Source of the DNA: Polyangiaceae bacterium
GTDB lineage: Bacteria > Myxococcota_A > Polyangia > Polyangiales > Polyangiaceae
Length of the DNA: 56,034 nucleotides
Assembly (NCBI GenBank): GCA_009780955.1
Contig: WQZB01000025.1
Location: 1 to 56,034 of the forward strand
Direction: 5' to 3'
The notes under the pieces are model-generated. The model saw nothing but the letters and a program-made list of their open reading frames with translations, did no database searches and was not told the DNA's origin. This document shows positions 1 through 56,034 of the stretch, piece by piece. How positions within the stretch are numbered: the stretch's first letter is position 1; each line of letters opens with the position of its first letter. Made by a program: the position numbers and the translations under genes.

Positions 1-228
1 CAGCGATTCGTGGTGGAGATGAAGATGGTGCGCGAGCGCCGTTCGCTGGATGCGACGATCGAAGAAGGACTCGCGCAGACGGCGAGGTACGCCGACAAGT
101 GCCATCCAGAAGAGGCCCATCTGGTGGTCGTCGACCCATCCCCTGCCAACACACGGAGCTGGGAGGAAAAGGTTTTCGTCGAGGAGCGCAACGTCGATGA
201 CCGGCGGATTACTGTGTGGGGCATATAA
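1..228 (+). CDS. C-terminal end of a PD-(D/E)XK nuclease-like protein (partial)
   Basis: The reading frame is open from the first base of the window, so only the last 75 or so residues are present. They begin with a hydrophobic strand ending in Glu-Met-Lys, then a helix containing EEGLAQTARYADKC and a second strand (HLVVVD). This is the E-x-K strand, Gln-containing helix and beta-strand arrangement seen at the C-terminus of DUF1703-type PD-(D/E)XK nuclease domains, usually fused to an AAA-ATPase-like N-terminal part. The upstream domain lies outside the window, so the full architecture cannot be seen. It converges on treZ with a 33-base gap. Confidence 0.6.
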   Translation, partial: QRFVVEMKMVRERRSLDATIEEGLAQTARYADKCHPEEAHLVVVDPSPANTRSWEEKVFVEERNVDDRRITVWGI

Positions 229-261
229 GTCGAAAGTCCCCGCGCGATCGGAGGACAGGTT

Positions 262-2067
262 CTAAGCAACCGAAAAAATGACGGCACTTCTTGGCGGTAC
301 GAACTTGGTGTCCTGCACTTGTTCGTTGGTTGCATAAAGAAGCGTTGCGTTGGTCAGCGGCGCACACCTTACTCCGTTTGCTTCGTGGGCTTCGTTCGTG
401 AAATTGACAATGAGGCATCGCCGTTGCCCAGCGTGACTGCGATAGACGATGAGCATTTCATCTTCCACGAGCACGTCGAGATCATAAAATGTTGCCTGTG
501 CCGAAAGCACCGGATCGGTGCGCCGAAGGTGCAAAAGCATGCGGTAAGTGCCAAGGACTCGCGCGTGAGGCTCTCGCCCGCGCTCGCTCCAATCAAGCTT
601 CGAACGAAGGAGGGTGGCACGCGCCTGCGGATCGGGAATTTTGTCGCGAGCAGCTTCCTCGGCGAACGCCACAAAATCGCGGAATTCGGCTCTTCGCCCT
701 TCGAGCACGCCTTGGCCCGCCTCCCCATCGAGATCGCTAAAAAAGAGAAATGGTGAACTCGCCCCCCATTCTTCACCCATGAAAAGAAGTGGCGTCATTG
801 GCAAAAAAAGAAGCAGTGCGGCGGCCGCACAATATGTATCTGTATCAACGAGCGCACTCAGGCGGTCGCCAAGGGCGCGATTACCAATCTGATCGTGGTT
901 CTGAATGCAATAAAGGAGTGCCTCGGGCAACGTGTCGCCAATGAGTTTACCACGCACACGGCCACCCCAGTAGGCATAGGGCTCTCCCTGGTAAAACCAT
1001 CCCTGGCGAATCGTTTGCGCGAGAGCGTCGAGCGAGGCCTGATGCGAGGCGTAATACCCGTCACGCTCACCTGTCAGCAGCACATGCACCTGGTGATGGA
1101 AGTCGTCGGCCCACACACCATCGGTGCCAAGCGCTTTCATCATGTCGGGATCGTTTCGCGCATCTTCGAAGAAGATGCGCCGCGGCGGCGAAGCACGATG
1201 CGCAATTTCACACGCTTGGGCAAGGATATGGATCTCGGACGAGTCGTGAATGCGCGGCGTTGCGTCGAAGCGAAGACCATCGAAGCCGAATGCGTCGAAC
1301 CAATAACGAACGTTGTCGAGAACGAGCCGGCGCGTTGCCGCGTGCGTGAAGTCGGGTGCAGCCCCCCATGGCGTGGTGGACGTTTTCAGTAAGTATTCGG
1401 GCGCGTAGCAGGCAAGGTAATTTCCGGATGGGCCAAAATGGTTGTAAACTACATCTAAAAGAACCACAAGCCCGCGCGCATGGGCCGCGCGGATGAGCGC
1501 GCGCAGATCGTCCGCGGTTCCGTATGGCGCGAATGGCGCGTAAAGCGCCACGCCGTCGTAACCCCACCCGCGCTCGCCCGGGAAAGCGGCAATGGGAAGA
1601 AGCTCGATGGCCGTAACGCCTAACTCCACGAGCTCGTCGAGTTTGCCGATGGCCGCGCGGAAGGTGCCATCGGTTGTGAACGTGCCAATGTGCAATTCGT
1701 AAATCACCCACGACGAAAGCGGCGGCGCGACTTTCAGTGCGGGTAGAGGAGTGCTGAGCAGAGGAACAACTTCGGCCGGACCGTGCACACCAAAGGGCAT
1801 GGATCGCGCGTAGGGGTCGGGCAGCTCTTTGCCGTCGAGAACGAACAGGTACAGAGCGCCAGGCCCTACGCCTTCGAGACGACATTCGAAAGTGCTCGAG
1901 CCCGCTAATGCGACTGGCTCGACCGGCGCAAGGGGTTCGGTGCGGAGCATGTTGCGCTCCGCATCGAAGAGCCTTACGCGAACGTCCTTCGCGATCGTGC
2001 TGTACACGACAAACGAGGTCGCCAAGCCATCGGCATCGGCGTGGGCGCCCGGAGCAAGACTTGTCAT
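262..2067 (-). CDS. treZ: malto-oligosyltrehalose trehalohydrolase
   Basis: GH13 enzyme that hydrolyses maltooligosyltrehalose to release trehalose (the TreY/TreZ route from glycogen). An N-terminal beta-sandwich (about residues 1-90) precedes the catalytic barrel. The four GH13 signature regions are visible: DVVYNHFG, GLRFDAT with the nucleophile Asp, IFFEDARN with the acid/base Glu, and IQNHDQIGN. I chose the ATG at 2065-2067, giving 601 residues, because it lies just beyond the stop of the upstream aldo/keto reductase. A longer open frame reaches 2130 but would overlap that gene by 53 bases and begins with an Arg-rich stretch unlike the family. No treY lies next to it here. It is probably co-transcribed with the upstream gene. 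Confidence 0.93.
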   Translation of the reverse strand: MTSLAPGAHADADGLATSFVVYSTIAKDVRVRLFDAERNMLRTEPLAPVEPVALAGSSTFECRLEGVGPGALYLFVLDGKELPDPYARSMPFGVHGPAEVVPLLSTPLPALKVAPPLSSWVIYELHIGTFTTDGTFRAAIGKLDELVELGVTAIELLPIAAFPGERGWGYDGVALYAPFAPYGTADDLRALIRAAHARGLVVLLDVVYNHFGPSGNYLACYAPEYLLKTSTTPWGAAPDFTHAATRRLVLDNVRYWFDAFGFDGLRFDATPRIHDSSEIHILAQACEIAHRASPPRRIFFEDARNDPDMMKALGTDGVWADDFHHQVHVLLTGERDGYYASHQASLDALAQTIRQGWFYQGEPYAYWGGRVRGKLIGDTLPEALLYCIQNHDQIGNRALGDRLSALVDTDTYCAAAALLLFLPMTPLLFMGEEWGASSPFLFFSDLDGEAGQGVLEGRRAEFRDFVAFAEEAARDKIPDPQARATLLRSKLDWSERGREPHARVLGTYRMLLHLRRTDPVLSAQATFYDLDVLVEDEMLIVYRSHAGQRRCLIVNFTNEAHEANGVRCAPLTNATLLYATNEQVQDTKFVPPRSAVIFSVA

Positions 2068-2077
2068 TCGCGCGCGC

Positions 2078-3052
2078 CTACCACGCGTACGCCTCCGGAG
2101 CCGGACCACCAGGACCCGGGAAAATCGCATCGAGCTCGCTCATGGCAGATGGGTCGAGCGTAAGGCTCAGAGCCCTAACCGCACTTTCGAGTTGATCCAT
2201 CGTGCGCGGACCAACGATGGGCGCTGTAACCACCGGGTTGGCGAGCAGCCACGCAAGTGCGACCTCGGAGGGTTCATGCCCAATTTGGGTGCAGTATGCT
2301 TCGTATCGCACCAACGCATCGCCGTACTTCTGAACGTTTTTCTGGGCAAATTCGCTTGCTCTGCGCCCCGAAGCCTTCTGCCTCGCGCCGCCACCGCCGA
2401 GCACGCCGCCCTTGAGCGGACTCCACGGAATGAGGCCAAGGCCGTAAGCCTGGCACGCGGGAATGACTTCGAGCTCGATCGAGCGGTCGATGAGGTTGTA
2501 TAGGCTTTGCTCGGAAACCAGGCCAAGCATGTGGCGCGAGCGCGCTTTTTCGCACGCCTGGGCAATATGCCAACCGGCAAAGTTCGACGAGCCGACATAG
2601 AGCACCTTGCCCTGCCCAACCAGAACTTCCATTGCCTGCCAGATTTCGTCCCATGGCGAAAGCCTGTCGATGTGGTGCATTTGATATAGGTCGATGACTT
2701 CCGTGTTCATGCGTTTGAGCGACGCCTCGCATGCACGAATGATGTGTCTGGCTGATAGGCGAGATTCGTTGGGCCAGTCGCCCATGATTCCGTAAACTTT
2801 CGTGGCCACCACGATCTTGTCGCGCCGCCCGCCACCTTGAGAAAAAAAGCGGCCGACGATCTGCTCGGTCAAGCCCTCACCCTTTTGCCAACCGTAAACA
2901 TTCGCGGTATCAAAGAAATTTATACCGTGTTCAATCGCCCGGTCCATGATCGCAAACGCGTCGGTTTCCGGCGTGTGAGGACCGAAATTCATTGTGCCAA
3001 GACACAAACGACTCACTTTGAGACCTGTGCGTCCAAGTTGTGCATAGTTCAT
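2078..3052 (-). CDS. aldo/keto reductase
   Basis: NAD(P)H-dependent oxidoreductase of the aldo/keto reductase superfamily, 324 residues, close to the family norm. The catalytic tetrad can be read: Asp and Tyr in FFDTANVYGW, Lys in the strand VVATKV, and His in YQMHHID. The N-terminus, MNYAQLGRTGLKVS, is typical of the YhdN/Tas-like subgroup with an (alpha/beta)8 barrel. The substrate cannot be told from sequence. It sits in a minus-strand run of five genes (DUF2252, methyltransferase, this gene, treZ), 18 bases downstream of the methyltransferase stop, so an operon is likely. Confidence 0.9.
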   Translation of the reverse strand: MNYAQLGRTGLKVSRLCLGTMNFGPHTPETDAFAIMDRAIEHGINFFDTANVYGWQKGEGLTEQIVGRFFSQGGGRRDKIVVATKVYGIMGDWPNESRLSARHIIRACEASLKRMNTEVIDLYQMHHIDRLSPWDEIWQAMEVLVGQGKVLYVGSSNFAGWHIAQACEKARSRHMLGLVSEQSLYNLIDRSIELEVIPACQAYGLGLIPWSPLKGGVLGGGGARQKASGRRASEFAQKNVQKYGDALVRYEAYCTQIGHEPSEVALAWLLANPVVTAPIVGPRTMDQLESAVRALSLTLDPSAMSELDAIFPGPGGPAPEAYAW

Positions 3053-3070
3053 TTGTGGATCCCTTTCGTG

Positions 3071-3757
3071 TTAGAGCCGATTCGTTGCAACAATCATGTA
3101 TTCGATTTCGCCAAGCGGTTCGATGACAACGTCGAACGTTGGCGAAAAGATCGCACGCCAGCCTTCGGCGTCGTAAGCAACACCGTCGAGCGAGACACCG
3201 AGCACTTCGTCGTGGTGGACATACGAGGTGGGGCTGAGGATTTCCATGCGCATGCCGTCTGGCAATGGGGGCGACGCGTCGGTCGGCAAAGAGGCGATGC
3301 GCTCGAGGGCCGAGGAAGAAGGAACCTCGGCAACGAGAACGCCTCGAGGGCGAAGAACACGCCCAAGCTCGCGCGTGAAATGGGTGAAGGCTCTACGCGA
3401 TGGCGGGTGCGCAAGGGTGCCGTGCAGGGCAAGCGCTGCGTCGAACGAGCGATCGCCCACGGGCAAAGGCTCCCAAAAGTCCGTCTCGAGGATGGGGATG
3501 GTGCGAGTGCGTTGATTGCATAGCGCAATCATGGCAGCAGAGATGTCGATACCCACGGCTTCATGCCCCGCATCGAGCAACCGCGGAAGCTCGCGGCCCG
3601 AGCCAACACCGAGAACGAGCACACGATGTCTGCCGGCGATGTGCGCGAGCGCCATGTCGATGCGTTCGCGCGAGACAGATCCCGATAAGGCGTAGTCTCG
3701 GTCGTAGCGACGAGCGATGGCGTTGAAAAAGACTTGCGCGCACACGTTGGCAATCAT
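3071..3757 (-). CDS. class I SAM-dependent methyltransferase
   Basis: About 228 residues with a Rossmann-type SAM-binding core. Motif I is VLVLGVGSGREL near residue 48, followed by an acidic strand end (VGIDIS) and a GRVLRPRGVLVAEVP motif typical of class I methyltransferases. The ATG at 3755-3757 overlaps the TGA of the upstream DUF2252 gene (ATGA), which decides the start; the frame is open much further upstream but that part is antisense to DUF2252. The overlap implies translational coupling with DUF2252. The acceptor substrate is unknown. Confidence 0.82.
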   Translation of the reverse strand: MIANVCAQVFFNAIARRYDRDYALSGSVSRERIDMALAHIAGRHRVLVLGVGSGRELPRLLDAGHEAVGIDISAAMIALCNQRTRTIPILETDFWEPLPVGDRSFDAALALHGTLAHPPSRRAFTHFTRELGRVLRPRGVLVAEVPSSSALERIASLPTDASPPLPDGMRMEILSPTSYVHHDEVLGVSLDGVAYDAEGWRAIFSPTFDVVIEPLGEIEYMIVATNRL

Positions 3758-5037
3758 GGCTTGCCGAGGCTTTTGAGCTTGCCCTTGCCTTTCAACATAT
3801 CGCTCGTGCGCTCGCAAAGGGCGAGGTAGATCGCCTCGTGCAAGCCAGCAAGCGTGACGGCACTGTGGCGCACATGTTCGAGATCGCTTTTCGACCAGCT
3901 GCTGTGCGGGGCCTTGGTGGCTCCGCGGGCGTGCGCCCGGCCGACGACCGCACCAAGATAGGCTGCAAGCCGTGGCAGATCCTGCCGGTCGAGCCTCCGG
4001 AGATTGAGTTTGTCTTCCTGCGGCGTCAGGCGCCGTACGATCATCGAAATGTCTTTTTTCTTGTGGCGGATTGTCGTTGTCCCCAACATGAGCGGTGTGT
4101 GCATAATGCACGCATTGTAGGCTTTGGCCACGCGCTCGGCCCCGAAAGAGTCCATTTCACCCGACGCAAAGGCAGCGCCGGCCGGATCCTCCTCCTGCTT
4201 CATATCGAAAATCCATCCACCGTCCCGCCCGCCTTTGCCAGCCACGAGCACCGCGATGCGCAGCGAGCCAAGCGAGCCCGTGCCCGCGATACGAAAAGCC
4301 ATGTCTTTGATTTCGAGGGCGCTTTCGTTCGGTCTTGCCGATTTCGGCAGGCTTGCAACGTAGCGAGCGAGTGCATCGGGCACCGCATTGGCAAACGCAC
4401 GAGGAAGCGTTGCATAGCGCTCACCGCGCTTGAAGTGGCGGCCACCGTACGCAACCGTCGTTCGCCCATCGAGCATCTGAAGGCGCGTTCGGTGCTCAAC
4501 CTGCTCGATCAGCCGAAGCACCGGAGGCGGCGCTAGAGGAAGCTTACCACCTTGAAAAACGCTCTTGTGCCACGCGCCCAGCAGCGCATCGCAAAGCGAC
4601 AAGGTAACCAAGCCGTCGGCACCAAGCTCGCGACCGGCAAGAATGAGACTCGTTGTCAGCCGCAACAGGTCGAAACGCCACGGCCCAACGATGGCGTCGT
4701 CGAAGTCGTTGAGATCGAAAAGCGCCATAGTAGCTTTGGTAGCTTTCGCCTTTGTCCCGCTTCCGTTGGGGCGGAACGCGCCGAAGTTTTCGAGGTGCAA
4801 GTCGCCGGTGATCCACCCGCGGCCGCCTGGGCCGCTCGCGAGATCGGGATACGCCTCAAGAAGCTCGTAAAAAAGGGGCGATGCGCCTCGCAAAAAAGCG
4901 AGTGGTGTAGCGCTCATGCGCCTAAGCTTGTGAAAAAAAAGCGCGGGGAACGCCCGCGTTTTGTCACGATCGAGTGTGAGCTGACGATCCGTCAAAGCAC
5001 GACTAAGTTGCGCCAACCCCTTGTTTGAACGACTCAT
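3754..5037 (-). CDS. DUF2252 family protein (kinase-like fold)
   Basis: 427 residues. Shows GDLHLENFGAFR and FDLNDFDDAIVGPWRFDLLR, which resemble the catalytic-loop and metal-binding segments of aminoglycoside/choline kinase-like folds and are the signature of DUF2252. The biochemical role of this family is not established; these are probably cytosolic phosphotransferase-like proteins. It is the first gene of the minus-strand run ending in treZ and is divergent from lpxK. A start further into the lpxK region is not available. Confidence 0.85.
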   Translation of the reverse strand: MSRSNKGLAQLSRALTDRQLTLDRDKTRAFPALFFHKLRRMSATPLAFLRGASPLFYELLEAYPDLASGPGGRGWITGDLHLENFGAFRPNGSGTKAKATKATMALFDLNDFDDAIVGPWRFDLLRLTTSLILAGRELGADGLVTLSLCDALLGAWHKSVFQGGKLPLAPPPVLRLIEQVEHRTRLQMLDGRTTVAYGGRHFKRGERYATLPRAFANAVPDALARYVASLPKSARPNESALEIKDMAFRIAGTGSLGSLRIAVLVAGKGGRDGGWIFDMKQEEDPAGAAFASGEMDSFGAERVAKAYNACIMHTPLMLGTTTIRHKKKDISMIVRRLTPQEDKLNLRRLDRQDLPRLAAYLGAVVGRAHARGATKAPHSSWSKSDLEHVRHSAVTLAGLHEAIYLALCERTSDMLKGKGKLKSLGKP

Positions 5038-5089
5038 TGCGATTGTTGTACGCTGCCCATCTCCTGTTGTGTACCGTCGCCAACGCCGC

Positions 5090-6118
5090 GTGACGTACTT
5101 GTTTCACGGTTGTCAAACGGATCTCCGTCGCCTGCTCGCCCAGTGGCTCGAAAACGGCACGATTGCCTCGTCCAAGGTCGCGCCGCTGGCCCGCGTGCTC
5201 GCGCAGGCATACGCGCCCATTGCCGCGCGTTCGCTCGCACGAAAGCTCCGTGTGCCTGCGTCGATCGCTACCATCACGGTTGGCGGCGCAACGCTCGGCG
5301 GATCCGGCAAAACGCGGGTAGCGATTGCGTGCGCTGCGCTCCTTGCAAAGCAAGGCGCCAAAGTCGCTCTTGTTGGCCACGCGTACCGTGCAAAGCCACG
5401 AGGTGCGCGCGTCGTCACACCTGCGTGCGCTCTTGGCGAAGTAGGCGACGAGGCAATTGCATGCGTACGGGCTCTTGGCCGAGCAGGTGCGCGCGTGGTG
5501 GTCGTCGTAGCAGAGTCGCGGCAGCACGCGGTCGACTATGCGATCGCGCACTATCCGAAACTCGACGCGCTCGTTATCGACGGCCCACTCGAGATCCGTC
5601 CGCGGCGCGCCGATCTCGCGCTGCTCGCAGTAGACGCCGAACATCCGTGGGGCTCAGGAGCGCTTTTCCCTGCAGGCGATCTGCGTGCATCGACCAGCGC
5701 GCTGTTGTCCCGAGCCGATCAGCTCGTTGCCGTGAGCGCTCGGCCTGCCTTCGTTTTATGTGCAAAGCGCACATTTCCACTGTCGCATCTTTTAGGCATG
5801 CGCTTTGGATTTTTCTCGGCCATGGCGCGACCGGCCCGGCTTCTGTCGGCCTTGGCAAGGGCGAACGTGACTCCCAGCGTTGTTGTTCACGCCCCCGACC
5901 ACGGTCCTGTGTCGCGCAGGCTGGCCGACCAAATCGCGCATCTCGACACACGCGTCGAGATGTGGGTCGCAAGCGAGAAGTGTGCCCTTCACCTCGAAAC
6001 CCTTCACCTCAAAAGATGCGAGCTTCGCAAGCCGATTGCGACCTTCGAGTCGACGGCCACATTGCCTGACGTCGTTGGTGCGCGCGTGCAATCCCTTTAT
6101 CAAAATCGATCTTCATGA
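5090..6118 (+). CDS. lpxK: tetraacyldisaccharide 4'-kinase
   Basis: Inner-membrane enzyme that phosphorylates the 4' position of the lipid A disaccharide precursor using ATP. It has the LpxK-type P-loop (GGATLGGSGKTR, near residue 70), followed by a motif around VALVGHAYRAKPRG that corresponds to the conserved LSRGYG-like segment. I chose the GTG at 5090, giving about 342 residues, near the family length. The alternative ATG at 5021 would overlap the divergent DUF2252 start. The gene shows that the host makes lipid A and so has a Gram-negative envelope. It is followed after 45 bases by the FHA-GGDEF gene. Confidence 0.85.
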   Translation: MTYLFHGCQTDLRRLLAQWLENGTIASSKVAPLARVLAQAYAPIAARSLARKLRVPASIATITVGGATLGGSGKTRVAIACAALLAKQGAKVALVGHAYRAKPRGARVVTPACALGEVGDEAIACVRALGRAGARVVVVVAESRQHAVDYAIAHYPKLDALVIDGPLEIRPRRADLALLAVDAEHPWGSGALFPAGDLRASTSALLSRADQLVAVSARPAFVLCAKRTFPLSHLLGMRFGFFSAMARPARLLSALARANVTPSVVVHAPDHGPVSRRLADQIAHLDTRVEMWVASEKCALHLETLHLKRCELRKPIATFESTATLPDVVGARVQSLYQNRSS

Positions 6119-6163
6119 TGTCATTCAGAATCAATGCCACTTTTTGCTAATGAAGAATGAAAC

Positions 6164-7072
6164 GTGAGCGAGTTCGACGCAAAAACTGAAGTCACGACGA
6201 TCGTCCAAATACCGTTGGGCAATGACGCCGAACAGCGACCGAAAACCAGCGATTGCCTCGTCACAATCTACACGAAAGACACGTCTCTTCTCGGCAAGCG
6301 TTTCGTCCTCGATTTCACACCGGTGCGCATCGGGCGTGGCTCTGAGAATCACATCGCCCTCGATAGCGACGCCGTTTCGCGTCGTCATGCGCACCTCGAA
6401 CAACGCGGCGAGGTATGGTGGGTAGTCGACAACGGATCAACGAACGGCACTTTCGTCAACGACGAGCCAATCAGGCACGAAGCCAGCCTCGCCAATGGCG
6501 ATCGCATCAAAGTCGGCCCGACGATTTTCAAATACCTCTCGGGCGCCGACGTCGAGGCGCAGTACCACGAAGAAATCTACCGCATGATGATCATCGATGG
6601 TCTCACGCAGGCGCACGTGAAGCGGTACCTGCTTGAAACCCTCGAAAAAGAGGTCATTCGCGCGCACCGTCACGCGCGCGATCTTGCCCTCATCATGTTC
6701 GATATCGACCACTTCAAAAGAATCAATGACAACCACGGGCATCTTGCGGGCGACTTCGTGCTGAAAGAGCTCGCGCGCATCGTGCAAGACCGAGTCCGTC
6801 GCGACGAGGTCTTTGCGCGCTACGGCGGCGAAGAGTTTGCCATCATCTTGCCTGAAACGAACCTCACGGGCGCGCGCGCACTTGCCGAAGGCCTGCGCGA
6901 GCGAATCGCACAAAGCCGATTCATCTTTCAAGGCAACATGATTCCAGTCACAATTTCAATCGGCGTGGCCCTTCTCTCCGCGGCCGAAAAAACTGGGCCC
7001 GATCTCATTTCTAGCGCCGATGCCAAGCTCTATGAAGCAAAGCGAGCCGGCCGCAACCGCGTTGCCAGTTGA
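6164..7072 (+). CDS. FHA-domain diguanylate cyclase
   Basis: 302 residues with a GTG start. Residues about 30-125 form a forkhead-associated domain (GRGSENHI, SRRHAHLE, NGSTNGTF), which binds phosphothreonine. Residues about 140-300 form a GGDEF domain with an intact active-site GGEEF near residue 222, so it should make cyclic-di-GMP from two GTP. The position of the RxxD inhibitory site reads Arg-Arg-Asp-Glu, so product inhibition may be altered. FHA-GGDEF fusions are common in Myxococcota, where Ser/Thr kinases are abundant. It has no membrane segment and should act in the cytosol. It sits between lpxK and the aminotransferase with short gaps. Confidence 0.92.
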   Translation: MSEFDAKTEVTTIVQIPLGNDAEQRPKTSDCLVTIYTKDTSLLGKRFVLDFTPVRIGRGSENHIALDSDAVSRRHAHLEQRGEVWWVVDNGSTNGTFVNDEPIRHEASLANGDRIKVGPTIFKYLSGADVEAQYHEEIYRMMIIDGLTQAHVKRYLLETLEKEVIRAHRHARDLALIMFDIDHFKRINDNHGHLAGDFVLKELARIVQDRVRRDEVFARYGGEEFAIILPETNLTGARALAEGLRERIAQSRFIFQGNMIPVTISIGVALLSAAEKTGPDLISSADAKLYEAKRAGRNRVAS

Positions 7073-7103
7073 TCGCTTTCGATTTAGTGCTCTTCACGAT
7101 GAC

Positions 7104-8414
7104 ATGCTGCCCGACATGAAAACTACGCTGCCTGGGCCGCGTTCGTGCGAGCTCGCGGCTCGACTCTCCGCCGTTGAATCACCCGCGGTGGGCGCACGGC
7201 GAGATGCACGAAGCTTGGTGTCCGGTGCCTCGCACGCCCCCATTTTCTACGAGCGCGGGCGAGCGTCCAACGTTTACGACGTTGACGGCAATCGCTACGT
7301 CGACTTCGCGGCGGGTTTCGGGGGGCTCTTGCTCGGCTACCCGCCAAACGCAGCAACCACCGCCAGCATCGCGGCGATGACCGAATTGCCGCTCGCACTT
7401 GGCGACGTCTACGCATCCGAGTCGAAGGTACGAGCGTGCGAGGCCATCGCGGCTCTCTACCCCGAACCGGGTGCACGCGTGATGCTCGGCCTATCAGGCG
7501 CCGACGCCGTGTCGTGCGCGCTCAAAACCGTGGCTCTCGCGACAAAGAAGACTCGCGTCGTTGCCTTTGCGGGCAGCTATCACGGCTTGTCGCATGGGCC
7601 GCTCGCAGCGCTTGGTTTCGCGCCAAGCTTCCGCGAACCGTTTTCCGCGCAGCTCGGCAACTTCGTCACGTTCGCGCCTTATCCGTCGTCCGTGAGCCAT
7701 CTCGACGACAGCATCGAAGCGGTCCGCTCGGCATTTGCGCACGGCGACGTGGGTGCCGTTCTTGTCGAGCCAATCCTTGGGCGCGGAGGATGCGTCGTAC
7801 CGCCGAGCGGTTTTCTTGGCGCACTTCGCACGATGTGTAACGACGACGGCGCGCTGCTCGTGGCCGATGAAGTGTGGAGCGGCGTTGGCCGAACAGGAAC
7901 GATGTTCGCGTTCGAGCACGAAGGCATCACTCCAGACATCGTTTGCCTTGGCAAAGGCCTTGGCGGAGGCATTGCGGTTTCCGCGTGCCTTGGCCGCGCC
8001 GAAGTCATGGCAGCGTGGGGCGCATATGGCGGCGCGACCATCCACACGGGCACGCACTTCGGATCGCCTCCTGCTTGTGCAGCGGTCCTGGCAACGATCG
8101 CGGCAGCACGCGATCTCGCACCTCGAACCATCGAGCTAGGGCATCGCTTTCGCGCAAAGCTCGAAATGGCGTGCGCCAACGCATTGGCACATGCATCCGT
8201 GCGTGGCCGCGGGCTCATGGTGGGCGTCGAACTAATGAATGCGCAATTCGCGCTACGCGTATCGCGCGCGCTTTTGGAACGCGGGTTCATCGTGCTCACA
8301 GGTGGCGTGGGCGGCAACGTTCTTACGCTCTCGCCACCGCTGACCATCTCGCCAGAGCAACTTGACGCCTTCGCAGCCGCGCTCGGCGATGTGCTCGCAT
8401 CGAGTCGGCCATGA
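7104..8414 (+). CDS. class III (PLP-dependent) aminotransferase
   Basis: About 436 residues. Carries class III/ornithine aminotransferase motifs: LLVADEVWSGVGRTG (PLP-ring Asp) and CLGKGLGGG with the Schiff-base Lys near residue 284. Related to glutamate-1-semialdehyde, omega-amino-acid and diamine transaminases. I used the ATG at 7104; ATG 7116 is also possible. The stop overlaps the start of the LuxE-like gene by 4 bases, and LuxE in turn overlaps the LuxC-like gene, so the three are translationally coupled. In that context the likely amino acceptor is an aldehyde produced by the LuxC-like reductase; this is inference. Confidence 0.88.
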   Translation: MLPDMKTTLPGPRSCELAARLSAVESPAVGARRDARSLVSGASHAPIFYERGRASNVYDVDGNRYVDFAAGFGGLLLGYPPNAATTASIAAMTELPLALGDVYASESKVRACEAIAALYPEPGARVMLGLSGADAVSCALKTVALATKKTRVVAFAGSYHGLSHGPLAALGFAPSFREPFSAQLGNFVTFAPYPSSVSHLDDSIEAVRSAFAHGDVGAVLVEPILGRGGCVVPPSGFLGALRTMCNDDGALLVADEVWSGVGRTGTMFAFEHEGITPDIVCLGKGLGGGIAVSACLGRAEVMAAWGAYGGATIHTGTHFGSPPACAAVLATIAAARDLAPRTIELGHRFRAKLEMACANALAHASVRGRGLMVGVELMNAQFALRVSRALLERGFIVLTGGVGGNVLTLSPPLTISPEQLDAFAAALGDVLASSRP

Positions 8415-9577
8415 TCATCAAGGCGAACCTCGCTCGCAGCGTTGCGCTCCACGAGCGAGCTCGTGCACTTGTATCGGCATTCGAGCGAGGCGAGCCACCG
8501 CCCGAGTCGAGGGACGCACTCGCATGTGATATCGCGCGATTCCAAGCCGACACAATCGATGGTTACTCGCGTCTTTGCCGCGCGCGCGGCGTCAACATTA
8601 CGTCGTTGACTTGTGCCTCCGACATTCCCGCGGTTCCCACTGACGCGTTCAAGCTCACTCGCGTGGCTACGTTCGAACCACGCGAAGCAAACGTCGTGTT
8701 TCGTACGAGCGGCACAACTCAGGGCATCGAGGCGCGCGGCGAGCACGCCATGCGCGACGGCACGACGTACGACGCAGCCGCCGTTGCCTTTGGCAAGTAC
8801 TGGCTCGCCCGAGATCTCGCGCCCGGCAAAGTCATGGTCCTCGTGCTTGCGCCATCTGCCGAGCAAGTGCCCGATTCATCTCTCATTCACATGTGCCAGC
8901 AGTTCGCCAAGGCATTCGGGCACCCTGCATCGCAAAACGATACGTTTCTCGTGCAGGATGGAGTCATCAATCTGTCTCGGTTTCATAAGCGCGTTGCGAC
9001 TGCGACAGCGCAAAATATGCCCATTTTGCTACTCGGAACGTCGTTTGCGTACGTTCACTTCCTTGATGCACTAGACGCACGCGTAGGGGCGTATGGCCAT
9101 ACGCCCCTACCCGCAGGCAGCCGCGTCATGCAAACCGGCGGGTACAAAGGGAAAAGCCGCGAGGTGCCTGCAGCCGCGCTTCGTCGTGAGCTCGCACGCG
9201 CGTTGCGTGTCGACGAGCGCGAGATCGTCGCCGAATACGGCATGACCGAGCTCTCGAGCCAATTTTACGAGAGAACCCTCTTCGATGCTGCTTCGCCAAA
9301 GGGCATTTTTGCCGAACCTCCGTGGGCTCGTGTCGTGCCCGTCGATCCCAACTCGCTTGTGCCCGTAGCTGATGGCGATGTCGGCATTGCGAAAATCATC
9401 GATGCCATGAACGTAGATAGCGCCGTTGCCGTGCTCACCGAAGATCGCGTACGGCGAGTCGTGGGCGGTTTCGAACTCTTGGGTCGAGCGCCTGGTGCAA
9501 GAGCGCGAGGCTGCTCGATTGCCATCGACGAGCTGCTCGGTTCCACGCGCTCCACACGCGAAAAGACGGCGCCATGA
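8411..9577 (+). CDS. LuxE-like acyl-protein synthetase
   Basis: 388 residues of the LuxE/ANL-like adenylating family. The phosphate-binding FRTSGTTQG motif lies at about residues 97-105, and AEYGMTEL near residue 276 matches the second adenylate-binding segment. In bioluminescent bacteria LuxE activates a fatty acid as acyl-AMP and passes it to the LuxC reductase. Here it starts at an ATGA overlap with the aminotransferase and overlaps the LuxC-like gene by 4 bases. No luciferase (luxAB) or LuxD thioesterase is nearby, so the carboxylic acid substrate may come from general metabolism. A perfect 28-base palindrome is embedded in the coding sequence near residue 225. Confidence 0.85.
   Translation: MIIKANLARSVALHERARALVSAFERGEPPPESRDALACDIARFQADTIDGYSRLCRARGVNITSLTCASDIPAVPTDAFKLTRVATFEPREANVVFRTSGTTQGIEARGEHAMRDGTTYDAAAVAFGKYWLARDLAPGKVMVLVLAPSAEQVPDSSLIHMCQQFAKAFGHPASQNDTFLVQDGVINLSRFHKRVATATAQNMPILLLGTSFAYVHFLDALDARVGAYGHTPLPAGSRVMQTGGYKGKSREVPAAALRRELARALRVDEREIVAEYGMTELSSQFYERTLFDAASPKGIFAEPPWARVVPVDPNSLVPVADGDVGIAKIIDAMNVDSAVAVLTEDRVRRVVGGFELLGRAPGARARGCSIAIDELLGSTRSTREKTAP
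9083..9110. repeat. 28-nt perfect palindrome, copy 1 (inside the LuxE-like gene)
   Basis: A fully self-complementary 28-mer with outer arms GTAGGGGCG and CGCCCCTAC and a 10-base centre TATGGCCATA. It is read in frame as part of the LuxE-like protein (VGAYGHTPL). A second 28-mer with the same outer arms but a different, still self-complementary centre lies at 13776-13803. Two copies with conserved arms suggest a REP-like dispersed palindrome. Confidence 0.75.
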
Positions 9578-10626
9578 TACGAAGCGCGGAATCACGCGCG
9601 ACGGATGTTTGGCGCATTGTTTTTTCGGCGCGCGACGTGGCCGCAGCGCGCGCGGCAATTCTTGACGACATTGTTCGGTCAACGAATCTATCGCGCGAAG
9701 GCGTTGAGCTCGCTTTCGAAAAGCACCTCGAGCTCGATCCAAGTGACGCCGACATCGCGAATCTTGTCGCGGCCGCAGGCGACGCCGAACGTGTCACAGT
9801 CGTTCTGTCGTCGAACGTGTTCGTTGGCGCGCTTCGAGCCATCGCACTTGCAAGGGCCGCATCTGCTGATGTGGTGGTGCGCCCGTCGCGACGCGATCCA
9901 ACCTTTGCACGTGCCCTTGTTCGGGCTGCCGCGGCTCGCGGGGACTCGTCGTTACGTCTCTGTGAAAACTTCTGCGTTGCCTCTGCGCAACAAGGCGAAA
10001 TCCATATTTACGGCAGCAACGAAACCATCGCGGAAGTTTCTGCCAAGACACGCGTGAAGATTATAGGGCACGGTAGCGGCATGGGCATCGCCTGGGTTTC
10101 GGGCCACGCCGACATGAACATGGCAGCCGCCGCACTTGCCTACGATGTCGTGGCGTTCGATCAGCACGGTTGCTTGAGCCCGCGCATCGCGCTCGTCGAA
10201 GGTGACAACGTGCGTGCGACGAGCTTCGGCCGCGCGCTTCACGAGGCGCTCGAGCAGCTTGGGCGCAAAGTCGAGCGAGGTACTGTTTTGCCGGCCGAGC
10301 AAGCAGAGGCCGAGCGGTACGTGGCGACCATGACGTACGTGGGCCGCGTCCTTGTTGGAAGTGCACACGTCGTCGCGATCGCGCCGGTCGGCTCGCCGCT
10401 CGTTTTGCCCCCGCCAAACAGGCACGTGCACATTGCATCCGTTGCAAACGCCGAGGCTGCCACGGTGCAGATTGCGCCGCTGTCTCGTGGAATCATCACA
10501 GTTGGAAGTGACAACCCCGATTCGGCACGAACGATCGCGCCGCCTTGGGCACGCATCGCAAGACTTGGCTGGATGCAACGTCCCCCGCTAGATGGACCGG
10601 TCGACCAACGCCCGCGTTCGATTTGA
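9574..10626 (+). CDS. LuxC-like acyl reductase (aldehyde-forming)
   Basis: 350 residues of the LuxC acyl-CoA/acyl-protein reductase family, within the aldehyde dehydrogenase superfamily. The catalytic cysteine is visible in FDQHGCLSPR (near residue 200), and IIGHGSGMGIAWV looks like the nucleotide-binding segment. It should accept the acyl group from the LuxE-like partner and reduce it to an aldehyde with NADPH. LuxC of light-emitting bacteria is usually longer (about 480 residues), so this is a short version. It is the last gene of the aminotransferase-LuxE-LuxC set and converges on ppa; a GC-rich stem-loop (arms CCTGCGGC and GCCGCAGG, 10639-10658) lies just past it, within the ppa 3' end. 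Confidence 0.85.
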   Translation: MIRSAESRATDVWRIVFSARDVAAARAAILDDIVRSTNLSREGVELAFEKHLELDPSDADIANLVAAAGDAERVTVVLSSNVFVGALRAIALARAASADVVVRPSRRDPTFARALVRAAAARGDSSLRLCENFCVASAQQGEIHIYGSNETIAEVSAKTRVKIIGHGSGMGIAWVSGHADMNMAAAALAYDVVAFDQHGCLSPRIALVEGDNVRATSFGRALHEALEQLGRKVERGTVLPAEQAEAERYVATMTYVGRVLVGSAHVVAIAPVGSPLVLPPPNRHVHIASVANAEAATVQIAPLSRGIITVGSDNPDSARTIAPPWARIARLGWMQRPPLDGPVDQRPRSI

Positions 10627-10634
10627 CGTGGTCG

Positions 10635-11210
10635 TCACCCTGCGGCGGGCGCCGCAGGCAGCGCTGGTACGCCGCGCGTTGGCAAGATCAAATCGCGGTA
10701 GCACTGCAAGGCCGCGCGAATGATCTTCGAGGCTTGGAACGGACCGAGCAACTCATCGACCTCGACCTGCTTATGCTCGAGCGCTTTGTAGTCTTCGAAG
10801 AACCGTTTGAGTTCGAGTAGCCGGTGCTTGGGCATCTCGCGAATGTGCGTGTACTGGTTGTACGCTGGGTCGTCGAGGTGCACGGCGATGATTTTGTCGT
10901 CGAGCCCTTTGTCGTCGCGCATTTGCATGAGCCCAATGGCGCGTGCGCGCATAATGCACATGGGCGTAACGGGCTCTTGGCAAAGCACGAGGATGTCGAG
11001 CGGATCGCCATCGTCGCAATACGTTTGCGGGATGAAGCCGTAGTTCGCCGGGTAGTGCACGGCACTGAAAAGAATGCGATCGACACGCAAAAGCCCGGAG
11101 TCCTTGTCAAGCTCGTATTTGACTTTGGAGCCCTTCGCGATTTCGATGAACGCTGGAATGCTTTCGTCGATGGGCTCACAGCATGGGATGTCGTGCCAGG
11201 GGTGCGTCAT
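10635..11210 (-). CDS. ppa: inorganic pyrophosphatase (family I)
   Basis: 191 residues. Cytosolic Mg-dependent hydrolase of pyrophosphate to two phosphates. Family I signatures: [18 protein letters not shown] with the metal-binding Asp residues ([10 protein letters not shown]), and a conserved Lys/Arg network (KVKYELDK). The C-terminus carries a short Ala/Pro tail. The start MTHPWHDI has no better alternative. It converges on the LuxC-like gene with an 8-base gap. Confidence 0.95.
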
Positions 11211-11233
11211 GGATTAGTCTCCGTGTTGCGCAT

Positions 11234-11719
11234 TCAGTCACTGCCTGCGTCGTTGGTGTCGTTTGCGCCGTTTGCGTTTGCATCGGTGTCGCCTGCGTCG
11301 AGGTCGCTTCCGTTATCGGCAGCAATGACAACCACGCGAAGGAAGTAGTCTGCGCACGTGCCGTTGTGAACCGTTAGGTATCCTGCTTGTGCGTTCGATA
11401 GCTCGGTGAGGTTGCCCGAGCCGATCGTGAAGTTGTCACCTGTGGCGAGCGGGTTTTTCTCGGCACTAATGTACGGCACGATGACTGCCGGCGGACGATT
11501 CCCGAGTAATTTCAAGTCGAAAAAATACGCGCGTTGGCGAGAGAAGTCGAGCCACTCCCCATCGATGGGGTTTGACTCCCACGTGTTCGCGTTGAGCATG
11601 CGACCTTCGCCAGGGTTTTCGCCGTAGTCGACGCCGCTGCCATCGCAGTTGTGGCCGTAGCAGCTCGACGTCGCGGCGGCGCCCGCAGTGACAAGAGCCC
11701 AAAACCCCACAGCGAACAC
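11234..11719 (-). CDS. small secreted lipoprotein, unknown function
   Basis: About 161 residues from a GTG start at 11717-11719, which gives a short hydrophobic signal (FAVGFWALVTAGAAATSSC) ending in a lipobox-like cysteine. The mature part contains WESNPIDGEWLDF, an aromatic strand region and a low-complexity Asp/Ala/Asn tail (DAGDTDANANGANDTNDAGSD). Such tails are common in Myxococcota surface lipoproteins. The frame stays open far upstream, but that part runs antisense to hemB and is not coding. It ends 23 bases upstream of ppa. No family recognised. Confidence 0.6.
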   Translation of the reverse strand: MFAVGFWALVTAGAAATSSCYGHNCDGSGVDYGENPGEGRMLNANTWESNPIDGEWLDFSRQRAYFFDLKLLGNRPPAVIVPYISAEKNPLATGDNFTIGSGNLTELSNAQAGYLTVHNGTCADYFLRVVVIAADNGSDLDAGDTDANANGANDTNDAGSD

Positions 11720-11736
11720 AACGCGTATCCGTCGAG

Positions 11737-11883
11737 GGTGTTTACCAGCCGTCGCGAGCGACGCGAGGCCGAGGCGGGCCCGAGGAGCCCGCGTAAGCGT
11801 ACGTTGTAGTACGTGCGCAGGCACCGCAGGGCCCAGCAAACGCGTTGCGCGCAATCGCGGCGCGCAGCAGGCTGGTAAACACC
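11737..11883. repeat. 147-bp element with 14-bp perfect terminal inverted repeats (MITE-like)
   Basis: Begins GGTGTTTACCAGCC and ends GGCTGGTAAACACC, exact inverted complements. It fills nearly the whole gap between the lipoprotein start and the hemB stop. The interior is rich in short hairpins (for example GCGGGC/GCCCGC near 11779) and has no open frame. One end (GCGCAGCAGGCTGGTAAACA) recurs with a single mismatch at 21336-21355. This suggests a small non-autonomous mobile element, or alternatively a large structured intergenic element. Confidence 0.5.
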
Positions 11884-11886
11884 GTC

Positions 11887-12882
11887 TCATCCGCAAAGCT
11901 CCGCGGCTTCTAGTGCATGGTAGGTGAGAATGAAGTCGGCGCCTGCACGGCGAATCGATGTGAGCGTTTCCATCATGGCCCGCTTGTAATCGAGCATTCC
12001 GCGCGCGGCAGCGGCGTGGAGCATCGCGTACTCGCCCGACACGTTGTACGCACCGAGCGGAAGCACCGAGGCCTTGCGCACGTCGCGGATGATGTCGAGG
12101 TAGGCCAGAGCGGGCTTGACCATGAGCATGTCGGCGCCTTCGGCTTCGTCGAGCAAAGATTCGCGGATGGCTTCGCGCGCATTGCCAGGATCCATCTGGT
12201 AGCCAGCGCGATCGCCAAACTTCGGCGCGCAATCGGCGGCCTCGCGGAAAGGTCCGTAGAAGCTGCTCGCGTACTTTACGGCGTAACTGAGAATGCATGT
12301 ATCTGAGTAACCGGCGTTGTCGAGAGCCATACGGATTTTGCCCACGCGCCCGTCCATCATGTCGCTCGGCGCAACGACGTCGGCACCAGCGTTTGCGAAA
12401 ACGACCGACATTTCGGCGAGCACTTCGATGGTTGCGTCGTTGTCGACGACCCACTCGCCGCCGTCACGTTTCGCGCGTTGCTTGAGAATGCCGCAATGCC
12501 CATGCTCGGTGTATTCGTCGACACACACGTCGGCCATCATCACGAGCTCGGGTACCGCGCTCTTCATTTCAGCAATGGCCAATGGCACAGGTCCCTCGGG
12601 ATCGAGCCCAGAGCTCCCACGATCGTCTTTCGTTTTCGGAAGGCCGAAAAGGATGACCGAGTTGACGCCGCGGGCTTTGATGGCCTTGGCTTGCTCGCGT
12701 GCAGCACTCACGGGAAATTGGTGGATGCCAGGCATTGTCGAAATGGGGCACGGCGCGTCGATTTGCGCATTGAAGAACATCGGGTAAACGAAGTTTTTCG
12801 GCGTAAGCGTACTCTCGCGGACCAAAGTGCGAAGTTCGGGTGTAGCGCGCAAACGGCGAGGTCGAATGGTAGGAAAGCCCAC
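11887..12882 (-). CDS. hemB: delta-aminolevulinic acid dehydratase (porphobilinogen synthase)
   Basis: 331 residues. Condenses two 5-aminolevulinate molecules to porphobilinogen in haem/corrin synthesis. The catalytic Lys region (VKPALAYLDIIRD) and the second Lys segment (YAVKYASSFYGPF) are present. The metal loop reads DVCVDEYTEHGHCG: the first and third Cys of the zinc site are kept but the middle Cys is Asp, so the metal type (Zn or Mg) is not obvious. It is divergent from hemD with a 63-base gap, which probably holds both promoters. Confidence 0.95.
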   Translation of the reverse strand: MGFPTIRPRRLRATPELRTLVRESTLTPKNFVYPMFFNAQIDAPCPISTMPGIHQFPVSAAREQAKAIKARGVNSVILFGLPKTKDDRGSSGLDPEGPVPLAIAEMKSAVPELVMMADVCVDEYTEHGHCGILKQRAKRDGGEWVVDNDATIEVLAEMSVVFANAGADVVAPSDMMDGRVGKIRMALDNAGYSDTCILSYAVKYASSFYGPFREAADCAPKFGDRAGYQMDPGNAREAIRESLLDEAEGADMLMVKPALAYLDIIRDVRKASVLPLGAYNVSGEYAMLHAAAARGMLDYKRAMMETLTSIRRAGADFILTYHALEAAELCG

Positions 12883-12945
12883 GGCGTGGCAGTACTAATA
12901 CCCGGACACTTTGGAGTCGACCGGTTCGTTTCGACAAAACACACC

Positions 12946-13779
12946 ATGGGTAAACTCGTAGGGAAACGCGTGCTCGTTTTGCGCGCGCGTGAGCAAGCAG
13001 CCAGTGTGACAGAGCTTCTTCGCGCGCGCGGCGCCGAACCCGTGGTGATGCCGATCCTCGAGTTTCATCCTCCTACTGATCCGCGCCCAATGATCGCCGC
13101 CATTGGCTCGCTTGCCGAGCGCGGCGAAGGCGACGAACGCCATGGCTGGGTTGTCTTCACGAGTGCGAATGGCGTTGAGCGAGTGCTCACCGAGATCGCA
13201 CGCCAGGGCATGAGCGTAGAGGCGCTCGGCAACATGCGCGTAGCGGCCGTCGGGCCGGCCACGGCAAGTGCACTCACAAAAGCTGGAATAAAAGTCGACC
13301 TCGTTGCACGTGAGCATCATGGAGAGGGGCTAGCTGCCGATATGCTCGCTGCAATCGGTAATGAATCACCCAAGCCAAGTGTGCTTCTGCTGCGAGCCGA
13401 GGTCGCACGCGATGTACTTCCGGAAACGCTTCGCGAAGCCGGCTGCAAAGTCGATATCGTTTCCGTTTACAAAACCGCGGCGCCTTCTGGCCCCCTCGTC
13501 GATGGGCTGGTGGTACGCCTCGAAGCAGGCGATATCGATGCGATTCTTTTTACCTCACCGAGCAGCGTGAATCACCTTTGCGACGCGCTAGACGCGCATG
13601 CCGCGCATGCGGAAAATCTGCTTTCGCGCGCGGGCATCATTGTGGCAAGCATTGGTCCCGTCACAACCGAGGCAGCACATGCGCGAGGGGTCAAGGTCGA
13701 TGTCACGGCCCGGCCGTCGACCATGGCCGCGCTCGTCGAAGCGCTGGAAAACCACTTCGACAAAAAGCACATTTCGTAG
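12946..13779 (+). CDS. hemD: uroporphyrinogen-III synthase
   Basis: 277 residues with the two-domain HemD pattern: an N-terminal GKRVLVLRAREQA strand, then FTSANGVERVL, and a second-domain counterpart ILFTSPSSVNHL followed by IVASIGPVTTEAA. Cyclises hydroxymethylbilane with D-ring inversion. The start MGKLVGK fits the conserved N-terminus; the open frame further upstream is antisense to hemB. The stop codon lies inside a 28-base palindrome. It pairs functionally with divergent hemB. Confidence 0.92.
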   Translation: MGKLVGKRVLVLRAREQAASVTELLRARGAEPVVMPILEFHPPTDPRPMIAAIGSLAERGEGDERHGWVVFTSANGVERVLTEIARQGMSVEALGNMRVAAVGPATASALTKAGIKVDLVAREHHGEGLAADMLAAIGNESPKPSVLLLRAEVARDVLPETLREAGCKVDIVSVYKTAAPSGPLVDGLVVRLEAGDIDAILFTSPSSVNHLCDALDAHAAHAENLLSRAGIIVASIGPVTTEAAHARGVKVDVTARPSTMAALVEALENHFDKKHIS

Positions 13780-13803
13780 GGGCGCAGCATGCTGCGCCCC
13801 TAC
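13776..13803. repeat. 28-nt perfect palindrome, copy 2 (at the hemD stop codon)
   Basis: Same outer arms as the element at 9083-9110 (GTAGGGGCG / CGCCCCTAC) with centre CAGCATGCTG, again fully self-complementary. It includes the hemD TAG stop and could also act as a hairpin at the end of the hemD transcript, although no U-tract follows. Confidence 0.7.
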
Positions 13804-13852
13804 CGCTTGTACGCAACGCTATTGTATTGTTATTGTGTATTGTTATTGTCGT

Positions 13853-16492
13853 ATGCACCTCAGCTCCGTCATCATCCAGCGAGAGGTCGCGTCGGTCCAC
13901 CAAGTCGAAGAGGCGCTGGCAAGGCAGGTCCTCTACGGTGGCGATCTCGTTACCAACCTGCTCGAAGTGAGCGACACTTCCGAGCCTTTCCTTATGCCGG
14001 TGGTTGGCGAGGTGTTCGGCATTTCACCGTGGCCATCCGGCGAGCTTCCAACGGCGAACCCCGAAACAATCAAGCTTATTTCGCCCGAGATCGCCTCAGC
14101 ACGAGAATTCTTTCCGCTGTCGGTCGATAGCCTCGGACTTGTCATTGCGGTTGCGGAACCGCTGCCCGGCGACGTCAAAAACGAGCTGGAATTCATGCTT
14201 GCAACGCCGGTCCATCAGCGGCTCGTGCCGCTGGTGCGTATTCGCCAGGCGCTTGCGCGCGACTTTGGCATCCCATTGGGCGAACGCTTTCAGCGCCTTC
14301 TCTCGCGTCTAAGTGGAGTTAGCGGGGCGCCTCTCAGTGGGGAAACTACGCCAACCGCGTCTGCCGCGTCTGCCGCGTCCGCCATTGCACCATCGACCGC
14401 TGCACCCATCACGAAATTGCCGCCTCGCCCACCAAGCCATCCTCCAGTCGCTTTGGTGCTGGAAAAGGTGGGCTCGTACCCACCACCACCGATGGCAGCC
14501 GGTGCGCCACGTACGCTGGTGCGCAATGCCGATGCGCCCGATGCGCCGCCCCCGCGTCCGCCGCGACGCCGGCGTGGGCCGCTCACGTTCGATATGGCAA
14601 CCGCCGAAATGGAGCAGGCGGCCGAGCGCGACGCCATCTTCGATCTGATCTTCGACTTCGCGCGGCAGTTCTTTGACTACACGGTGCTCTTCGTGGTGCG
14701 CGGCGACATCGCCGAGGGCCGAGACGCATTCGGCAACGGGGCATCTCGCGAGCGTGTCGCGCAAATCAGCGTACCGCTCGATATGCCAAGCATCCTCAAG
14801 ATGGCGCGCGACCAGCGCACAGTCGTCGTGAAGGTTCCTGCGAGCGCGGGGCTTGATGCTGTTCTCGCAAACGATCTTGGCAGACCAGGCACCGCCGCGT
14901 GCGTCGTGATCCCGGTTGTGGTGCGCACGCGTATCGTCGCGCTCATTCTTGGCGACGGAGACAACAACGACGTAGAGGCGACGAGTCTTTCGGAAACCAA
15001 AAAACTTGTCGATAAGGCAGCAAGCGAGTTCGAGCGACTTGTCGCGCGCAGGAAGATCGAAAATCGTGTGCAACCACCAGTTGTTGTGCCGACCACGGAA
15101 TCAGAGGCGGACGCTCCTGTTGCGCCTGCGAGTCCCTCGCTCGAAGAGCTTGCAGCGCCGATCCGCGAGCTTGTAGGGGATCCAAATCTTGATCGCATCG
15201 ATACAAACGAGACAATCGACACCGCAGAGAATGTGACTACGCACAGGCGCCGATCCGAAGCGCCGGCGCTCGAATTCAGCACAAACCTCCCATACCCATT
15301 GGGCTTTGGTGGTGACATCGGTGAAGTCGTCTCTGCGTCCGATCGAGCGCCAGCCGATGCTCTCGCTGACAACGATCCCGATCGGACGCCAATTGCGCCT
15401 GCAGTCGATCCAGACGCAACTCCGTTGGCACCGCCAGTAGCCGTTGCGACCGTAGTGGGTGATGCCAGTATCACCGTGTCAGCGCCATCCACCGCCGAGG
15501 CAACATCCAAAGATACGCGGCACGATCAAGGGCGCCCGACACCTTCGTCCGACCACCAAATCAGCGTTGCGGCGCACAAGCCGCCATCGCCGCACTCCGA
15601 GGAAACGCCGCTCGCGTCGGTCATTGTCGACATGGCAAGCGAGTACATTGCATGCGTTGATCGTGTGATCGCAGGACACGATGACGAAGCCGAAATAGCG
15701 CTCATCGCTGGCGGTGCGTATGCAATGCCATTCATCATGGCGAAGTTTCCCGGTCCGGTAACGCTCGATCTCGAGCACCTGCCCGACGGACCTTGGCCGC
15801 GCGTCGACGAGTGCGGGCCGGTGCTTCGGCTGGTGGCGAACCAGCAGTTGGCGGCGCTGCCATTTTTGCTTTCACGCATCGAAGATCCTGCTATCGAAAA
15901 CCGCTTCTGGGCAACCTTTCTCTTGACAGAGATCATCTCACCGGAAGCAGTCGAACCGGCGTTGGCACGCGTGTTCGACGACGACGTGCGCGTACGGCGC
16001 GTGGCACGAGAAGCGGCGCGGGTGCTATCGGAATCGCATCCCATTGCGGTCGTCGAAAGCCTCGAAGCTGTGGCAACGAATCGGGGCACTCCGCTGCTCA
16101 GAAGGGTCTGGGCAATCGAGGCGCTTGGTGCAACGCGCGAGGCACTTGCGGGCGGGGCGCTCATCCCGCTGGTTTGTGACGACGTGCGCGAGATTGCAAC
16201 ACAAGCCCATAAGGCACTCGTGCTCGTCACACGTCAGGATTTCGCGGGCGATCGGGCTGCGTGGCAAGCGTGGTGGAACCAAAACAAGGAGCGCGACAGG
16301 GTGGAATGGCTCATCGACGCGCTCATGCACGAGCAGGCAGAGATTCGCGCCGCTTCTGACGACGAGCTCAAAACGATCACGAAGGAGCACGTTGGCCATT
16401 ACGACGACACGTCGAAGCGTGAACGAGAGCGTGCGCAGGCTCGCTACCGCGAATGGTGGTGGACCATAGGGCGAATGCGCCGACCTCATTGA
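13853..16492 (+). CDS. large protein with GspE/MshE N-terminal-like domain, GAF-like middle and C-terminal HEAT-type repeats
   Basis: 879 residues from ATG 13853. Residues about 1-150 (REVASVHQVEEALARQVLYG ... NELEFMLATPVHQRLVP) resemble the GspE N-terminal/MshEN fold that binds cyclic-di-GMP in type II secretion and type IV pilus ATPases. A Pro/Ala-rich linker follows (about 155-250), then an alpha/beta GAF-like region (FDFARQFFDYTVLFVVRG) to about 405, an acidic disordered linker, and HEAT-like helical repeats (ALARVFDDDVRVRRVAREAARVL) from about 590 to the end. There is no P-loop, so it is not a secretion ATPase; it could be a cyclic-di-GMP responsive scaffold. The domain assignments are by pattern only. 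Confidence 0.7.
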   Translation: MHLSSVIIQREVASVHQVEEALARQVLYGGDLVTNLLEVSDTSEPFLMPVVGEVFGISPWPSGELPTANPETIKLISPEIASAREFFPLSVDSLGLVIAVAEPLPGDVKNELEFMLATPVHQRLVPLVRIRQALARDFGIPLGERFQRLLSRLSGVSGAPLSGETTPTASAASAASAIAPSTAAPITKLPPRPPSHPPVALVLEKVGSYPPPPMAAGAPRTLVRNADAPDAPPPRPPRRRRGPLTFDMATAEMEQAAERDAIFDLIFDFARQFFDYTVLFVVRGDIAEGRDAFGNGASRERVAQISVPLDMPSILKMARDQRTVVVKVPASAGLDAVLANDLGRPGTAACVVIPVVVRTRIVALILGDGDNNDVEATSLSETKKLVDKAASEFERLVARRKIENRVQPPVVVPTTESEADAPVAPASPSLEELAAPIRELVGDPNLDRIDTNETIDTAENVTTHRRRSEAPALEFSTNLPYPLGFGGDIGEVVSASDRAPADALADNDPDRTPIAPAVDPDATPLAPPVAVATVVGDASITVSAPSTAEATSKDTRHDQGRPTPSSDHQISVAAHKPPSPHSEETPLASVIVDMASEYIACVDRVIAGHDDEAEIALIAGGAYAMPFIMAKFPGPVTLDLEHLPDGPWPRVDECGPVLRLVANQQLAALPFLLSRIEDPAIENRFWATFLLTEIISPEAVEPALARVFDDDVRVRRVAREAARVLSESHPIAVVESLEAVATNRGTPLLRRVWAIEALGATREALAGGALIPLVCDDVREIATQAHKALVLVTRQDFAGDRAAWQAWWNQNKERDRVEWLIDALMHEQAEIRAASDDELKTITKEHVGHYDDTSKRERERAQARYREWWWTIGRMRRPH

Positions 16493-16828
16493 CCGCTTTC
16501 GATTTGCCGCGATCTCTTCGTTGGCGGCTGCGGTGCGTGAAGGGGCCCCATCCGCGCGCTCGCTTTGCTCGCTGCGCTGCCTTGCCGCCGCCGCGAGCCC
16601 CGAGCAGGTTGCGGACCGAGTATTTTTGCCGAGTTCCGAGGTGCGTGTGCTTGTATAGCACACGCACACAGCCTCGCACGGCTCGGCTAGCATCGCGAGG
16701 CGCTTCGACGAGAGCTGCTTGTGCAGCTTGAGGAGAAGCAACGAAGCGATGCGACGGAAATCGGCGAAAAGACGACGGGAGCAACCTTCGAGGGGCTCGA
16801 TATCTCGCGTCAACTTGAAAGCGGTTTA
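16493..16828. other. intergenic region with an extended hairpin
   Basis: Between two converging genes. Contains a perfect 10-bp stem (GTGCGTGTGC at 16641-16650, GCACACGCAC at 16658-16667) with a 7-base loop. It is extended outward by GAGG/CCTC and GCCGAG/CTCGGC with bulges, spanning about 16629-16688. No U-tract follows. It may be a bidirectional terminator or a structured repeat. No convincing gene is present in the remainder. Confidence 0.5.
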
Positions 16829-18574
16829 CTATTCTTTGTAGTACCGCACGGGCCCATACCGCCGTGAGAAACGGATCTCTTGCGCGTAGGGGAAAATGTC
16901 TTCCATCACGCCCTCGCGAAGACGCGTTTGCTGCGCAGCCCACGCGAGCGGGTCGGCCAAATCTTTGTGTTCTTGCAGGAAGATTTCGCGCGCCTTACCG
17001 GCAGGGAAAAGGAAAGTGGGAAACTGCTCCGGGAACACGTCGCGCGAATCCACGGAGTACCACGGTTCGCTTGCCATCTCGTCGTCGTCGTTGCGAGCCT
17101 TTGGCATGCTTCGGAAGCGGCATTCGGTGAGCGGACAGAGTTCGTCGTAGTCGTAGAAAACAACACGCCCGTAGCGCGTTATGCCAAAATTTTTAAGGAG
17201 CAAATCGCCTGGGAAAACATCGGCACCCGCGAGATCTTTGAGCGCATTGCCATAGTCGCGAATGGCGTCGCGCAACTGCACATGGTTGGCGTCGCGGAGG
17301 TAGACATCGAGCGGAATGAGGCGCCTTTCGGTGTAAAGATGCTCGATGACAATTTGGTCTCCATCGATTTCAACGGTGGAGGGGGCCAGCTTGCGAAGCT
17401 CTTCGACGAGCGTGTGGTCGAAGCGCTTGAGCGGGAACGCAACGTGCGCATACTCGAGGGTGTCGGCCATGCGACCTACGCGATCGTGCTTTTTGACGTA
17501 CTGATAGCAGGCTTCGACTTGCTTTCGATCCGTGTCTTTTGGCGGCGAAAACCAGTCGCGAATGACTTTGAAGACGTACGGGAAGGAGGGAAGGGTAAAC
17601 ACCAACATCACCATTCCTTTGGTGCCCGGTGCGAGAATGAATGCGTCGCTCGAGTGCTTGATGTGGTGCGACAGGTCGCGGAAAAATAGAGTTTTTCCCT
17701 GCTTTTGCAGGCCCACCATCGTGTAAAATTCCGCTTGCGGCTTGCTTGGAACAAGCGATTGAAGGAAAGCAACATAGGCCGAAGGCACTTCCATATCGAC
17801 CATGAAGTACGCGCGCCCAAGGCTGAAAATGCGGCCAATGTTTTGGGGGTCGACGAGCAGCGTGTCGGCGTACACGCGACCCGCGTTGTCTTGGAGCAGT
17901 GGCACGATGAAAGGCACGATGTTCGTGCCGTTGAGCACACGGCCGACGATGTAAGCGGCTTTGTTGCGAAAGAAGAGCGAGCGCAAAACCTGGATCTGGA
18001 AATTTGGATTGCGCTCCCAGCCGCGAGGGAAGCGCTCGGCAACGGCGCGCGCGAGCCAGTCGAGATCGCGGCGCAGGTTTTGAAAGTCGTTTTTGAGCTC
18101 GAAGCTTTTTAGGATCGCGAAGAAGGTGCCGCGAAGTTCATCGTTTCGCGGGTAGTAACAGCGGTAGGTGGGTTCGGTGCCGTCGAGGTGCTCGGTCGAG
18201 ACCGATGGGCGGCCGAACATGTACTCGTTGCGGTGGTAGCGGTGGTCGATGACACGGCGCGAGACGGAGTTGAAGAATGTTTCGGCGCACTCGGGCTGCT
18301 TGTGCTCGTAAAGCAGATCAATGTACGCCCGCTTGATGATGGGCCAGAGTGTTTCTTCGCGACCTGCGCCCGGGAAGCGCTCGGTCACGGCCGTGACGGA
18401 CTCCGCCACGCGCTCGTCGTACATTTCGATGCGCTCTTGCGAGGCCTTGCGCGCGCCTACCCAGTCGGCATTTTCGTAGCGCTCTTTGGCCTTCGCGCTC
18501 GTGGCGCGGAAGAGGCGGTAGTGTCGGTCGAAGCCATTGAGAATGGTCTGGGCAATTTCGATACTGAGTTTCAT
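16829..18574 (-). CDS. aceK: isocitrate dehydrogenase kinase/phosphatase
   Basis: 581 residues, the normal AceK length. Bifunctional enzyme that phosphorylates (inactivates) and dephosphorylates isocitrate dehydrogenase, steering carbon between the TCA cycle and the glyoxylate bypass. The unusual ATP loop is seen in GLQKQGKTLFFRDLSHH, and the catalytic region in DVFPGDLLLKNFG followed by VVFYDYDELC. The start MKLSIEIAQTIL at 18574 matches the family N-terminus; the longer open frame is not needed. No aceA/aceB lies nearby. The island-targeted tRNA gene lies about 110 bases upstream, divergently. Confidence 0.93.
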   Translation of the reverse strand: MKLSIEIAQTILNGFDRHYRLFRATSAKAKERYENADWVGARKASQERIEMYDERVAESVTAVTERFPGAGREETLWPIIKRAYIDLLYEHKQPECAETFFNSVSRRVIDHRYHRNEYMFGRPSVSTEHLDGTEPTYRCYYPRNDELRGTFFAILKSFELKNDFQNLRRDLDWLARAVAERFPRGWERNPNFQIQVLRSLFFRNKAAYIVGRVLNGTNIVPFIVPLLQDNAGRVYADTLLVDPQNIGRIFSLGRAYFMVDMEVPSAYVAFLQSLVPSKPQAEFYTMVGLQKQGKTLFFRDLSHHIKHSSDAFILAPGTKGMVMLVFTLPSFPYVFKVIRDWFSPPKDTDRKQVEACYQYVKKHDRVGRMADTLEYAHVAFPLKRFDHTLVEELRKLAPSTVEIDGDQIVIEHLYTERRLIPLDVYLRDANHVQLRDAIRDYGNALKDLAGADVFPGDLLLKNFGITRYGRVVFYDYDELCPLTECRFRSMPKARNDDDEMASEPWYSVDSRDVFPEQFPTFLFPAGKAREIFLQEHKDLADPLAWAAQQTRLREGVMEDIFPYAQEIRFSRRYGPVRYYKE

Positions 18575-18630
18575 GGTGGGAGCAAGGGCAGGGTGCCGGG
18601 GGTGAGACGAAGAAGCAACCAAGCTTTCCG

Positions 18631-18659
18631 TTGACCTGGCTACGAGATACGACTATTGC
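18631..18659 (+). promoter_or_regulatory. sigma-70-type promoter for the initiator tRNA
   Basis: TTGACC (18631-18636), a 17-base spacer, and TATTGC (18654-18659). A start near 18666 would leave a short 5' leader before the tRNA at 18689. It lies in the divergent gap with aceK. Confidence 0.45.
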
Positions 18660-18688
18660 AGCGCAAGATTCCGTTTGACGGAACGTGA

Positions 18689-18763
<75 letters not shown>

Positions 18764-18930
18764 TGTTGGAAATATAAAGGGAATCCGGTCGCTGACTCGG
18801 TTCCCTTTCGTGTTTCTTGGGCCAGTTTTGGGCCAAGCGGTTGCACGGGCGGAACTGCAACCAGACCGCCGATCGTTGCAGGTGCCGAATTTCTCCCACG
18901 CGGAAAGATACGCGGTGCGATGCTGATGTC

Positions 18931-20505
18931 GTGCGTGACGAAGAACTCTTGCTCGCTTGGCTGCACCTCAGCGACATCCACTGCTCGAAAGAAGGAGGAG
19001 CGAATAGCACGGATCGAAAGCGAATCCTGACGGTCCTAAAGCGCGACGTTGAAGCCTTCATGGGGGAAGGGCAGGTTCCGAAACCTTCAGCGCTCATCGT
19101 AACGGGCGACATTGCGGCGACCGGCGATGAGCCTAAGTCTAGTACAAGCGCTGGGGAATACGACGCGGCCACGCAATGGCTCGACGCGTTTTGCACAAGC
19201 CTGAGGATCGCGCGCAGCGCCGTGCTTCTCGTCCCCGGGAATCACGACGTTCAGCGACCACAGGATTTAGACCGGAACGTAAAGCGGCTCATTGATGATC
19301 TCCGCCGAGGCGGTAAGCGCGGCGAACGCATTGAAGATGCGCTAGATCATGCGGCAGACCGCGCGATGATCGTGCGACGGCAAAAGAACTACATCGCGTT
19401 CTCGCAGGATTTCGGTCCGAGGGATGCAGAGCGAGACCCTGACGGGCTTTGGTGGAGTGCTCGCCTCGGCCCAGTCGGTAAGCAAGTTCGCGTGACGGGG
19501 CTGAACACGGCCCTACTTGCTCGCGATAACAAGGATTGTGGACTGCTTCGGCTGGGTGGTCACCAGCTAAACGCTCTTGTTTGCACGTTCAACAAGAACA
19601 CGGACCTCTCGCTCGCACTGACGCATCATCCGTTAAGTGGCGGCTGGCTCCGCGACGAAAAGGATGTGGTTTCCTGGTTCAAGAGCCACGTGGATGTTCA
19701 CCTAAGTGGTCACGTCCACGGCGCCTCCTCCGAGGGCCGCCATTCGGGCGCCGGCTCCGGCTTCGTCACCGTGTCTGCTGGAGCGGTGCACGCCGGTGCA
19801 CCGAACGCGCAGACACGGTGCACCGAACGCGCAGACACGCGGAATCATTGTTACAATTTTGCGGCCCTCTATCGGCTAGGCGACGGGAACGTGGTTCTTC
19901 GCGTCTGGCACCGTCGTTGGTCATCGTCGAATGCGGCATTCAGATCGGACATCGACCAGGTTGGCAGGAGTGGATTCGCGGAACACCCTATCATCGCTTG
20001 CGGTCCACGTGGACGGAGTCCGTCAGCTCCACCGGGGCCAAGCGATACGCGGTCGATCTTGTATCCAGATCCGATCGACCTCAAGACGATCTCTATCGCA
20101 GACGCAGCTTCAGTGGTGCAGTCCGCGACCGGACTACGGATTGAACTGCTGTTTCAAGGCAATAAGAAGGTCGCCCTCTGGGTAAAACCCATTCACTGTC
20201 CGCTTGACGAGCGGAAGTGCCTTCTTCTCAAGACGGCGTGCTTGCTGGCAGGCGACAAGGATACTGAGGAAATCTCGATTGGTTTCGCCGACACTTCGGA
20301 CCTTTGCAGTGGCATGGGCAAGGACAAATTTCTGGTTCATAGACTTCTGTTCCCGGCTGGCGCCGTTCGGAAGCTCGCTGTGGAGAAGAATCTCGCTCCC
20401 GACTTCTGGAGCAGTGTGATTGTCGAGTTTGTCGAGACACCCGTCTCGCCCATAGCGAGGAAGACGGTGGCTGAATGGCCTGATTACGAAGCGAGGCTTG
20501 TATGA
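18931..20505 (+). CDS. calcineurin-like metallophosphoesterase with C-terminal extension
   Basis: About 524 residues from GTG 18931 (the frame stays open to 18817). The dinuclear-metal motifs are complete: LHLSDIHC, VTGDIAATGD, VPGNHD, LTHHPL and LSGHVHG. The first 310 or so residues form the phosphoesterase. The last 130 (ISIADAASVV to the end) form a separate alpha/beta domain that I do not recognise. The stop overlaps the next start by 4 bases (ATGA), so the two genes are coupled. Phosphoesterases with an extra domain in tRNA-linked islands are often defence or regulatory factors; that role is a guess here. The substrate could be nucleotides, nucleic acid or phosphoprotein. Confidence 0.85.
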   Translation: MRDEELLLAWLHLSDIHCSKEGGANSTDRKRILTVLKRDVEAFMGEGQVPKPSALIVTGDIAATGDEPKSSTSAGEYDAATQWLDAFCTSLRIARSAVLLVPGNHDVQRPQDLDRNVKRLIDDLRRGGKRGERIEDALDHAADRAMIVRRQKNYIAFSQDFGPRDAERDPDGLWWSARLGPVGKQVRVTGLNTALLARDNKDCGLLRLGGHQLNALVCTFNKNTDLSLALTHHPLSGGWLRDEKDVVSWFKSHVDVHLSGHVHGASSEGRHSGAGSGFVTVSAGAVHAGAPNAQTRCTERADTRNHCYNFAALYRLGDGNVVLRVWHRRWSSSNAAFRSDIDQVGRSGFAEHPIIACGPRGRSPSAPPGPSDTRSILYPDPIDLKTISIADAASVVQSATGLRIELLFQGNKKVALWVKPIHCPLDERKCLLLKTACLLAGDKDTEEISIGFADTSDLCSGMGKDKFLVHRLLFPAGAVRKLAVEKNLAPDFWSSVIVEFVETPVSPIARKTVAEWPDYEARLV

Positions 20506-21197
20506 TCTCAATCGGTGAGTGTCAGCCCTATACAAATGGCGCCTGGTGGGAAGTGCACCTGTTTGACAGGGACTCGGCGGTCGCCGTTCTGAAAAATTCG
20601 ATCATCGACGTGGGTGAGGTGAAGGAGCAGAACGGTGCCTTGATGGGTTGTCGCCTGCTTTTGAAGATCGACGATTCGAAGACTGGCGCGTTACTTTCTA
20701 AAGGACGTGAACTTCGCATCCTGGCCGTTGGCGACGAGCAGCAGGAACCCGTCTGGCTGTTCCAAGGAAAGATTGACTACGTCGAGACACGAAGGGCAGC
20801 CCCCAGTGGTCCGCTAGACATTGAGGTTCACGCGCGAGGGCCTGGCGCCACACTCATAGATGAAGGGTTCTGTGGCGAGGTCTCGGGGACGCTGTCAGAG
20901 CTAGTCGAGCAATTGACGAAGGTCGAACCCATCATCGACGTCTCTATGCCGACGGACTCAGACTGCGTGCGAGCGTGGATAGACGCTGGGTCGATCTTTG
21001 GCGCCGTACAACTCGTCGCCGTGACGCTGGGCGGCGTGGTCGCAAGCGAAAACCGCGATCGGTTTTCCATTACGACTCGCGAAGAGGACTTGGCTCGTAT
21101 GGATGTTCGCCCCGCGGTAGTCATCGACGAGAACAAAGTAGAAAGATTCTCCATGCGTGAGGGCATGCCAGTTCGCGGCCTTTCCGAGGATGACTGA
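20502..21197 (+). CDS. protein resembling a phage tail hub (gpD-like) segment; partner of the phosphoesterase
   Basis: 231 residues. It opens with a beta-rich segment (RLLLKIDDSKTGALLSKGRE ... WLFQGKIDYVE) that looks like the first barrel of phage late-control D / VgrG-type hub proteins. A GTLSELVEQLTKVEPIIDV helix and a further strand region (DRFSITTREED) follow. There is no tail chaperone, baseplate or tube gene nearby, so a structural tail role is unlikely. Translation is coupled to the phosphoesterase. Function unknown; the hub resemblance is by eye and weak. Confidence 0.55.
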   Translation: MISIGECQPYTNGAWWEVHLFDRDSAVAVLKNSIIDVGEVKEQNGALMGCRLLLKIDDSKTGALLSKGRELRILAVGDEQQEPVWLFQGKIDYVETRRAAPSGPLDIEVHARGPGATLIDEGFCGEVSGTLSELVEQLTKVEPIIDVSMPTDSDCVRAWIDAGSIFGAVQLVAVTLGGVVASENRDRFSITTREEDLARMDVRPAVVIDENKVERFSMREGMPVRGLSEDD

Positions 21198-21335
21198 CGA
21201 TAGGGGCTTGACCGATCAAGCTGTAAGGCCTCGTTCAAATGGCAGGAGAATCTCGCTGTACAGCGCGCTCATCATTACGCGCACAACTGGTTCCCAGGAT
21301 CGCTAGACAAAAACGGCAAGCCAACGCATCGGTTT

Positions 21336-21355
21336 GCGCAGCAGGCTGGCAAACA
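21336..21355. repeat. 20-bp partial copy of the 11.7-kb inverted-repeat element end
   Basis: Matches 11862-11881 with one mismatch (T to C), and both sites are followed a few bases later by CTCAT. It lies in the 239-base gap between the hub-like gene and the GIY-YIG gene. The rest of that gap shows no gene. Confidence 0.4.
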
Positions 21356-21436
21356 TGCTCTCATGTCACGGCGGCTCTCGCTATTGGTCATTGACGTCGG
21401 AGCGAGCGCGATTGCACATGTGATACCCTCGGCAAC

Positions 21437-22333
21437 ATGCTGGGGCGGTCCGTTCGTCTCTTCCTCGTCGACGGCACGCCGCAGGGCATGCGAACGGCCG
21501 AAGTCGGGAACTGGAGCGGGCTTGCGCTCGTGTGCCCTCGCACGGATCTCGCTCGACTGGGTACCCGTCCCGAAGTTCGTCGCACCGGAGTGTACATCCT
21601 CGTTGGTCCGTCTGAGGTTGCTTCCTCCGCTCCGTTCGCGGTGTACGTCGGCGAAGGGGATGAGGTTTGGACGAGACTGACGAGCCACGATGACTCGAAA
21701 GATTTCTGGACGTGGGTCGTGATCTTCGTATCGAAGGACGACAACCTGACGAAGGCGCACGTTCGATGGCTGGAAGCGACGCTCATTCGTGAGATCAAGA
21801 AGGCAAAGCGCGCAGAGGTAACAAACGCGAGCGATCCGGTTGGCGGACGACTGCCCGAGGCGGACACCTCCGACATGGAAACATTTTTCGAGAACATCCG
21901 GCTCTTGCTGCCCACGCTTGGCGTGAACGTCTTTTCGGTCGAAAGGCCAGAAGGGCTGGGAGACAAGCTTGTTTTAGAACTGCGGTGGGAGCACGCCCAA
22001 GCCGAATGTGTCGTTCGGGAAGGTCAGTTCGTTGTGAAGGCCGGCTCGCTGGCTCGCGCAAAGGAGGTCGACTCTCTCGGGGACAGCACGAGGACGCTCC
22101 GGAAGATGCTCAAAGAGAGCGGCGTGCTCGTACCCGTCGACGGGAACGGCATGCTCCTGCGCTTCGCCCAAGAGTACGCTTTCGACTCTCCGTCGGCGGC
22201 ATCGGGTGTCGTCGCCGGGACCCAATTGAATGGGCGCATCGTTTGGAAGGTGAAGGGCGTCGGCATCCCATACAAGGAGTGGCAAGAGAAGCAGGTCGCG
22301 GCAGCTAAGAAGACGAGCCAAGATGTCGTTTGA
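21437..22333 (+). CDS. GIY-YIG nuclease-like protein with DUF4357 domain
   Basis: 298 residues. A GIY-YIG core at about residues 50-130 shows TGVYILVG and FAVYVGEG (the GIY and YIG strands), an Arg in the following helix (WTRLTSH) and the metal Glu in RWLEATLIREI. The C-terminal about 80 residues (FVVKAGSLARAKEVDSLG ... PSAASGVVAGTQLNGRIVWK) match the DUF4357 pattern. Such proteins are frequent island cargo, near restriction or defence genes, with unproven function. Nuclease activity is plausible because the catalytic residues are kept. Confidence 0.85.
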   Translation: MLGRSVRLFLVDGTPQGMRTAEVGNWSGLALVCPRTDLARLGTRPEVRRTGVYILVGPSEVASSAPFAVYVGEGDEVWTRLTSHDDSKDFWTWVVIFVSKDDNLTKAHVRWLEATLIREIKKAKRAEVTNASDPVGGRLPEADTSDMETFFENIRLLLPTLGVNVFSVERPEGLGDKLVLELRWEHAQAECVVREGQFVVKAGSLARAKEVDSLGDSTRTLRKMLKESGVLVPVDGNGMLLRFAQEYAFDSPSAASGVVAGTQLNGRIVWKVKGVGIPYKEWQEKQVAAAKKTSQDVV

Positions 22334-22376
22334 ACCGCACGATCGACACGGCACACGCGAACGTCCGAAAGCATAT

Positions 22377-22499
22377 CTACTCCGCGTCGGAAGCGGCGAG
22401 CAGTCCGCGATCGCGTACATGACATGCATCGATGCCGTCGACGCGTACGAGCTCCGCGGCGACCTTGGGCGAGATGTTCTCATCGAGTAGCAACTTCAC
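22377..22499 (-). pseudogene. truncated DUF5615 PIN-like toxin (N-terminal 40 residues)
   Basis: GTG start at 22497-22499, overlapping the antitoxin 3' end by 20 bases. The product begins VKLLLDENISPKVAAELV and ends after GLLAASDAE at a TAG. This is the conserved first beta-alpha unit of DUF5615 (Mut7-C/PIN-like) toxins, including the active-site DEN. A normal toxin is about 110 residues, so two thirds are missing. The break lies 44 bases beyond the GIY-YIG stop, suggesting that insertion of the GIY-YIG segment removed the rest. Confidence 0.75.
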
Positions 22500-23031
22500 G
22501 CGGTCGTCCGAGCCGAGGGTAGGCAATGGCGTAGAGCTTTGCGAACTCGATGTCTTCGTCGGAGAGATACGGGTAGTCTTCACGCACCTCGGCAACGTCG
22601 GCGCCGTTGATCATCATGCCGCCCACATGGCGAACCGCGAGGCGGCTCTTCGGAAAGACCGGCTCGCCGCCCAAGATGCTCTCGTCCAGAACAAGCTTGT
22701 CTTTCCACGCCTCGAAGCGAGCGAGACGCCTCTTCACGCTCGCGACCAGATCGCCGAACCGGAGCTCGGTGATGAGGCTGACGGTGAGCCGCGACGGGAC
22801 GGCCTTCGCGTCGAGTGCATCCTTGATGAGGTGGAACAACTTCTTACGGTCGCCCACACCGATGTCGAACCCAAGCTCGGCGACGGCCCAGAAGTAAACG
22901 AGATCCGCAAGGTCGAACCGTGGTGGGCTCGCCTTCGCCACAATGCCATGCTCGACGTCCTTGCGAACGCGGCGCTCATCGAGCCCCGTGAGCGCAACAA
23001 CCTCGGTGGTGGAGAGAGCAGCATGAGCCAT
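22480..23031 (-). CDS. DUF433-type antitoxin with N-terminal HTH
   Basis: 183 residues. The N-terminal helix-turn-helix-like part (LSTTEVVALTGLDERRVRKDVEHG) is typical of MerR-like antitoxins. The C-terminal DUF433 segment is clear: SILGGEPVFPKSRLAVRHVG, then ADVAEVREDYPYLSDEDIEFAKLYAIAYP. It pairs with DUF5615 toxins elsewhere; its own partner is truncated directly downstream, so it may be an orphan. It probably represses its own promoter through the palindrome at its start. Confidence 0.85.
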   Translation of the reverse strand: MAHAALSTTEVVALTGLDERRVRKDVEHGIVAKASPPRFDLADLVYFWAVAELGFDIGVGDRKKLFHLIKDALDAKAVPSRLTVSLITELRFGDLVASVKRRLARFEAWKDKLVLDESILGGEPVFPKSRLAVRHVGGMMINGADVAEVREDYPYLSDEDIEFAKLYAIAYPRLGRPREVATR

Positions 23032-23059
23032 AATAATTCCCTATACAGGGTACATTATT
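23032..23059 (-). promoter_or_regulatory. candidate operator of the DUF433/DUF5615 operon
   Basis: Nested inverted repeats directly upstream of the antitoxin ATG: inner CCCTATACAGGG (23039-23050) inside AATAAT (23032-23037) and ATTATT (23054-23059). AT-rich sequence in a GC-rich region, abutting an HTH antitoxin gene, suggests an autoregulatory operator/promoter. Confidence 0.35.
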
Positions 23060-23134
23060 TCGGGAACAGCGCACGGTGCTCGAACCAGGCTACATCGGTT
23101 TGTGAATCTCACCCGCCCGTTCGCCTTGCTCAAC

Positions 23135-23608
23135 CTATCTGGGGTTTTGGAGCTTTTCGAGCATATCGGCGTCGACGCTATCTTTCGCGCGTCCCGTTGC
23201 TCTCTTGTTCCTCAGCAACGCTTGGCGACCAAGCACAGGAAGCTGCATCCCCTCGACCTCGACGATCATTCGCGAACCACAAGCCTCATCAAAGGAAACA
23301 CCTGTGATCGAGGTCATGAGGTCAATGCGGCGAGGAGGAAGACCGATCTGGTAAACGGTGTCCGACGCTTCGAAGTCCGATCTTGTGACCCCGTGCTGAT
23401 CGAGCGGCGCTCCAAAGGCACGAAGGGCTGCTAAGATGCGGTTCGCATTGTCAGGCGTGGGCTCTACGAACACGTCCAAATCTCCCGTTGCGCGCGACAG
23501 GCCATGTGCGGCGAGCGCGTGTGCGCCGACGATGACAAATTCAACCTCGGCCTGCTGCAAGGACCGGAGCAGGTCGACGAAATCCTCGTTTAGCTCAGGA
23601 CGATTCAT
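23135..23608 (-). CDS. nucleotidyltransferase (MNT/DUF6036-like)
   Basis: 157 residues. Has the nucleotidyltransferase signature: VEFVIVGAHALAAHGLSRATGDLDVFVEP, with the GxH helix and the Asp-Leu-Asp metal pair, plus a third acidic residue in RRIDLMTSI. Such small nucleotidyltransferases act in toxin-antitoxin modules (polyadenylylating or adenylylating partners). The upstream small gene overlaps its start by 14 bases, giving a two-gene unit. A decayed copy of this unit lies at 31198-31440. Confidence 0.82.
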   Translation of the reverse strand: MNRPELNEDFVDLLRSLQQAEVEFVIVGAHALAAHGLSRATGDLDVFVEPTPDNANRILAALRAFGAPLDQHGVTRSDFEASDTVYQIGLPPRRIDLMTSITGVSFDEACGSRMIVEVEGMQLPVLGRQALLRNKRATGRAKDSVDADMLEKLQNPR

Positions 23609-23846
23609 GGCGCCGCACAAGGCACCCAGGCATGGTTGCTCGCGTGTACGTTGGCAATGACTTTCCTGACATCGCCCATGCGTCGAGCGTGAGCTGCCAG
23701 ACCATGGCCACCCTCTCCGAAGGCGAGAACCCCGCTTGGGACGCCAGGTCATCTTCTGCGCCCAAACGAGACTTTACGATGGTCCATCCTACCCGAGCTC
23801 GCGCTCTCGCCTTCGCGTCGTCGGCCACATGTACAACATAGCACAA
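23595..23846 (-). CDS. small partner protein of the nucleotidyltransferase
   Basis: 83 residues. Core segment GFSPSERVAMVWQLTLDAWA then PTYTRATMPGCLVR. This pattern of a short helical protein with a Trp-rich helix directly before a nucleotidyltransferase looks like a conserved two-gene arrangement, although I cannot name the family. It overlaps the nucleotidyltransferase start. The same sequence, with deletions, is repeated at 31.2-31.4 kb, where the frame is fused to the HALAAHG segment of the nucleotidyltransferase. Confidence 0.6.
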   Translation of the reverse strand: MCYVVHVADDAKARARARVGWTIVKSRLGAEDDLASQAGFSPSERVAMVWQLTLDAWAMSGKSLPTYTRATMPGCLVRRHESS

Positions 23847-23880
23847 CGCTGTTGCGGTTGCGGAAGCGGGCCTCGCAAAC
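23684..23880. repeat. source copy of a 0.2-kb direct repeat (nucleotidyltransferase module)
   Basis: Very similar, with scattered substitutions, to 31244-31440 in the same orientation. The similarity covers the small gene and its upstream region and stops at about 23880 and 31438. Confidence 0.85.
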
Positions 23881-23974
23881 GATGATGTTGGTGAACCTCA
23901 CCTGATTTGGTGGACACCCGAGTAAGCCCGAGATGACATGGGCCGGAGGGTTCATATTCCAGTCGAACATGCTC

Positions 23975-26251
23975 TCAAGGAAACGTCTGAATCGTGACCT
24001 TCACGCGTCCCAAGGCATCGTTGTAGACGACGACCGCGCTTGCCCCAAGCCCGCCGACCACGCCGGGGGACGAGGTGTTCGCCTCGATGGAACGGCCCGC
24101 CGGAATGGCCGGCGCGCCAAAGACATATTGCTGGAGAACGGCGGCGTTCCCATTCATCCAGTCTTGGGCAGCGATATAGACATTGCCTCGAGCGTCGCTG
24201 GAGATCGCTCCCTGCCAGGGCTGGAAGCTCATCACTCCCGGGATCGACTCCACCGCGGTCGGGTCGGAGGCCGGAAGCGCATAGAGGTCGGAGTCGGTAT
24301 TTCCGGATCCGGCGACGTAGAACCGCGAGTTTGTAAAGGTCCAGTCCGAATACATGGTCGCACCGGTTGGGTTGATGACCGGGCCGAACGTCAGGCCGCC
24401 ATCGGTGCTCCTGGCGAGGTGGAAATTGGGATCGTCCGCGACCAACCACACGTCGCCGTTGGCTGGGTCGACGAAGATGTCCATGAAGACGACGCTCGTG
24501 GAAACGGAAGCGCAAATGAACGCCCCGACGCCGTAATTGGTGTTTCCACACGCGGTAAGCTGGGAGATCGTGTCATAGCCCACATAGACGTTGGAGCCCA
24601 AGGCCGCGAGGGACACCGAGTTGTTGTGCATCGAGGCGATCGTCACGGCGCTGCTGAAGGTTTTCCCTGCGTCCGCGCTCGCCGAAAAGACGACATTGGA
24701 TCCCGAGAACCCTGCGGCGTAGAGATGATTGCATGGCCCTGCCTGGAGCGCCAGCTCCGTCATGCCCGTGAAGCCAGGGATCGCGAGCGCCGGGGAGAAA
24801 GTTGCGCCTGCGTCATAGCTCGAAGCTACGTATCCCTGGCCGCCGCACATGAAGCCTGCGTAGATGAATCCATTCGCAGCCGCCGCGATCTTGCGTCCGG
24901 TATTCGATGGAAACACCGTGCAGTCCGTTCTCGTACCGCTGACGACGGCGGGCGCGGTCTGCAACCAGGGGTAGAAAGTCAGGGTATTGCTGGCCACTCC
25001 CTGGTCGACCCGCACCACCTTCACCTCGACGGGGCCGGTCAGGCCGCCCGGGACGACGACGGTCAGCTCCGTCTCGGTGGCGCTGGTCACGGTCGCCGGC
25101 ACGGAGCCGAATGCCACGGCGTCGTTGCTGGCGACGGCCGAGAAGCCGGTCCCGTCGAGGACGATGGAATCGCCCACCGAAGCGATGGTCTCAGAGAGAG
25201 ACGTGAGGGCCAGCTTCGCACATGCCGACGCCTGGCATACCTCGCCCGGGTTGCAGATCGTGCCGCACGCACCGCAGTTGACCCGATCGACCTGCGTGTA
25301 AGCGCAGTACGCAGAGCTCCCGGTGCCACACGGGATTGAATTGCCCGGGCAATTCACGACGCACATGCCATTCGAGCAAAACTGTCCAGAGATACAAGTC
25401 ACGCCGGCATTGGCGCCCTGACAATCCCCCGAGGCGCCGCAATAGGTGTTGCTGGTCTTGGGATCGATGCACTCGCCGTTGCAGTCGATCATCCATGGTA
25501 GACAGCGGCCCCCGCTGGAGCAGACGATTTCGCACGACACAGGATCGAAGGCGCAGCCATCCTCCAGATCCGTTTCGGTGACACCACCAGTCCCGCAGTC
25601 ACATGTGCCCGCAACAAGGGTGCAACCGCAGTCGAAACGAACATCGCCTGCTGCCGTATCGGCGGCTGTCGTGGCTGTCGCGCAGCTCCCGAAGCTCCAC
25701 TGCTTGGGGGCATTCACGGTGTTGCAGAGGACATGGTTGGTATTCAGGCCTGGATTGAGGACATCGTCGGCGGACTGGTTCGGGAAGGCCTGCGTTGCTA
25801 GGTCGGTGGAGTCGTAGCAGGTGAAGTTGTGCGTCCCATCATTGAGCTGCGTTCCGCCACAATCAGGCGCGGAGAAGAGCGCATACGAGAAAGCCCAATT
25901 CGCGGCCGGAAAGTCCGCGGAAGGACAGAGGCCCGTGATCAATGCCGGGGCTCCATGGCTATCCACGAGACTGCCGTCCGCATTGAAGTTGAAACACGGG
26001 CAGGCGTTCCCTGCGTCCGTACCCGCTTCCACATCAGGGGTGAGCGATGGGTTGCACCGGTACTTCGGATCGGGCGCGGGGCGCGAGCCGCAGACGCGGA
26101 CAGAGTTGCCTGTGAAATCGACCCCCGAAAGGGCAAATTTCATCGAGGCATTTCCGTTGCTGCCCGTAGCATCCTGGTTCGTCGAATTCGAAGAACACGC
26201 GAGAACCATCGCGGCGACAAGAGCCAGTGCGATAAAAAGGTGGTTTCTCAT
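23975..26251 (-). CDS. large Cys-rich lipoprotein with IPT/TIG domain and BNR-like repeats
   Basis: 758 residues. Signal peptide with lipobox (LVAAMVLAC), so probably outer-membrane or surface anchored. Residues about 25-210 hold a disulphide-rich region. At about 230-350 there are Cys-rich repeats (YCGASGDC, GQFCSNGMC, CGACGTICNPGEVCQ) of a type abundant in Myxococcota. An IPT/TIG immunoglobulin-like domain follows (VGDSIVLDGTGFS ... LTGPVEVKVV). The C-terminal half has sialidase-like Asp-box motifs (SYDAGATFS, SADAGKTFS, STDGGLTFG), indicating a beta-propeller. A role in surface binding or carbohydrate recognition is possible; catalytic residues are not evident. It is divergent from the lipoprotein at 26449. 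Confidence 0.8.
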   Translation of the reverse strand: MRNHLFIALALVAAMVLACSSNSTNQDATGSNGNASMKFALSGVDFTGNSVRVCGSRPAPDPKYRCNPSLTPDVEAGTDAGNACPCFNFNADGSLVDSHGAPALITGLCPSADFPAANWAFSYALFSAPDCGGTQLNDGTHNFTCYDSTDLATQAFPNQSADDVLNPGLNTNHVLCNTVNAPKQWSFGSCATATTAADTAAGDVRFDCGCTLVAGTCDCGTGGVTETDLEDGCAFDPVSCEIVCSSGGRCLPWMIDCNGECIDPKTSNTYCGASGDCQGANAGVTCISGQFCSNGMCVVNCPGNSIPCGTGSSAYCAYTQVDRVNCGACGTICNPGEVCQASACAKLALTSLSETIASVGDSIVLDGTGFSAVASNDAVAFGSVPATVTSATETELTVVVPGGLTGPVEVKVVRVDQGVASNTLTFYPWLQTAPAVVSGTRTDCTVFPSNTGRKIAAAANGFIYAGFMCGGQGYVASSYDAGATFSPALAIPGFTGMTELALQAGPCNHLYAAGFSGSNVVFSASADAGKTFSSAVTIASMHNNSVSLAALGSNVYVGYDTISQLTACGNTNYGVGAFICASVSTSVVFMDIFVDPANGDVWLVADDPNFHLARSTDGGLTFGPVINPTGATMYSDWTFTNSRFYVAGSGNTDSDLYALPASDPTAVESIPGVMSFQPWQGAISSDARGNVYIAAQDWMNGNAAVLQQYVFGAPAIPAGRSIEANTSSPGVVGGLGASAVVVYNDALGRVKVTIQTFP

Positions 26252-26448
26252 TGGGTCCTCGGCGTTGGCAGAGGTGCAATACGCGTTCCGTTGCCTCATT
26301 CATAAGCAATGCTAAGGTCTCTGAAATTCACCCGTTTTGATGGACTGATTATATCGCGATCGTGGCCTCGTGCGCTGTCTTCGAGTTTGCGCGGTACGAA
26401 AGAGCTTCCGACAAGAATCGCTGGGTCGTACTACCGATTGGTTTTTGG

Positions 26449-28590
26449 ATGCTCCGCCTGCTCCCTCTTTTGTTGGTTCTCAGCATTCTTCCAGGTTGCA
26501 GCGCTCCGAAGAGTGCGCGCCCGCCAAACACCCATCCATCCAACAAGGCCCTGAAGACCGCGACCCCGCTCGTCTTGGTCGGCAGCAATGCTCCGCGCGA
26601 CACCGCATGGATGCCGAACGGCGATGTCGTTGCGGTGAGCGATGGGCGACTCTGGCGGTTTCGCCCCGGCGACAAGGAAAACATCGTGCACATGACGCCC
26701 GTGGCCGCAACGAACGCGTGGTTGGTCACCGCCAAGAGCGCGGATCTGGCGATTGTGTTTGGCGATGAAAGCAAGGCCTATCCGTTCCGTGACGGCAAAG
26801 CCCTCGCGCCGTTCGACATCGGAACCTCTGGCACCTCTCGCACCGTGGACCTTTCGGAAGACGGGAGCGTCCTCACAGTCGAAGTTGCGCACGAGGAGGA
26901 GGACGGTTCCGTCGTCCGAACGGCGACGGCATACGACGTTGCGAAGAGAACGCGGGTGAGCACGTTCTCGACCTCTGGCGACAGGCTTCGTTACGGGCAG
27001 CTCTCACCGGATGGTGCATGGATGATCACGAACGAAGGTATCGTTGCAACGCGCGACGGCACTGTCGTTGTAGGATTTGACACCGACACGATGACCCTTG
27101 GGGGGATGTGGGTCGACGGCAAGGCCATTGTGTGGCAGGAGGGGCGGCCTGGAGAGGGATGGTTCGTCATCGCCGATCCACTGGTTCGCTCTTCCACGCG
27201 CGTGGACCTATGTAGCGACATGAATTTCAGCAGCGACATGGTTTTCGACCGCGCGATGAAAAGGGTCGTGTACCACTGCGAAGGGAAAATCTTCGTCGTC
27301 GAGATGGACGGTTCTCATCGCGCGTTCCAAGTGAACGCGCGCCACGGCAGGCCGACGCTTTTCTTTTCTCAAACGGGAAACGAACTCATTGTCGACTCTC
27401 GCAGTCCTTGGGAACAGTTCCAGAAAAAAGGCGATCCGCCCCTGCCCATCGACGCTGTCGATTTGGTGTCCGGCGCATCGCGAAGCCTCGACGCGCTGCC
27501 GCCTTTGCGCAACGGAGACGGGACAGTCTTCTTTCCACGTGGGCAGGGGCGTTGGCTGCAGGGAACCAAAAGCCCTGACGAAAATCTTGTCCTGTCAGGG
27601 GCGACCGTACTCGACCGCACAGCCCAGCACGACTTGGTTCGCTGGGGGCCACCCAACGTCTGGGGAGCGAAGTCGAATCTCGCGGCCTTCGTTCACGAAG
27701 GCGGGCTCGAGGTTGTCGCTGAAATGAAAGGGACATCCACCCTTCGCACCGTGCGCGTGGGCAGCGCGCCACGAACACCGCTGGTTGTCCCGCCGTTGTC
27801 ACGACGAGCGCCGTGCAAGGAAGATCCTTTCGCCCCTCGCGCGATCGACAACGACAGAACGACGTTTCCGCTCATCTACCGCGATGGCCCGTGTGCTTGC
27901 GACGTGAATGGTTGCCATCCGTCGGACGAGTTCACGTATGCACGATACGGAACCAAAGCGCTCGTGTTGGGGGACTTCGTCCCCGTCAATGAAGACGGGA
28001 CGGAGGAGGGGCCACCCCATCAGCCAGGGGACTTCGGAAACATCATCGACCTGGTCAACGCAGAAGGCCGCAGAACCAAAATGCCGATGACGTCTGATGC
28101 GGTCGACGCGGCAACATTTCTTGATGACGGCAAGACCGCCGTCTTTGTAAAAATAGGAGAATGGAAGAAGGGGGCTTCTAAGCTCCACAAAGTCGCGCTC
28201 GATACGCTCGCGGTGACATCAAGCTCGCTTCCCGAATTCGAGTTCGAAACCGTATGGGAGTACGAGATGCGAGACCCCGTGCAACGCTATGAACGGCCCT
28301 ATGAAATACCCACTGTGCAAATCATGGTAACGGACAAGAGCTTTGTCGTGACCGAGGCGTCGACCACCATGCTCGAAGCTCGGATCTTCGAGCGCGGTTC
28401 AAACCAAGAACGCGCCGTCGTGTTTGCATGGCCAGGCCAGGCGATCGTCAAGCTCCCGAACGGTCGCATCGAACTCGCCGGCGATGTCGATGTGGGTGCG
28501 CTCGGCTGTCTCGATGCCGAGGGCAACCTTCACCCCTTTGCGACGTGCCGCGATCAGGTCGAAGTGACAGGAGCGTTCCACATCGAGTGA
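26449..28590 (+). CDS. lipoprotein with predicted beta-propeller
   Basis: 713 residues from ATG 26449, chosen because it yields a clean lipoprotein signal (MLRLLPLLLVLSILPGC). The mature protein has repeated strand blocks (DTAWMPNGDVVAVSDGRLWRF, GQLSPDGAWMITNEG) like WD40/TolB propellers and a short Cys-containing insertion (DGPCACDVNGCHPSDEF). No catalytic motif is seen. It is divergent from the TIG lipoprotein with about a 200-base gap and sits 178 bases upstream of msrA. Confidence 0.7.
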   Translation: MLRLLPLLLVLSILPGCSAPKSARPPNTHPSNKALKTATPLVLVGSNAPRDTAWMPNGDVVAVSDGRLWRFRPGDKENIVHMTPVAATNAWLVTAKSADLAIVFGDESKAYPFRDGKALAPFDIGTSGTSRTVDLSEDGSVLTVEVAHEEEDGSVVRTATAYDVAKRTRVSTFSTSGDRLRYGQLSPDGAWMITNEGIVATRDGTVVVGFDTDTMTLGGMWVDGKAIVWQEGRPGEGWFVIADPLVRSSTRVDLCSDMNFSSDMVFDRAMKRVVYHCEGKIFVVEMDGSHRAFQVNARHGRPTLFFSQTGNELIVDSRSPWEQFQKKGDPPLPIDAVDLVSGASRSLDALPPLRNGDGTVFFPRGQGRWLQGTKSPDENLVLSGATVLDRTAQHDLVRWGPPNVWGAKSNLAAFVHEGGLEVVAEMKGTSTLRTVRVGSAPRTPLVVPPLSRRAPCKEDPFAPRAIDNDRTTFPLIYRDGPCACDVNGCHPSDEFTYARYGTKALVLGDFVPVNEDGTEEGPPHQPGDFGNIIDLVNAEGRRTKMPMTSDAVDAATFLDDGKTAVFVKIGEWKKGASKLHKVALDTLAVTSSSLPEFEFETVWEYEMRDPVQRYERPYEIPTVQIMVTDKSFVVTEASTTMLEARIFERGSNQERAVVFAWPGQAIVKLPNGRIELAGDVDVGALGCLDAEGNLHPFATCRDQVEVTGAFHIE

Positions 28591-28768
28591 CTTCTCAACG
28601 GTGTTCCGCCAGGTGCTGGTCGTGTAGTCGTTTGTTGGCCTTGGTATCGCCATGCGCGTACTGGGATCCTTTAGCGGATGTGACGCGAGGAGTTTTGCGT
28701 TAGGTGACAGTCGCCCATCGCATCTCGCTAGACGAAGCGAGTGGCATTGGGTGTATAGGAAGTTCGTT

Positions 28769-29359
28769 ATGGGCTTTTCAGAAAAGATCCGAATGCCAAG
28801 CGCCGCCGAATCGTTGCCTGGGCGAAGCGAGCCCGTCTTTGTAGCTGGGAAACATGCCGTGCTCGGTACACGCATGAAAGCGCCGTGGCCGGAGGGAATG
28901 CAGATTGCGATGTTTGGAATGGGATGCTTCTGGGGTGCAGAAGAAAAGATGTGGCAACTCGATGGCATGTACTCCACACAAGTTGGTTATGCGGGAGGTT
29001 TTACTCCGAATCCCACATACGATGAAGTTTGCACCGGAATGACCGGACATGCGGAGGTGGTGCGCGTCGTGTTCAATCCGCAAATTCTAAATTACGAGAG
29101 TGTGCTCCGCGCATTTTGGGAAAATCACGATCCGACGCAAGGCATGCGCCAGGGCAACGACGTCGGCACGCAATACCGATCCGCCATTTATGTGTTTGAT
29201 GAGGATCAAGCACGCATTGCGTCAGCGTCGGCCACGGCTTCTCAGAAAGAGCTGAACGCAGCCGGTTATGGCGACATCACGACGGAAATCACGAAGGCAC
29301 CGATATTTTATTATGCGGAAGACTATCATCAGCAGTACCTCGCGAGGTATCCAGGCTAA
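28769..29359 (+). CDS. msrA: peptide methionine-S-sulfoxide reductase, copy 1
   Basis: 196 residues from ATG 28769. Reduces methionine-S-sulfoxide in proteins using a catalytic Cys (GCFWGAEE, Cys near residue 53). [19 protein letters not shown] and [10 protein letters not shown] complete the MsrA fingerprint. Its TAA overlaps the nnrS ATG (TAATG), so the pair is coupled. A second copy at 50332 differs at 4 of the 188 shared residues and lacks the first 8 residues. The frame is open to 28652, but that extension is unlike MsrA. Confidence 0.93.
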
Positions 29360-30588
29360 TGTCTACGCATCGATCGCTCCTCCGTCACGATTCGCCCACG
29401 CTGTCGGATTCGCGCTCGTCATTGGCTCTTGGCGAAAAAGGGTTTCGCCCATTCTTCCTTCTAGCCGCTGTTTTTGCTGCGTTCGTGCTTCCGCTCTGGC
29501 TCCTCGTTCTCGAGAACTTCACGGGGCTCAACGCCGAATTCATGCACCCGTACTGGCATGCCCATGAAATGGTGTTCGGCTTTTCCGTTGCGGTGATCAC
29601 TGGCTTCCTCCTCACGGCCGTCGGCAATTGGACGCAGCGCGAAACCGTCGTGGGGAGGCCACTGCTCGCGCTCGCAGCGCTGTGGACTCTCGGGCGCATC
29701 GCCATCGCGCTCTCGTCGTTCGTTCCTCGCGGCATTGCCGCCGTGATCGATCTCGCGTTCATCCCCGCGCTCATGGTGGGGATCGGGCGAGCGCTCGCCC
29801 TTGCGAAGAACAAGCGCAATTATGTCATGCTGGTCGTGCTCTTCGCGCTATGGCTGTCCAATCTCGCCGCGCACGCTGGGGTGCTCGGCATCGCGGGCAT
29901 GTCGGAGTGGCAGCGTCGAGGATCGATCGTTGGAATCGACATCGTCATTCTCCTGATTCTCGTCATCAGTGCGCGCGTCATTCCCATGTTCACGCGCAAT
30001 GCCACACGCGAGGCGTCGATTCGTTCATGGCCTCGGTTCAACATGGCAAGCGCCATCTCGATGGTGATGTTCACGATCTGCGATATCGCGATCCCAACGC
30101 ATCACATAACAGCCGCCTTTGCCGCTCTTACGGGCGTGGCCGTCGCCGCGCGGACCATTCCGTGGGGGACTCGCCACACCACACGCGATCCGCTTCTTTG
30201 GGTCCTTCACGTGGGCTCTTGGTGGATCCCAGTCGGCCTTTTTCTTCGCACAATTTCGTCTTTCACGTCCACGGTTCCGAGCGCTTCATCAACACACGCG
30301 CTAACCGTTGGAGCCATTGGCTTGCTCACACTAGGGATGATGGCGCGCGTGGCACTTGGGCATTCCGGCAGGATGCTGGCGGTGTCGCAACCTACAACGG
30401 TTGCATTCGTCGCGCTCACGGTTGCCGGGCTCGTTCGCGTCATCGGGCCGCTCTTCGAATCAATGTATACCGCATCTATTGTCGTTGCGGGCGTGCTTTG
30501 GAGTCTGGCCTTCGTGCTCTACCTCGTTGTCTATCTGCCCATCCTCATCGCGCCTCGCGTTGATGGCAGGCCAGGGTAAGAAGTCGCC
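28789..30588 (+). repeat. direct repeat unit A (msrA-nnrS), intact copy
   Basis: Homologous to 50328-51197 in the same orientation. Sequence identity is high with scattered substitutions, and copy B lacks two internal stretches of nnrS. Identity begins at CCGAATGCC and ends at AAGTCGCC in both copies. Confidence 0.9.
29359..30579 (+). CDS. nnrS: NnrS family haem-copper membrane protein, copy 1
   Basis: 406 residues, about 12 predicted membrane segments. It begins with LALGEKGFRPFFLLAAVFAA, then HPYWHAHEMVFGFSVAVITGF, the conserved His-rich segment of NnrS. NnrS proteins protect cells from nitric oxide and nitrosative stress and often sit in denitrification loci. Coupled to msrA (repair of oxidised Met), and about 22 kb from norE/norF-like genes, which supports a nitric-oxide theme. 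A truncated copy lies at 50898. Confidence 0.88.
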   Translation: MSTHRSLLRHDSPTLSDSRSSLALGEKGFRPFFLLAAVFAAFVLPLWLLVLENFTGLNAEFMHPYWHAHEMVFGFSVAVITGFLLTAVGNWTQRETVVGRPLLALAALWTLGRIAIALSSFVPRGIAAVIDLAFIPALMVGIGRALALAKNKRNYVMLVVLFALWLSNLAAHAGVLGIAGMSEWQRRGSIVGIDIVILLILVISARVIPMFTRNATREASIRSWPRFNMASAISMVMFTICDIAIPTHHITAAFAALTGVAVAARTIPWGTRHTTRDPLLWVLHVGSWWIPVGLFLRTISSFTSTVPSASSTHALTVGAIGLLTLGMMARVALGHSGRMLAVSQPTTVAFVALTVAGLVRVIGPLFESMYTASIVVAGVLWSLAFVLYLVVYLPILIAPRVDGRPG

Positions 30589-30606
30589 CTATGGCATTGG
30601 GTTCAA

Positions 30607-30852
30607 TTGAAGACCATCATCAAGCGGGAATACTGGGTAAACGAGGATACAATCCAATATTACAACGTGACGCTCGAGAAACAGCAGGAAGGAAAGGTGA
30701 TCGAAAACGGCCCAAGCCCAATGGATGATTTCTCGTTCCAATACCGCGTTGGCAGAGACGATAAGGGGGATTACATGATGAATAACTATGCGTTCGAAGG
30801 CTCAAGAAATCCTATTACGGAGAATTCGGCGAAATACCGCAGGGCGGAATGA
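30607..30852 (+). CDS. small hypothetical protein
   Basis: 81 residues from TTG 30607. Polar sequence (REYWVNEDTIQYYNVTLEKQ) with lower GC than its surroundings, unlike the neighbouring genes, suggesting foreign origin or a fragment. It starts 28 bases after nnrS. No family recognised and the start is uncertain. Confidence 0.35.
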   Translation: MKTIIKREYWVNEDTIQYYNVTLEKQQEGKVIENGPSPMDDFSFQYRVGRDDKGDYMMNNYAFEGSRNPITENSAKYRRAE

Positions 30853-30910
30853 TTGGGGCGCTTTTTATCCCGGCCATCATACCTTATTTGTCGAACAGGT
30901 TGCGCGCATA

Positions 30911-31150
30911 TCACCGCACGAGTGGCAATTGGCGTACACGCACGCTGTGCTCCTCGACAGAAACCATCGCGCCTGCCTCCAGATCTCCCTCGCACATCGT
31001 AACCACGCGGTCGACGAAGGCCGCAAGCTGTGCGCCTCGCAGTCCATCAATCCGCACGCGCACCACCGACGGTGACGACGCATTCGATAGTGCAAGCGTC
31101 GTAAACTGGCGGAAGACAAGGACCCCAAGCGTGGACAGGTCTTCGGCACT
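30911..31150 (-). pseudogene. C-terminal fragment of a DUF5615-like toxin
   Basis: Open frame of about 79 codons ending at TGA (30911-30913). It includes SNASSPSVVRVRIDG, DLEAGAMVSVEEHSVRVRQL and LPL, which match the C-terminal half of DUF5615 PIN-like toxins. The N-terminal half is missing; the frame is cut by the displaced tRNA fragment at 31152. It is probably not the other half of the toxin at 22377: that toxin subgroup usually has a different C-terminus, and the fragments lie in the wrong relative order for a simple insertion. Confidence 0.55.
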
Positions 31151-31151
31151 C

Positions 31152-31195
<44 letters not shown>

Positions 31196-31197
31196 CA

Positions 31198-31440
31198 GAA
31201 CCTCACCCGCCCGTTCGCCATGTGCGGCGAGCGCGTGTGCGTCGAGCGTGAGCTGCAAGACCATGGCCACCCTCTCCGAAGGCGAGAACCCCGCTTGGGA
31301 CGCCAGATCATCTTCTGCGCACAAACGAGACTTAACGATGGTCCATCCTGCCCGGGCTCGCGCTCTCGCCTTCGCGTCGTCGTCCACATGCACAATATAG
31401 CAAAACGCCGCCGCGGTTGCGGAAGCGGGCCTTGCAAAAC
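31198..31440 (-). pseudogene. internally deleted copy of the nucleotidyltransferase module
   Basis: Mosaic of 23106-23880 with two deletions. CTCACCCGCCCGTTCGCC (as at 23107) is joined to ATGTGCGGCGAGCGCGTGTG (as at 23504), then to the segment from CGTCGAGCGTGAGCTG (as at 23682) onward. The junctions share 3-4 bases (GCC, TGCG), the mark of microhomology-mediated deletion. The small-protein frame runs into the nucleotidyltransferase HALAAHG segment and then the tRNA fragment, so no working product is expected. Similarity ends about 30 bases before the pyc stop. Confidence 0.8.
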
Positions 31441-31469
31441 CACATTTGCGCCCGGCGGCAACATGGCAC

Positions 31470-34400
31470 TCACGCTCGCCAGACGATCAGCAAGTCCTTG
31501 GCCTGCACCCGGTCGCCGGGGTTGACCAGCACGCGCTCGATCACGCCGTCGCGCTCGGCTATCAAGTGGGTTTCCATCTTCATGGCTTCCAGCGATAGCA
31601 GCGTGGCACCGGCCTGCAGGTGCTGGCCCGCTGCCACCGGCACGGTGACGACAGCGCCGGGCATGGGCGCGCCGACGTGCAGCGGATTGCCAGCGTCGGC
31701 CACTTCGCGCGGAGCCGCATCTGCCGCGCCGGATCGCGCCACGCTGGTCATGCGCGACTGGCCGTTCATCTCGAACTGTACCTTGGCGCTGCCTGCTTCG
31801 TCATGGATGGTCTGCAAGCTCACAAGCAGCGTCTTGCCGGCGTCGATTTCCAGTGCCACCTCGTCGCCCGGCTTCATGCCGTAGAAGAAGGTCGGCGTCG
31901 GCAGCACGGAAACGTCGCCATGTTTTTGCTGGTGCCGGTGGAAATCGGCTGCGACCTTGGGGTACATCAACGCACTGGCCAATTGCCGGTCGTCCATCTC
32001 GTCCACGGTCATGCCGCCGGCCTGCGCAGCGCGGGCGCGGGCGGCTTGCAGGTCGACGGGCGGCAGCTGGTCGCCGGGGCGGTAGGCGACGGGCGGCTGG
32101 CTCTTGAGCACCTTGCGCGACAGCGCCTGCGGAAACCCGTCTGGCGGGAAACCCAGTTCGCCTTTGAACAGCGAGACGACCGATTCGGGAAACACCACTT
32201 CGTGCGCCGGATCGGCCACCTGGGCGGGCGTGAGGTCGTTGGCGACCATCATCAGGGCCATGTCGCCCACCACTTTGGAGGTGGGCGTGACCTTCACGAT
32301 GTCGCCGAACAGCTGGTTGACGTCGGCGTAGGCCTGCGACACCTCGGTCCAGCGGTGTTCCAGCCCCATGGCGCGCGCCTGCACGCGCAGATTGGTGTAC
32401 TGGCCGCCGGGCATTTCGTGGCGGTACACGTCGGCGGTGCCGGCGCGGATGTCGCTCTCGAACGGCGCATAAAAGCGCCGCACACCTTCGAAATAGGTGG
32501 ACGCCTGGTGCAGTGCATGCGGCGACAGGTCGGGATCGCGCCCGGTGCCGACCAACGCGGACGCCATGGCCGACAGGTTGGGCTGGGCGGTGAGGCCGCT
32601 CATGGCGTCCAGCGCGCCATCCACGGCGTCACAGCCCGCTTCTGCCGCTGCCAGCACCGAGGCGGCGGCGATGCCGCTGGTGTCGTGGGTATGGAAATGC
32701 ACCGGCAGGCCGGTTTCTTCTTTCAGCGCCTTCACCAAGGCAGCCGCTGCGCGCGGGCGGCAGACGCCGGCCATGTCCTTGATGGCGAGGATGTGGACTC
32801 CCGCCTGCTGCAGTTCGCGGGCAATGCCGACGTAATACTTCAGGTCGTATTTGCCGCGTGCGGGGTCGAACAGGTCGCCGGTGTAGCAGATGGCGCCTTC
32901 GCACAGCGCGCCGGCCTCGAGCACGGCGTCGATCGACACGCGCATGTTGCGCACCCAATTAAGCGCGTCGAAGACGCGAAACAGGTCCACGCCAGCGGTC
33001 GCCGCCTGCTTGACGAAGAACTGCACCACGTTGTCGGCGTAGCTGGTATAGCCCACGCCGTTGGCGCCGCGCAGCAGCATCTGAAGCAGGATGTTCGGGA
33101 TGAGCGCGCGCAGCTGCGCCAGGCGCTGCCAAGGGTCTTCTTTGAGGAAGCGCATGGCGACGTCGAAGGTCGCGCCGCCCCAGCATTCGAGCGAGAACAA
33201 CTGCGGCAGCGCGCGCGCATAGAACGGCGCAATGGGCAGCATATCGGCGGTGCGCATGCGGGTGGCGAGCAGCGACTGGTGCGCGTCGCGCAAGGTCGTG
33301 TCGGTCATCAGGACCGACTTGCTTGCCAGCATCCATTGCGCGAATTTTTGCGCGCCGAGTTCTTTGAAGCGATCACGCGTGCCGAACGGAATCGGCGCGG
33401 TCAGGTCCACGCGGGGCAGCACCGGCGTGGGAAACGGCAAATCAGGCATCTTGCGGCCTGCCATCTCCGGGTTGCCGTTGACGGTGATGTCCGCCATGAA
33501 GCCCAGTAGCTTGCTGCCACGGTCGCGCCGCTTGGTGAACTCCAGCAGTTCGGGCGTGGTGTCGATGAAGCGCGTGGTCACACTGCCGTCAACGAAGTCT
33601 GGGTGGTTGATGACGTTTTCCAGGAATCGCAGGTTCGAAGCCACGCCGCGAATGCGAAATTCGCGCAGCGCCCGATCCATGCGCTGCACGGTCTCTCTGG
33701 CCGTCGGCGCCCAGGCCGTGACCTTGACCAGCAGCGAGTCGTAGTACGGCGTAATCACCGCGCCGCCATAGGCCGTGCCGGCATCGAGCCGGATGCCGAA
33801 GCCCGCGGGACTGCGGTACACCGACAAGCGGCCGTAGTCAGGTAGAAAGCCGTTCTCCGGGTCTTCGGTGGTGATACGGCATTGCAGTGCCGTACCGTTC
33901 AGTCGGATCTGCTCCTGCGCAGGTACGCCGCTGGCTCCCTCGTCCTCGGTGATGCCGATCCGCCCGCCTTCGCTGATGCGCAACTGCGCCTTGACGATAT
34001 CCACGCCGGTGATGAGCTCGGTGACGGTGTGCTCCACCTGGATGCGCGGATTGACCTCGATGAAGTAGAACTGGCCGCTGTCGGCGTCGATGAGGAACTC
34101 CACCGTGCCGGCGTGGGTGTAGCTCACCGCCTTCATGAGGTGAACGGCGCGGTCACACAAAGCCTGGCGCTGGGCATCGTCTAGATAAGGCGCTGGCGCG
34201 CGCTCGACCACCTTCTGGTTGCGGCGCTGCACGGTGCAGTCGCGCTCGAACAGATGCACCACGTTGCCGTGGCGGTCGCCGAGAATTTGCACCTCGACAT
34301 GGCGCGCCCGCTGCACCAGCTTCTCGAAATAGACCTCGTCGTTGCCGAAGGCCGCCAGCGCCTCGCGCCGGGCCGCCGCCAGCGCTTCGGATAACTCCGC

Positions 34401-34928
34401 TTCGCCGCGAATGACGCGCATGCCGCGTCCGCCGCCGCCCCAACTGGCCTTGAGCATCACCGGGTAGCCGATGCCGCCAGCTAGCTCCTTGCACCTATCC
34501 AGATCCTGCGGCAACGGCGGTGTGGCCGGCATCACCGGCACGCCCGCCGCCACCGCGGCGTTGCGCGCCGCGACCTTGTTGCCCAGGGTGCGCATGACCT
34601 CGGGGCGCGGGCCAACCCACTCGATGCCGGCGGCGATCACCGCCTCGGCAAAGTCCGGGTTCTCCGACAAAAAGCCGTAGCCAGGGTGAATGGCGTCCAC
34701 CTTGGCGGCGCGGGCGATGCGCAGAATGTCCTCGATGTCCAGATAGGCTTGCAAGGGCTTCTTGCCCTCGCCCACCTGATAGCTCTCGTCAGCCTTGGAA
34801 CGGTGCAGCGCCAGCCGGTCCTCGCGCGAGTAGATGGCGACGGTACGGATGTTCATCTCCGATGCGGCGCGCATCACGCGAATGGCGATTTCGGAGCGGT
34901 TGGCGATGAGCAAGGATTGGATGGGCAT
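31470..34928 (-). CDS. pyc: pyruvate carboxylase
   Basis: 1152 residues, the full single-chain length. Carboxylates pyruvate to oxaloacetate with ATP, bicarbonate and biotin. Domains in order: biotin carboxylase/ATP-grasp (residues 1 to about 450; HPGYGFLSENPDFAEA, WGGGGRGMRV, FIEVNPRIQVEHT), carboxyltransferase barrel (about 530-810; TTLRDAHQSLLATRMRT, FHTHDTSG), the PYC hinge, and the biotinyl domain at the C-terminus (EAMKMET with the biotinylated Lys). It follows dmpI by 60 bases on the same strand and is probably the last gene of the operon. It would refill the TCA cycle when phenol yields pyruvate and acetyl-CoA. The stop lies about 30 bases from the left junction of the block. Confidence 0.95.
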   Translation of the reverse strand: MPIQSLLIANRSEIAIRVMRAASEMNIRTVAIYSREDRLALHRSKADESYQVGEGKKPLQAYLDIEDILRIARAAKVDAIHPGYGFLSENPDFAEAVIAAGIEWVGPRPEVMRTLGNKVAARNAAVAAGVPVMPATPPLPQDLDRCKELAGGIGYPVMLKASWGGGGRGMRVIRGEAELSEALAAARREALAAFGNDEVYFEKLVQRARHVEVQILGDRHGNVVHLFERDCTVQRRNQKVVERAPAPYLDDAQRQALCDRAVHLMKAVSYTHAGTVEFLIDADSGQFYFIEVNPRIQVEHTVTELITGVDIVKAQLRISEGGRIGITEDEGASGVPAQEQIRLNGTALQCRITTEDPENGFLPDYGRLSVYRSPAGFGIRLDAGTAYGGAVITPYYDSLLVKVTAWAPTARETVQRMDRALREFRIRGVASNLRFLENVINHPDFVDGSVTTRFIDTTPELLEFTKRRDRGSKLLGFMADITVNGNPEMAGRKMPDLPFPTPVLPRVDLTAPIPFGTRDRFKELGAQKFAQWMLASKSVLMTDTTLRDAHQSLLATRMRTADMLPIAPFYARALPQLFSLECWGGATFDVAMRFLKEDPWQRLAQLRALIPNILLQMLLRGANGVGYTSYADNVVQFFVKQAATAGVDLFRVFDALNWVRNMRVSIDAVLEAGALCEGAICYTGDLFDPARGKYDLKYYVGIARELQQAGVHILAIKDMAGVCRPRAAAALVKALKEETGLPVHFHTHDTSGIAAASVLAAAEAGCDAVDGALDAMSGLTAQPNLSAMASALVGTGRDPDLSPHALHQASTYFEGVRRFYAPFESDIRAGTADVYRHEMPGGQYTNLRVQARAMGLEHRWTEVSQAYADVNQLFGDIVKVTPTSKVVGDMALMMVANDLTPAQVADPAHEVVFPESVVSLFKGELGFPPDGFPQALSRKVLKSQPPVAYRPGDQLPPVDLQAARARAAQAGGMTVDEMDDRQLASALMYPKVAADFHRHQQKHGDVSVLPTPTFFYGMKPGDEVALEIDAGKTLLVSLQTIHDEAGSAKVQFEMNGQSRMTSVARSGAADAAPREVADAGNPLHVGAPMPGAVVTVPVAAGQHLQAGATLLSLEAMKMETHLIAERDGVIERVLVNPGDRVQAKDLLIVWRA

Positions 34929-34988
34929 GGCAAATGTCCGTCGACTGCAAGACTGTGCAAGCCGGCTTCGAGGCTTTGAAACCGGGAG

Positions 34989-35180
34989 TCAGCGCCCCAG
35001 TTCTTTCGCGGTGACGCCCGCAATGCCCCAGCTGTCTTTGGGCACTTCCTGAATCCAGACGCGCACGTTGGCGATGGGCGCCCCGGTGGCCTCCACCAGC
35101 GCCTGGGTGACTTTTTCGATCACGGCTTTTTTCTGCTCGGAGTTGCGGCCTTCGATGAGATAAATTTGTGCGAATGGCAT
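34989..35180 (-). CDS. dmpI: 4-oxalocrotonate tautomerase
   Basis: 63 residues. After Met removal the catalytic Pro1 is exposed (PFAQIYLIEGR), and Arg residues of the active site lie in EGRNSEQKK and NVRVWIQEV. Converts 2-hydroxymuconate to 2-oxo-3-hexenedioate in the oxalocrotonate branch of the meta pathway; works as a hexamer. It lies 31 bases after dmpH and 60 before pyc. Confidence 0.93.
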   Translation of the reverse strand: MPFAQIYLIEGRNSEQKKAVIEKVTQALVEATGAPIANVRVWIQEVPKDSWGIAGVTAKELGR

Positions 35181-35211
35181 GAATGACCCCTTGTCTCTAT
35201 TTCAGATGAAG

Positions 35212-36000
35212 TCAGATGAAGCGCAGCGACACGCTGCCCATGCCCTGCGCATGCAGCGTGACTGCGTCACCCGCCGCGACGGCCACCGCTTCTGTAGCGC
35301 CGCCCGAGAGGATCAGGCTGCCGGCGGGGATTTCCTTGCCGCGCGCGCCCATGTGGTTGGCCAGCGCGGCAACTGCGGCCGCCGGATGGCCGAGCACGGA
35401 CGCGCCGGCGCCAAACGCGAGCGGCACGCCGTTTTTTTCAAGCACCAGGCCGACGGTGCGCATATCGAGCGCATCGGGCCGCAGCGCCCGCCCACCAACG
35501 ACGAAGCGCGCAGCCGAGGTGTTGTCGGCGACCACGCTTTTCGAATCGAACTTGAAGTCGCGGTAGCGGCTGTCGATGACCTCGATGCCGGGCAGCACGA
35601 AGTCGGTGGCGGCGAGCACCGCGCCGATATGGCAGCCCGGCCCTTTGAGCGCGCGCTTGAGCACGAAGGCGACTTCCGGTTCCACCTTGGGGTGGATGAG
35701 TTCCGAGGTTTTGACTGCGCCTCCCTCGAAGACGCTGAACGCATCGACGAGGAAGCCGAATACAGGCGTGTTCACGCCCATCTGGCGCATCTTGGCGTGC
35801 GAGGTCAAACCCGCCTTGAGGCCTACGACACGTGCGCCGCGCCCCAGTTTGCGCTGCAGGATGGCGTCTTGGATTGCGTAGGCATCGGCCCAGTCCATGT
35901 CCGGGTGCTGGTCGGTGATCTTGGGCGTGTCCTTGGCGCGCAGCTCGCAGTCCTCAAGGTGCTTGGCGAGTTGGTCAATGGTTGCTTTGTCGAGAGCCAT
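35212..36000 (-). CDS. dmpH: 4-oxalocrotonate decarboxylase
   Basis: 262 residues. Decarboxylates 2-oxo-3-hexenedioate to 2-hydroxypenta-2,4-dienoate using a divalent metal; in known systems it forms a complex with the hydratase DmpE, its paralogue. The metal site is in HPKVEPEVAFVLKR (E-x-E) and the conserved KAGLTSHAKMRQMGV segment is present. The start MALDKATID (36000) follows the dmpG stop by 14 bases; a start two codons beyond the MKGTP extension was rejected because it would overlap dmpG. Confidence 0.92.
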   Translation of the reverse strand: MALDKATIDQLAKHLEDCELRAKDTPKITDQHPDMDWADAYAIQDAILQRKLGRGARVVGLKAGLTSHAKMRQMGVNTPVFGFLVDAFSVFEGGAVKTSELIHPKVEPEVAFVLKRALKGPGCHIGAVLAATDFVLPGIEVIDSRYRDFKFDSKSVVADNTSAARFVVGGRALRPDALDMRTVGLVLEKNGVPLAFGAGASVLGHPAAAVAALANHMGARGKEIPAGSLILSGGATEAVAVAAGDAVTLHAQGMGSVSLRFI

Positions 36001-36014
36001 GGCTGGGGTCCCCT

Positions 36015-37058
36015 TCAATCGGTGGCGATGGTCTTCAGGCCGCGCTCGCGTGCCATCGTCAGCGCGGCGTCTTCGATCATATCTTCCTGACCGCCAACCA
36101 TGCCGCGCCGCCCCAGTTCAACCAGCAGGTCGCGCGCAGGGATGCCGTACTTCTTCTCGGCGCGCTTGGCAAACAGCAGGAATGAACCGTACACGCCCGC
36201 GTACCCCAAGGTCAGCGCGTCGCGGTCGATGCGAATCGGGAAATCCATGATGGGCACGACCAAGTCCTCGGCCACGTCCTGAATTTTCCAGACATCGACG
36301 CCTGTTTCGATACCCATGCGGTCGCACACCGCCACCAGCACCTCTATCGGCGTGTTGCCCGCGCCCGCGCCCAGGCCGGCTGCCGCAGCGTCGATGCGGT
36401 TCGCGCCCGCTTCAATGGCGGCAATCGAATTGGCGACGCCCATTGCCAGGTTGTGGTGGCCGTGAAAGCCCAGTTCGGTTTGAGGCTTTAAGGCTGCGCG
36501 CACGGCGGCGATGCGCTCGGTCACCTGCTCGGGCAGCAAGTAGCCCGCCGAGTCGGTGACGTAGACGCAGTTGGCGCCGTAGCCTTCCATCAGTTTGGCC
36601 TGTTTGACCAAGCCCTCGGCGCTGTTCATGTGCGCCATCATCAGGAATCCGACGGTGTCCATGTCCAGCTTGCGCGCCATCGTGATGTGCTGCTCGGAGA
36701 CGTCGGCCTCGGTGCAGTGGGTGGCCACGCGGATGGTGTGCACGCCCAAGCCGTGGGCCATTTCGAGGTGGTCGACGGTGCCGATGCCGGGGATCAGCAG
36801 CGCCGACACCTTGGCGCGCTTCATCAGCGGAATCACGGCGCCGAGGTACGCCTCGTCGCTGTGGGCTGGAAAGCCGTAGTTGATCGATGCGCCGCCTAGG
36901 CCGTCGCCATGGGTGACTTCGATCCGCGGCACGCCCGCTTCGTCCAGGCCTTTGGCGATGGCGCGCATCTGGTCGAGCGTCATCTGGTGGCGTTTTGGGT
37001 GCATGCCGTCACGTAGCGTCATGTCGTGGACGGTGATCTTCTTGCCCTTGCGTGTCAT
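36015..37058 (-). CDS. dmpG: 4-hydroxy-2-oxovalerate aldolase
   Basis: 347 residues. Cleaves 4-hydroxy-2-oxovalerate to pyruvate and acetaldehyde; a class II, Mn-dependent TIM barrel. Motifs: [15 protein letters not shown] (metal Asp and catalytic Arg/His) and [15 protein letters not shown] (metal His pair). The C-terminal helical domain docks to the dehydrogenase DmpF so that acetaldehyde is channelled. The start MTRKGKK leaves a 13-base gap to dmpF. Confidence 0.95.
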
Positions 37059-37071
37059 GGTGCGGTTCCTT

Positions 37072-37989
37072 TCAAGCAACCATGGGTTGAAGTCGCAGGT
37101 TGCCGGCCAGAATTTCCTCGGCGAACATCTCGGCGGTGCGCGCAGCGGCAGCCGTTATGATGTCGAGGTTGCCGGCGTATTTGGGCAGGTAGTCACCCAA
37201 GCCCTCAACTTCTAAAAAGATGGAAACGCGATTGCCGTCGAATACCGGGCCATTGACCAGCTTGTAGCCAGGCACGTATTTTTTGACCTCGGCCATCATC
37301 TGCTGGATCGATTCAGCGATGCGCTTCTGATCGGGTTCGGTTTCGGTTAGACAATGCACGGTATCGCGCATGAACATCGGCGGTTCGGCGGGGTTGACGA
37401 TGATGATGGCCTTGCCCTTTTTTGCGCCGCCAACCTTCTCGATGGCGCCCGCCGTGGTGCGCGTGAACTCGTCGATGTTCTTGCGTGTGCCAGGGCCGAC
37501 GGAGCGGCTGGATACGGTGGCGATGATTTCGCCATAGGCCACCGGTTGCACGCGGCTGACCGCCGCCACCATCGGGATGGTGGCTTGGCCGCCGCAGGTG
37601 ACCATATTGACGTTCATCTCGCGCTTGCCCACGTGCGCGGCCAGGTTGACTGGCGGCACGCAATACGGGCCGATGGCCGCGGGTGTGAGGTCGATCATCA
37701 GCGCGCCCTGGGCGTTGACTTTGCGCGAGTTTTCAGCGTGTACATAGGCGCTGGTGGCGTCGAAAACGATCTGCACGCCATCGGCGCGCAGGTGCGGCAC
37801 CAGGCCATCGACGCCTTGGGCGGTGGTCTTGATGCCCATCTCCTTGGCGCGTTTGAGGCCGTCGGATTCGGGGTCGATGCCGACCATCCACACAGGCTCC
37901 AGCACCGGGCTGCGTTGTAGCTTGGCGAGCAGGTCGGTGCCGATGTTGCCGGGGCCGATCAGGGCGCATTTGATTTTTTTCTGGTTCAT
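37072..37989 (-). CDS. dmpF: acetaldehyde dehydrogenase (acylating)
   Basis: 305 residues. Oxidises acetaldehyde to acetyl-CoA with NAD and CoA. Rossmann motif [15 protein letters not shown] near the N-terminus; catalytic Cys in [14 protein letters not shown] near residue 130. Forms the channelling complex with DmpG. The start MNQKKIK is preceded by a gap of 24 bases to dmpE. Confidence 0.95.
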
Positions 37990-38013
37990 GGTCCTGGTTC
38001 CTAAAGATCAGAT

Positions 38014-38796
38014 TCAGATAAAGCGTACAGAGCAGCCGCCAATACCCCCGATGCTCACGCGCAGGCTGTCGCCGGCCTGAACCGGAGCCATCGCTGCGAG
38101 CGAGCCGGACAGAATGACTTCGCCGGCTTCGAGCGAAATACCGCGCTGGCCGAGGGTGTTGGCAAGCCACGCCACGGCGTTCGCTGGATGCCCGAGCGCC
38201 GCCGCGCCCGCGCCGGTGGCGACGATCTCGCCGTTTTTTTCCAGCACCATGCCGCAGGTGCCCAAATCTACCTCGCGAGGATCGACCAAGCGGTCGCCAA
38301 GCACGAACACGCCGCAACTGGCGTTGTCGGCCACAGTGTCGGTGATCTTGATCTTCCAGTCGCGGATGCGAGAATCGACGATCTCGAAGCAGGTCATCAC
38401 GCCTTCGGTGGCAGCGAGCACGTCGGCAGCCGTCACGCCGGGGCCTTTTAGGGTTTGTTTGAGCACGAAGGCGATCTCGCCCTCGGCCTTGGGCTGGATC
38501 AGCGTGCTGGCGACAATCGCCTCGCCTTCGTTGTAGACCATGCCGTCGGTAAGCCAGCCGAAATCGGGCTGATACACGCCGAGCATGCTCATCACCGCCT
38601 GGCTGGTGACGCCGATCTTCTTGCCGACGACGCGCTCGCCAGCGGCCAGGCGGCGTGCAATCAAGCGCTGCTGGATGCTGTAGGCGTCGTCGATGGTGAT
38701 GCCGGGGTGTTGCTCGCTCAAGGGCGCAAGCGTGCGGCAGGCTTTGAGGGCGTCGTACAGCTCGTCGCCGAGTTTTTCGATGAGTTGGGGGTCCAT
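38014..38796 (-). CDS. dmpE: 2-hydroxypenta-2,4-dienoate hydratase
   Basis: 260 residues, fumarylacetoacetase-like fold shared with DmpH. Adds water to 2-hydroxypentadienoate to give 4-hydroxy-2-oxovalerate. The metal-binding E-x-E lies in QPKAEGEIAFVLKQ, and GKKIGVTSQAVMSMLGV is the family signature. It is 21 bases downstream of dmpD. Confidence 0.94.
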   Translation of the reverse strand: MDPQLIEKLGDELYDALKACRTLAPLSEQHPGITIDDAYSIQQRLIARRLAAGERVVGKKIGVTSQAVMSMLGVYQPDFGWLTDGMVYNEGEAIVASTLIQPKAEGEIAFVLKQTLKGPGVTAADVLAATEGVMTCFEIVDSRIRDWKIKITDTVADNASCGVFVLGDRLVDPREVDLGTCGMVLEKNGEIVATGAGAAALGHPANAVAWLANTLGQRGISLEAGEVILSGSLAAMAPVQAGDSLRVSIGGIGGCSVRFI

Positions 38797-38817
38797 GTTA
38801 TTTTCTCTGGGAACGGT

Positions 38818-39645
38818 TCAGAGGTCTTCGTCCAGGAAATCGCGCACCAGCCGCACGAAACGCGTATTGTGTTCGATCTGCGTCCAGTGGCCGCATTGGC
38901 CGAACACGTGAAGTTGGCTGCGTGCGATCCACTGCGCCATCGTGAGCGATGTGGACAGCGGAATCACCTGGTCATCGCGGCCATGCACCAGCAGCGTCTG
39001 GTGCGGCAACGCGCGGATGGCCGCCTCCGGGCTTGTCATGGCATCGACCCAACGCTGGCGCGGTGCGGGAAACATCGCGGCGTACGACGCCTGAAAGCCC
39101 GGGCGAATGCTGGCCTCATAACGCAGTTGGGCCAGCTCGTCGGTAACGAGCGTGCGGTCATATGCAAACACATCCATGATGCGGCGCATGTTTTCGAACG
39201 ACGGCGTGTAGCCCCACACCGCGTCCAGCCCAGGCGTAATCTCGAATGGTACGCCCACGCTGCCCATGAGCACCAGCCGCCGCACGCGCTGTGGCGCACG
39301 GATCGCCAGCGCGAGCGACAGCGCGCCGCCGAACGAGTTGCCAACGAGATCAGTGCGTTCGATATTGAGCGCGTCGAGCAGATCGAGTGCCTGCCGCAGC
39401 CAGCCTTCCATCGTATAGGTCATGCCGGGCACGCGCTCGGTAAAACCAAAGCCGGCCATGTCGGGTGCGATTACGCGTCGGGTTTTTGCGAACTCCGGCA
39501 GCACCGAGCGCCAGTTGGCCCAGGCGCTCACACCCGGCCCGGAGCCGTGGATGAACAGCACCGGTGCACCCGCGCCCGTGTCGTGGACATTGGTGTCGAA
39601 GCCGCCAGTGCGGACACTGCGCGCGATTTCCGAATTGCTCATCAT
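38818..39645 (-). CDS. dmpD: 2-hydroxymuconic semialdehyde hydrolase
   Basis: 275 residues, alpha/beta hydrolase fold. Hydrolyses the ring-cleavage product to 2-hydroxypentadienoate and formate. The oxyanion loop HGSGPGVSAWANW and nucleophile elbow GNSFGGALS (Ser) are visible, with Asp in LVHGRDDQVIP and His in FGQCGHWTQIEHN. This is the branch used for ketone products or in parallel with the DmpC route. It lies 7 bases from dmpC. Confidence 0.94.
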   Translation of the reverse strand: MMSNSEIARSVRTGGFDTNVHDTGAGAPVLFIHGSGPGVSAWANWRSVLPEFAKTRRVIAPDMAGFGFTERVPGMTYTMEGWLRQALDLLDALNIERTDLVGNSFGGALSLALAIRAPQRVRRLVLMGSVGVPFEITPGLDAVWGYTPSFENMRRIMDVFAYDRTLVTDELAQLRYEASIRPGFQASYAAMFPAPRQRWVDAMTSPEAAIRALPHQTLLVHGRDDQVIPLSTSLTMAQWIARSQLHVFGQCGHWTQIEHNTRFVRLVRDFLDEDL

Positions 39646-39651
39646 TGGAAT

Positions 39652-41112
39652 TCAAAACTTCAGCATCACGTTGCGTAACTCGGTATAGAATTCCAGCGAA
39701 TGCACACCGCCTTCGCGGCCAATGCCCGACTGCTTGGAGCCGCCAAAGGGCGTGCGCAAATCGCGCAGAAACCAGGTGTTGACCCAGCACAGGCCGACCT
39801 CGATCTGGTGCGCCAGGCGGTTGGCGCGCGCAATGTCCTGGGTGAACAGCGCCGTGGCCAGGCCGTAGCGGTTGGCGTTGACCTTGGCCAGCACTTCTTC
39901 CTCGGTATCGAAGGGGCTGATGTGGCAGCATGGGCCGAAGATTTCCTCCGTAACCACGGTTGCGGTTTCCGGCAGGCCGGTCCAGATGGTTGGTTGCACC
40001 CAAGAGCCGCCTTGTAATGGCGCGGGCATGTCGGGAATGCCGCCGCCGGTGACGATGGTGGCGCCCTCGTCCTTGGCGGTCTGGTAGAGGTGGAGGATTT
40101 TTTGCTGGTGTTCCTTGCTGATGACGGGACCGATCTTGGTCGCCTTGTCCATGGGGTGTCCGGGTGTCATGGCTTCGGCGCGCGCTTTGAGCGCATTGAC
40201 CAACTTGTCGAAGATCGGACGTTCGACGTACACCCGCTCTGTGCCCAGACAGACCTGGCCCGCGTTCTCGAAGCACGAGCGCGTGAGCGTGTCCACCGTG
40301 CCCTGGAAATCGCAGTCGGCGAAGACCACGGCGGCGTTCTTGCCGCCCATTTCGAGCGATACCGGGCGCACGCCATGGGCGGCGGCTTTCATGATGGCGC
40401 TGCCGGTTCGCGTTTCGCCGGTGAAGGTGATGCCATTCACATCCGGGTGGCTGGTGAGGAATTCACCTGCCGAATCGGGGCCAAAGCCGTGCACCACGTT
40501 ATAGACCCCGCGGGGCATTCCCACGGTGTTCATGACCTCGCCTAGCAACGTGGCCGTGGCCGGGGTTTCCTCCGAGGGCTTGACCACGACCGTGTTGCCA
40601 CAGGCCAGCGCCGGACCGACCTTCCAGGTCATGAGCAGCAGCGGCAAGTTCCAGGGGCAGATGACGGCGATGACGCCGCGCGGCACGCGCACGCCGTAGG
40701 ATAGGGCCGTTTTGCCATCCGGCGTGCGCATGTTGAACGACTCGGTGGCCGTGCTCTTGATGGTGTCGATGAAGATCTGGAAATTGGCCGCGCCGCGCGG
40801 AATGTCCAGGTGCGAGGCCAGGTGGTGCGGCTTGCCGGTGTCGGCGATCTCAGCCTGTACGAAATCGTCGAAGCGCCGGTTGATCTCGCCCGCCACCGCA
40901 TCCAGCAGCTTGCAGCGCTCGACCACCGAAATGCGCCCCCAGTCGCCTTTGAGAGCAGCTTTTGCCGCTGCGACCGCGGCGTTCACCTCGCCCTGTCCGG
41001 CTTCGTAGATGCGACCGATGATGCTGCCATCGACCGGATTAATATCGTCAAACGTTTTACCGCTGGCGTTCCTAACGCATTCGCCGTTGATGAAATTGAG
41101 AAATTCTTTCAT
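39652..41112 (-). CDS. dmpC: 2-hydroxymuconic semialdehyde dehydrogenase
   Basis: 486 residues of the aldehyde dehydrogenase superfamily. NAD-dependent oxidation of 2-hydroxymuconic semialdehyde to 2-hydroxymuconate. The catalytic Glu is in VSLEMGGKNAAVV, the catalytic Cys in ENAGQVCLGTERVYVE, and the cofactor segment is CPWNLPLLLMTWK. The start MKEFLNFING gives the family length and slightly overlaps the stop of the HbpS-like gene; the frame is open further upstream. Confidence 0.95.
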   Translation of the reverse strand: MKEFLNFINGECVRNASGKTFDDINPVDGSIIGRIYEAGQGEVNAAVAAAKAALKGDWGRISVVERCKLLDAVAGEINRRFDDFVQAEIADTGKPHHLASHLDIPRGAANFQIFIDTIKSTATESFNMRTPDGKTALSYGVRVPRGVIAVICPWNLPLLLMTWKVGPALACGNTVVVKPSEETPATATLLGEVMNTVGMPRGVYNVVHGFGPDSAGEFLTSHPDVNGITFTGETRTGSAIMKAAAHGVRPVSLEMGGKNAAVVFADCDFQGTVDTLTRSCFENAGQVCLGTERVYVERPIFDKLVNALKARAEAMTPGHPMDKATKIGPVISKEHQQKILHLYQTAKDEGATIVTGGGIPDMPAPLQGGSWVQPTIWTGLPETATVVTEEIFGPCCHISPFDTEEEVLAKVNANRYGLATALFTQDIARANRLAHQIEVGLCWVNTWFLRDLRTPFGGSKQSGIGREGGVHSLEFYTELRNVMLKF

Positions 41113-41546
41113 GTTGTTGTCGCTTCCAGCCCCAGCGCCGCCAGGGCGGCTCGGGCACATAGTTCATCCTGTTCGGCGGAACCACCGGATACGCCGACAC
41201 CACCAATGAGGACACCGGCCTCGCGTATTGGCAGGCCGCCGCTGAAGACCACATTGCGCGGGCGTTGCGGCATACCCAGGCGCAGCGCCTCATCGCCCTG
41301 CAGCGCGCCTAGCCACTGCGACGTGGCAAAGCCAAAGCCGGCGGCGGTGTAGGCTTTGTCGATGGCGATGTCCACCGAGTGCAGAAAGGCGCCCGGCATC
41401 CGCAGGAAGGCGGCGAGCACGCCCGAAGCGTCCGTCACCGCCGCATTGATGCGGATGCCCAGTTCCTGGGCCTTGGCGACCGCGGCGCACACCGCCGTGT
41501 TCGCCGCCTCCGCGGTGATGGCGCGTTGTTCTACGCTATGGGGCAT
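41109..41546 (-). CDS. HbpS/GlcG-family protein of the phenol operon
   Basis: 145 residues (ATG 41546; a TTG at 41555 overlapping the dmpB stop is also possible). DUF336 pattern: INAAVTDASGVLAAFLRMPG, SVDIAIDKAYTAAGFG and GGLPIREAGVLIGGVGVSGG. HbpS-like proteins can bind haem or act as small accessory proteins; the exact role in meta pathways is unsettled. Similar genes are known between ring-cleavage and dehydrogenase genes in some phenol and catechol clusters. It is absent from the classic dmp operon. Confidence 0.85.
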   Translation of the reverse strand: MPHSVEQRAITAEAANTAVCAAVAKAQELGIRINAAVTDASGVLAAFLRMPGAFLHSVDIAIDKAYTAAGFGFATSQWLGALQGDEALRLGMPQRPRNVVFSGGLPIREAGVLIGGVGVSGGSAEQDELCARAALAALGLEATTT

Positions 41547-41551
41547 GAGGC

Positions 41552-42478
41552 TCAAGTCACTACGCCAAGGAAGGCATCGTTGAGCTTGCGATCGTGATAG
41601 AAGATGCTACGGCCCACTTCCTCCCAACTCCACGTAATCGGGTGCATGTCAGGGTAATGGTCGTAGCCACCGGAGAAGGTTTCCAGCCGGTTGCCGCTGG
41701 GTTCGAAGAAGTAGATTGTCGTGCCCTGGGTGATGCCGTGGCGCGTGGGGCCCATGTCGATGGACACGCGGTTGATGCTCATGATGTCGGCCGCGCGCAG
41801 CACGCCTTCCCAGCTTTGCAACTGGAACGAGACATGGTGCAGCTTGTCGTCCTCGGCGTGGCGCACCATGGCGAGATCGTGCGCCTTGGCGCTGCACGTG
41901 AGCCAGACGGCCAGATCGGTCTTGCCGTCTTCCATCTTGACGCGCTCGACCAGCGTGAAGCCCAGCACCTCGGTGAACAGCTTGGTGCTGCCATCGAGAT
42001 CGGCGCCGTAGAGCAAGGCGTGATCCATGCGGATCGGGCGGATGCCGGGGCCGCTGAGCACGTCCACCTCGGGATCGTTGTAGCCCATGCCATTGCCCAC
42101 GTCCTTCTTCTCGGCGTAGAGCTCGATGGTGTGCCCCGTGGGAATCTTGAAGCGCACGCGCTCGCCGGTTCCCAGCAGTTCACCAGCGGGGATGCGTTCG
42201 GTCTTGACGCCGTAGGCATTCAACTTACGGTCGAAGTCTTCCAGCGTGGTCTTGTCCAGCACTTTGAAGGCGAAGAAGTCGATCCCCGCCTGGTCGGCCT
42301 GGCGTAGGATGATGGAGTTGTGGTCGCGTTCGGCGCGGGTCTTGAAGTAGGCGCGGCCTTGTTTGTCCCGGCCCATGGGGACGAGGCCCATGACGTCGGT
42401 GTACCATTTGACCGATTCTTCCAAGTCCAGCACACGAAGCTGTGCGTGTCCGGGGCGCAAGACGCCTGTCATTGCCAT
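41552..42478 (-). CDS. dmpB: catechol 2,3-dioxygenase
   Basis: 308 residues, extradiol type I with two vicinal-oxygen-chelate modules. Opens catechol to 2-hydroxymuconic semialdehyde using Fe(II). Iron ligands are recognisable: His in RMDHALLYG, His in DKLHHVSFQL, Glu in SGNRLETFSGGY. The start MAMTGVLRPGHAQLRVLDLE fits the family. It follows dmpQ, whose ferredoxin re-reduces oxidised iron. Confidence 0.96.
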   Translation of the reverse strand: MAMTGVLRPGHAQLRVLDLEESVKWYTDVMGLVPMGRDKQGRAYFKTRAERDHNSIILRQADQAGIDFFAFKVLDKTTLEDFDRKLNAYGVKTERIPAGELLGTGERVRFKIPTGHTIELYAEKKDVGNGMGYNDPEVDVLSGPGIRPIRMDHALLYGADLDGSTKLFTEVLGFTLVERVKMEDGKTDLAVWLTCSAKAHDLAMVRHAEDDKLHHVSFQLQSWEGVLRAADIMSINRVSIDMGPTRHGITQGTTIYFFEPSGNRLETFSGGYDHYPDMHPITWSWEEVGRSIFYHDRKLNDAFLGVVT

Positions 42479-42534
42479 GTTGGTGTGTCTCCTGTTTCAA
42501 GCAGTGGTGGGGGGAAAGCAAAGCGTCGCCGACG

Positions 42535-42864
42535 TTACAGCGCCGCCATAGCTGGCGAGTGGCATACGTTTTTCTTCATCGCGCCAACGATGCGGAGGCG
42601 CAAATCGCTGCTGGGGCGGATGCAGCACGAGAGCACGCAGCCGCTGGCTTCTTCTTCGGCGCTGACATGGGCTCGGCTCATCACCCGCTTGGTGAACTGG
42701 CCTTCAATGACTTGTACCTTACACACACCACAGCCGCCCCGACGGCAGCCCACAGGAATGCCCTTGCGGCCTAGCGCTTCCATGCCTTCGAGCACGGAGC
42801 GCTCTTGCAGGCATCGGTAGCTCTCGCATGTCTCGGCAATGGTGATGGTGCGGTAGCTCGCCAT
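42535..42864 (-). CDS. dmpQ: chloroplast-type [2Fe-2S] ferredoxin
   Basis: 109 residues. The cluster Cys residues are in GCRRGGCGVCK and a later Cys in SGCVLSCC. XylT/DmpQ-type ferredoxins reactivate catechol 2,3-dioxygenase after oxidative inactivation. It lies between the hydroxylase reductase and dmpB, as in known operons. Confidence 0.93.
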   Translation of the reverse strand: MASYRTITIAETCESYRCLQERSVLEGMEALGRKGIPVGCRRGGCGVCKVQVIEGQFTKRVMSRAHVSAEEEASGCVLSCCIRPSSDLRLRIVGAMKKNVCHSPAMAAL

Positions 42865-42902
42865 GTCTGTTCCTTCGTCTTGTTGTTCCTTCAGATTTTT
42901 CT

Positions 42903-43973
42903 TCAGATTTTTTTGAACAGCGGGCTGCGCACCTGTTGCGCGTCCGCCGCCGAAATGAACTTCTCGGTGTAGATATCGCGCTCGAATAGGCGCCCCTGCA
43001 TGAGGGTGGTGATGCAGGCGTCAATCATCTGCGGCGGGCCGCACAGGTAGGCCTTGTGGCCGCGAAAATCGTTGTTGAAATGCGCCTTGGCGGCCTCGTG
43101 AACGAAGCCGCGTGCGCCTCGCCAACCGCTGCCCTCTGGCTCGCCCGACAACGCAGGCACATAGGTGAAGCGCGGGTGCTCGGCGGCCAGTCGTTGGAGT
43201 TCGGCGTGGTGGTACAGCTCGTCCTGCGAGCGCGCACCGTTGACCAGCGTGATTGGCTTGTCGTCACCGCTGGCCGCCAGCAGATCGAGCACCATCGAAC
43301 GCGGGCTGGAAAGCCCCGAACCCCCGGCCAAGAACAGATAGCCGAGTTGTTCTGCGTCATGCGCCGATGCCCGCACGAAAAAGCGCCCGTAAGGGCCGGA
43401 CAGGCGCACGCGCTCGCCCGCCTTGAGTTCTTTGTGTACCCAACCCGTGCCCTTGCCGCCGGGCACGAGGCGGATGTTGAGTTCAATCTCGCTGACCCGG
43501 GCCGGACTGCTTGCAATCGAAAACGCGCGCGGCTGGTGTTCGCCGGGGATTTGCAGGTTGATGTACTGCCCAGCTTGAAAGGTCACGGGCGCATCGAGTT
43601 CAATCCATACGCCCTTGACGGTGGGCGTGAGGTTTTCGATGCGCGAAACCACGCCGGTGAAGTCCTGCACCGGCAGGTTCAGCGCATCCGGCTCCTCGTC
43701 GATCTCGGCCTCGATCACGGTGTCGGATTCGAGCGTGGCGCAACAGGGCAGGCATTTGCCCTCGTCACGTTCAAAGTCCATCAGCGCAAAACCGCTAGCC
43801 TCGCCGTGCTCGATCTCGCCTTCGGTGACCTGAACCTTACAAGAGCCGCACAGCCCATGACAGCAGGCGTGAGGTAGGTAGATGCCGGCGCGCAATGCGG
43901 CATCGAGAATGGTCTGCCCTTCTCCGACTTCGACGATCTGGCCGAGCGGTTCGATGGTGAGTTGGTGGCTCAT
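42903..43973 (-). CDS. dmpP: phenol hydroxylase reductase component P5
   Basis: 356 residues. N-terminal plant-type [2Fe-2S] domain (ACCHGLCGSCKV and later CLPCC), then an FAD domain (RAFSIASSP) and an NAD domain (LAGGSGLSSPRSM). Passes electrons from NADH to the DmpN di-iron centre. I used ATG 43973 (MSHQLTIEP); a TTG two codons upstream is possible. Confidence 0.95.
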   Translation of the reverse strand: MSHQLTIEPLGQIVEVGEGQTILDAALRAGIYLPHACCHGLCGSCKVQVTEGEIEHGEASGFALMDFERDEGKCLPCCATLESDTVIEAEIDEEPDALNLPVQDFTGVVSRIENLTPTVKGVWIELDAPVTFQAGQYINLQIPGEHQPRAFSIASSPARVSEIELNIRLVPGGKGTGWVHKELKAGERVRLSGPYGRFFVRASAHDAEQLGYLFLAGGSGLSSPRSMVLDLLAASGDDKPITLVNGARSQDELYHHAELQRLAAEHPRFTYVPALSGEPEGSGWRGARGFVHEAAKAHFNNDFRGHKAYLCGPPQMIDACITTLMQGRLFERDIYTEKFISAADAQQVRSPLFKKI

Positions 43974-44021
43974 TGGCAATCCGTTGATACAGAATCCATC
44001 TCGATGAATCCCGGACAGCCG

Positions 44022-44378
44022 TCAAAAGCAGGAGTTGCCCAGCCCGGTCAGCCCCGGCGTGCGAAAGCGGACTACGCTTTTGTGGCCCACGCCGTTTTCC
44101 ACCATGGTCTTGCCCATGTCGGGCTTGAAGGGCTTGCCCGATAGGAACCACTCGGTTTTGTTCCAGTCGATGTGCTTGAAGTCAGGATGCGGACTGAACA
44201 TACCGGGCAGCGCGTCCGTGACGAAATCGCCAAATTTGGTGGCGGGCGGCACGGGCACGCAAAAGGGCGCGCAGAACATCTTGTGATCTTCCCAGCCGAT
44301 GTACAGCAGCGGTGCGGGAAACTTGTCGGCCCCGTCCTTGGGCGGAAAGTCGTAGGCGGCAACGGATGTGACGGACAT
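44022..44378 (-). CDS. dmpO: phenol hydroxylase component P4
   Basis: 118 residues, the gamma subunit of the hydroxylase oxygenase. Begins MSVTSVAAYDFPPKDGADKF, typical of DmpO, and ends GLTGLGNSCF. No cofactor. The start was placed at 44378 from family similarity, 19 bases after the dmpN stop; the frame continues upstream as antisense noise. Confidence 0.92.
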   Translation of the reverse strand: MSVTSVAAYDFPPKDGADKFPAPLLYIGWEDHKMFCAPFCVPVPPATKFGDFVTDALPGMFSPHPDFKHIDWNKTEWFLSGKPFKPDMGKTMVENGVGHKSVVRFRTPGLTGLGNSCF

Positions 44379-44397
44379 GAGGGTTGTCTCCTTGTGT

Positions 44398-45945
44398 TCA
44401 ATTGCCGGTGGCTTGCGTGCGCCAGGTCTCAAAGTTCTGCTTGTCCGGCGAGTCGGCATAGTCGCGGTTGTCGATGCCGTCGCTGATGCGGTACCAGCGC
44501 AGCACTTCCGCAAGCGGATTAAATCCGGGCTTGCCAGGATCGACGTCGGACGGGAAGCAGTTGCCCTGGTGAATCTGGTGCACGGGCAGCCAGCTCTGGA
44601 CGTATTTTCCTGGCTCGAGATCGAAGATGCTCTTGCAGCCGTCAGAGCAGAAGTGATACTTTATGTTTTTGTAGTCGCTCTCGCGGTAGGCGATCTTGGT
44701 TGGGTCGTCCGGCTCGGTGAAGATCATCGGGATCTGGCAGATCTGGCACAGCATAGGCAGCGTGGTGCTGTAATAGCGACGCCCTTCGGCTTGCTCTCTG
44801 GCGTAGTGCGTCCACAGCGAGCGGTAGTACTTGTCGAAGGTGTCGGGGTACTTGGCTGAAAGCCATTCCATGTCTTTCTCGCTCGGCGCCCAGGTGTGGA
44901 ACGGGGCAGCCATGCCGTAGCTGTAGAACGTGTTCCAGGCCAGGTGGCTGAGGTGATCCTTTTCCTTGCAGGCCTGTTCCCAGCCCTTGGGAACCTTGAT
45001 GCCGTAGCGCGCCAGGTCGGCGAACAGCGCGCCGCCGTTTTGTTCGGCGTAGATTTCCCAAGCTTCCTTCCAGCTCATCACGCGCTTGGGCAGCATGTAA
45101 TCCATCATCATCGCCACCAGGGTCAGCACGCGGTAGCCGCGCCAGAACCACTTGTCGATCCAGGCCTGCACGATGGGCAGGTTGGCCGGATCTTGTTCTA
45201 GGATGAATTTGATGACTTCCAGCCCCAGCGTCATGTGACGCGACTCGTCGGATTGAGCCGAAAAGCCGAAGGCCATGGCTCCCATATCGCCGTTGTAGGC
45301 CGCGCCGCTGATGAAGGGCACGAACAGCAGGTTGGTCAGCACGTATTCGAACGCGAAGCCGATGGCGATGATATACTCAAATGGCCCACCGCTCACGGCA
45401 TCGTCGAAGAAGCTCTTGGGCACAGACAAGTACCACACGCGGTCATGCTGATGGCGCCAGTTTTGGAAGCCATTGTAATACTTATTGTAGTTGGAAAGAC
45501 TATGAATCTGCGTCTGCGCATGGCGAATTTCGTCCAGACTCTGCATCAGGCAAGCCACGCGCGGGCCGGCGCCGGGGTACTGGCGGCCAATGTGGGCAAA
45601 GCCCCGGTGCGCCATGTATTCGACTGGGGTGATGCCCGTAAGAAACAACTTGAGCGCGTTGATGTAGCGCGCATCCGTGACGCCCAGATGGCCATTGTTC
45701 TGTGTGAAGGCGTCGATAATGGCGTAGAGCTTGCGCTCCTTCTCGGCCTGGTACTTCCAGTACGAATCCATCGTCATGCGGAACGGATCTTCGAACTTGT
45801 CCCAGTCATGAATCTTGATTCCCTCGTACTCCGTCAACGGGAATACATCCTTGACAGCCTGGTAAGTGGGTGTCCAGGCCAAGTCGCGCGTCATCAGGGT
45901 GTAGCGCTCCTTCAGGCCCAACTTCTTGCTAGCTTTCATATCCAT
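44398..45945 (-). CDS. dmpN: phenol hydroxylase component P3 (oxygenase large subunit)
   Basis: 515 residues, catalytic alpha subunit of the soluble di-iron monooxygenase that converts phenol to catechol. The carboxylate-bridged iron site is visible as two E-x-x-H motifs, DEIRHAQ and DESRHM, with further Glu ligands between. A C-terminal CxxC/zinc-like part (MLCQICQIPM, HFCSDGCK) is characteristic. Works with DmpL and DmpO, with DmpM as effector. Confidence 0.97.
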   Translation of the reverse strand: MDMKASKKLGLKERYTLMTRDLAWTPTYQAVKDVFPLTEYEGIKIHDWDKFEDPFRMTMDSYWKYQAEKERKLYAIIDAFTQNNGHLGVTDARYINALKLFLTGITPVEYMAHRGFAHIGRQYPGAGPRVACLMQSLDEIRHAQTQIHSLSNYNKYYNGFQNWRHQHDRVWYLSVPKSFFDDAVSGGPFEYIIAIGFAFEYVLTNLLFVPFISGAAYNGDMGAMAFGFSAQSDESRHMTLGLEVIKFILEQDPANLPIVQAWIDKWFWRGYRVLTLVAMMMDYMLPKRVMSWKEAWEIYAEQNGGALFADLARYGIKVPKGWEQACKEKDHLSHLAWNTFYSYGMAAPFHTWAPSEKDMEWLSAKYPDTFDKYYRSLWTHYAREQAEGRRYYSTTLPMLCQICQIPMIFTEPDDPTKIAYRESDYKNIKYHFCSDGCKSIFDLEPGKYVQSWLPVHQIHQGNCFPSDVDPGKPGFNPLAEVLRWYRISDGIDNRDYADSPDKQNFETWRTQATGN

Positions 45946-45955
45946 AATCGGTTTT

Positions 45956-46225
45956 TTATTGGTTCCAGGTTAAACGGAATTCGTCGTCGGTTTCGTCGAT
46001 GTTTCCCGACAGGGTAATGAGGTGCACCTGCATCTCCTGCAGGTCGAACTCGCGCCCGAGCTCCTGCTCGATGGTGCTTTTGCGGATCACCATGTGACCC
46101 GGCGCGTCGATCTTGACCATGGCGGGCTGCTGGCTGACGACGGCTTGCGGATTGTCGGCCACGATGGCGTCGATAATGGCGCGAGTTTCTTCGTTTCTCT
46201 GGAAGGCGATAAATACATTGGACAT
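45956..46225 (-). CDS. dmpM: phenol hydroxylase activator P2
   Basis: 89 residues, cofactor-free effector protein that binds the oxygenase and tunes oxygen activation. MSNVFIAFQRNEETRAIID and the later GHMVIRKSTIEQELGREFDL are typical of the MmoB/DmpM family. It lies between dmpL and dmpN. Confidence 0.95.
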   Translation of the reverse strand: MSNVFIAFQRNEETRAIIDAIVADNPQAVVSQQPAMVKIDAPGHMVIRKSTIEQELGREFDLQEMQVHLITLSGNIDETDDEFRLTWNQ

Positions 46226-46240
46226 GCTGAGGCTCCTCGT

Positions 46241-47233
46241 TCAGGCGGTCAGACCAACCTTTTTCATACGCGCGTTGACGGTGGCTGCGGCGCGCGCCAG
46301 CGCCGCGTCGCCGGCATCGCCCAGCGCCAGGCGCGCCACCGGCGCCAGTGCCTCGAGCACACGGCCACGCCAATGGACGTACCACTCGCCCAGCAGGTCC
46401 TTGTTCGCAACGCCTTCAGCGGCTGTGGTCTTGATAACGGAGTCCACCCACTTGTTCGCGTCCTGGAACCATTCGGACTGAAAGCGCGTGAGCATCGACA
46501 CGATGGGGCCTGCCTTGTCGCAGAGCGCGACGTCCACTTCTTTGTAGGCCAGCTCGAACAGAACGCCGTCCAGCACCACGTTCTGCGCCACGTACAGCTC
46601 GAACCAGTCTTTGACTACCCAAGTGTCTTCCACCAGGCGGCGCAGCGGCTGCCAGGTCGGCGCCTCTAGCCAGGCTTGCTTGCCTGCTTGCAGACCATCC
46701 TGTCCACCCAGCAGCAAACCCAGACGCGTGAGATACTGGGCAATGCCAAGCTGATCCATCGCCGCGAACAAACAAGGCTGGGTGATCGCCGTGCCGTGAC
46801 CGTAAGCAGACTGGAAAGCGCCGTTCATGTTCGCGCCCCAAGCCACGTGGCGCAATGGCACGTAAAAATCCAGCGCTGCACGGCGTGCCACGCCATCCAT
46901 ACGTTCGGCCAAACCACGGGTCTCCACGAAGTCGAAGTCCGCCTCCGCTGTCTCCTGCATGCGGGCGCGCGCCTGGGCATACGCACCGTAGTAGAATTGA
47001 CGTGGATCCTTGAGCGCGTACCAATCCTTCATCACGATGCGGGTGCGCGAGGGATCGAACAGCTCGTGCTCCGGATCCCAGGTGGGGCGGTAGTGGAAAT
47101 TGGCTTGCGGTTGTACGTCTATCGTGCCTTCGATGTAACGCGAAGCCGGCTTGTCCGTGCCCATCCGCGCCGCGATGTTGTCGAAGGTCTGGCGCAGCGG
47201 CGTAATGCTGACAGTGCGCAGGTCGATTTGCAT
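46241..47233 (-). CDS. dmpL: phenol hydroxylase component P1 (oxygenase beta subunit)
   Basis: 330 residues, structural beta subunit of the hydroxylase, related to DmpN but without iron ligands. Segments RPTWDPEHELFDPSRTRIVM and KDPRQFYYGAYAQARARMQE match the family. A 30-base gap separates it from dmpK. Confidence 0.95.
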   Translation of the reverse strand: MQIDLRTVSITPLRQTFDNIAARMGTDKPASRYIEGTIDVQPQANFHYRPTWDPEHELFDPSRTRIVMKDWYALKDPRQFYYGAYAQARARMQETAEADFDFVETRGLAERMDGVARRAALDFYVPLRHVAWGANMNGAFQSAYGHGTAITQPCLFAAMDQLGIAQYLTRLGLLLGGQDGLQAGKQAWLEAPTWQPLRRLVEDTWVVKDWFELYVAQNVVLDGVLFELAYKEVDVALCDKAGPIVSMLTRFQSEWFQDANKWVDSVIKTTAAEGVANKDLLGEWYVHWRGRVLEALAPVARLALGDAGDAALARAAATVNARMKKVGLTA

Positions 47234-47263
47234 GAATTTGTTCCCTTTTAACCGGAAGAAATC

Positions 47264-47554
47264 TCAGAATTCGTGACGGAAGCGCCGTTCGCGCGCATCG
47301 CGCAGGCTCCATTTCCACTCGTTTTCGGCGTTGCCCTGACCCTGCTCCGGCAGGCGGTCATGCGTGGGTTCCACCCCCTGCATGGCGCAAAAATCCAAGA
47401 ACTGCGGGCGCGGCATCACCATTTCAACGAACAGCCCGGGCTCGCCAATGGCGAACTCGAACTCGACCATTCCGCTGCCATGCTCCTTCACGATGCGGAT
47501 GAAGCGACGCTGGACATCCCAGCGGTCTTCAGGAGCGGGAGGCACGGCGCTCAT
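47264..47554 (-). CDS. dmpK: phenol hydroxylase assembly component P0
   Basis: 96 residues, first gene of the operon. DmpK helps insert iron into the oxygenase. Start MSAVPPAPEDRW at 47554, with an AAGAGA-like ribosome site about 8 bases upstream. IGEPGLFVEMVMPRPQFLDF is the family signature. Confidence 0.9.
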   Translation of the reverse strand: MSAVPPAPEDRWDVQRRFIRIVKEHGSGMVEFEFAIGEPGLFVEMVMPRPQFLDFCAMQGVEPTHDRLPEQGQGNAENEWKWSLRDARERRFRHEF

Positions 47555-47568
47555 GGCGCATCTCTTTT

Positions 47569-47584
47569 TGCAGAACATGTACCA
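47569..47584 (-). promoter_or_regulatory. sigma-54 promoter candidate for the phenol operon (proximal)
   Basis: On the minus strand: TGGTACATGTTCTGCA, with the -24 GG and -12 GC at the exact 10-base spacing. It is about 165-190 bases from the DmpR-type sites, the usual distance for this regulator. The drawback is a predicted start only a few bases before the dmpK ATG, giving almost no leader. Confidence 0.4.
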
Positions 47585-47683
47585 GAGAGCCTTCCAGGCA
47601 ATCAGATCTCGATATTCCTAGAAAAACACCTGGATTTGCGGGTGGTCCGAACCACTCGAAAGTCTCTTTCACGACTCAATTCA

Positions 47684-47697
47684 GCAATTGAATCGCC
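47684..47697 (-). promoter_or_regulatory. sigma-54 promoter candidate (distal alternative)
   Basis: On the minus strand: GGCGATTCAATTGC, matching GG-N10-GC with the preferred GGC and TTGC. It would give a leader of about 120 bases, but the DmpR-type site would then be only about 50-65 bases upstream, closer than usual. Confidence 0.35.
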
Positions 47698-47721
47698 TTG
47701 TATTGCAGTGCGCTATGATGA

Positions 47722-47762
47722 TTTGAATCCATTGATGATGGCTTACTTGATCATTTGGTCAA
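47722..47762. promoter_or_regulatory. DmpR/XylR-type upstream activating sites
   Basis: TTGATCATTTGGTCAA at 47747-47762 is a near-perfect inverted repeat of the XylR/DmpR consensus. A weaker second site (TTGAATCCATTGATGA, about 47723-47738) lies next to it. Paired sites upstream of a sigma-54 promoter are the norm for this activator. Confidence 0.55.
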
Positions 47763-47820
47763 GTCCACCTTCAGGGATGCCTCTAATCTGCGAAATCGAT
47801 ATTTATCGATAATTGAGCCT

Positions 47821-49524
47821 ATGACGAACCTTTTCACCGCACCTTCGGATGCCGATCTACGGCGCCAGATTCAGTTCTCTCCGTCCGACGGGCGCATCTG
47901 GCTGGCTGGCCAGCGCATGGTATTGCTGCATGTCGCGTCGCTGGGCATCTTGCGCCGAGAACTGATTCGCACGCTCGGCTTGGCGGATGCCCGCCGCCTC
48001 ATGCTGCGCGTGGGCTATGCCTCGGGCGAGCGTGATGCCATGTTGGCGCGCCAATTGCGCCCCAACGCCAACACCGCCTCGATGTTCAACGTCGGCCCAC
48101 AACTGCACATGCTCGAAGGCTCCGTGCAGGTCACGACCGAGCTGCTTGATTGCGATCTGGCCAGCGGCCATTTCCACGGCATTTTCAGTTGGCTCCATTC
48201 ATGGGAGGTGGAAACGCACCTGCGCGACTTCGGTGTGCAAAGCGACCCGGTGTGCTGGGTGCTATTGGGCTACGCCTCGGGCTATAGCAGCGCCTTCATG
48301 GGCCGCCCGGTGCTGTACAAGGAAGTGCAGTGCGCTGCCAGCGGCCACGCGCACTGCCGTATCGAAGGGCGCCCGGCGCAGGACTGGTCCGATGATGGAG
48401 AGTCCATGGCGAGCGACTACGAGGCCGGCGCCCTCGAGCCTTGGGATGGTTCGCGTTCCATTCCCGCCGGGTCCGTTCCCGTGCATGCACAAGAGTGGTC
48501 TGCTCCCCCAACCGACGCGCTGGGACCGCTTTTCGGGCGGTCGGCGAGCTTTACCGCCGCGGTCCAATTGCTGCGCAAAGCCGCGGGTGCCAAGATCACG
48601 GTGCTCCTCACGGGCGAAACCGGCGTGGGCAAGGAACGTTTTGCTCGCGCCCTGCACGTGCTCAGCCCGCGTTCGTCCAAACCCTTCGTGGCCGTCAACT
48701 GCGCGGCGCTGCCGAATAACCTGGTCGAATCCGAGCTGTTCGGCACCGAAAAAGGCGCCTACACCGGCGCCGATGCCGCACGCGCCGGGCGCTTCGAGCA
48801 CGCACACGGCGGGACGTTGTTCCTCGACGAGCTCGGTGAGCTGCCCCTGTCCGCGCAGGCCAAGCTACTGCGTGTGCTGCAAGACGGGCGAGTCGAGCGC
48901 CTGGGCGCATCGAAGCCGCGGCAGGTGGACGTGCGTTTGGTGGCGGCCACGCACGTCGATATGACGGAGGCCGTGCGCGCCGGGCGCTTTCGGCAAGACC
49001 TGTACTACCGCCTCAACGTTTATCCGATCCGCATTCCTCCGCTGCGCGAACGCGTGGACGACATCGAACCCTTTGCCTTGCACCTGCTACGGCGCTTTGC
49101 CGAACTGCACGACAAGCGCGTCAGCGGTTTTACCGACCGTGCGCTGCATGCTCTGCGCCGCTATGCATGGCCAGGCAACATTCGCGAGATGGAAAACTTG
49201 ATCGAGCGCGGCGTGATTCTGGTCGATGCCGGTTCTCCCATGGATGCCGTGCAATTGTTTCCGGATGGCACGCACATCTGCACCGCCGCGCCTGCGCATA
49301 CCCCGCAAGCCTCGGGTCAGCTTGGGCAGGTCCGTCCGCCAGCCGCGGGCGAGGCGCTGATCAACCAATTGCTCGCCGTTCCGCTCGACCTGCCCGCGCT
49401 CGAAAACCACCTCATCGAAGAAGCCGTCGCGCGCAGCCATGGCAATCTGGCGGCGGCGGCGCGGCTGCTCGGCCTGACACGTCCGCAAATCAGCTATCGC
49501 CTCAACAAGATACGGGAGACCTAG
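47821..49524 (+). CDS. dmpR: sigma-54-dependent phenol-responsive activator (DmpR/XylR family)
   Basis: 567 residues. The N-terminal sensory domain (XylR_N plus V4R, to about residue 210) binds the phenolic inducer directly. The central AAA+ domain has Walker A GETGVGKERF (about residue 264) and the sigma-54 contact loop as GAYTGAD (about residue 312; Tyr in place of the common Phe). The C-terminal Fis-type HTH lies around GNLAAAARLLGLTRPQISYRL. The start MTNLFTAPSDADLR agrees with the family. It is divergent from dmpK and separated from it by the sites above. The GntR gene begins 3 bases after its stop. Confidence 0.94.
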   Translation: MTNLFTAPSDADLRRQIQFSPSDGRIWLAGQRMVLLHVASLGILRRELIRTLGLADARRLMLRVGYASGERDAMLARQLRPNANTASMFNVGPQLHMLEGSVQVTTELLDCDLASGHFHGIFSWLHSWEVETHLRDFGVQSDPVCWVLLGYASGYSSAFMGRPVLYKEVQCAASGHAHCRIEGRPAQDWSDDGESMASDYEAGALEPWDGSRSIPAGSVPVHAQEWSAPPTDALGPLFGRSASFTAAVQLLRKAAGAKITVLLTGETGVGKERFARALHVLSPRSSKPFVAVNCAALPNNLVESELFGTEKGAYTGADAARAGRFEHAHGGTLFLDELGELPLSAQAKLLRVLQDGRVERLGASKPRQVDVRLVAATHVDMTEAVRAGRFRQDLYYRLNVYPIRIPPLRERVDDIEPFALHLLRRFAELHDKRVSGFTDRALHALRRYAWPGNIREMENLIERGVILVDAGSPMDAVQLFPDGTHICTAAPAHTPQASGQLGQVRPPAAGEALINQLLAVPLDLPALENHLIEEAVARSHGNLAAAARLLGLTRPQISYRLNKIRET

Positions 49525-49527
49525 AAC

Positions 49528-50307
49528 GTGGCCAAACGCAGCGTTTTGCTCTCCATCGACAAGCTCGCGCCATCGGCACGCACCCTGATCGAGCACGCTT
49601 ACGAGAAACTGCGCGAAGACATCATCACCGGTCGGCTCGTAGCCGGTGAGAAGCTGCGCGTGGAACATCTCAAGGATTGCTACGGCGTCAGCGCGGGCAC
49701 GTTGCGCGAGGCCATTACCCGGCTGGCGAGCGACGCGCTCGTCGTTACCGAAGGCCAGCGCGGTTTTCGCGTCGCCCCCATTGCGCTCGAAGACTTGGAG
49801 GACATCACGCGCCTGCGCGTGCAGATCGAGATTGAGGCCTTACGCCAATCCATCCGTAACGGGGGGCAAGTCTGGCGCGAGACGGTAGAGCAGGCCCACG
49901 CTGCCATCTCCGCCGAAGAACCCATCGTGCCCGAGCGCCGTCGCTTGTGGGAGTCGCTCAACCTGCGCTTTCATGACGCCCTTCTTGCGGGCCGCGAATC
50001 GCCGTGGACGACGCGCGTGTTACACCTGCTCTCACGCCATTCCGAGCGCTACCGCTGCTACGCGATGGAGCTGCCGGGTATGATCCGGGACGTGCATGCC
50101 GAGCATACCGAAATCTTTAAGTTTGCCATGTCTGGCCAAGAAGCGCGCGCGGCCCTGGCGCTGGAGGCGCACATTTGGACCACACCGTATCTGCTGCTCA
50201 CAGCGCTCCGTGAAGGGCGCGTGCAATTGCCTGGGGTAGGGGATCAGCCTTGTCGGACCGGTAGCAAACCAGTATTTGCTGTAGTGACGGGTTTGCCCAT
50301 TCCTTGA
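49528..50307 (+). CDS. GntR-family regulator (FCD type, AphS/PhcS-like)
   Basis: 259 residues from GTG 49528. N-terminal winged helix (HAYEKLREDIITGRLVAGEKL ... GVSAGTLREAITRLASD) and an FCD-type helical ligand domain. Comamonas phenol clusters carry a comparable GntR repressor next to aphR, so a role in silencing the operon without phenol is likely. The last 20 or so residues (DQPCRTGSKPVFAVVTGLP) are near the block's right junction and may be non-native. Co-transcribed with dmpR. Confidence 0.85.
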   Translation: MAKRSVLLSIDKLAPSARTLIEHAYEKLREDIITGRLVAGEKLRVEHLKDCYGVSAGTLREAITRLASDALVVTEGQRGFRVAPIALEDLEDITRLRVQIEIEALRQSIRNGGQVWRETVEQAHAAISAEEPIVPERRRLWESLNLRFHDALLAGRESPWTTRVLHLLSRHSERYRCYAMELPGMIRDVHAEHTEIFKFAMSGQEARAALALEAHIWTTPYLLLTALREGRVQLPGVGDQPCRTGSKPVFAVVTGLPIP

Positions 50308-50331
50308 AAAAAATGGCAAACCAAAGACCGA

Positions 50332-50898
50332 ATGCCAAGCGCCGCCGAATCGTTGCCTGGGCGAAGCGAGCCCGTCTTTGTAGCCGGGAAACATGCGGTG
50401 CTTGGTACACGCATGAAAGAGCCGTGGCCGGAGGGGATGCAGATTGCGATGTTTGGGATGGGATGCTTCTGGGGTGCAGAAGAAAAGATGTGGCAACTCG
50501 ATGGCATTTATTCCACACAAGTCGGTTATGCGGGAGGTTTTACTCCGAATCCCACATACGATGAAGTTTGCACTGGAATGACCGGACATGCGGAGGTGGT
50601 GCGCGTCGTATTCAATCCGCAAATTCTAAATTACGAGAGTGTGCTCCGCGCATTTTGGGAAAATCACGATCCGACGCAAGGCATGCGCCAGGGCAATGAT
50701 ATCGGCACGCAATACCGATCCGCCATTTATGTATTTGATGAGGATCAAGCACGCATTGCGTCGGCGTCGGCCACGGCCTTTCAGAAAGAGCTAAACGCAG
50801 CCGGTTATGGCGACATCACGACAGAAATCACGAAGGCACCGATATTTTATTATGCGGAAGACTATCATCAGCAATACCTCGCGAGGTATCCAGGCTAA
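50332..50898 (+). CDS. msrA: peptide methionine-S-sulfoxide reductase, copy 2
   Basis: 188 residues from ATG 50332 ([11 protein letters not shown]). Differs from copy 1 at four residues (Ala/Glu, Met/Ile, Val/Ile, Ser/Phe) and lacks its first 8 residues because the repeat begins inside the gene. Catalytic Cys in GCFWGAEE (near residue 45) is intact, so it may work if transcribed. Its native upstream region has been replaced by the end of the phenol block, so it has probably lost its promoter. TAATG overlap with the nnrS remnant. Confidence 0.85.
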
Positions 50899-51188
50899 TG
50901 TCTACGCAGCGATCGCTCCTTCGTCACGATTCACCCACGCTGTCGGATTCTCGTTCGTCATTGGCTCTTGGCGAAAAAGGGTGCGGCATTGCCGCCGCGA
51001 TCGATCTCGCGTTCATCCCCGCGCTCATGGTTGCCGGGCTCGTTCGCGTCATCGGGCCGCTCTTCGAATCAATGTATATCGCATCTATTGTCGTTGCGGG
51101 CGTGCTTTGGAGTCTGGCCTTCGTGCTCTACCTCGTTGTCTATCTGCCCATCCTCATCGCGCCTCGCGTTGATGGCAGGCCAGGGTAA
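50898..51188 (+). pseudogene. nnrS remnant with two in-frame internal deletions
   Basis: 96 codons against 406 in the intact copy. The frame follows the intact protein to LALGEKG, jumps to GIAAAIDLAFIPALMV, then to AGLVRVIGPLFESMY and the native C-terminus. The second junction lies at a short match (GCGCTCA-GGT) present at both ends of the missing piece in copy A. Most membrane segments and the His motifs are gone, so no NnrS activity is expected. Confidence 0.85.
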
Positions 51189-51239
51189 GAAGTCGCCGGA
51201 GAGTTGGCCCGGCGCTGCGCGGATTGGGACGATCGCGAA

Positions 51240-51728
51240 ATGCTTCGTCGAGCATCTGTTTTTTTGCTTGTCGCGTTAGCGCTGGTCGGCTGCTCGTCCT
51301 CGACCATGAACAGCGCACCGAGCACACCCTTCTGGTTAGAAGAAACTAGCCCGGAGCCGCAGACGGCGGCAGTGATCGGTTTTGCCCGAGCGCAGGTCGG
51401 AAAGCGCTACTGCTGGGGCGGCACCGGGCCCGACTGCTTCGACTGCTCGGGTCTCGTGCAGGCCGCGTGGCGATGGGGTGGCGTGAAGCTCCCACGCACC
51501 AGCACGGCACAAGGGCGATCGCTCAGTAACGTGCCCTTCGAGCAGATGCGTCCTGGCGACATCCTCTGGTGGCACAACCACGTTGGTCTTTATATTGGCA
51601 ACGGGGAGATGATCGACGCCTATAACGCACGCGCGGGCGTGGTCCGGCGTCGCCTCTCCGTTCCGCAGCGCGTTCTCCGCGTCGTTGCGCCGAGGCCTCA
51701 TAGTCTCGACGAGCTGCGCCAAACCTGA
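51240..51728 (+). CDS. NlpC/P60 family lipoprotein (peptidoglycan hydrolase)
   Basis: 162 residues. Lipoprotein signal (VFLLVALALVGCSSS), then an NlpC/P60 cysteine-peptidase domain: the catalytic Cys in DCFDCSGLVQAAWRWGG and His in LWWHNHVGLYIGNGEMIDAY. Cleaves bonds near D-gamma-glutamyl-diaminopimelate in the cell wall. Start ATG 51240 gives the best signal peptide. It lies next to the right end of repeat B and is probably native chromosome. Confidence 0.92.
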   Translation: MLRRASVFLLVALALVGCSSSTMNSAPSTPFWLEETSPEPQTAAVIGFARAQVGKRYCWGGTGPDCFDCSGLVQAAWRWGGVKLPRTSTAQGRSLSNVPFEQMRPGDILWWHNHVGLYIGNGEMIDAYNARAGVVRRRLSVPQRVLRVVAPRPHSLDELRQT

Positions 51729-51813
51729 CTAATGCAGCTTCGCCTAGTGCAGCGGTTTGCCCAATTGTGTCGAACAAGGCGATGCGCTACGTGGATCGAA
51801 ACGGAGGAAGATC

Positions 51814-52317
51814 TTGGGAACCAAAGGACGCGAAATCGTCGGACTCGATGTCGAGCATTTGCTCGAGCTTCTGAACCAGGCCTATGCCAGCGAGTGGCTC
51901 GCCTACTACCAGTACTGGCTTGGAGCAAAACTCATCAAAGGGCCCATGAAGGACGCTGTGGCTGCGGAACTAAATCAACACGCCATCGAGGAGCTAGCCC
52001 ACGCCGCGCTCCTTGCTAACCGAATCATTCAGCTTGGTGGCAAGCCGGTGCTGACTCCCGAAGGTTGGGGCAACGTGAGCCCGTGCAAGTACGATGCGCC
52101 CAAGGATCCATACGTGGCCGTGCTGCTCGACCAGAACATCGCTGGTGAGCAGTGCGCCATTGCAGCCTACAAGGACCTGATGGACGCCACCAAGGACAAG
52201 GACATGGTGACGTACAACCTGGCGCTGACAATCCTCGAGGATGAAATCGAACACGAAGAAGATTTGCAAAGTCTGCGTGAGGATCTCGACCTCATGGTCG
52301 AACGGGGCAGGAAGTAG
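51814..52317 (+). CDS. ferritin-like di-iron protein
   Basis: 167 residues from TTG 51814, preceded by a clear GGAGGAAG ribosome site 6 bases upstream, which decides the start. Four-helix bundle with metal ligands in ASEWLAYYQYW, HAIEELAHAALLANRI, AGEQCAIAAYKDL and LEDEIEHEEDLQ (E-x-x-H motifs). Resembles the bacterioferritin/DPS-like ferritin group that stores iron or detoxifies peroxide. Confidence 0.88.
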   Translation: MGTKGREIVGLDVEHLLELLNQAYASEWLAYYQYWLGAKLIKGPMKDAVAAELNQHAIEELAHAALLANRIIQLGGKPVLTPEGWGNVSPCKYDAPKDPYVAVLLDQNIAGEQCAIAAYKDLMDATKDKDMVTYNLALTILEDEIEHEEDLQSLREDLDLMVERGRK

Positions 52318-52362
52318 GGCGCGCTTGCGAAGGTCGCTCGCGACGGTTTGCACGCGCGCCCT
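52316..52362. terminator. candidate bidirectional hairpin between ferritin-like and norF-like genes
   Basis: 9-bp stem AGGGCGCGC (52316-52324) with GCGCGCCCT (52354-52362) and a partly self-pairing 29-base loop. It lies in the 51-base gap between converging genes. No U-tract. Confidence 0.35.
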
Positions 52363-52368
52363 AGCGAC

Positions 52369-52611
52369 TTATCTCAGTAACAATATGGCTCCTGACAGGA
52401 TCGCCGCAAACGCGATAAGTGCTGCCCCCCAGGCGGCATTGGCTTTGCGCATCTCCATAAAAAAGAATGCCACCAGCAAGAACTTCATGACCGAAAGCAC
52501 CACGACAACGGGTGCAAACCGAGGGTTTCCTCGTTCGAAAAAACCGGATGCAGACGTCAATCCTGCCAACGCCATCAACAAAACCCAGGTTAGGTGTATG
52601 GATCGTGCCAT
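52369..52611 (-). CDS. norF: small membrane protein, NorF / cytochrome oxidase subunit IV-like
   Basis: 80 residues with three membrane segments (LTWVLLMALAGLTSAS, VVVVLSVMKFLLVAFFFMEM, AALIAFAAILSGAILLL). The middle segment FLLVAFFFMEMRKA is typical of prokaryotic cytochrome oxidase subunit IV and NorF-like proteins. Start MARSIHLTW at 52611, 12 bases after the NorE-like stop. NorE and NorF assist nitric oxide reductase in several denitrifiers. Confidence 0.7.
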   Translation of the reverse strand: MARSIHLTWVLLMALAGLTSASGFFERGNPRFAPVVVVLSVMKFLLVAFFFMEMRKANAAWGAALIAFAAILSGAILLLR

Positions 52612-52622
52612 GGGCGTAGGGA

Positions 52623-53246
52623 TCAAAAAACGAGATACAAAACAGGGAATAGGAACAACCAGATCAAATCGCACATGTGCCAGAAAGCTGCGCTGGCCTC
52701 CAAGCTGTCAAGCGCGCTGGCGTGCTCGCTGCGCCCGTGGGTTACATACCATCCGAGCAAAATAACCATACCGGCAACCACATGCACCAAATGAAAGCCT
52801 GTGAGAAACCAGTAAAAATCAAAAAACGTGTTCGTGCCGATGGTGTAACCTTCAGCTATCTTGTGCGAATATTCAAATGATTTGATCGCGATGAAAACCA
52901 ATCCGGCAGCGAGCGTCAACCCCAAGAATCGATGGCTCGCTGCTGCTTTCCTGTTACGAAAATTGTGTACACACAAGGCCATAAAATATCCGCTGGTGAG
53001 AAGCACCACGGTATTGACTGACCCTTTGACGGCATCCAGTTTCGCTGCAGAATCATGAAATAAAGACGGTTCCTTATGGGCGCTGAACATCATAACGATG
53101 ATTGCGGCGCCGAAGGTAAAAAGCTCCAAGGATATCAACATCCACAGGAGGATTCCTCCGGGTGGATAGAGAAAGTGCTTATGATCCGGCGGGTGAGCCG
53201 GAGTGTCGATGCTTTCTGCGCTTTCTGCTGTAGCGGAACGGTTCAT
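52623..53246 (-). CDS. norE: haem-copper oxidase subunit III-like protein (NorE-like)
   Basis: 207 residues, five predicted membrane segments. Subunit III signature: FTGFHLVHV-type motif (FDFYWFLTGFHLVHVVAGMV) and a C-terminal WHMCDLIWLFLFPVLYL. The length and lack of an adjacent subunit I/II fit NorE rather than CoxC. With the norF-like gene downstream and NnrS genes in the window, a nitric oxide reductase accessory role is more likely than cytochrome oxidase. norB/norC are not in the window. Confidence 0.75.
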   Translation of the reverse strand: MNRSATAESAESIDTPAHPPDHKHFLYPPGGILLWMLISLELFTFGAAIIVMMFSAHKEPSLFHDSAAKLDAVKGSVNTVVLLTSGYFMALCVHNFRNRKAAASHRFLGLTLAAGLVFIAIKSFEYSHKIAEGYTIGTNTFFDFYWFLTGFHLVHVVAGMVILLGWYVTHGRSEHASALDSLEASAAFWHMCDLIWLFLFPVLYLVF

Positions 53247-53307
53247 GTCATCGCTCTTCCATCACCACGCCGGCCGAAAAATGAAACGATAATCAACGGC
53301 GCGGACG

Positions 53308-53733
53308 TTGCCAAGACGTTCGAGCCGACCTACTGCGTGGAACCGTGGGCTTGATGCACGTCAAGCGTCGAATGTCAACAGCAAAACCACAAGAAGCAGG
53401 CCGCTTTCAGCAGCCTGCTTCTTGGCGACCCCAGCGGGAATTGAAAGCGTACAAATCATTGATTTCACGAAGAATTCGGATGCGGTCGGACCAACTGAGT
53501 CGACTCGAGATGACGTAAGTGCTCGAGTCGTGGTCGACACTGGCCCAACACTTGGGCCAAGTGAATTGCTAGACACACATGCTGCCGTCGCCCCTCTCGA
53601 AGAGGCGCTCATGCTCGCCGCGAAGGCCGGTCGATGGGATGTCGTCGCGCAGCTCGCCAAGGAGCTTGAAGCACGCCGACTGGCGAGTGCAGGCAACATC
53701 GTTGCGTTCGAAGGGCGACAGCGGAAGCGATAG
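53308..53733 (+). CDS. hypothetical protein, possible recombinase C-terminal tail
   Basis: Up to 141 codons; start uncertain. The C-terminal half (APLEEALMLAAKAGRWDVVAQLAKELEARR ... AGNIVAFEGRQRKR) resembles the helical tail found after tyrosine-recombinase domains in some Myxococcota proteins. No catalytic part is present, so it may be a fragment. A 12-bp perfect hairpin lies in its 5' part (53390-53424). Confidence 0.4.
   Translation: MPRRSSRPTAWNRGLDARQASNVNSKTTRSRPLSAACFLATPAGIESVQIIDFTKNSDAVGPTESTRDDVSARVVVDTGPTLGPSELLDTHAAVAPLEEALMLAAKAGRWDVVAQLAKELEARRLASAGNIVAFEGRQRKR
53390..53424. terminator. 12-bp perfect-stem hairpin
   Basis: CAAGAAGCAGGC (53390-53401) and GCCTGCTTCTTG (53413-53424) with an 11-base loop. 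Could be a terminator or the end of a mobile element; no clear U-tract follows on either strand. Confidence 0.4.
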
Positions 53734-53810
53734 GCTCGAAGGGGGCGGCCGACGTTCCTGGCAGGACCCGGCCGCGGGACGCCTGAGGAGCTCGTCAGCT
53801 CGCATCTTGG

Positions 53811-53964
53811 GCATTTTCCCCAGCCGGCGGCGATATCGCGTGGCCGTCCCCGTTGCCTCCAGGGCTTCGTCGATCCATGCCGGAGAGATATGTTTCTCGA
53901 ACGTGCTGAGCGACTCTGCGCTCGGGCAACTTGCGGGCTCGTCAAGGGTCGCCTCTTCCAGCAT
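53811..53964 (-). pseudogene. N-terminal fragment of an IS4-family transposase
   Basis: About 50 residues: LSTFEKHISPAWIDEALEATG then TATRYRRRLGK, matching the N-terminal domain of IS4-type transposases. The DDE catalytic region is absent; after that point the sequence is unrelated. Marks past insertion-sequence activity. Confidence 0.6.
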
Positions 53965-54332
53965 AATGGAGCGCCATCGGGTCTCGTGGCCCGACTCGAT
54001 GCGCGATCTCGAACGGCTCTAGGCCGTCGACGTCACGCTCGATGGCTGTCGCTACCAGTTACGCACCGATCTGGTTGGCGCCACGTCCGAGGCTTTTGCT
54101 GCCGCAGGTGTTCGGCCACCGCGCGCGGTGTGTAGGCTCGGCGACAACCTCGCCACTTGTCGTGCCTAGAGATTTTTCGTGCGAGCTAAATACGCGAAAT
54201 CGCCTGGTTTTGCAAAACCTGCTGTCGAAAATGAGTATAAATCGCATCGAATACCTCTTTGGGGAGGATGGGACGCATCCGACGACTAGACGCTTATCCC
54301 ATCAGCCACCGAAACAATTACCTAAATGTCGC
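53965..54332. other. intergenic stretch with a relic of a third lipoprotein-gene start
   Basis: At 54224-54332 the sequence matches the 5' flank of the tandem lipoprotein genes (start codon region ATGCGATTTAT on the minus strand at 54237-54247, and the CATCGAATACCTC and GACGACTAGACGCTTATCCC segments). The coding part beyond the first few codons is lost. I see no gene in 53965-54223. Confidence 0.5.
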
Positions 54333-54908
54333 TTACCAGGTGTAGTTCGGAAGAGGCTTTGGCGCGGCGTCGTGCTGGGATGCATCCGCGCCTGCGTCAG
54401 TCACCGTGCCCGCATCAGTACCCGTTCCAGAATCCGCACCTGCGTCGGTTGTGACTGATGCGTCGCGGAAACAGAATTTGATTGCATACAGCGGAAGTTG
54501 CATGTCTTGGTCGTCCGGATTTTTTGGCGGGAATAACCTCTCTCCATGCGTCGCCGCAGGGTCGTAAGAGAAGACGTCCTGCCTCAGCGCATCTCCGTAA
54601 ACATAGACAACAGCAATTGGGGTGGTTGCCAACCAATCGAAGTATACGCCGTCCGAATTGAAGATAGTCGCCGTCCCTCCGTTGCCCAAGTTGAGGGTGC
54701 CGTTCGCGCCGCCAGACCACGTTGCCGAATAGAGAACGTCGTCGCGGGATGCTACGCCAGAGTTGCATTCTAGGTCTCGAGTTAGTGACTGAACAACCCC
54801 ATTCCCGCTCGGCTGAGTTTCCAACTGGGCGTCGGAGCCCTGGCTGGCGCACGCGCCAATTCCAACTGCAGATGCAACGGCCATGGGGACAATATGTATG
54901 AATCGCAT
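54333..54908 (-). CDS. lipoprotein with Asp/Ala/Thr-rich tail, paralogue 1
   Basis: 191 residues. Signal peptide with lipobox (VASAVGIGAC). A beta-rich middle part includes LNLGNGGTATIFNSDGVYFDW and a predicted surface strand YAIKFCFRD. The tail is low complexity (TDAGADSGTGTDAGTVTD) and ends PNYTW. Unknown function; this tail type is common in Myxococcota exported proteins. Paralogous to the next gene. Confidence 0.75.
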   Translation of the reverse strand: MRFIHIVPMAVASAVGIGACASQGSDAQLETQPSGNGVVQSLTRDLECNSGVASRDDVLYSATWSGGANGTLNLGNGGTATIFNSDGVYFDWLATTPIAVVYVYGDALRQDVFSYDPAATHGERLFPPKNPDDQDMQLPLYAIKFCFRDASVTTDAGADSGTGTDAGTVTDAGADASQHDAAPKPLPNYTW

Positions 54909-54995
54909 CGAAATACCTCTCTCGGGGAAGAGGGGACGCGTCCGACGACTAGACGCTTATCCCATCATCCACCGGAACAATTCCCTAAATGTCGC

Positions 54996-55586
54996 TTACC
55001 AGGTGTAGTTCGGAAGAGGAGGCTTTGGCGCGGCGTCGTGCTGGGATGCATCCGCGCCTGCGTCAGTCACCGTGCCCGCATCAGTACCCGTTCCAGAATC
55101 CGCACCTGCGTCGGTTGTGACCGATGCATCTCGAAAACAGAATTTGATTGCATACAGCGGAAGTTGCATGTCTTGGTTGTTTGGGTCCTTTGGCGGAGAT
55201 AATCCCTCTCCACTTGTCGACGCAGGGTCGTAATAGAAAACGCGACCTTGTACCGCATCTCCGCGAACAATGATCATGGCGATCGGAGTCGTTGCCGACC
55301 AATCGAAATATACGCCGTCCGAATTGAGGATGGTGACGGTCTCTCCGTTGCCCAAGTCGAGGGTGCCATCTGCACCGCCAGACCACATTGCCGCGTATAG
55401 GATATCGTCGGGAGATCGAGAATCTGTATCGCATTCGGTGTCTCGAGTAAGTGACTGGACAACCCCATTCCCACTCGGCTGAGTTTCCAACTGGGCGTCG
55501 GAGCCCTGGCTGGAGCACGCGCCAATGCCAACTGCAGATGCAATGGCCATAGGTATAATATATACAAAAGTACTGTCGAATCGCAT
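54996..55586 (-). CDS. lipoprotein with Asp/Ala/Thr-rich tail, paralogue 2
   Basis: 196 residues, same design as paralogue 1: signal AIASAVGIGACSS, a strand region LDLGNGETVTILNSDGVYFDW, and the same tail. From QDMQLPLYAIK to the end the two differ only by one added Pro. An 87-base spacer separates them, so they may be co-transcribed. Function unknown. Confidence 0.75.
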   Translation of the reverse strand: MRFDSTFVYIIPMAIASAVGIGACSSQGSDAQLETQPSGNGVVQSLTRDTECDTDSRSPDDILYAAMWSGGADGTLDLGNGETVTILNSDGVYFDWSATTPIAMIIVRGDAVQGRVFYYDPASTSGEGLSPPKDPNNQDMQLPLYAIKFCFRDASVTTDAGADSGTGTDAGTVTDAGADASQHDAAPKPPLPNYTW

Positions 55587-56034
55587 TGAACGACCTCGCT
55601 TTCACCCCCCTTTCTGCAATTCACTCGCCGGAATATTGCGGCCGCTGTGTATTGCACGATGTGGCGTCGAGGTGCGCGCCCTAACCGCTTTGCAGTGCCA
55701 TTTTCCCATTTTCCCCGATCGCAATGCGGTAGGTCTTGCTCACGAAATGCCAATGACCCTTTGGTGCGTATTTTCCATCGTGACGCAATGTCACTCATCG
55801 GCATCGGCCTTGGGCGGTCATGAAGCGACGTTTTCATTCGTCTCCACTTCCGCCCAGGCCGATCTTTTTTGCATAGATTCACGTCCGCGACTTATGATCT
55901 CATTGCAAAGAAAGATTCTCGTAAGAGCTTCAAATTAAAGAATCGCTGCGCGCAACTTCTACCATGTTACGGCGTCGATATAAGCTGTACCGGAATATGC
56001 GCCAGTGGTATTGAACTCCACCCCCATAGAATCA
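55587..56034. other. region without a recognisable gene
   Basis: No open frame here looks like a real protein by composition or motif. It probably holds the promoter of the tandem lipoprotein genes and possibly the edge of a gene beyond the window. Confidence 0.5.

Follow-up and report, generated by a model that had tools for sequence, protein, structure and literature searches.

What does an operon produce that joins an aminotransferase to LuxE- and LuxC-like enzymes in the absence of a luciferase? Such an operon is present in the window, i.e. the whole 56,034-nucleotide stretch of Polyangiaceae DNA analyzed here, and consists of the following three genes, each with a Pfam score above the gathering score:

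7104–8414, + strand: class III (PLP) aminotransferase (AT); PF00202 Aminotran_3, 265 bits
8411–9577, + strand: LuxE-like acyl ligase, 388 aa; PF04443 LuxE, 40.7 bits
9574–10626, + strand: LuxC-like thioester reductase of the aldehyde dehydrogenase fold, 350 aa; PF05893 LuxC, 62.2 bits

The open reading frames, all on the + strand, bore out the four-base overlaps described in the initial annotation, located as ATGA at 8411–8414 (AT/LuxE) and 9574–9577 (LuxE/LuxC). The longest mechanical reading frame of the AT begins from the ATG at 7020 (464 aa), and the homologue alignments begin approximately at the ATG at 7104, which agrees with the start assigned earlier. Neither luxAB nor luxD was found among the genes neighbouring the trio, and for these genes their previously noted absence holds.

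In the AT, the PLP lysine K312 (numbering of the 464-aa reading frame; codon approximately 7953–7955) was present in 86 of 86 homologues, as was R255, and L190 in 82 of 86. C368 of the LuxE, in a GCS motif near the C-terminus, was found in 93 of 95 homologues, and the homologue alignment showed also the SGT motif (S100/G101/T102), K246 and E280 to be conserved. The LuxE profile matched the LuxE of 7xc6 across 329 positions (E 1.5e-23). In the LuxC the catalytic cysteine, earlier placed near residue 200, is exactly C200 and invariant (89/89 homologues). The AlphaFold model of the LuxC (pLDDT 93) had LuxC 7xc6_A as its best PDB match (TMq 0.77); the structure model of the AT (pLDDT 78) was set aside.

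The trio arrangement recurs phylum-wide, far beyond chance, with the order AT–LuxE–LuxC present in 66 of the 88 fetched loci. Genomes in which the genes are scattered still retain all three, and the AT orthologue co-occurs with LuxE even where the two are unlinked. In five genomes of family f44 the LuxE and LuxC genes are on separate contigs, and in G283, the only f44 genome where the AT was sought, it was found on a third contig. Among LuxE-negative genomes LuxC was detected in none of ten, and the AT-like matches all scored at most 290 bits, against 417–516 bits for true orthologues. The trio is thus kept far beyond the source genome, and the concern that it would be a peculiarity of one genome falls away. 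So does the concern that the AT might be a glutamate-1-semialdehyde aminomutase, as a HemL-like enzyme is encoded elsewhere in the genome. The trio AT is the fifth class III aminotransferase of the source genome, the four others being ArgD-like, BioA-like, HemL-like and an omega-aminotransferase, assignments that rest on sequence motifs and not on model cut-offs. An alternative step in arginine, lysine or tetrapyrrole synthesis was rejected, ArgC being present and the ArgD-, HemL- and BioA-like enzymes being encoded by separate genes.

The neighbouring genes gave few clues. The hemB-like gene near the trio of the window did not recur in relatives, and the FHA-GGDEF, metallophosphatase, NUDIX and hypothetical neighbours were lineage-bound and uninformative. 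An HMG-CoA reductase gene beside LuxE (G283) or the AT (G139, G195) was not seen again in f44 or in the other f27 genomes. An aspartate aminotransferase gene was found upstream of LuxE throughout f44, but AT orthologues exist elsewhere.

The distribution of the trio proved to be complementary to that of two queuosine biosynthesis enzymes, QueC and QueF. In the 284 genomes of the phylum, strong LuxE was detected in 223 and QueC in 38, both being present in only three; QueF, counted at 76 bits or more, was found in 31 genomes, none of them LuxE-positive. The Fisher value for the complementarity was approximately 1e-24, which overstates independence because the genomes are phylogenetically related. 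At the family level the trio occurs in approximately 40 families and QueC in 13, with few switches between them. Within the window's own class, its order has the trio and the other orders have QueC and mostly QueF; the same switch was seen again outside this class.

The exceptions were few. Six trio genomes had a weak QueF-like match (58–64 bits), and the two of these that were read had no cysteine in the QueF motif region. One of the three double-positive genomes (G123) has two QueC genes together with QueD, QueE, an apparent FolE2 and a distant TGT-domain protein, so that its QueC reads as part of a DNA-modification-like island. The QueC-like matches of G030 and G102 were weak. LuxE, LuxC and QueC were present in G183, where the AT was not found, and G202 has the trio plus a QueC-like gene. 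QueA was present in G059, which has neither the trio nor QueC.

The rest of the pathway was retained alongside the trio. QueA was found in 211 of the 223 trio genomes, 12 having no QueA match, and tgt adjoins queA in all ten trio genomes inspected. QueE was present in 29 of the 30 trio genomes tested (E ≤ 1e-18 or better), being weak (68–82 bits) in G073, G249 and G206 and unconvincing in G296. The source genome encodes QueE (C7:57187–57822; 254 bits to the QueE model), and also QueA and Tgt, both on contig C34 and above the NCBIfam cut-offs; in the same genome QueC was absent (best matches only approximately 21 bits) and QueF was also not found. In searches short of whole genomes, QueD was located in four trio genomes, namely G029 and G047 (where it scored above the TIGR03367 cut-off), G018 and G283, but not in the source genome. 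Physical linkage between the trio and que genes was rare: FolE, the trio and QueE lie on one strand within approximately 15 kb in G036, QueD lies approximately 2 kb downstream of LuxC on the same strand in G029, and QueD is near the trio in G018. No preQ1 riboswitch match to Rfam was obtained in the window part or in 16 trio loci. Judged from their gene content, the trio genomes should make 7-carboxy-7-deazaguanine (CDG) and use 7-aminomethyl-7-deazaguanine (preQ1), yet they are without both of the known intervening enzymes.

The distribution, complementary to QueC and QueF, and the continued presence of QueE, Tgt and QueA point to queuosine. The operon is very probably a non-homologous replacement of QueC and QueF in its biosynthesis, and LuxE, LuxC and the AT are likely to form, through most of the phylum, a second and previously unrecognized de novo route that bypasses preQ0 on the way to preQ1 and queuosine. 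FolE, QueD and QueE would lead to CDG, the carboxylate of which the LuxE would adenylate with ATP and transfer to C368 as a thioester. The LuxC would take the acyl group on C200 and reduce it with NAD(P)H to 7-formyl-7-deazaguanine, which the AT would convert to preQ1. Tgt would then insert preQ1 into tRNA and QueA would carry it onward to queuosine, so that QueC, preQ0 and QueF would all be bypassed. Computation established the trio genes with their catalytic residues, the joint occurrence of the three, and that the genomes with the trio contain QueE, Tgt and QueA while missing QueC and QueF; every reaction, substrate and order of hand-over in the route is what we infer from these observations. 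The CDG carboxylate is also the group that QueC activates. There is precedent for a class III-type transamination with an aromatic aldehyde, namely vanillin, as substrate (PMC10987797). No description of the proposed trio route to preQ1 was found in the literature searched.

The substrate pool, CDG, is pinned better than the product by the genetic evidence, and 7-deazaguanine DNA modifications exist (PMC6884629). The trio could accordingly act on CDG and yield another 7-deazaguanine, such as an aldehyde or an amine destined for DNA or a secondary metabolite. We consider this most improbable, as the preQ1 users Tgt and QueA are retained alongside the trio and no conserved DNA-modification gene occurs near it. 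It is also improbable that preQ1 is imported while the trio forms a different primary amine, the complementarity to QueC and QueF then being a coincidence of lineage. Several transporter families are known to serve preQ1 salvage (PMC11130926), and the independent gene switches are few, but QueE would be dispensable under salvage and is nevertheless present in nearly all of the trio genomes tested; moreover, the switch between the trio and QueC occurs both inside and outside the window's class.

The initial annotation had suggested the conversion of an acid through an aldehyde to an amine, with a fatty or other carboxylic acid as the substrate and a primary amine or an amino-lipid as the outcome. 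The first part stands: acid to aldehyde to amine appears to be the right kind of chemistry, because the trio is real, its catalytic lysine and two cysteines are conserved and the genes strictly co-occur, and the order of the steps agrees with the family memberships. The lipid substrate was not upheld, as the trio shows no phylum-wide linkage to any lipid or fatty-acid gene and its distribution instead complements QueC and QueF. A fatty or other lipid acid could still be turned into a fatty amine or amino-lipid in the manner of tambjamine tail synthesis: the characterized LuxE and LuxC use long-chain acids (7xc6 annotation), PtTamA/PtTamH convert a C12 acid to the C12 amine (PMC9594044), and a lipase-like alpha/beta hydrolase gene lies between the AT and LuxE in five relatives. 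This gene is, however, limited to near relatives and resembles an exported lipoprotein, and no acyl carrier protein (ACP), lipid synthase or acyltransferase is conserved beside the trio. Both Lux-like proteins scored far under the NCBIfam Lux equivalog cut-offs (LuxE 42.5 vs 550, LuxC 20.4 vs 750). The literature search yielded precedents for acid-to-amine conversion and no lipid amine that is connected with these bacteria. A lipid substrate is thus unlikely, and would explain neither why the trio and QueC or QueF exclude each other nor why QueE, Tgt and QueA are kept.

Queuosine, a modification of the tRNA wobble position, is widespread, and its bacterial pathway is considered solved, QueC and QueF serving as the markers. 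Published reconstructions use these marker genes to tell queuosine makers from salvagers (PMC11570991, PMC11130926). Should the trio make preQ1, many bacteria have been wrongly classed as incapable of making it. RNA modification would then be a new role for the LuxE and LuxC families, the pathway map would include a 7-deazaguanine aldehyde, and an orphan acid-to-amine operon would gain a concrete substrate.

Acid-to-amine conversion as such is already known from PtTamA/PtTamH of tambjamine YP1 synthesis and PigE of prodigiosin synthesis, where an acid or thioester is likewise taken through an aldehyde to an amine by a class III aminotransferase (PMC9594044; PMC8341465). Those are fused enzymes working with an ACP in secondary metabolism, whereas the trio consists of three separate proteins with no ACP; their thioester reductase is described as related to acyl-ACP reductases and that of the trio is of the LuxC type, and the trio AT scored 219.5 against the NCBIfam PigE cut-off of 850. 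The vanillin aminotransferase of Capsicum likewise forms an aryl-methylamine from an aromatic aldehyde, but is a plant enzyme with another substrate and no linked LuxE or LuxC (PMC10987797). With the LuxC–LuxE fatty acid reductase complex of luminous bacteria (7xc6) the trio shares the C-terminal GCS cysteine of LuxE (aligned with 7xc6_E) and the DQxxC cysteine of the LuxC family, 7xc6_A being the structure closest to the trio LuxC model. The trio differs in having no adjacent luxD or luxAB, in its retained aminotransferase and in the heteroaromatic acid proposed as its substrate, and its LuxC has 350 aa vs 477 aa in the complex.

QueC and QueF are not homologous to the trio, and the two sets almost never occur in one genome. 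As is generally known for QueC, the first step is an ATP-dependent activation of the CDG carboxylate, as is proposed also for the trio. Both routes would start from CDG and end in preQ1 (pathway: PMC11570991), QueC and QueF passing through a nitrile and the trio, as proposed, through a thioester and an aldehyde, with the nitrogen brought in by transamination.

The three genes, which overlap at two ATGA motifs (AT/LuxE and LuxE/LuxC), are all encoded on the + strand of the window:

7104 (best start) to 8414 (stop end), +, class III aminotransferase (AT)
8411-9577, +, LuxE-family protein
9574-10626, +, LuxC-family protein

All three proteins exceeded their Pfam gathering scores, and none had an equivalog match in NCBIfam: LuxE scored 42.5 bits (cut-off 550) and LuxC 20.4 (cut-off 750), and the AT had general matches only, e.g. 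to acetylornithine or GABA aminotransferase and PigE. The trio is preceded by genes for FHA-GGDEF and LpxK-like proteins and followed, on the opposite strand, by an inorganic pyrophosphatase gene. The FHA-GGDEF gene (6164-7072, +), directly 5' of the trio, keeps this position in most family members and is 67-79% identical to its relatives, a conservation above that of the trio itself.

Of 58 relatives, 52 had a LuxC homologue; LuxE was detected in 228 of the 284 phylum genomes, with strong matches in 223. The three genes were present together at 66 of the 88 fetched loci, the 4-base overlaps recurring at many of them. In five families (f27, f35, f44, f54 and f55) the LuxE and AT genes were not adjacent, and in f44 LuxE and LuxC were also separated, on different contigs; the genomes tested from these families carried a clear AT orthologue elsewhere (417-516 bits). 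Genomes without LuxE had AT-like matches of at most 290 bits only, and LuxC was absent from all ten LuxE-lacking genomes examined. The conserved co-occurrence that the initial annotation proposed to search for thus extends across the phylum. As the genes are kept together in genomes even after their linkage is lost, they most simply act in one pathway.

All seven f44 genomes read (loci L117 and L147-L152) have a gene for a class I aspartate aminotransferase immediately 5' of LuxE, and in one genome of this family (G283) an HMG-CoA reductase gene followed LuxE. A lipase-like exported alpha/beta hydrolase gene adjoined LuxE in five near relatives only (loci L052, L054, L055, L057 and L064), sitting between AT and LuxE where the AT was on the contig.

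No biosynthetic neighbour was conserved beside the trio at the loci read, and phylogenetic distribution was therefore used to find the pathway, by asking which essential conversion of an acid to an aminomethyl compound trio genomes might lack. In one such conversion, QueC normally turns the carboxylate 7-carboxy-7-deazaguanine (CDG) into the nitrile preQ0, and QueF converts this to the aminomethyl compound preQ1, the queuosine precursor (PMC11570991). Of the 25 genomes compared first, eight of the ten trio-negative ones had full-length QueC and none of the 15 trio-positive ones did; the latter gave one weak QueC relative of 89 bits. Among the 284 phylum genomes, 38 had full-length QueC and 31 had QueF with a score of at least 76 bits. 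Strong LuxE and QueC occurred together in three genomes, LuxE only in 220, QueC only in 35 and neither in 26, most of these last being incomplete and from families otherwise bearing the trio; strong LuxE and QueF occurred together in none of the 284. The genome lists of the three proteins were copied by hand into the tabulation script. The Fisher value for LuxE versus QueC, about 1e-24, ignores the relatedness of the genomes; by family, about 40 had the trio versus 13 with QueC. We propose that the trio replaces QueC and QueF in queuosine synthesis.

QueA was detected in 267 of the 284 genomes and in 211 of the 223 trio genomes. In the source genome queA and tgt are neighbours on contig C34, both above NCBIfam cut-offs, and the pair was present in each of the ten trio genomes in which the surroundings of queA were read. 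Of 30 trio genomes tested, 29 had QueE, including the source genome, some matches being weak (68-82 bits in G073, G249 and G206). Its retention argues most strongly against simple preQ1 salvage, since CDG would be useless to a salvager. A non-systematic search showed QueD in four trio genomes, in one of which (G029) it lies 3' of LuxC at a distance of about 2 kb; G036 carries FolE, the trio and QueE on the same strand of a single contig, spanning no more than about 15 kb.

Residue conservation was counted across 86-95 homologues, depending on the protein. The AT lysine was kept in 86/86 and LuxE C368 in 93/95; a catalytic LuxC cysteine, placed near residue 200 by the initial annotation, was located at C200 and kept in 89/89. 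Profiles built from relatives were compared with 7xc6, the Photobacterium LuxC-LuxE complex: LuxE matched over nearly its full length, the terminal GCS cysteines of the window and 7xc6 proteins being aligned, and LuxC matched around the DQxxC cysteine. The predicted LuxC structure (pLDDT 93) had LuxC 7xc6_A as its top PDB match, followed by aldehyde dehydrogenases. The carboxylate-binding residues of E. coli GABA aminotransferase for its dicarboxylate substrates, R141, E211 and R398, align with L190, R255 and T436 of the AT (numbering of the 464-aa ORF from ATG 7020). Because of these replacements the AT is not of the standard ArgD/GabT type; L190 (82/86 homologues) and R255 (86/86) are subfamily hallmarks. 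The residues are consistent with an unusual substrate but do not prove one.

In the proposed route, CDG would be adenylated by LuxE and then transferred to C368; QueC also adenylates the CDG carboxylate. LuxC would take over the acyl group on C200 and reduce it, giving 7-formyl-7-deazaguanine, which the AT would convert to preQ1. There are precedents for each type of step in this putative route: LuxC-LuxE turns an acid into an aldehyde, PtTamA/PtTamH turns an acid into an amine (PMC9594044), and vanillin aminotransferase accepts an aromatic aldehyde as substrate (PMC10987797).

Some genomes depart from the pattern. G123 has the trio plus two QueC genes, clustered at L235:7716-15263 with genes for QueD, QueE, a FolE2-like protein and a distant TGT-domain protein; this is likely a 7-deazaguanine DNA-modification island. 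G183 has LuxE and LuxC, no detected AT, and QueC as in others of its family (f51), and G202 carries the trio alongside a QueC-like gene. A weak QueF-family match was found in six trio genomes (f31/f33); the two proteins read, L239:7653-8231 (-) and L240:8151-8735 (-), both from trio genomes without QueC, lack a cysteine in the region of the QueF motif. Nine QueC-positive genomes lacked a strong QueF match, and their preQ0 to preQ1 step needs another explanation. Several genomes with QueC and QueA had no strong QueF match (the genomes of L173-L179 and G093, G194, G282, G273, G294 and G310), possibly another gap at this step.

Elsewhere, the window has two copies of a peptide methionine sulfoxide reductase/NnrS pair (28783-29443 and 50323-50982; 30411-30588 and 51020-51197), the DNA being 96-99% identical and the second nnrS copy shortened. 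The block between the duplicates, at about 31.5-50.3 kb, contains phenol hydroxylase and pyruvate carboxylase genes, has a third-position GC of about 0.75-0.85 versus 0.65, and looks like an acquired catabolic island. Also two tandem lipoprotein-like paralogues are present (54333-54908 and 54996-55586, -; DNA 85% identical).

In the open-licence literature we found neither a link between LuxE/LuxC and queuosine nor a QueC/QueF-independent de novo route, and an earlier description may exist. Compared with QueC and QueF, the proposed trio route would have the same endpoints, but unrelated enzymes and a different intermediate.
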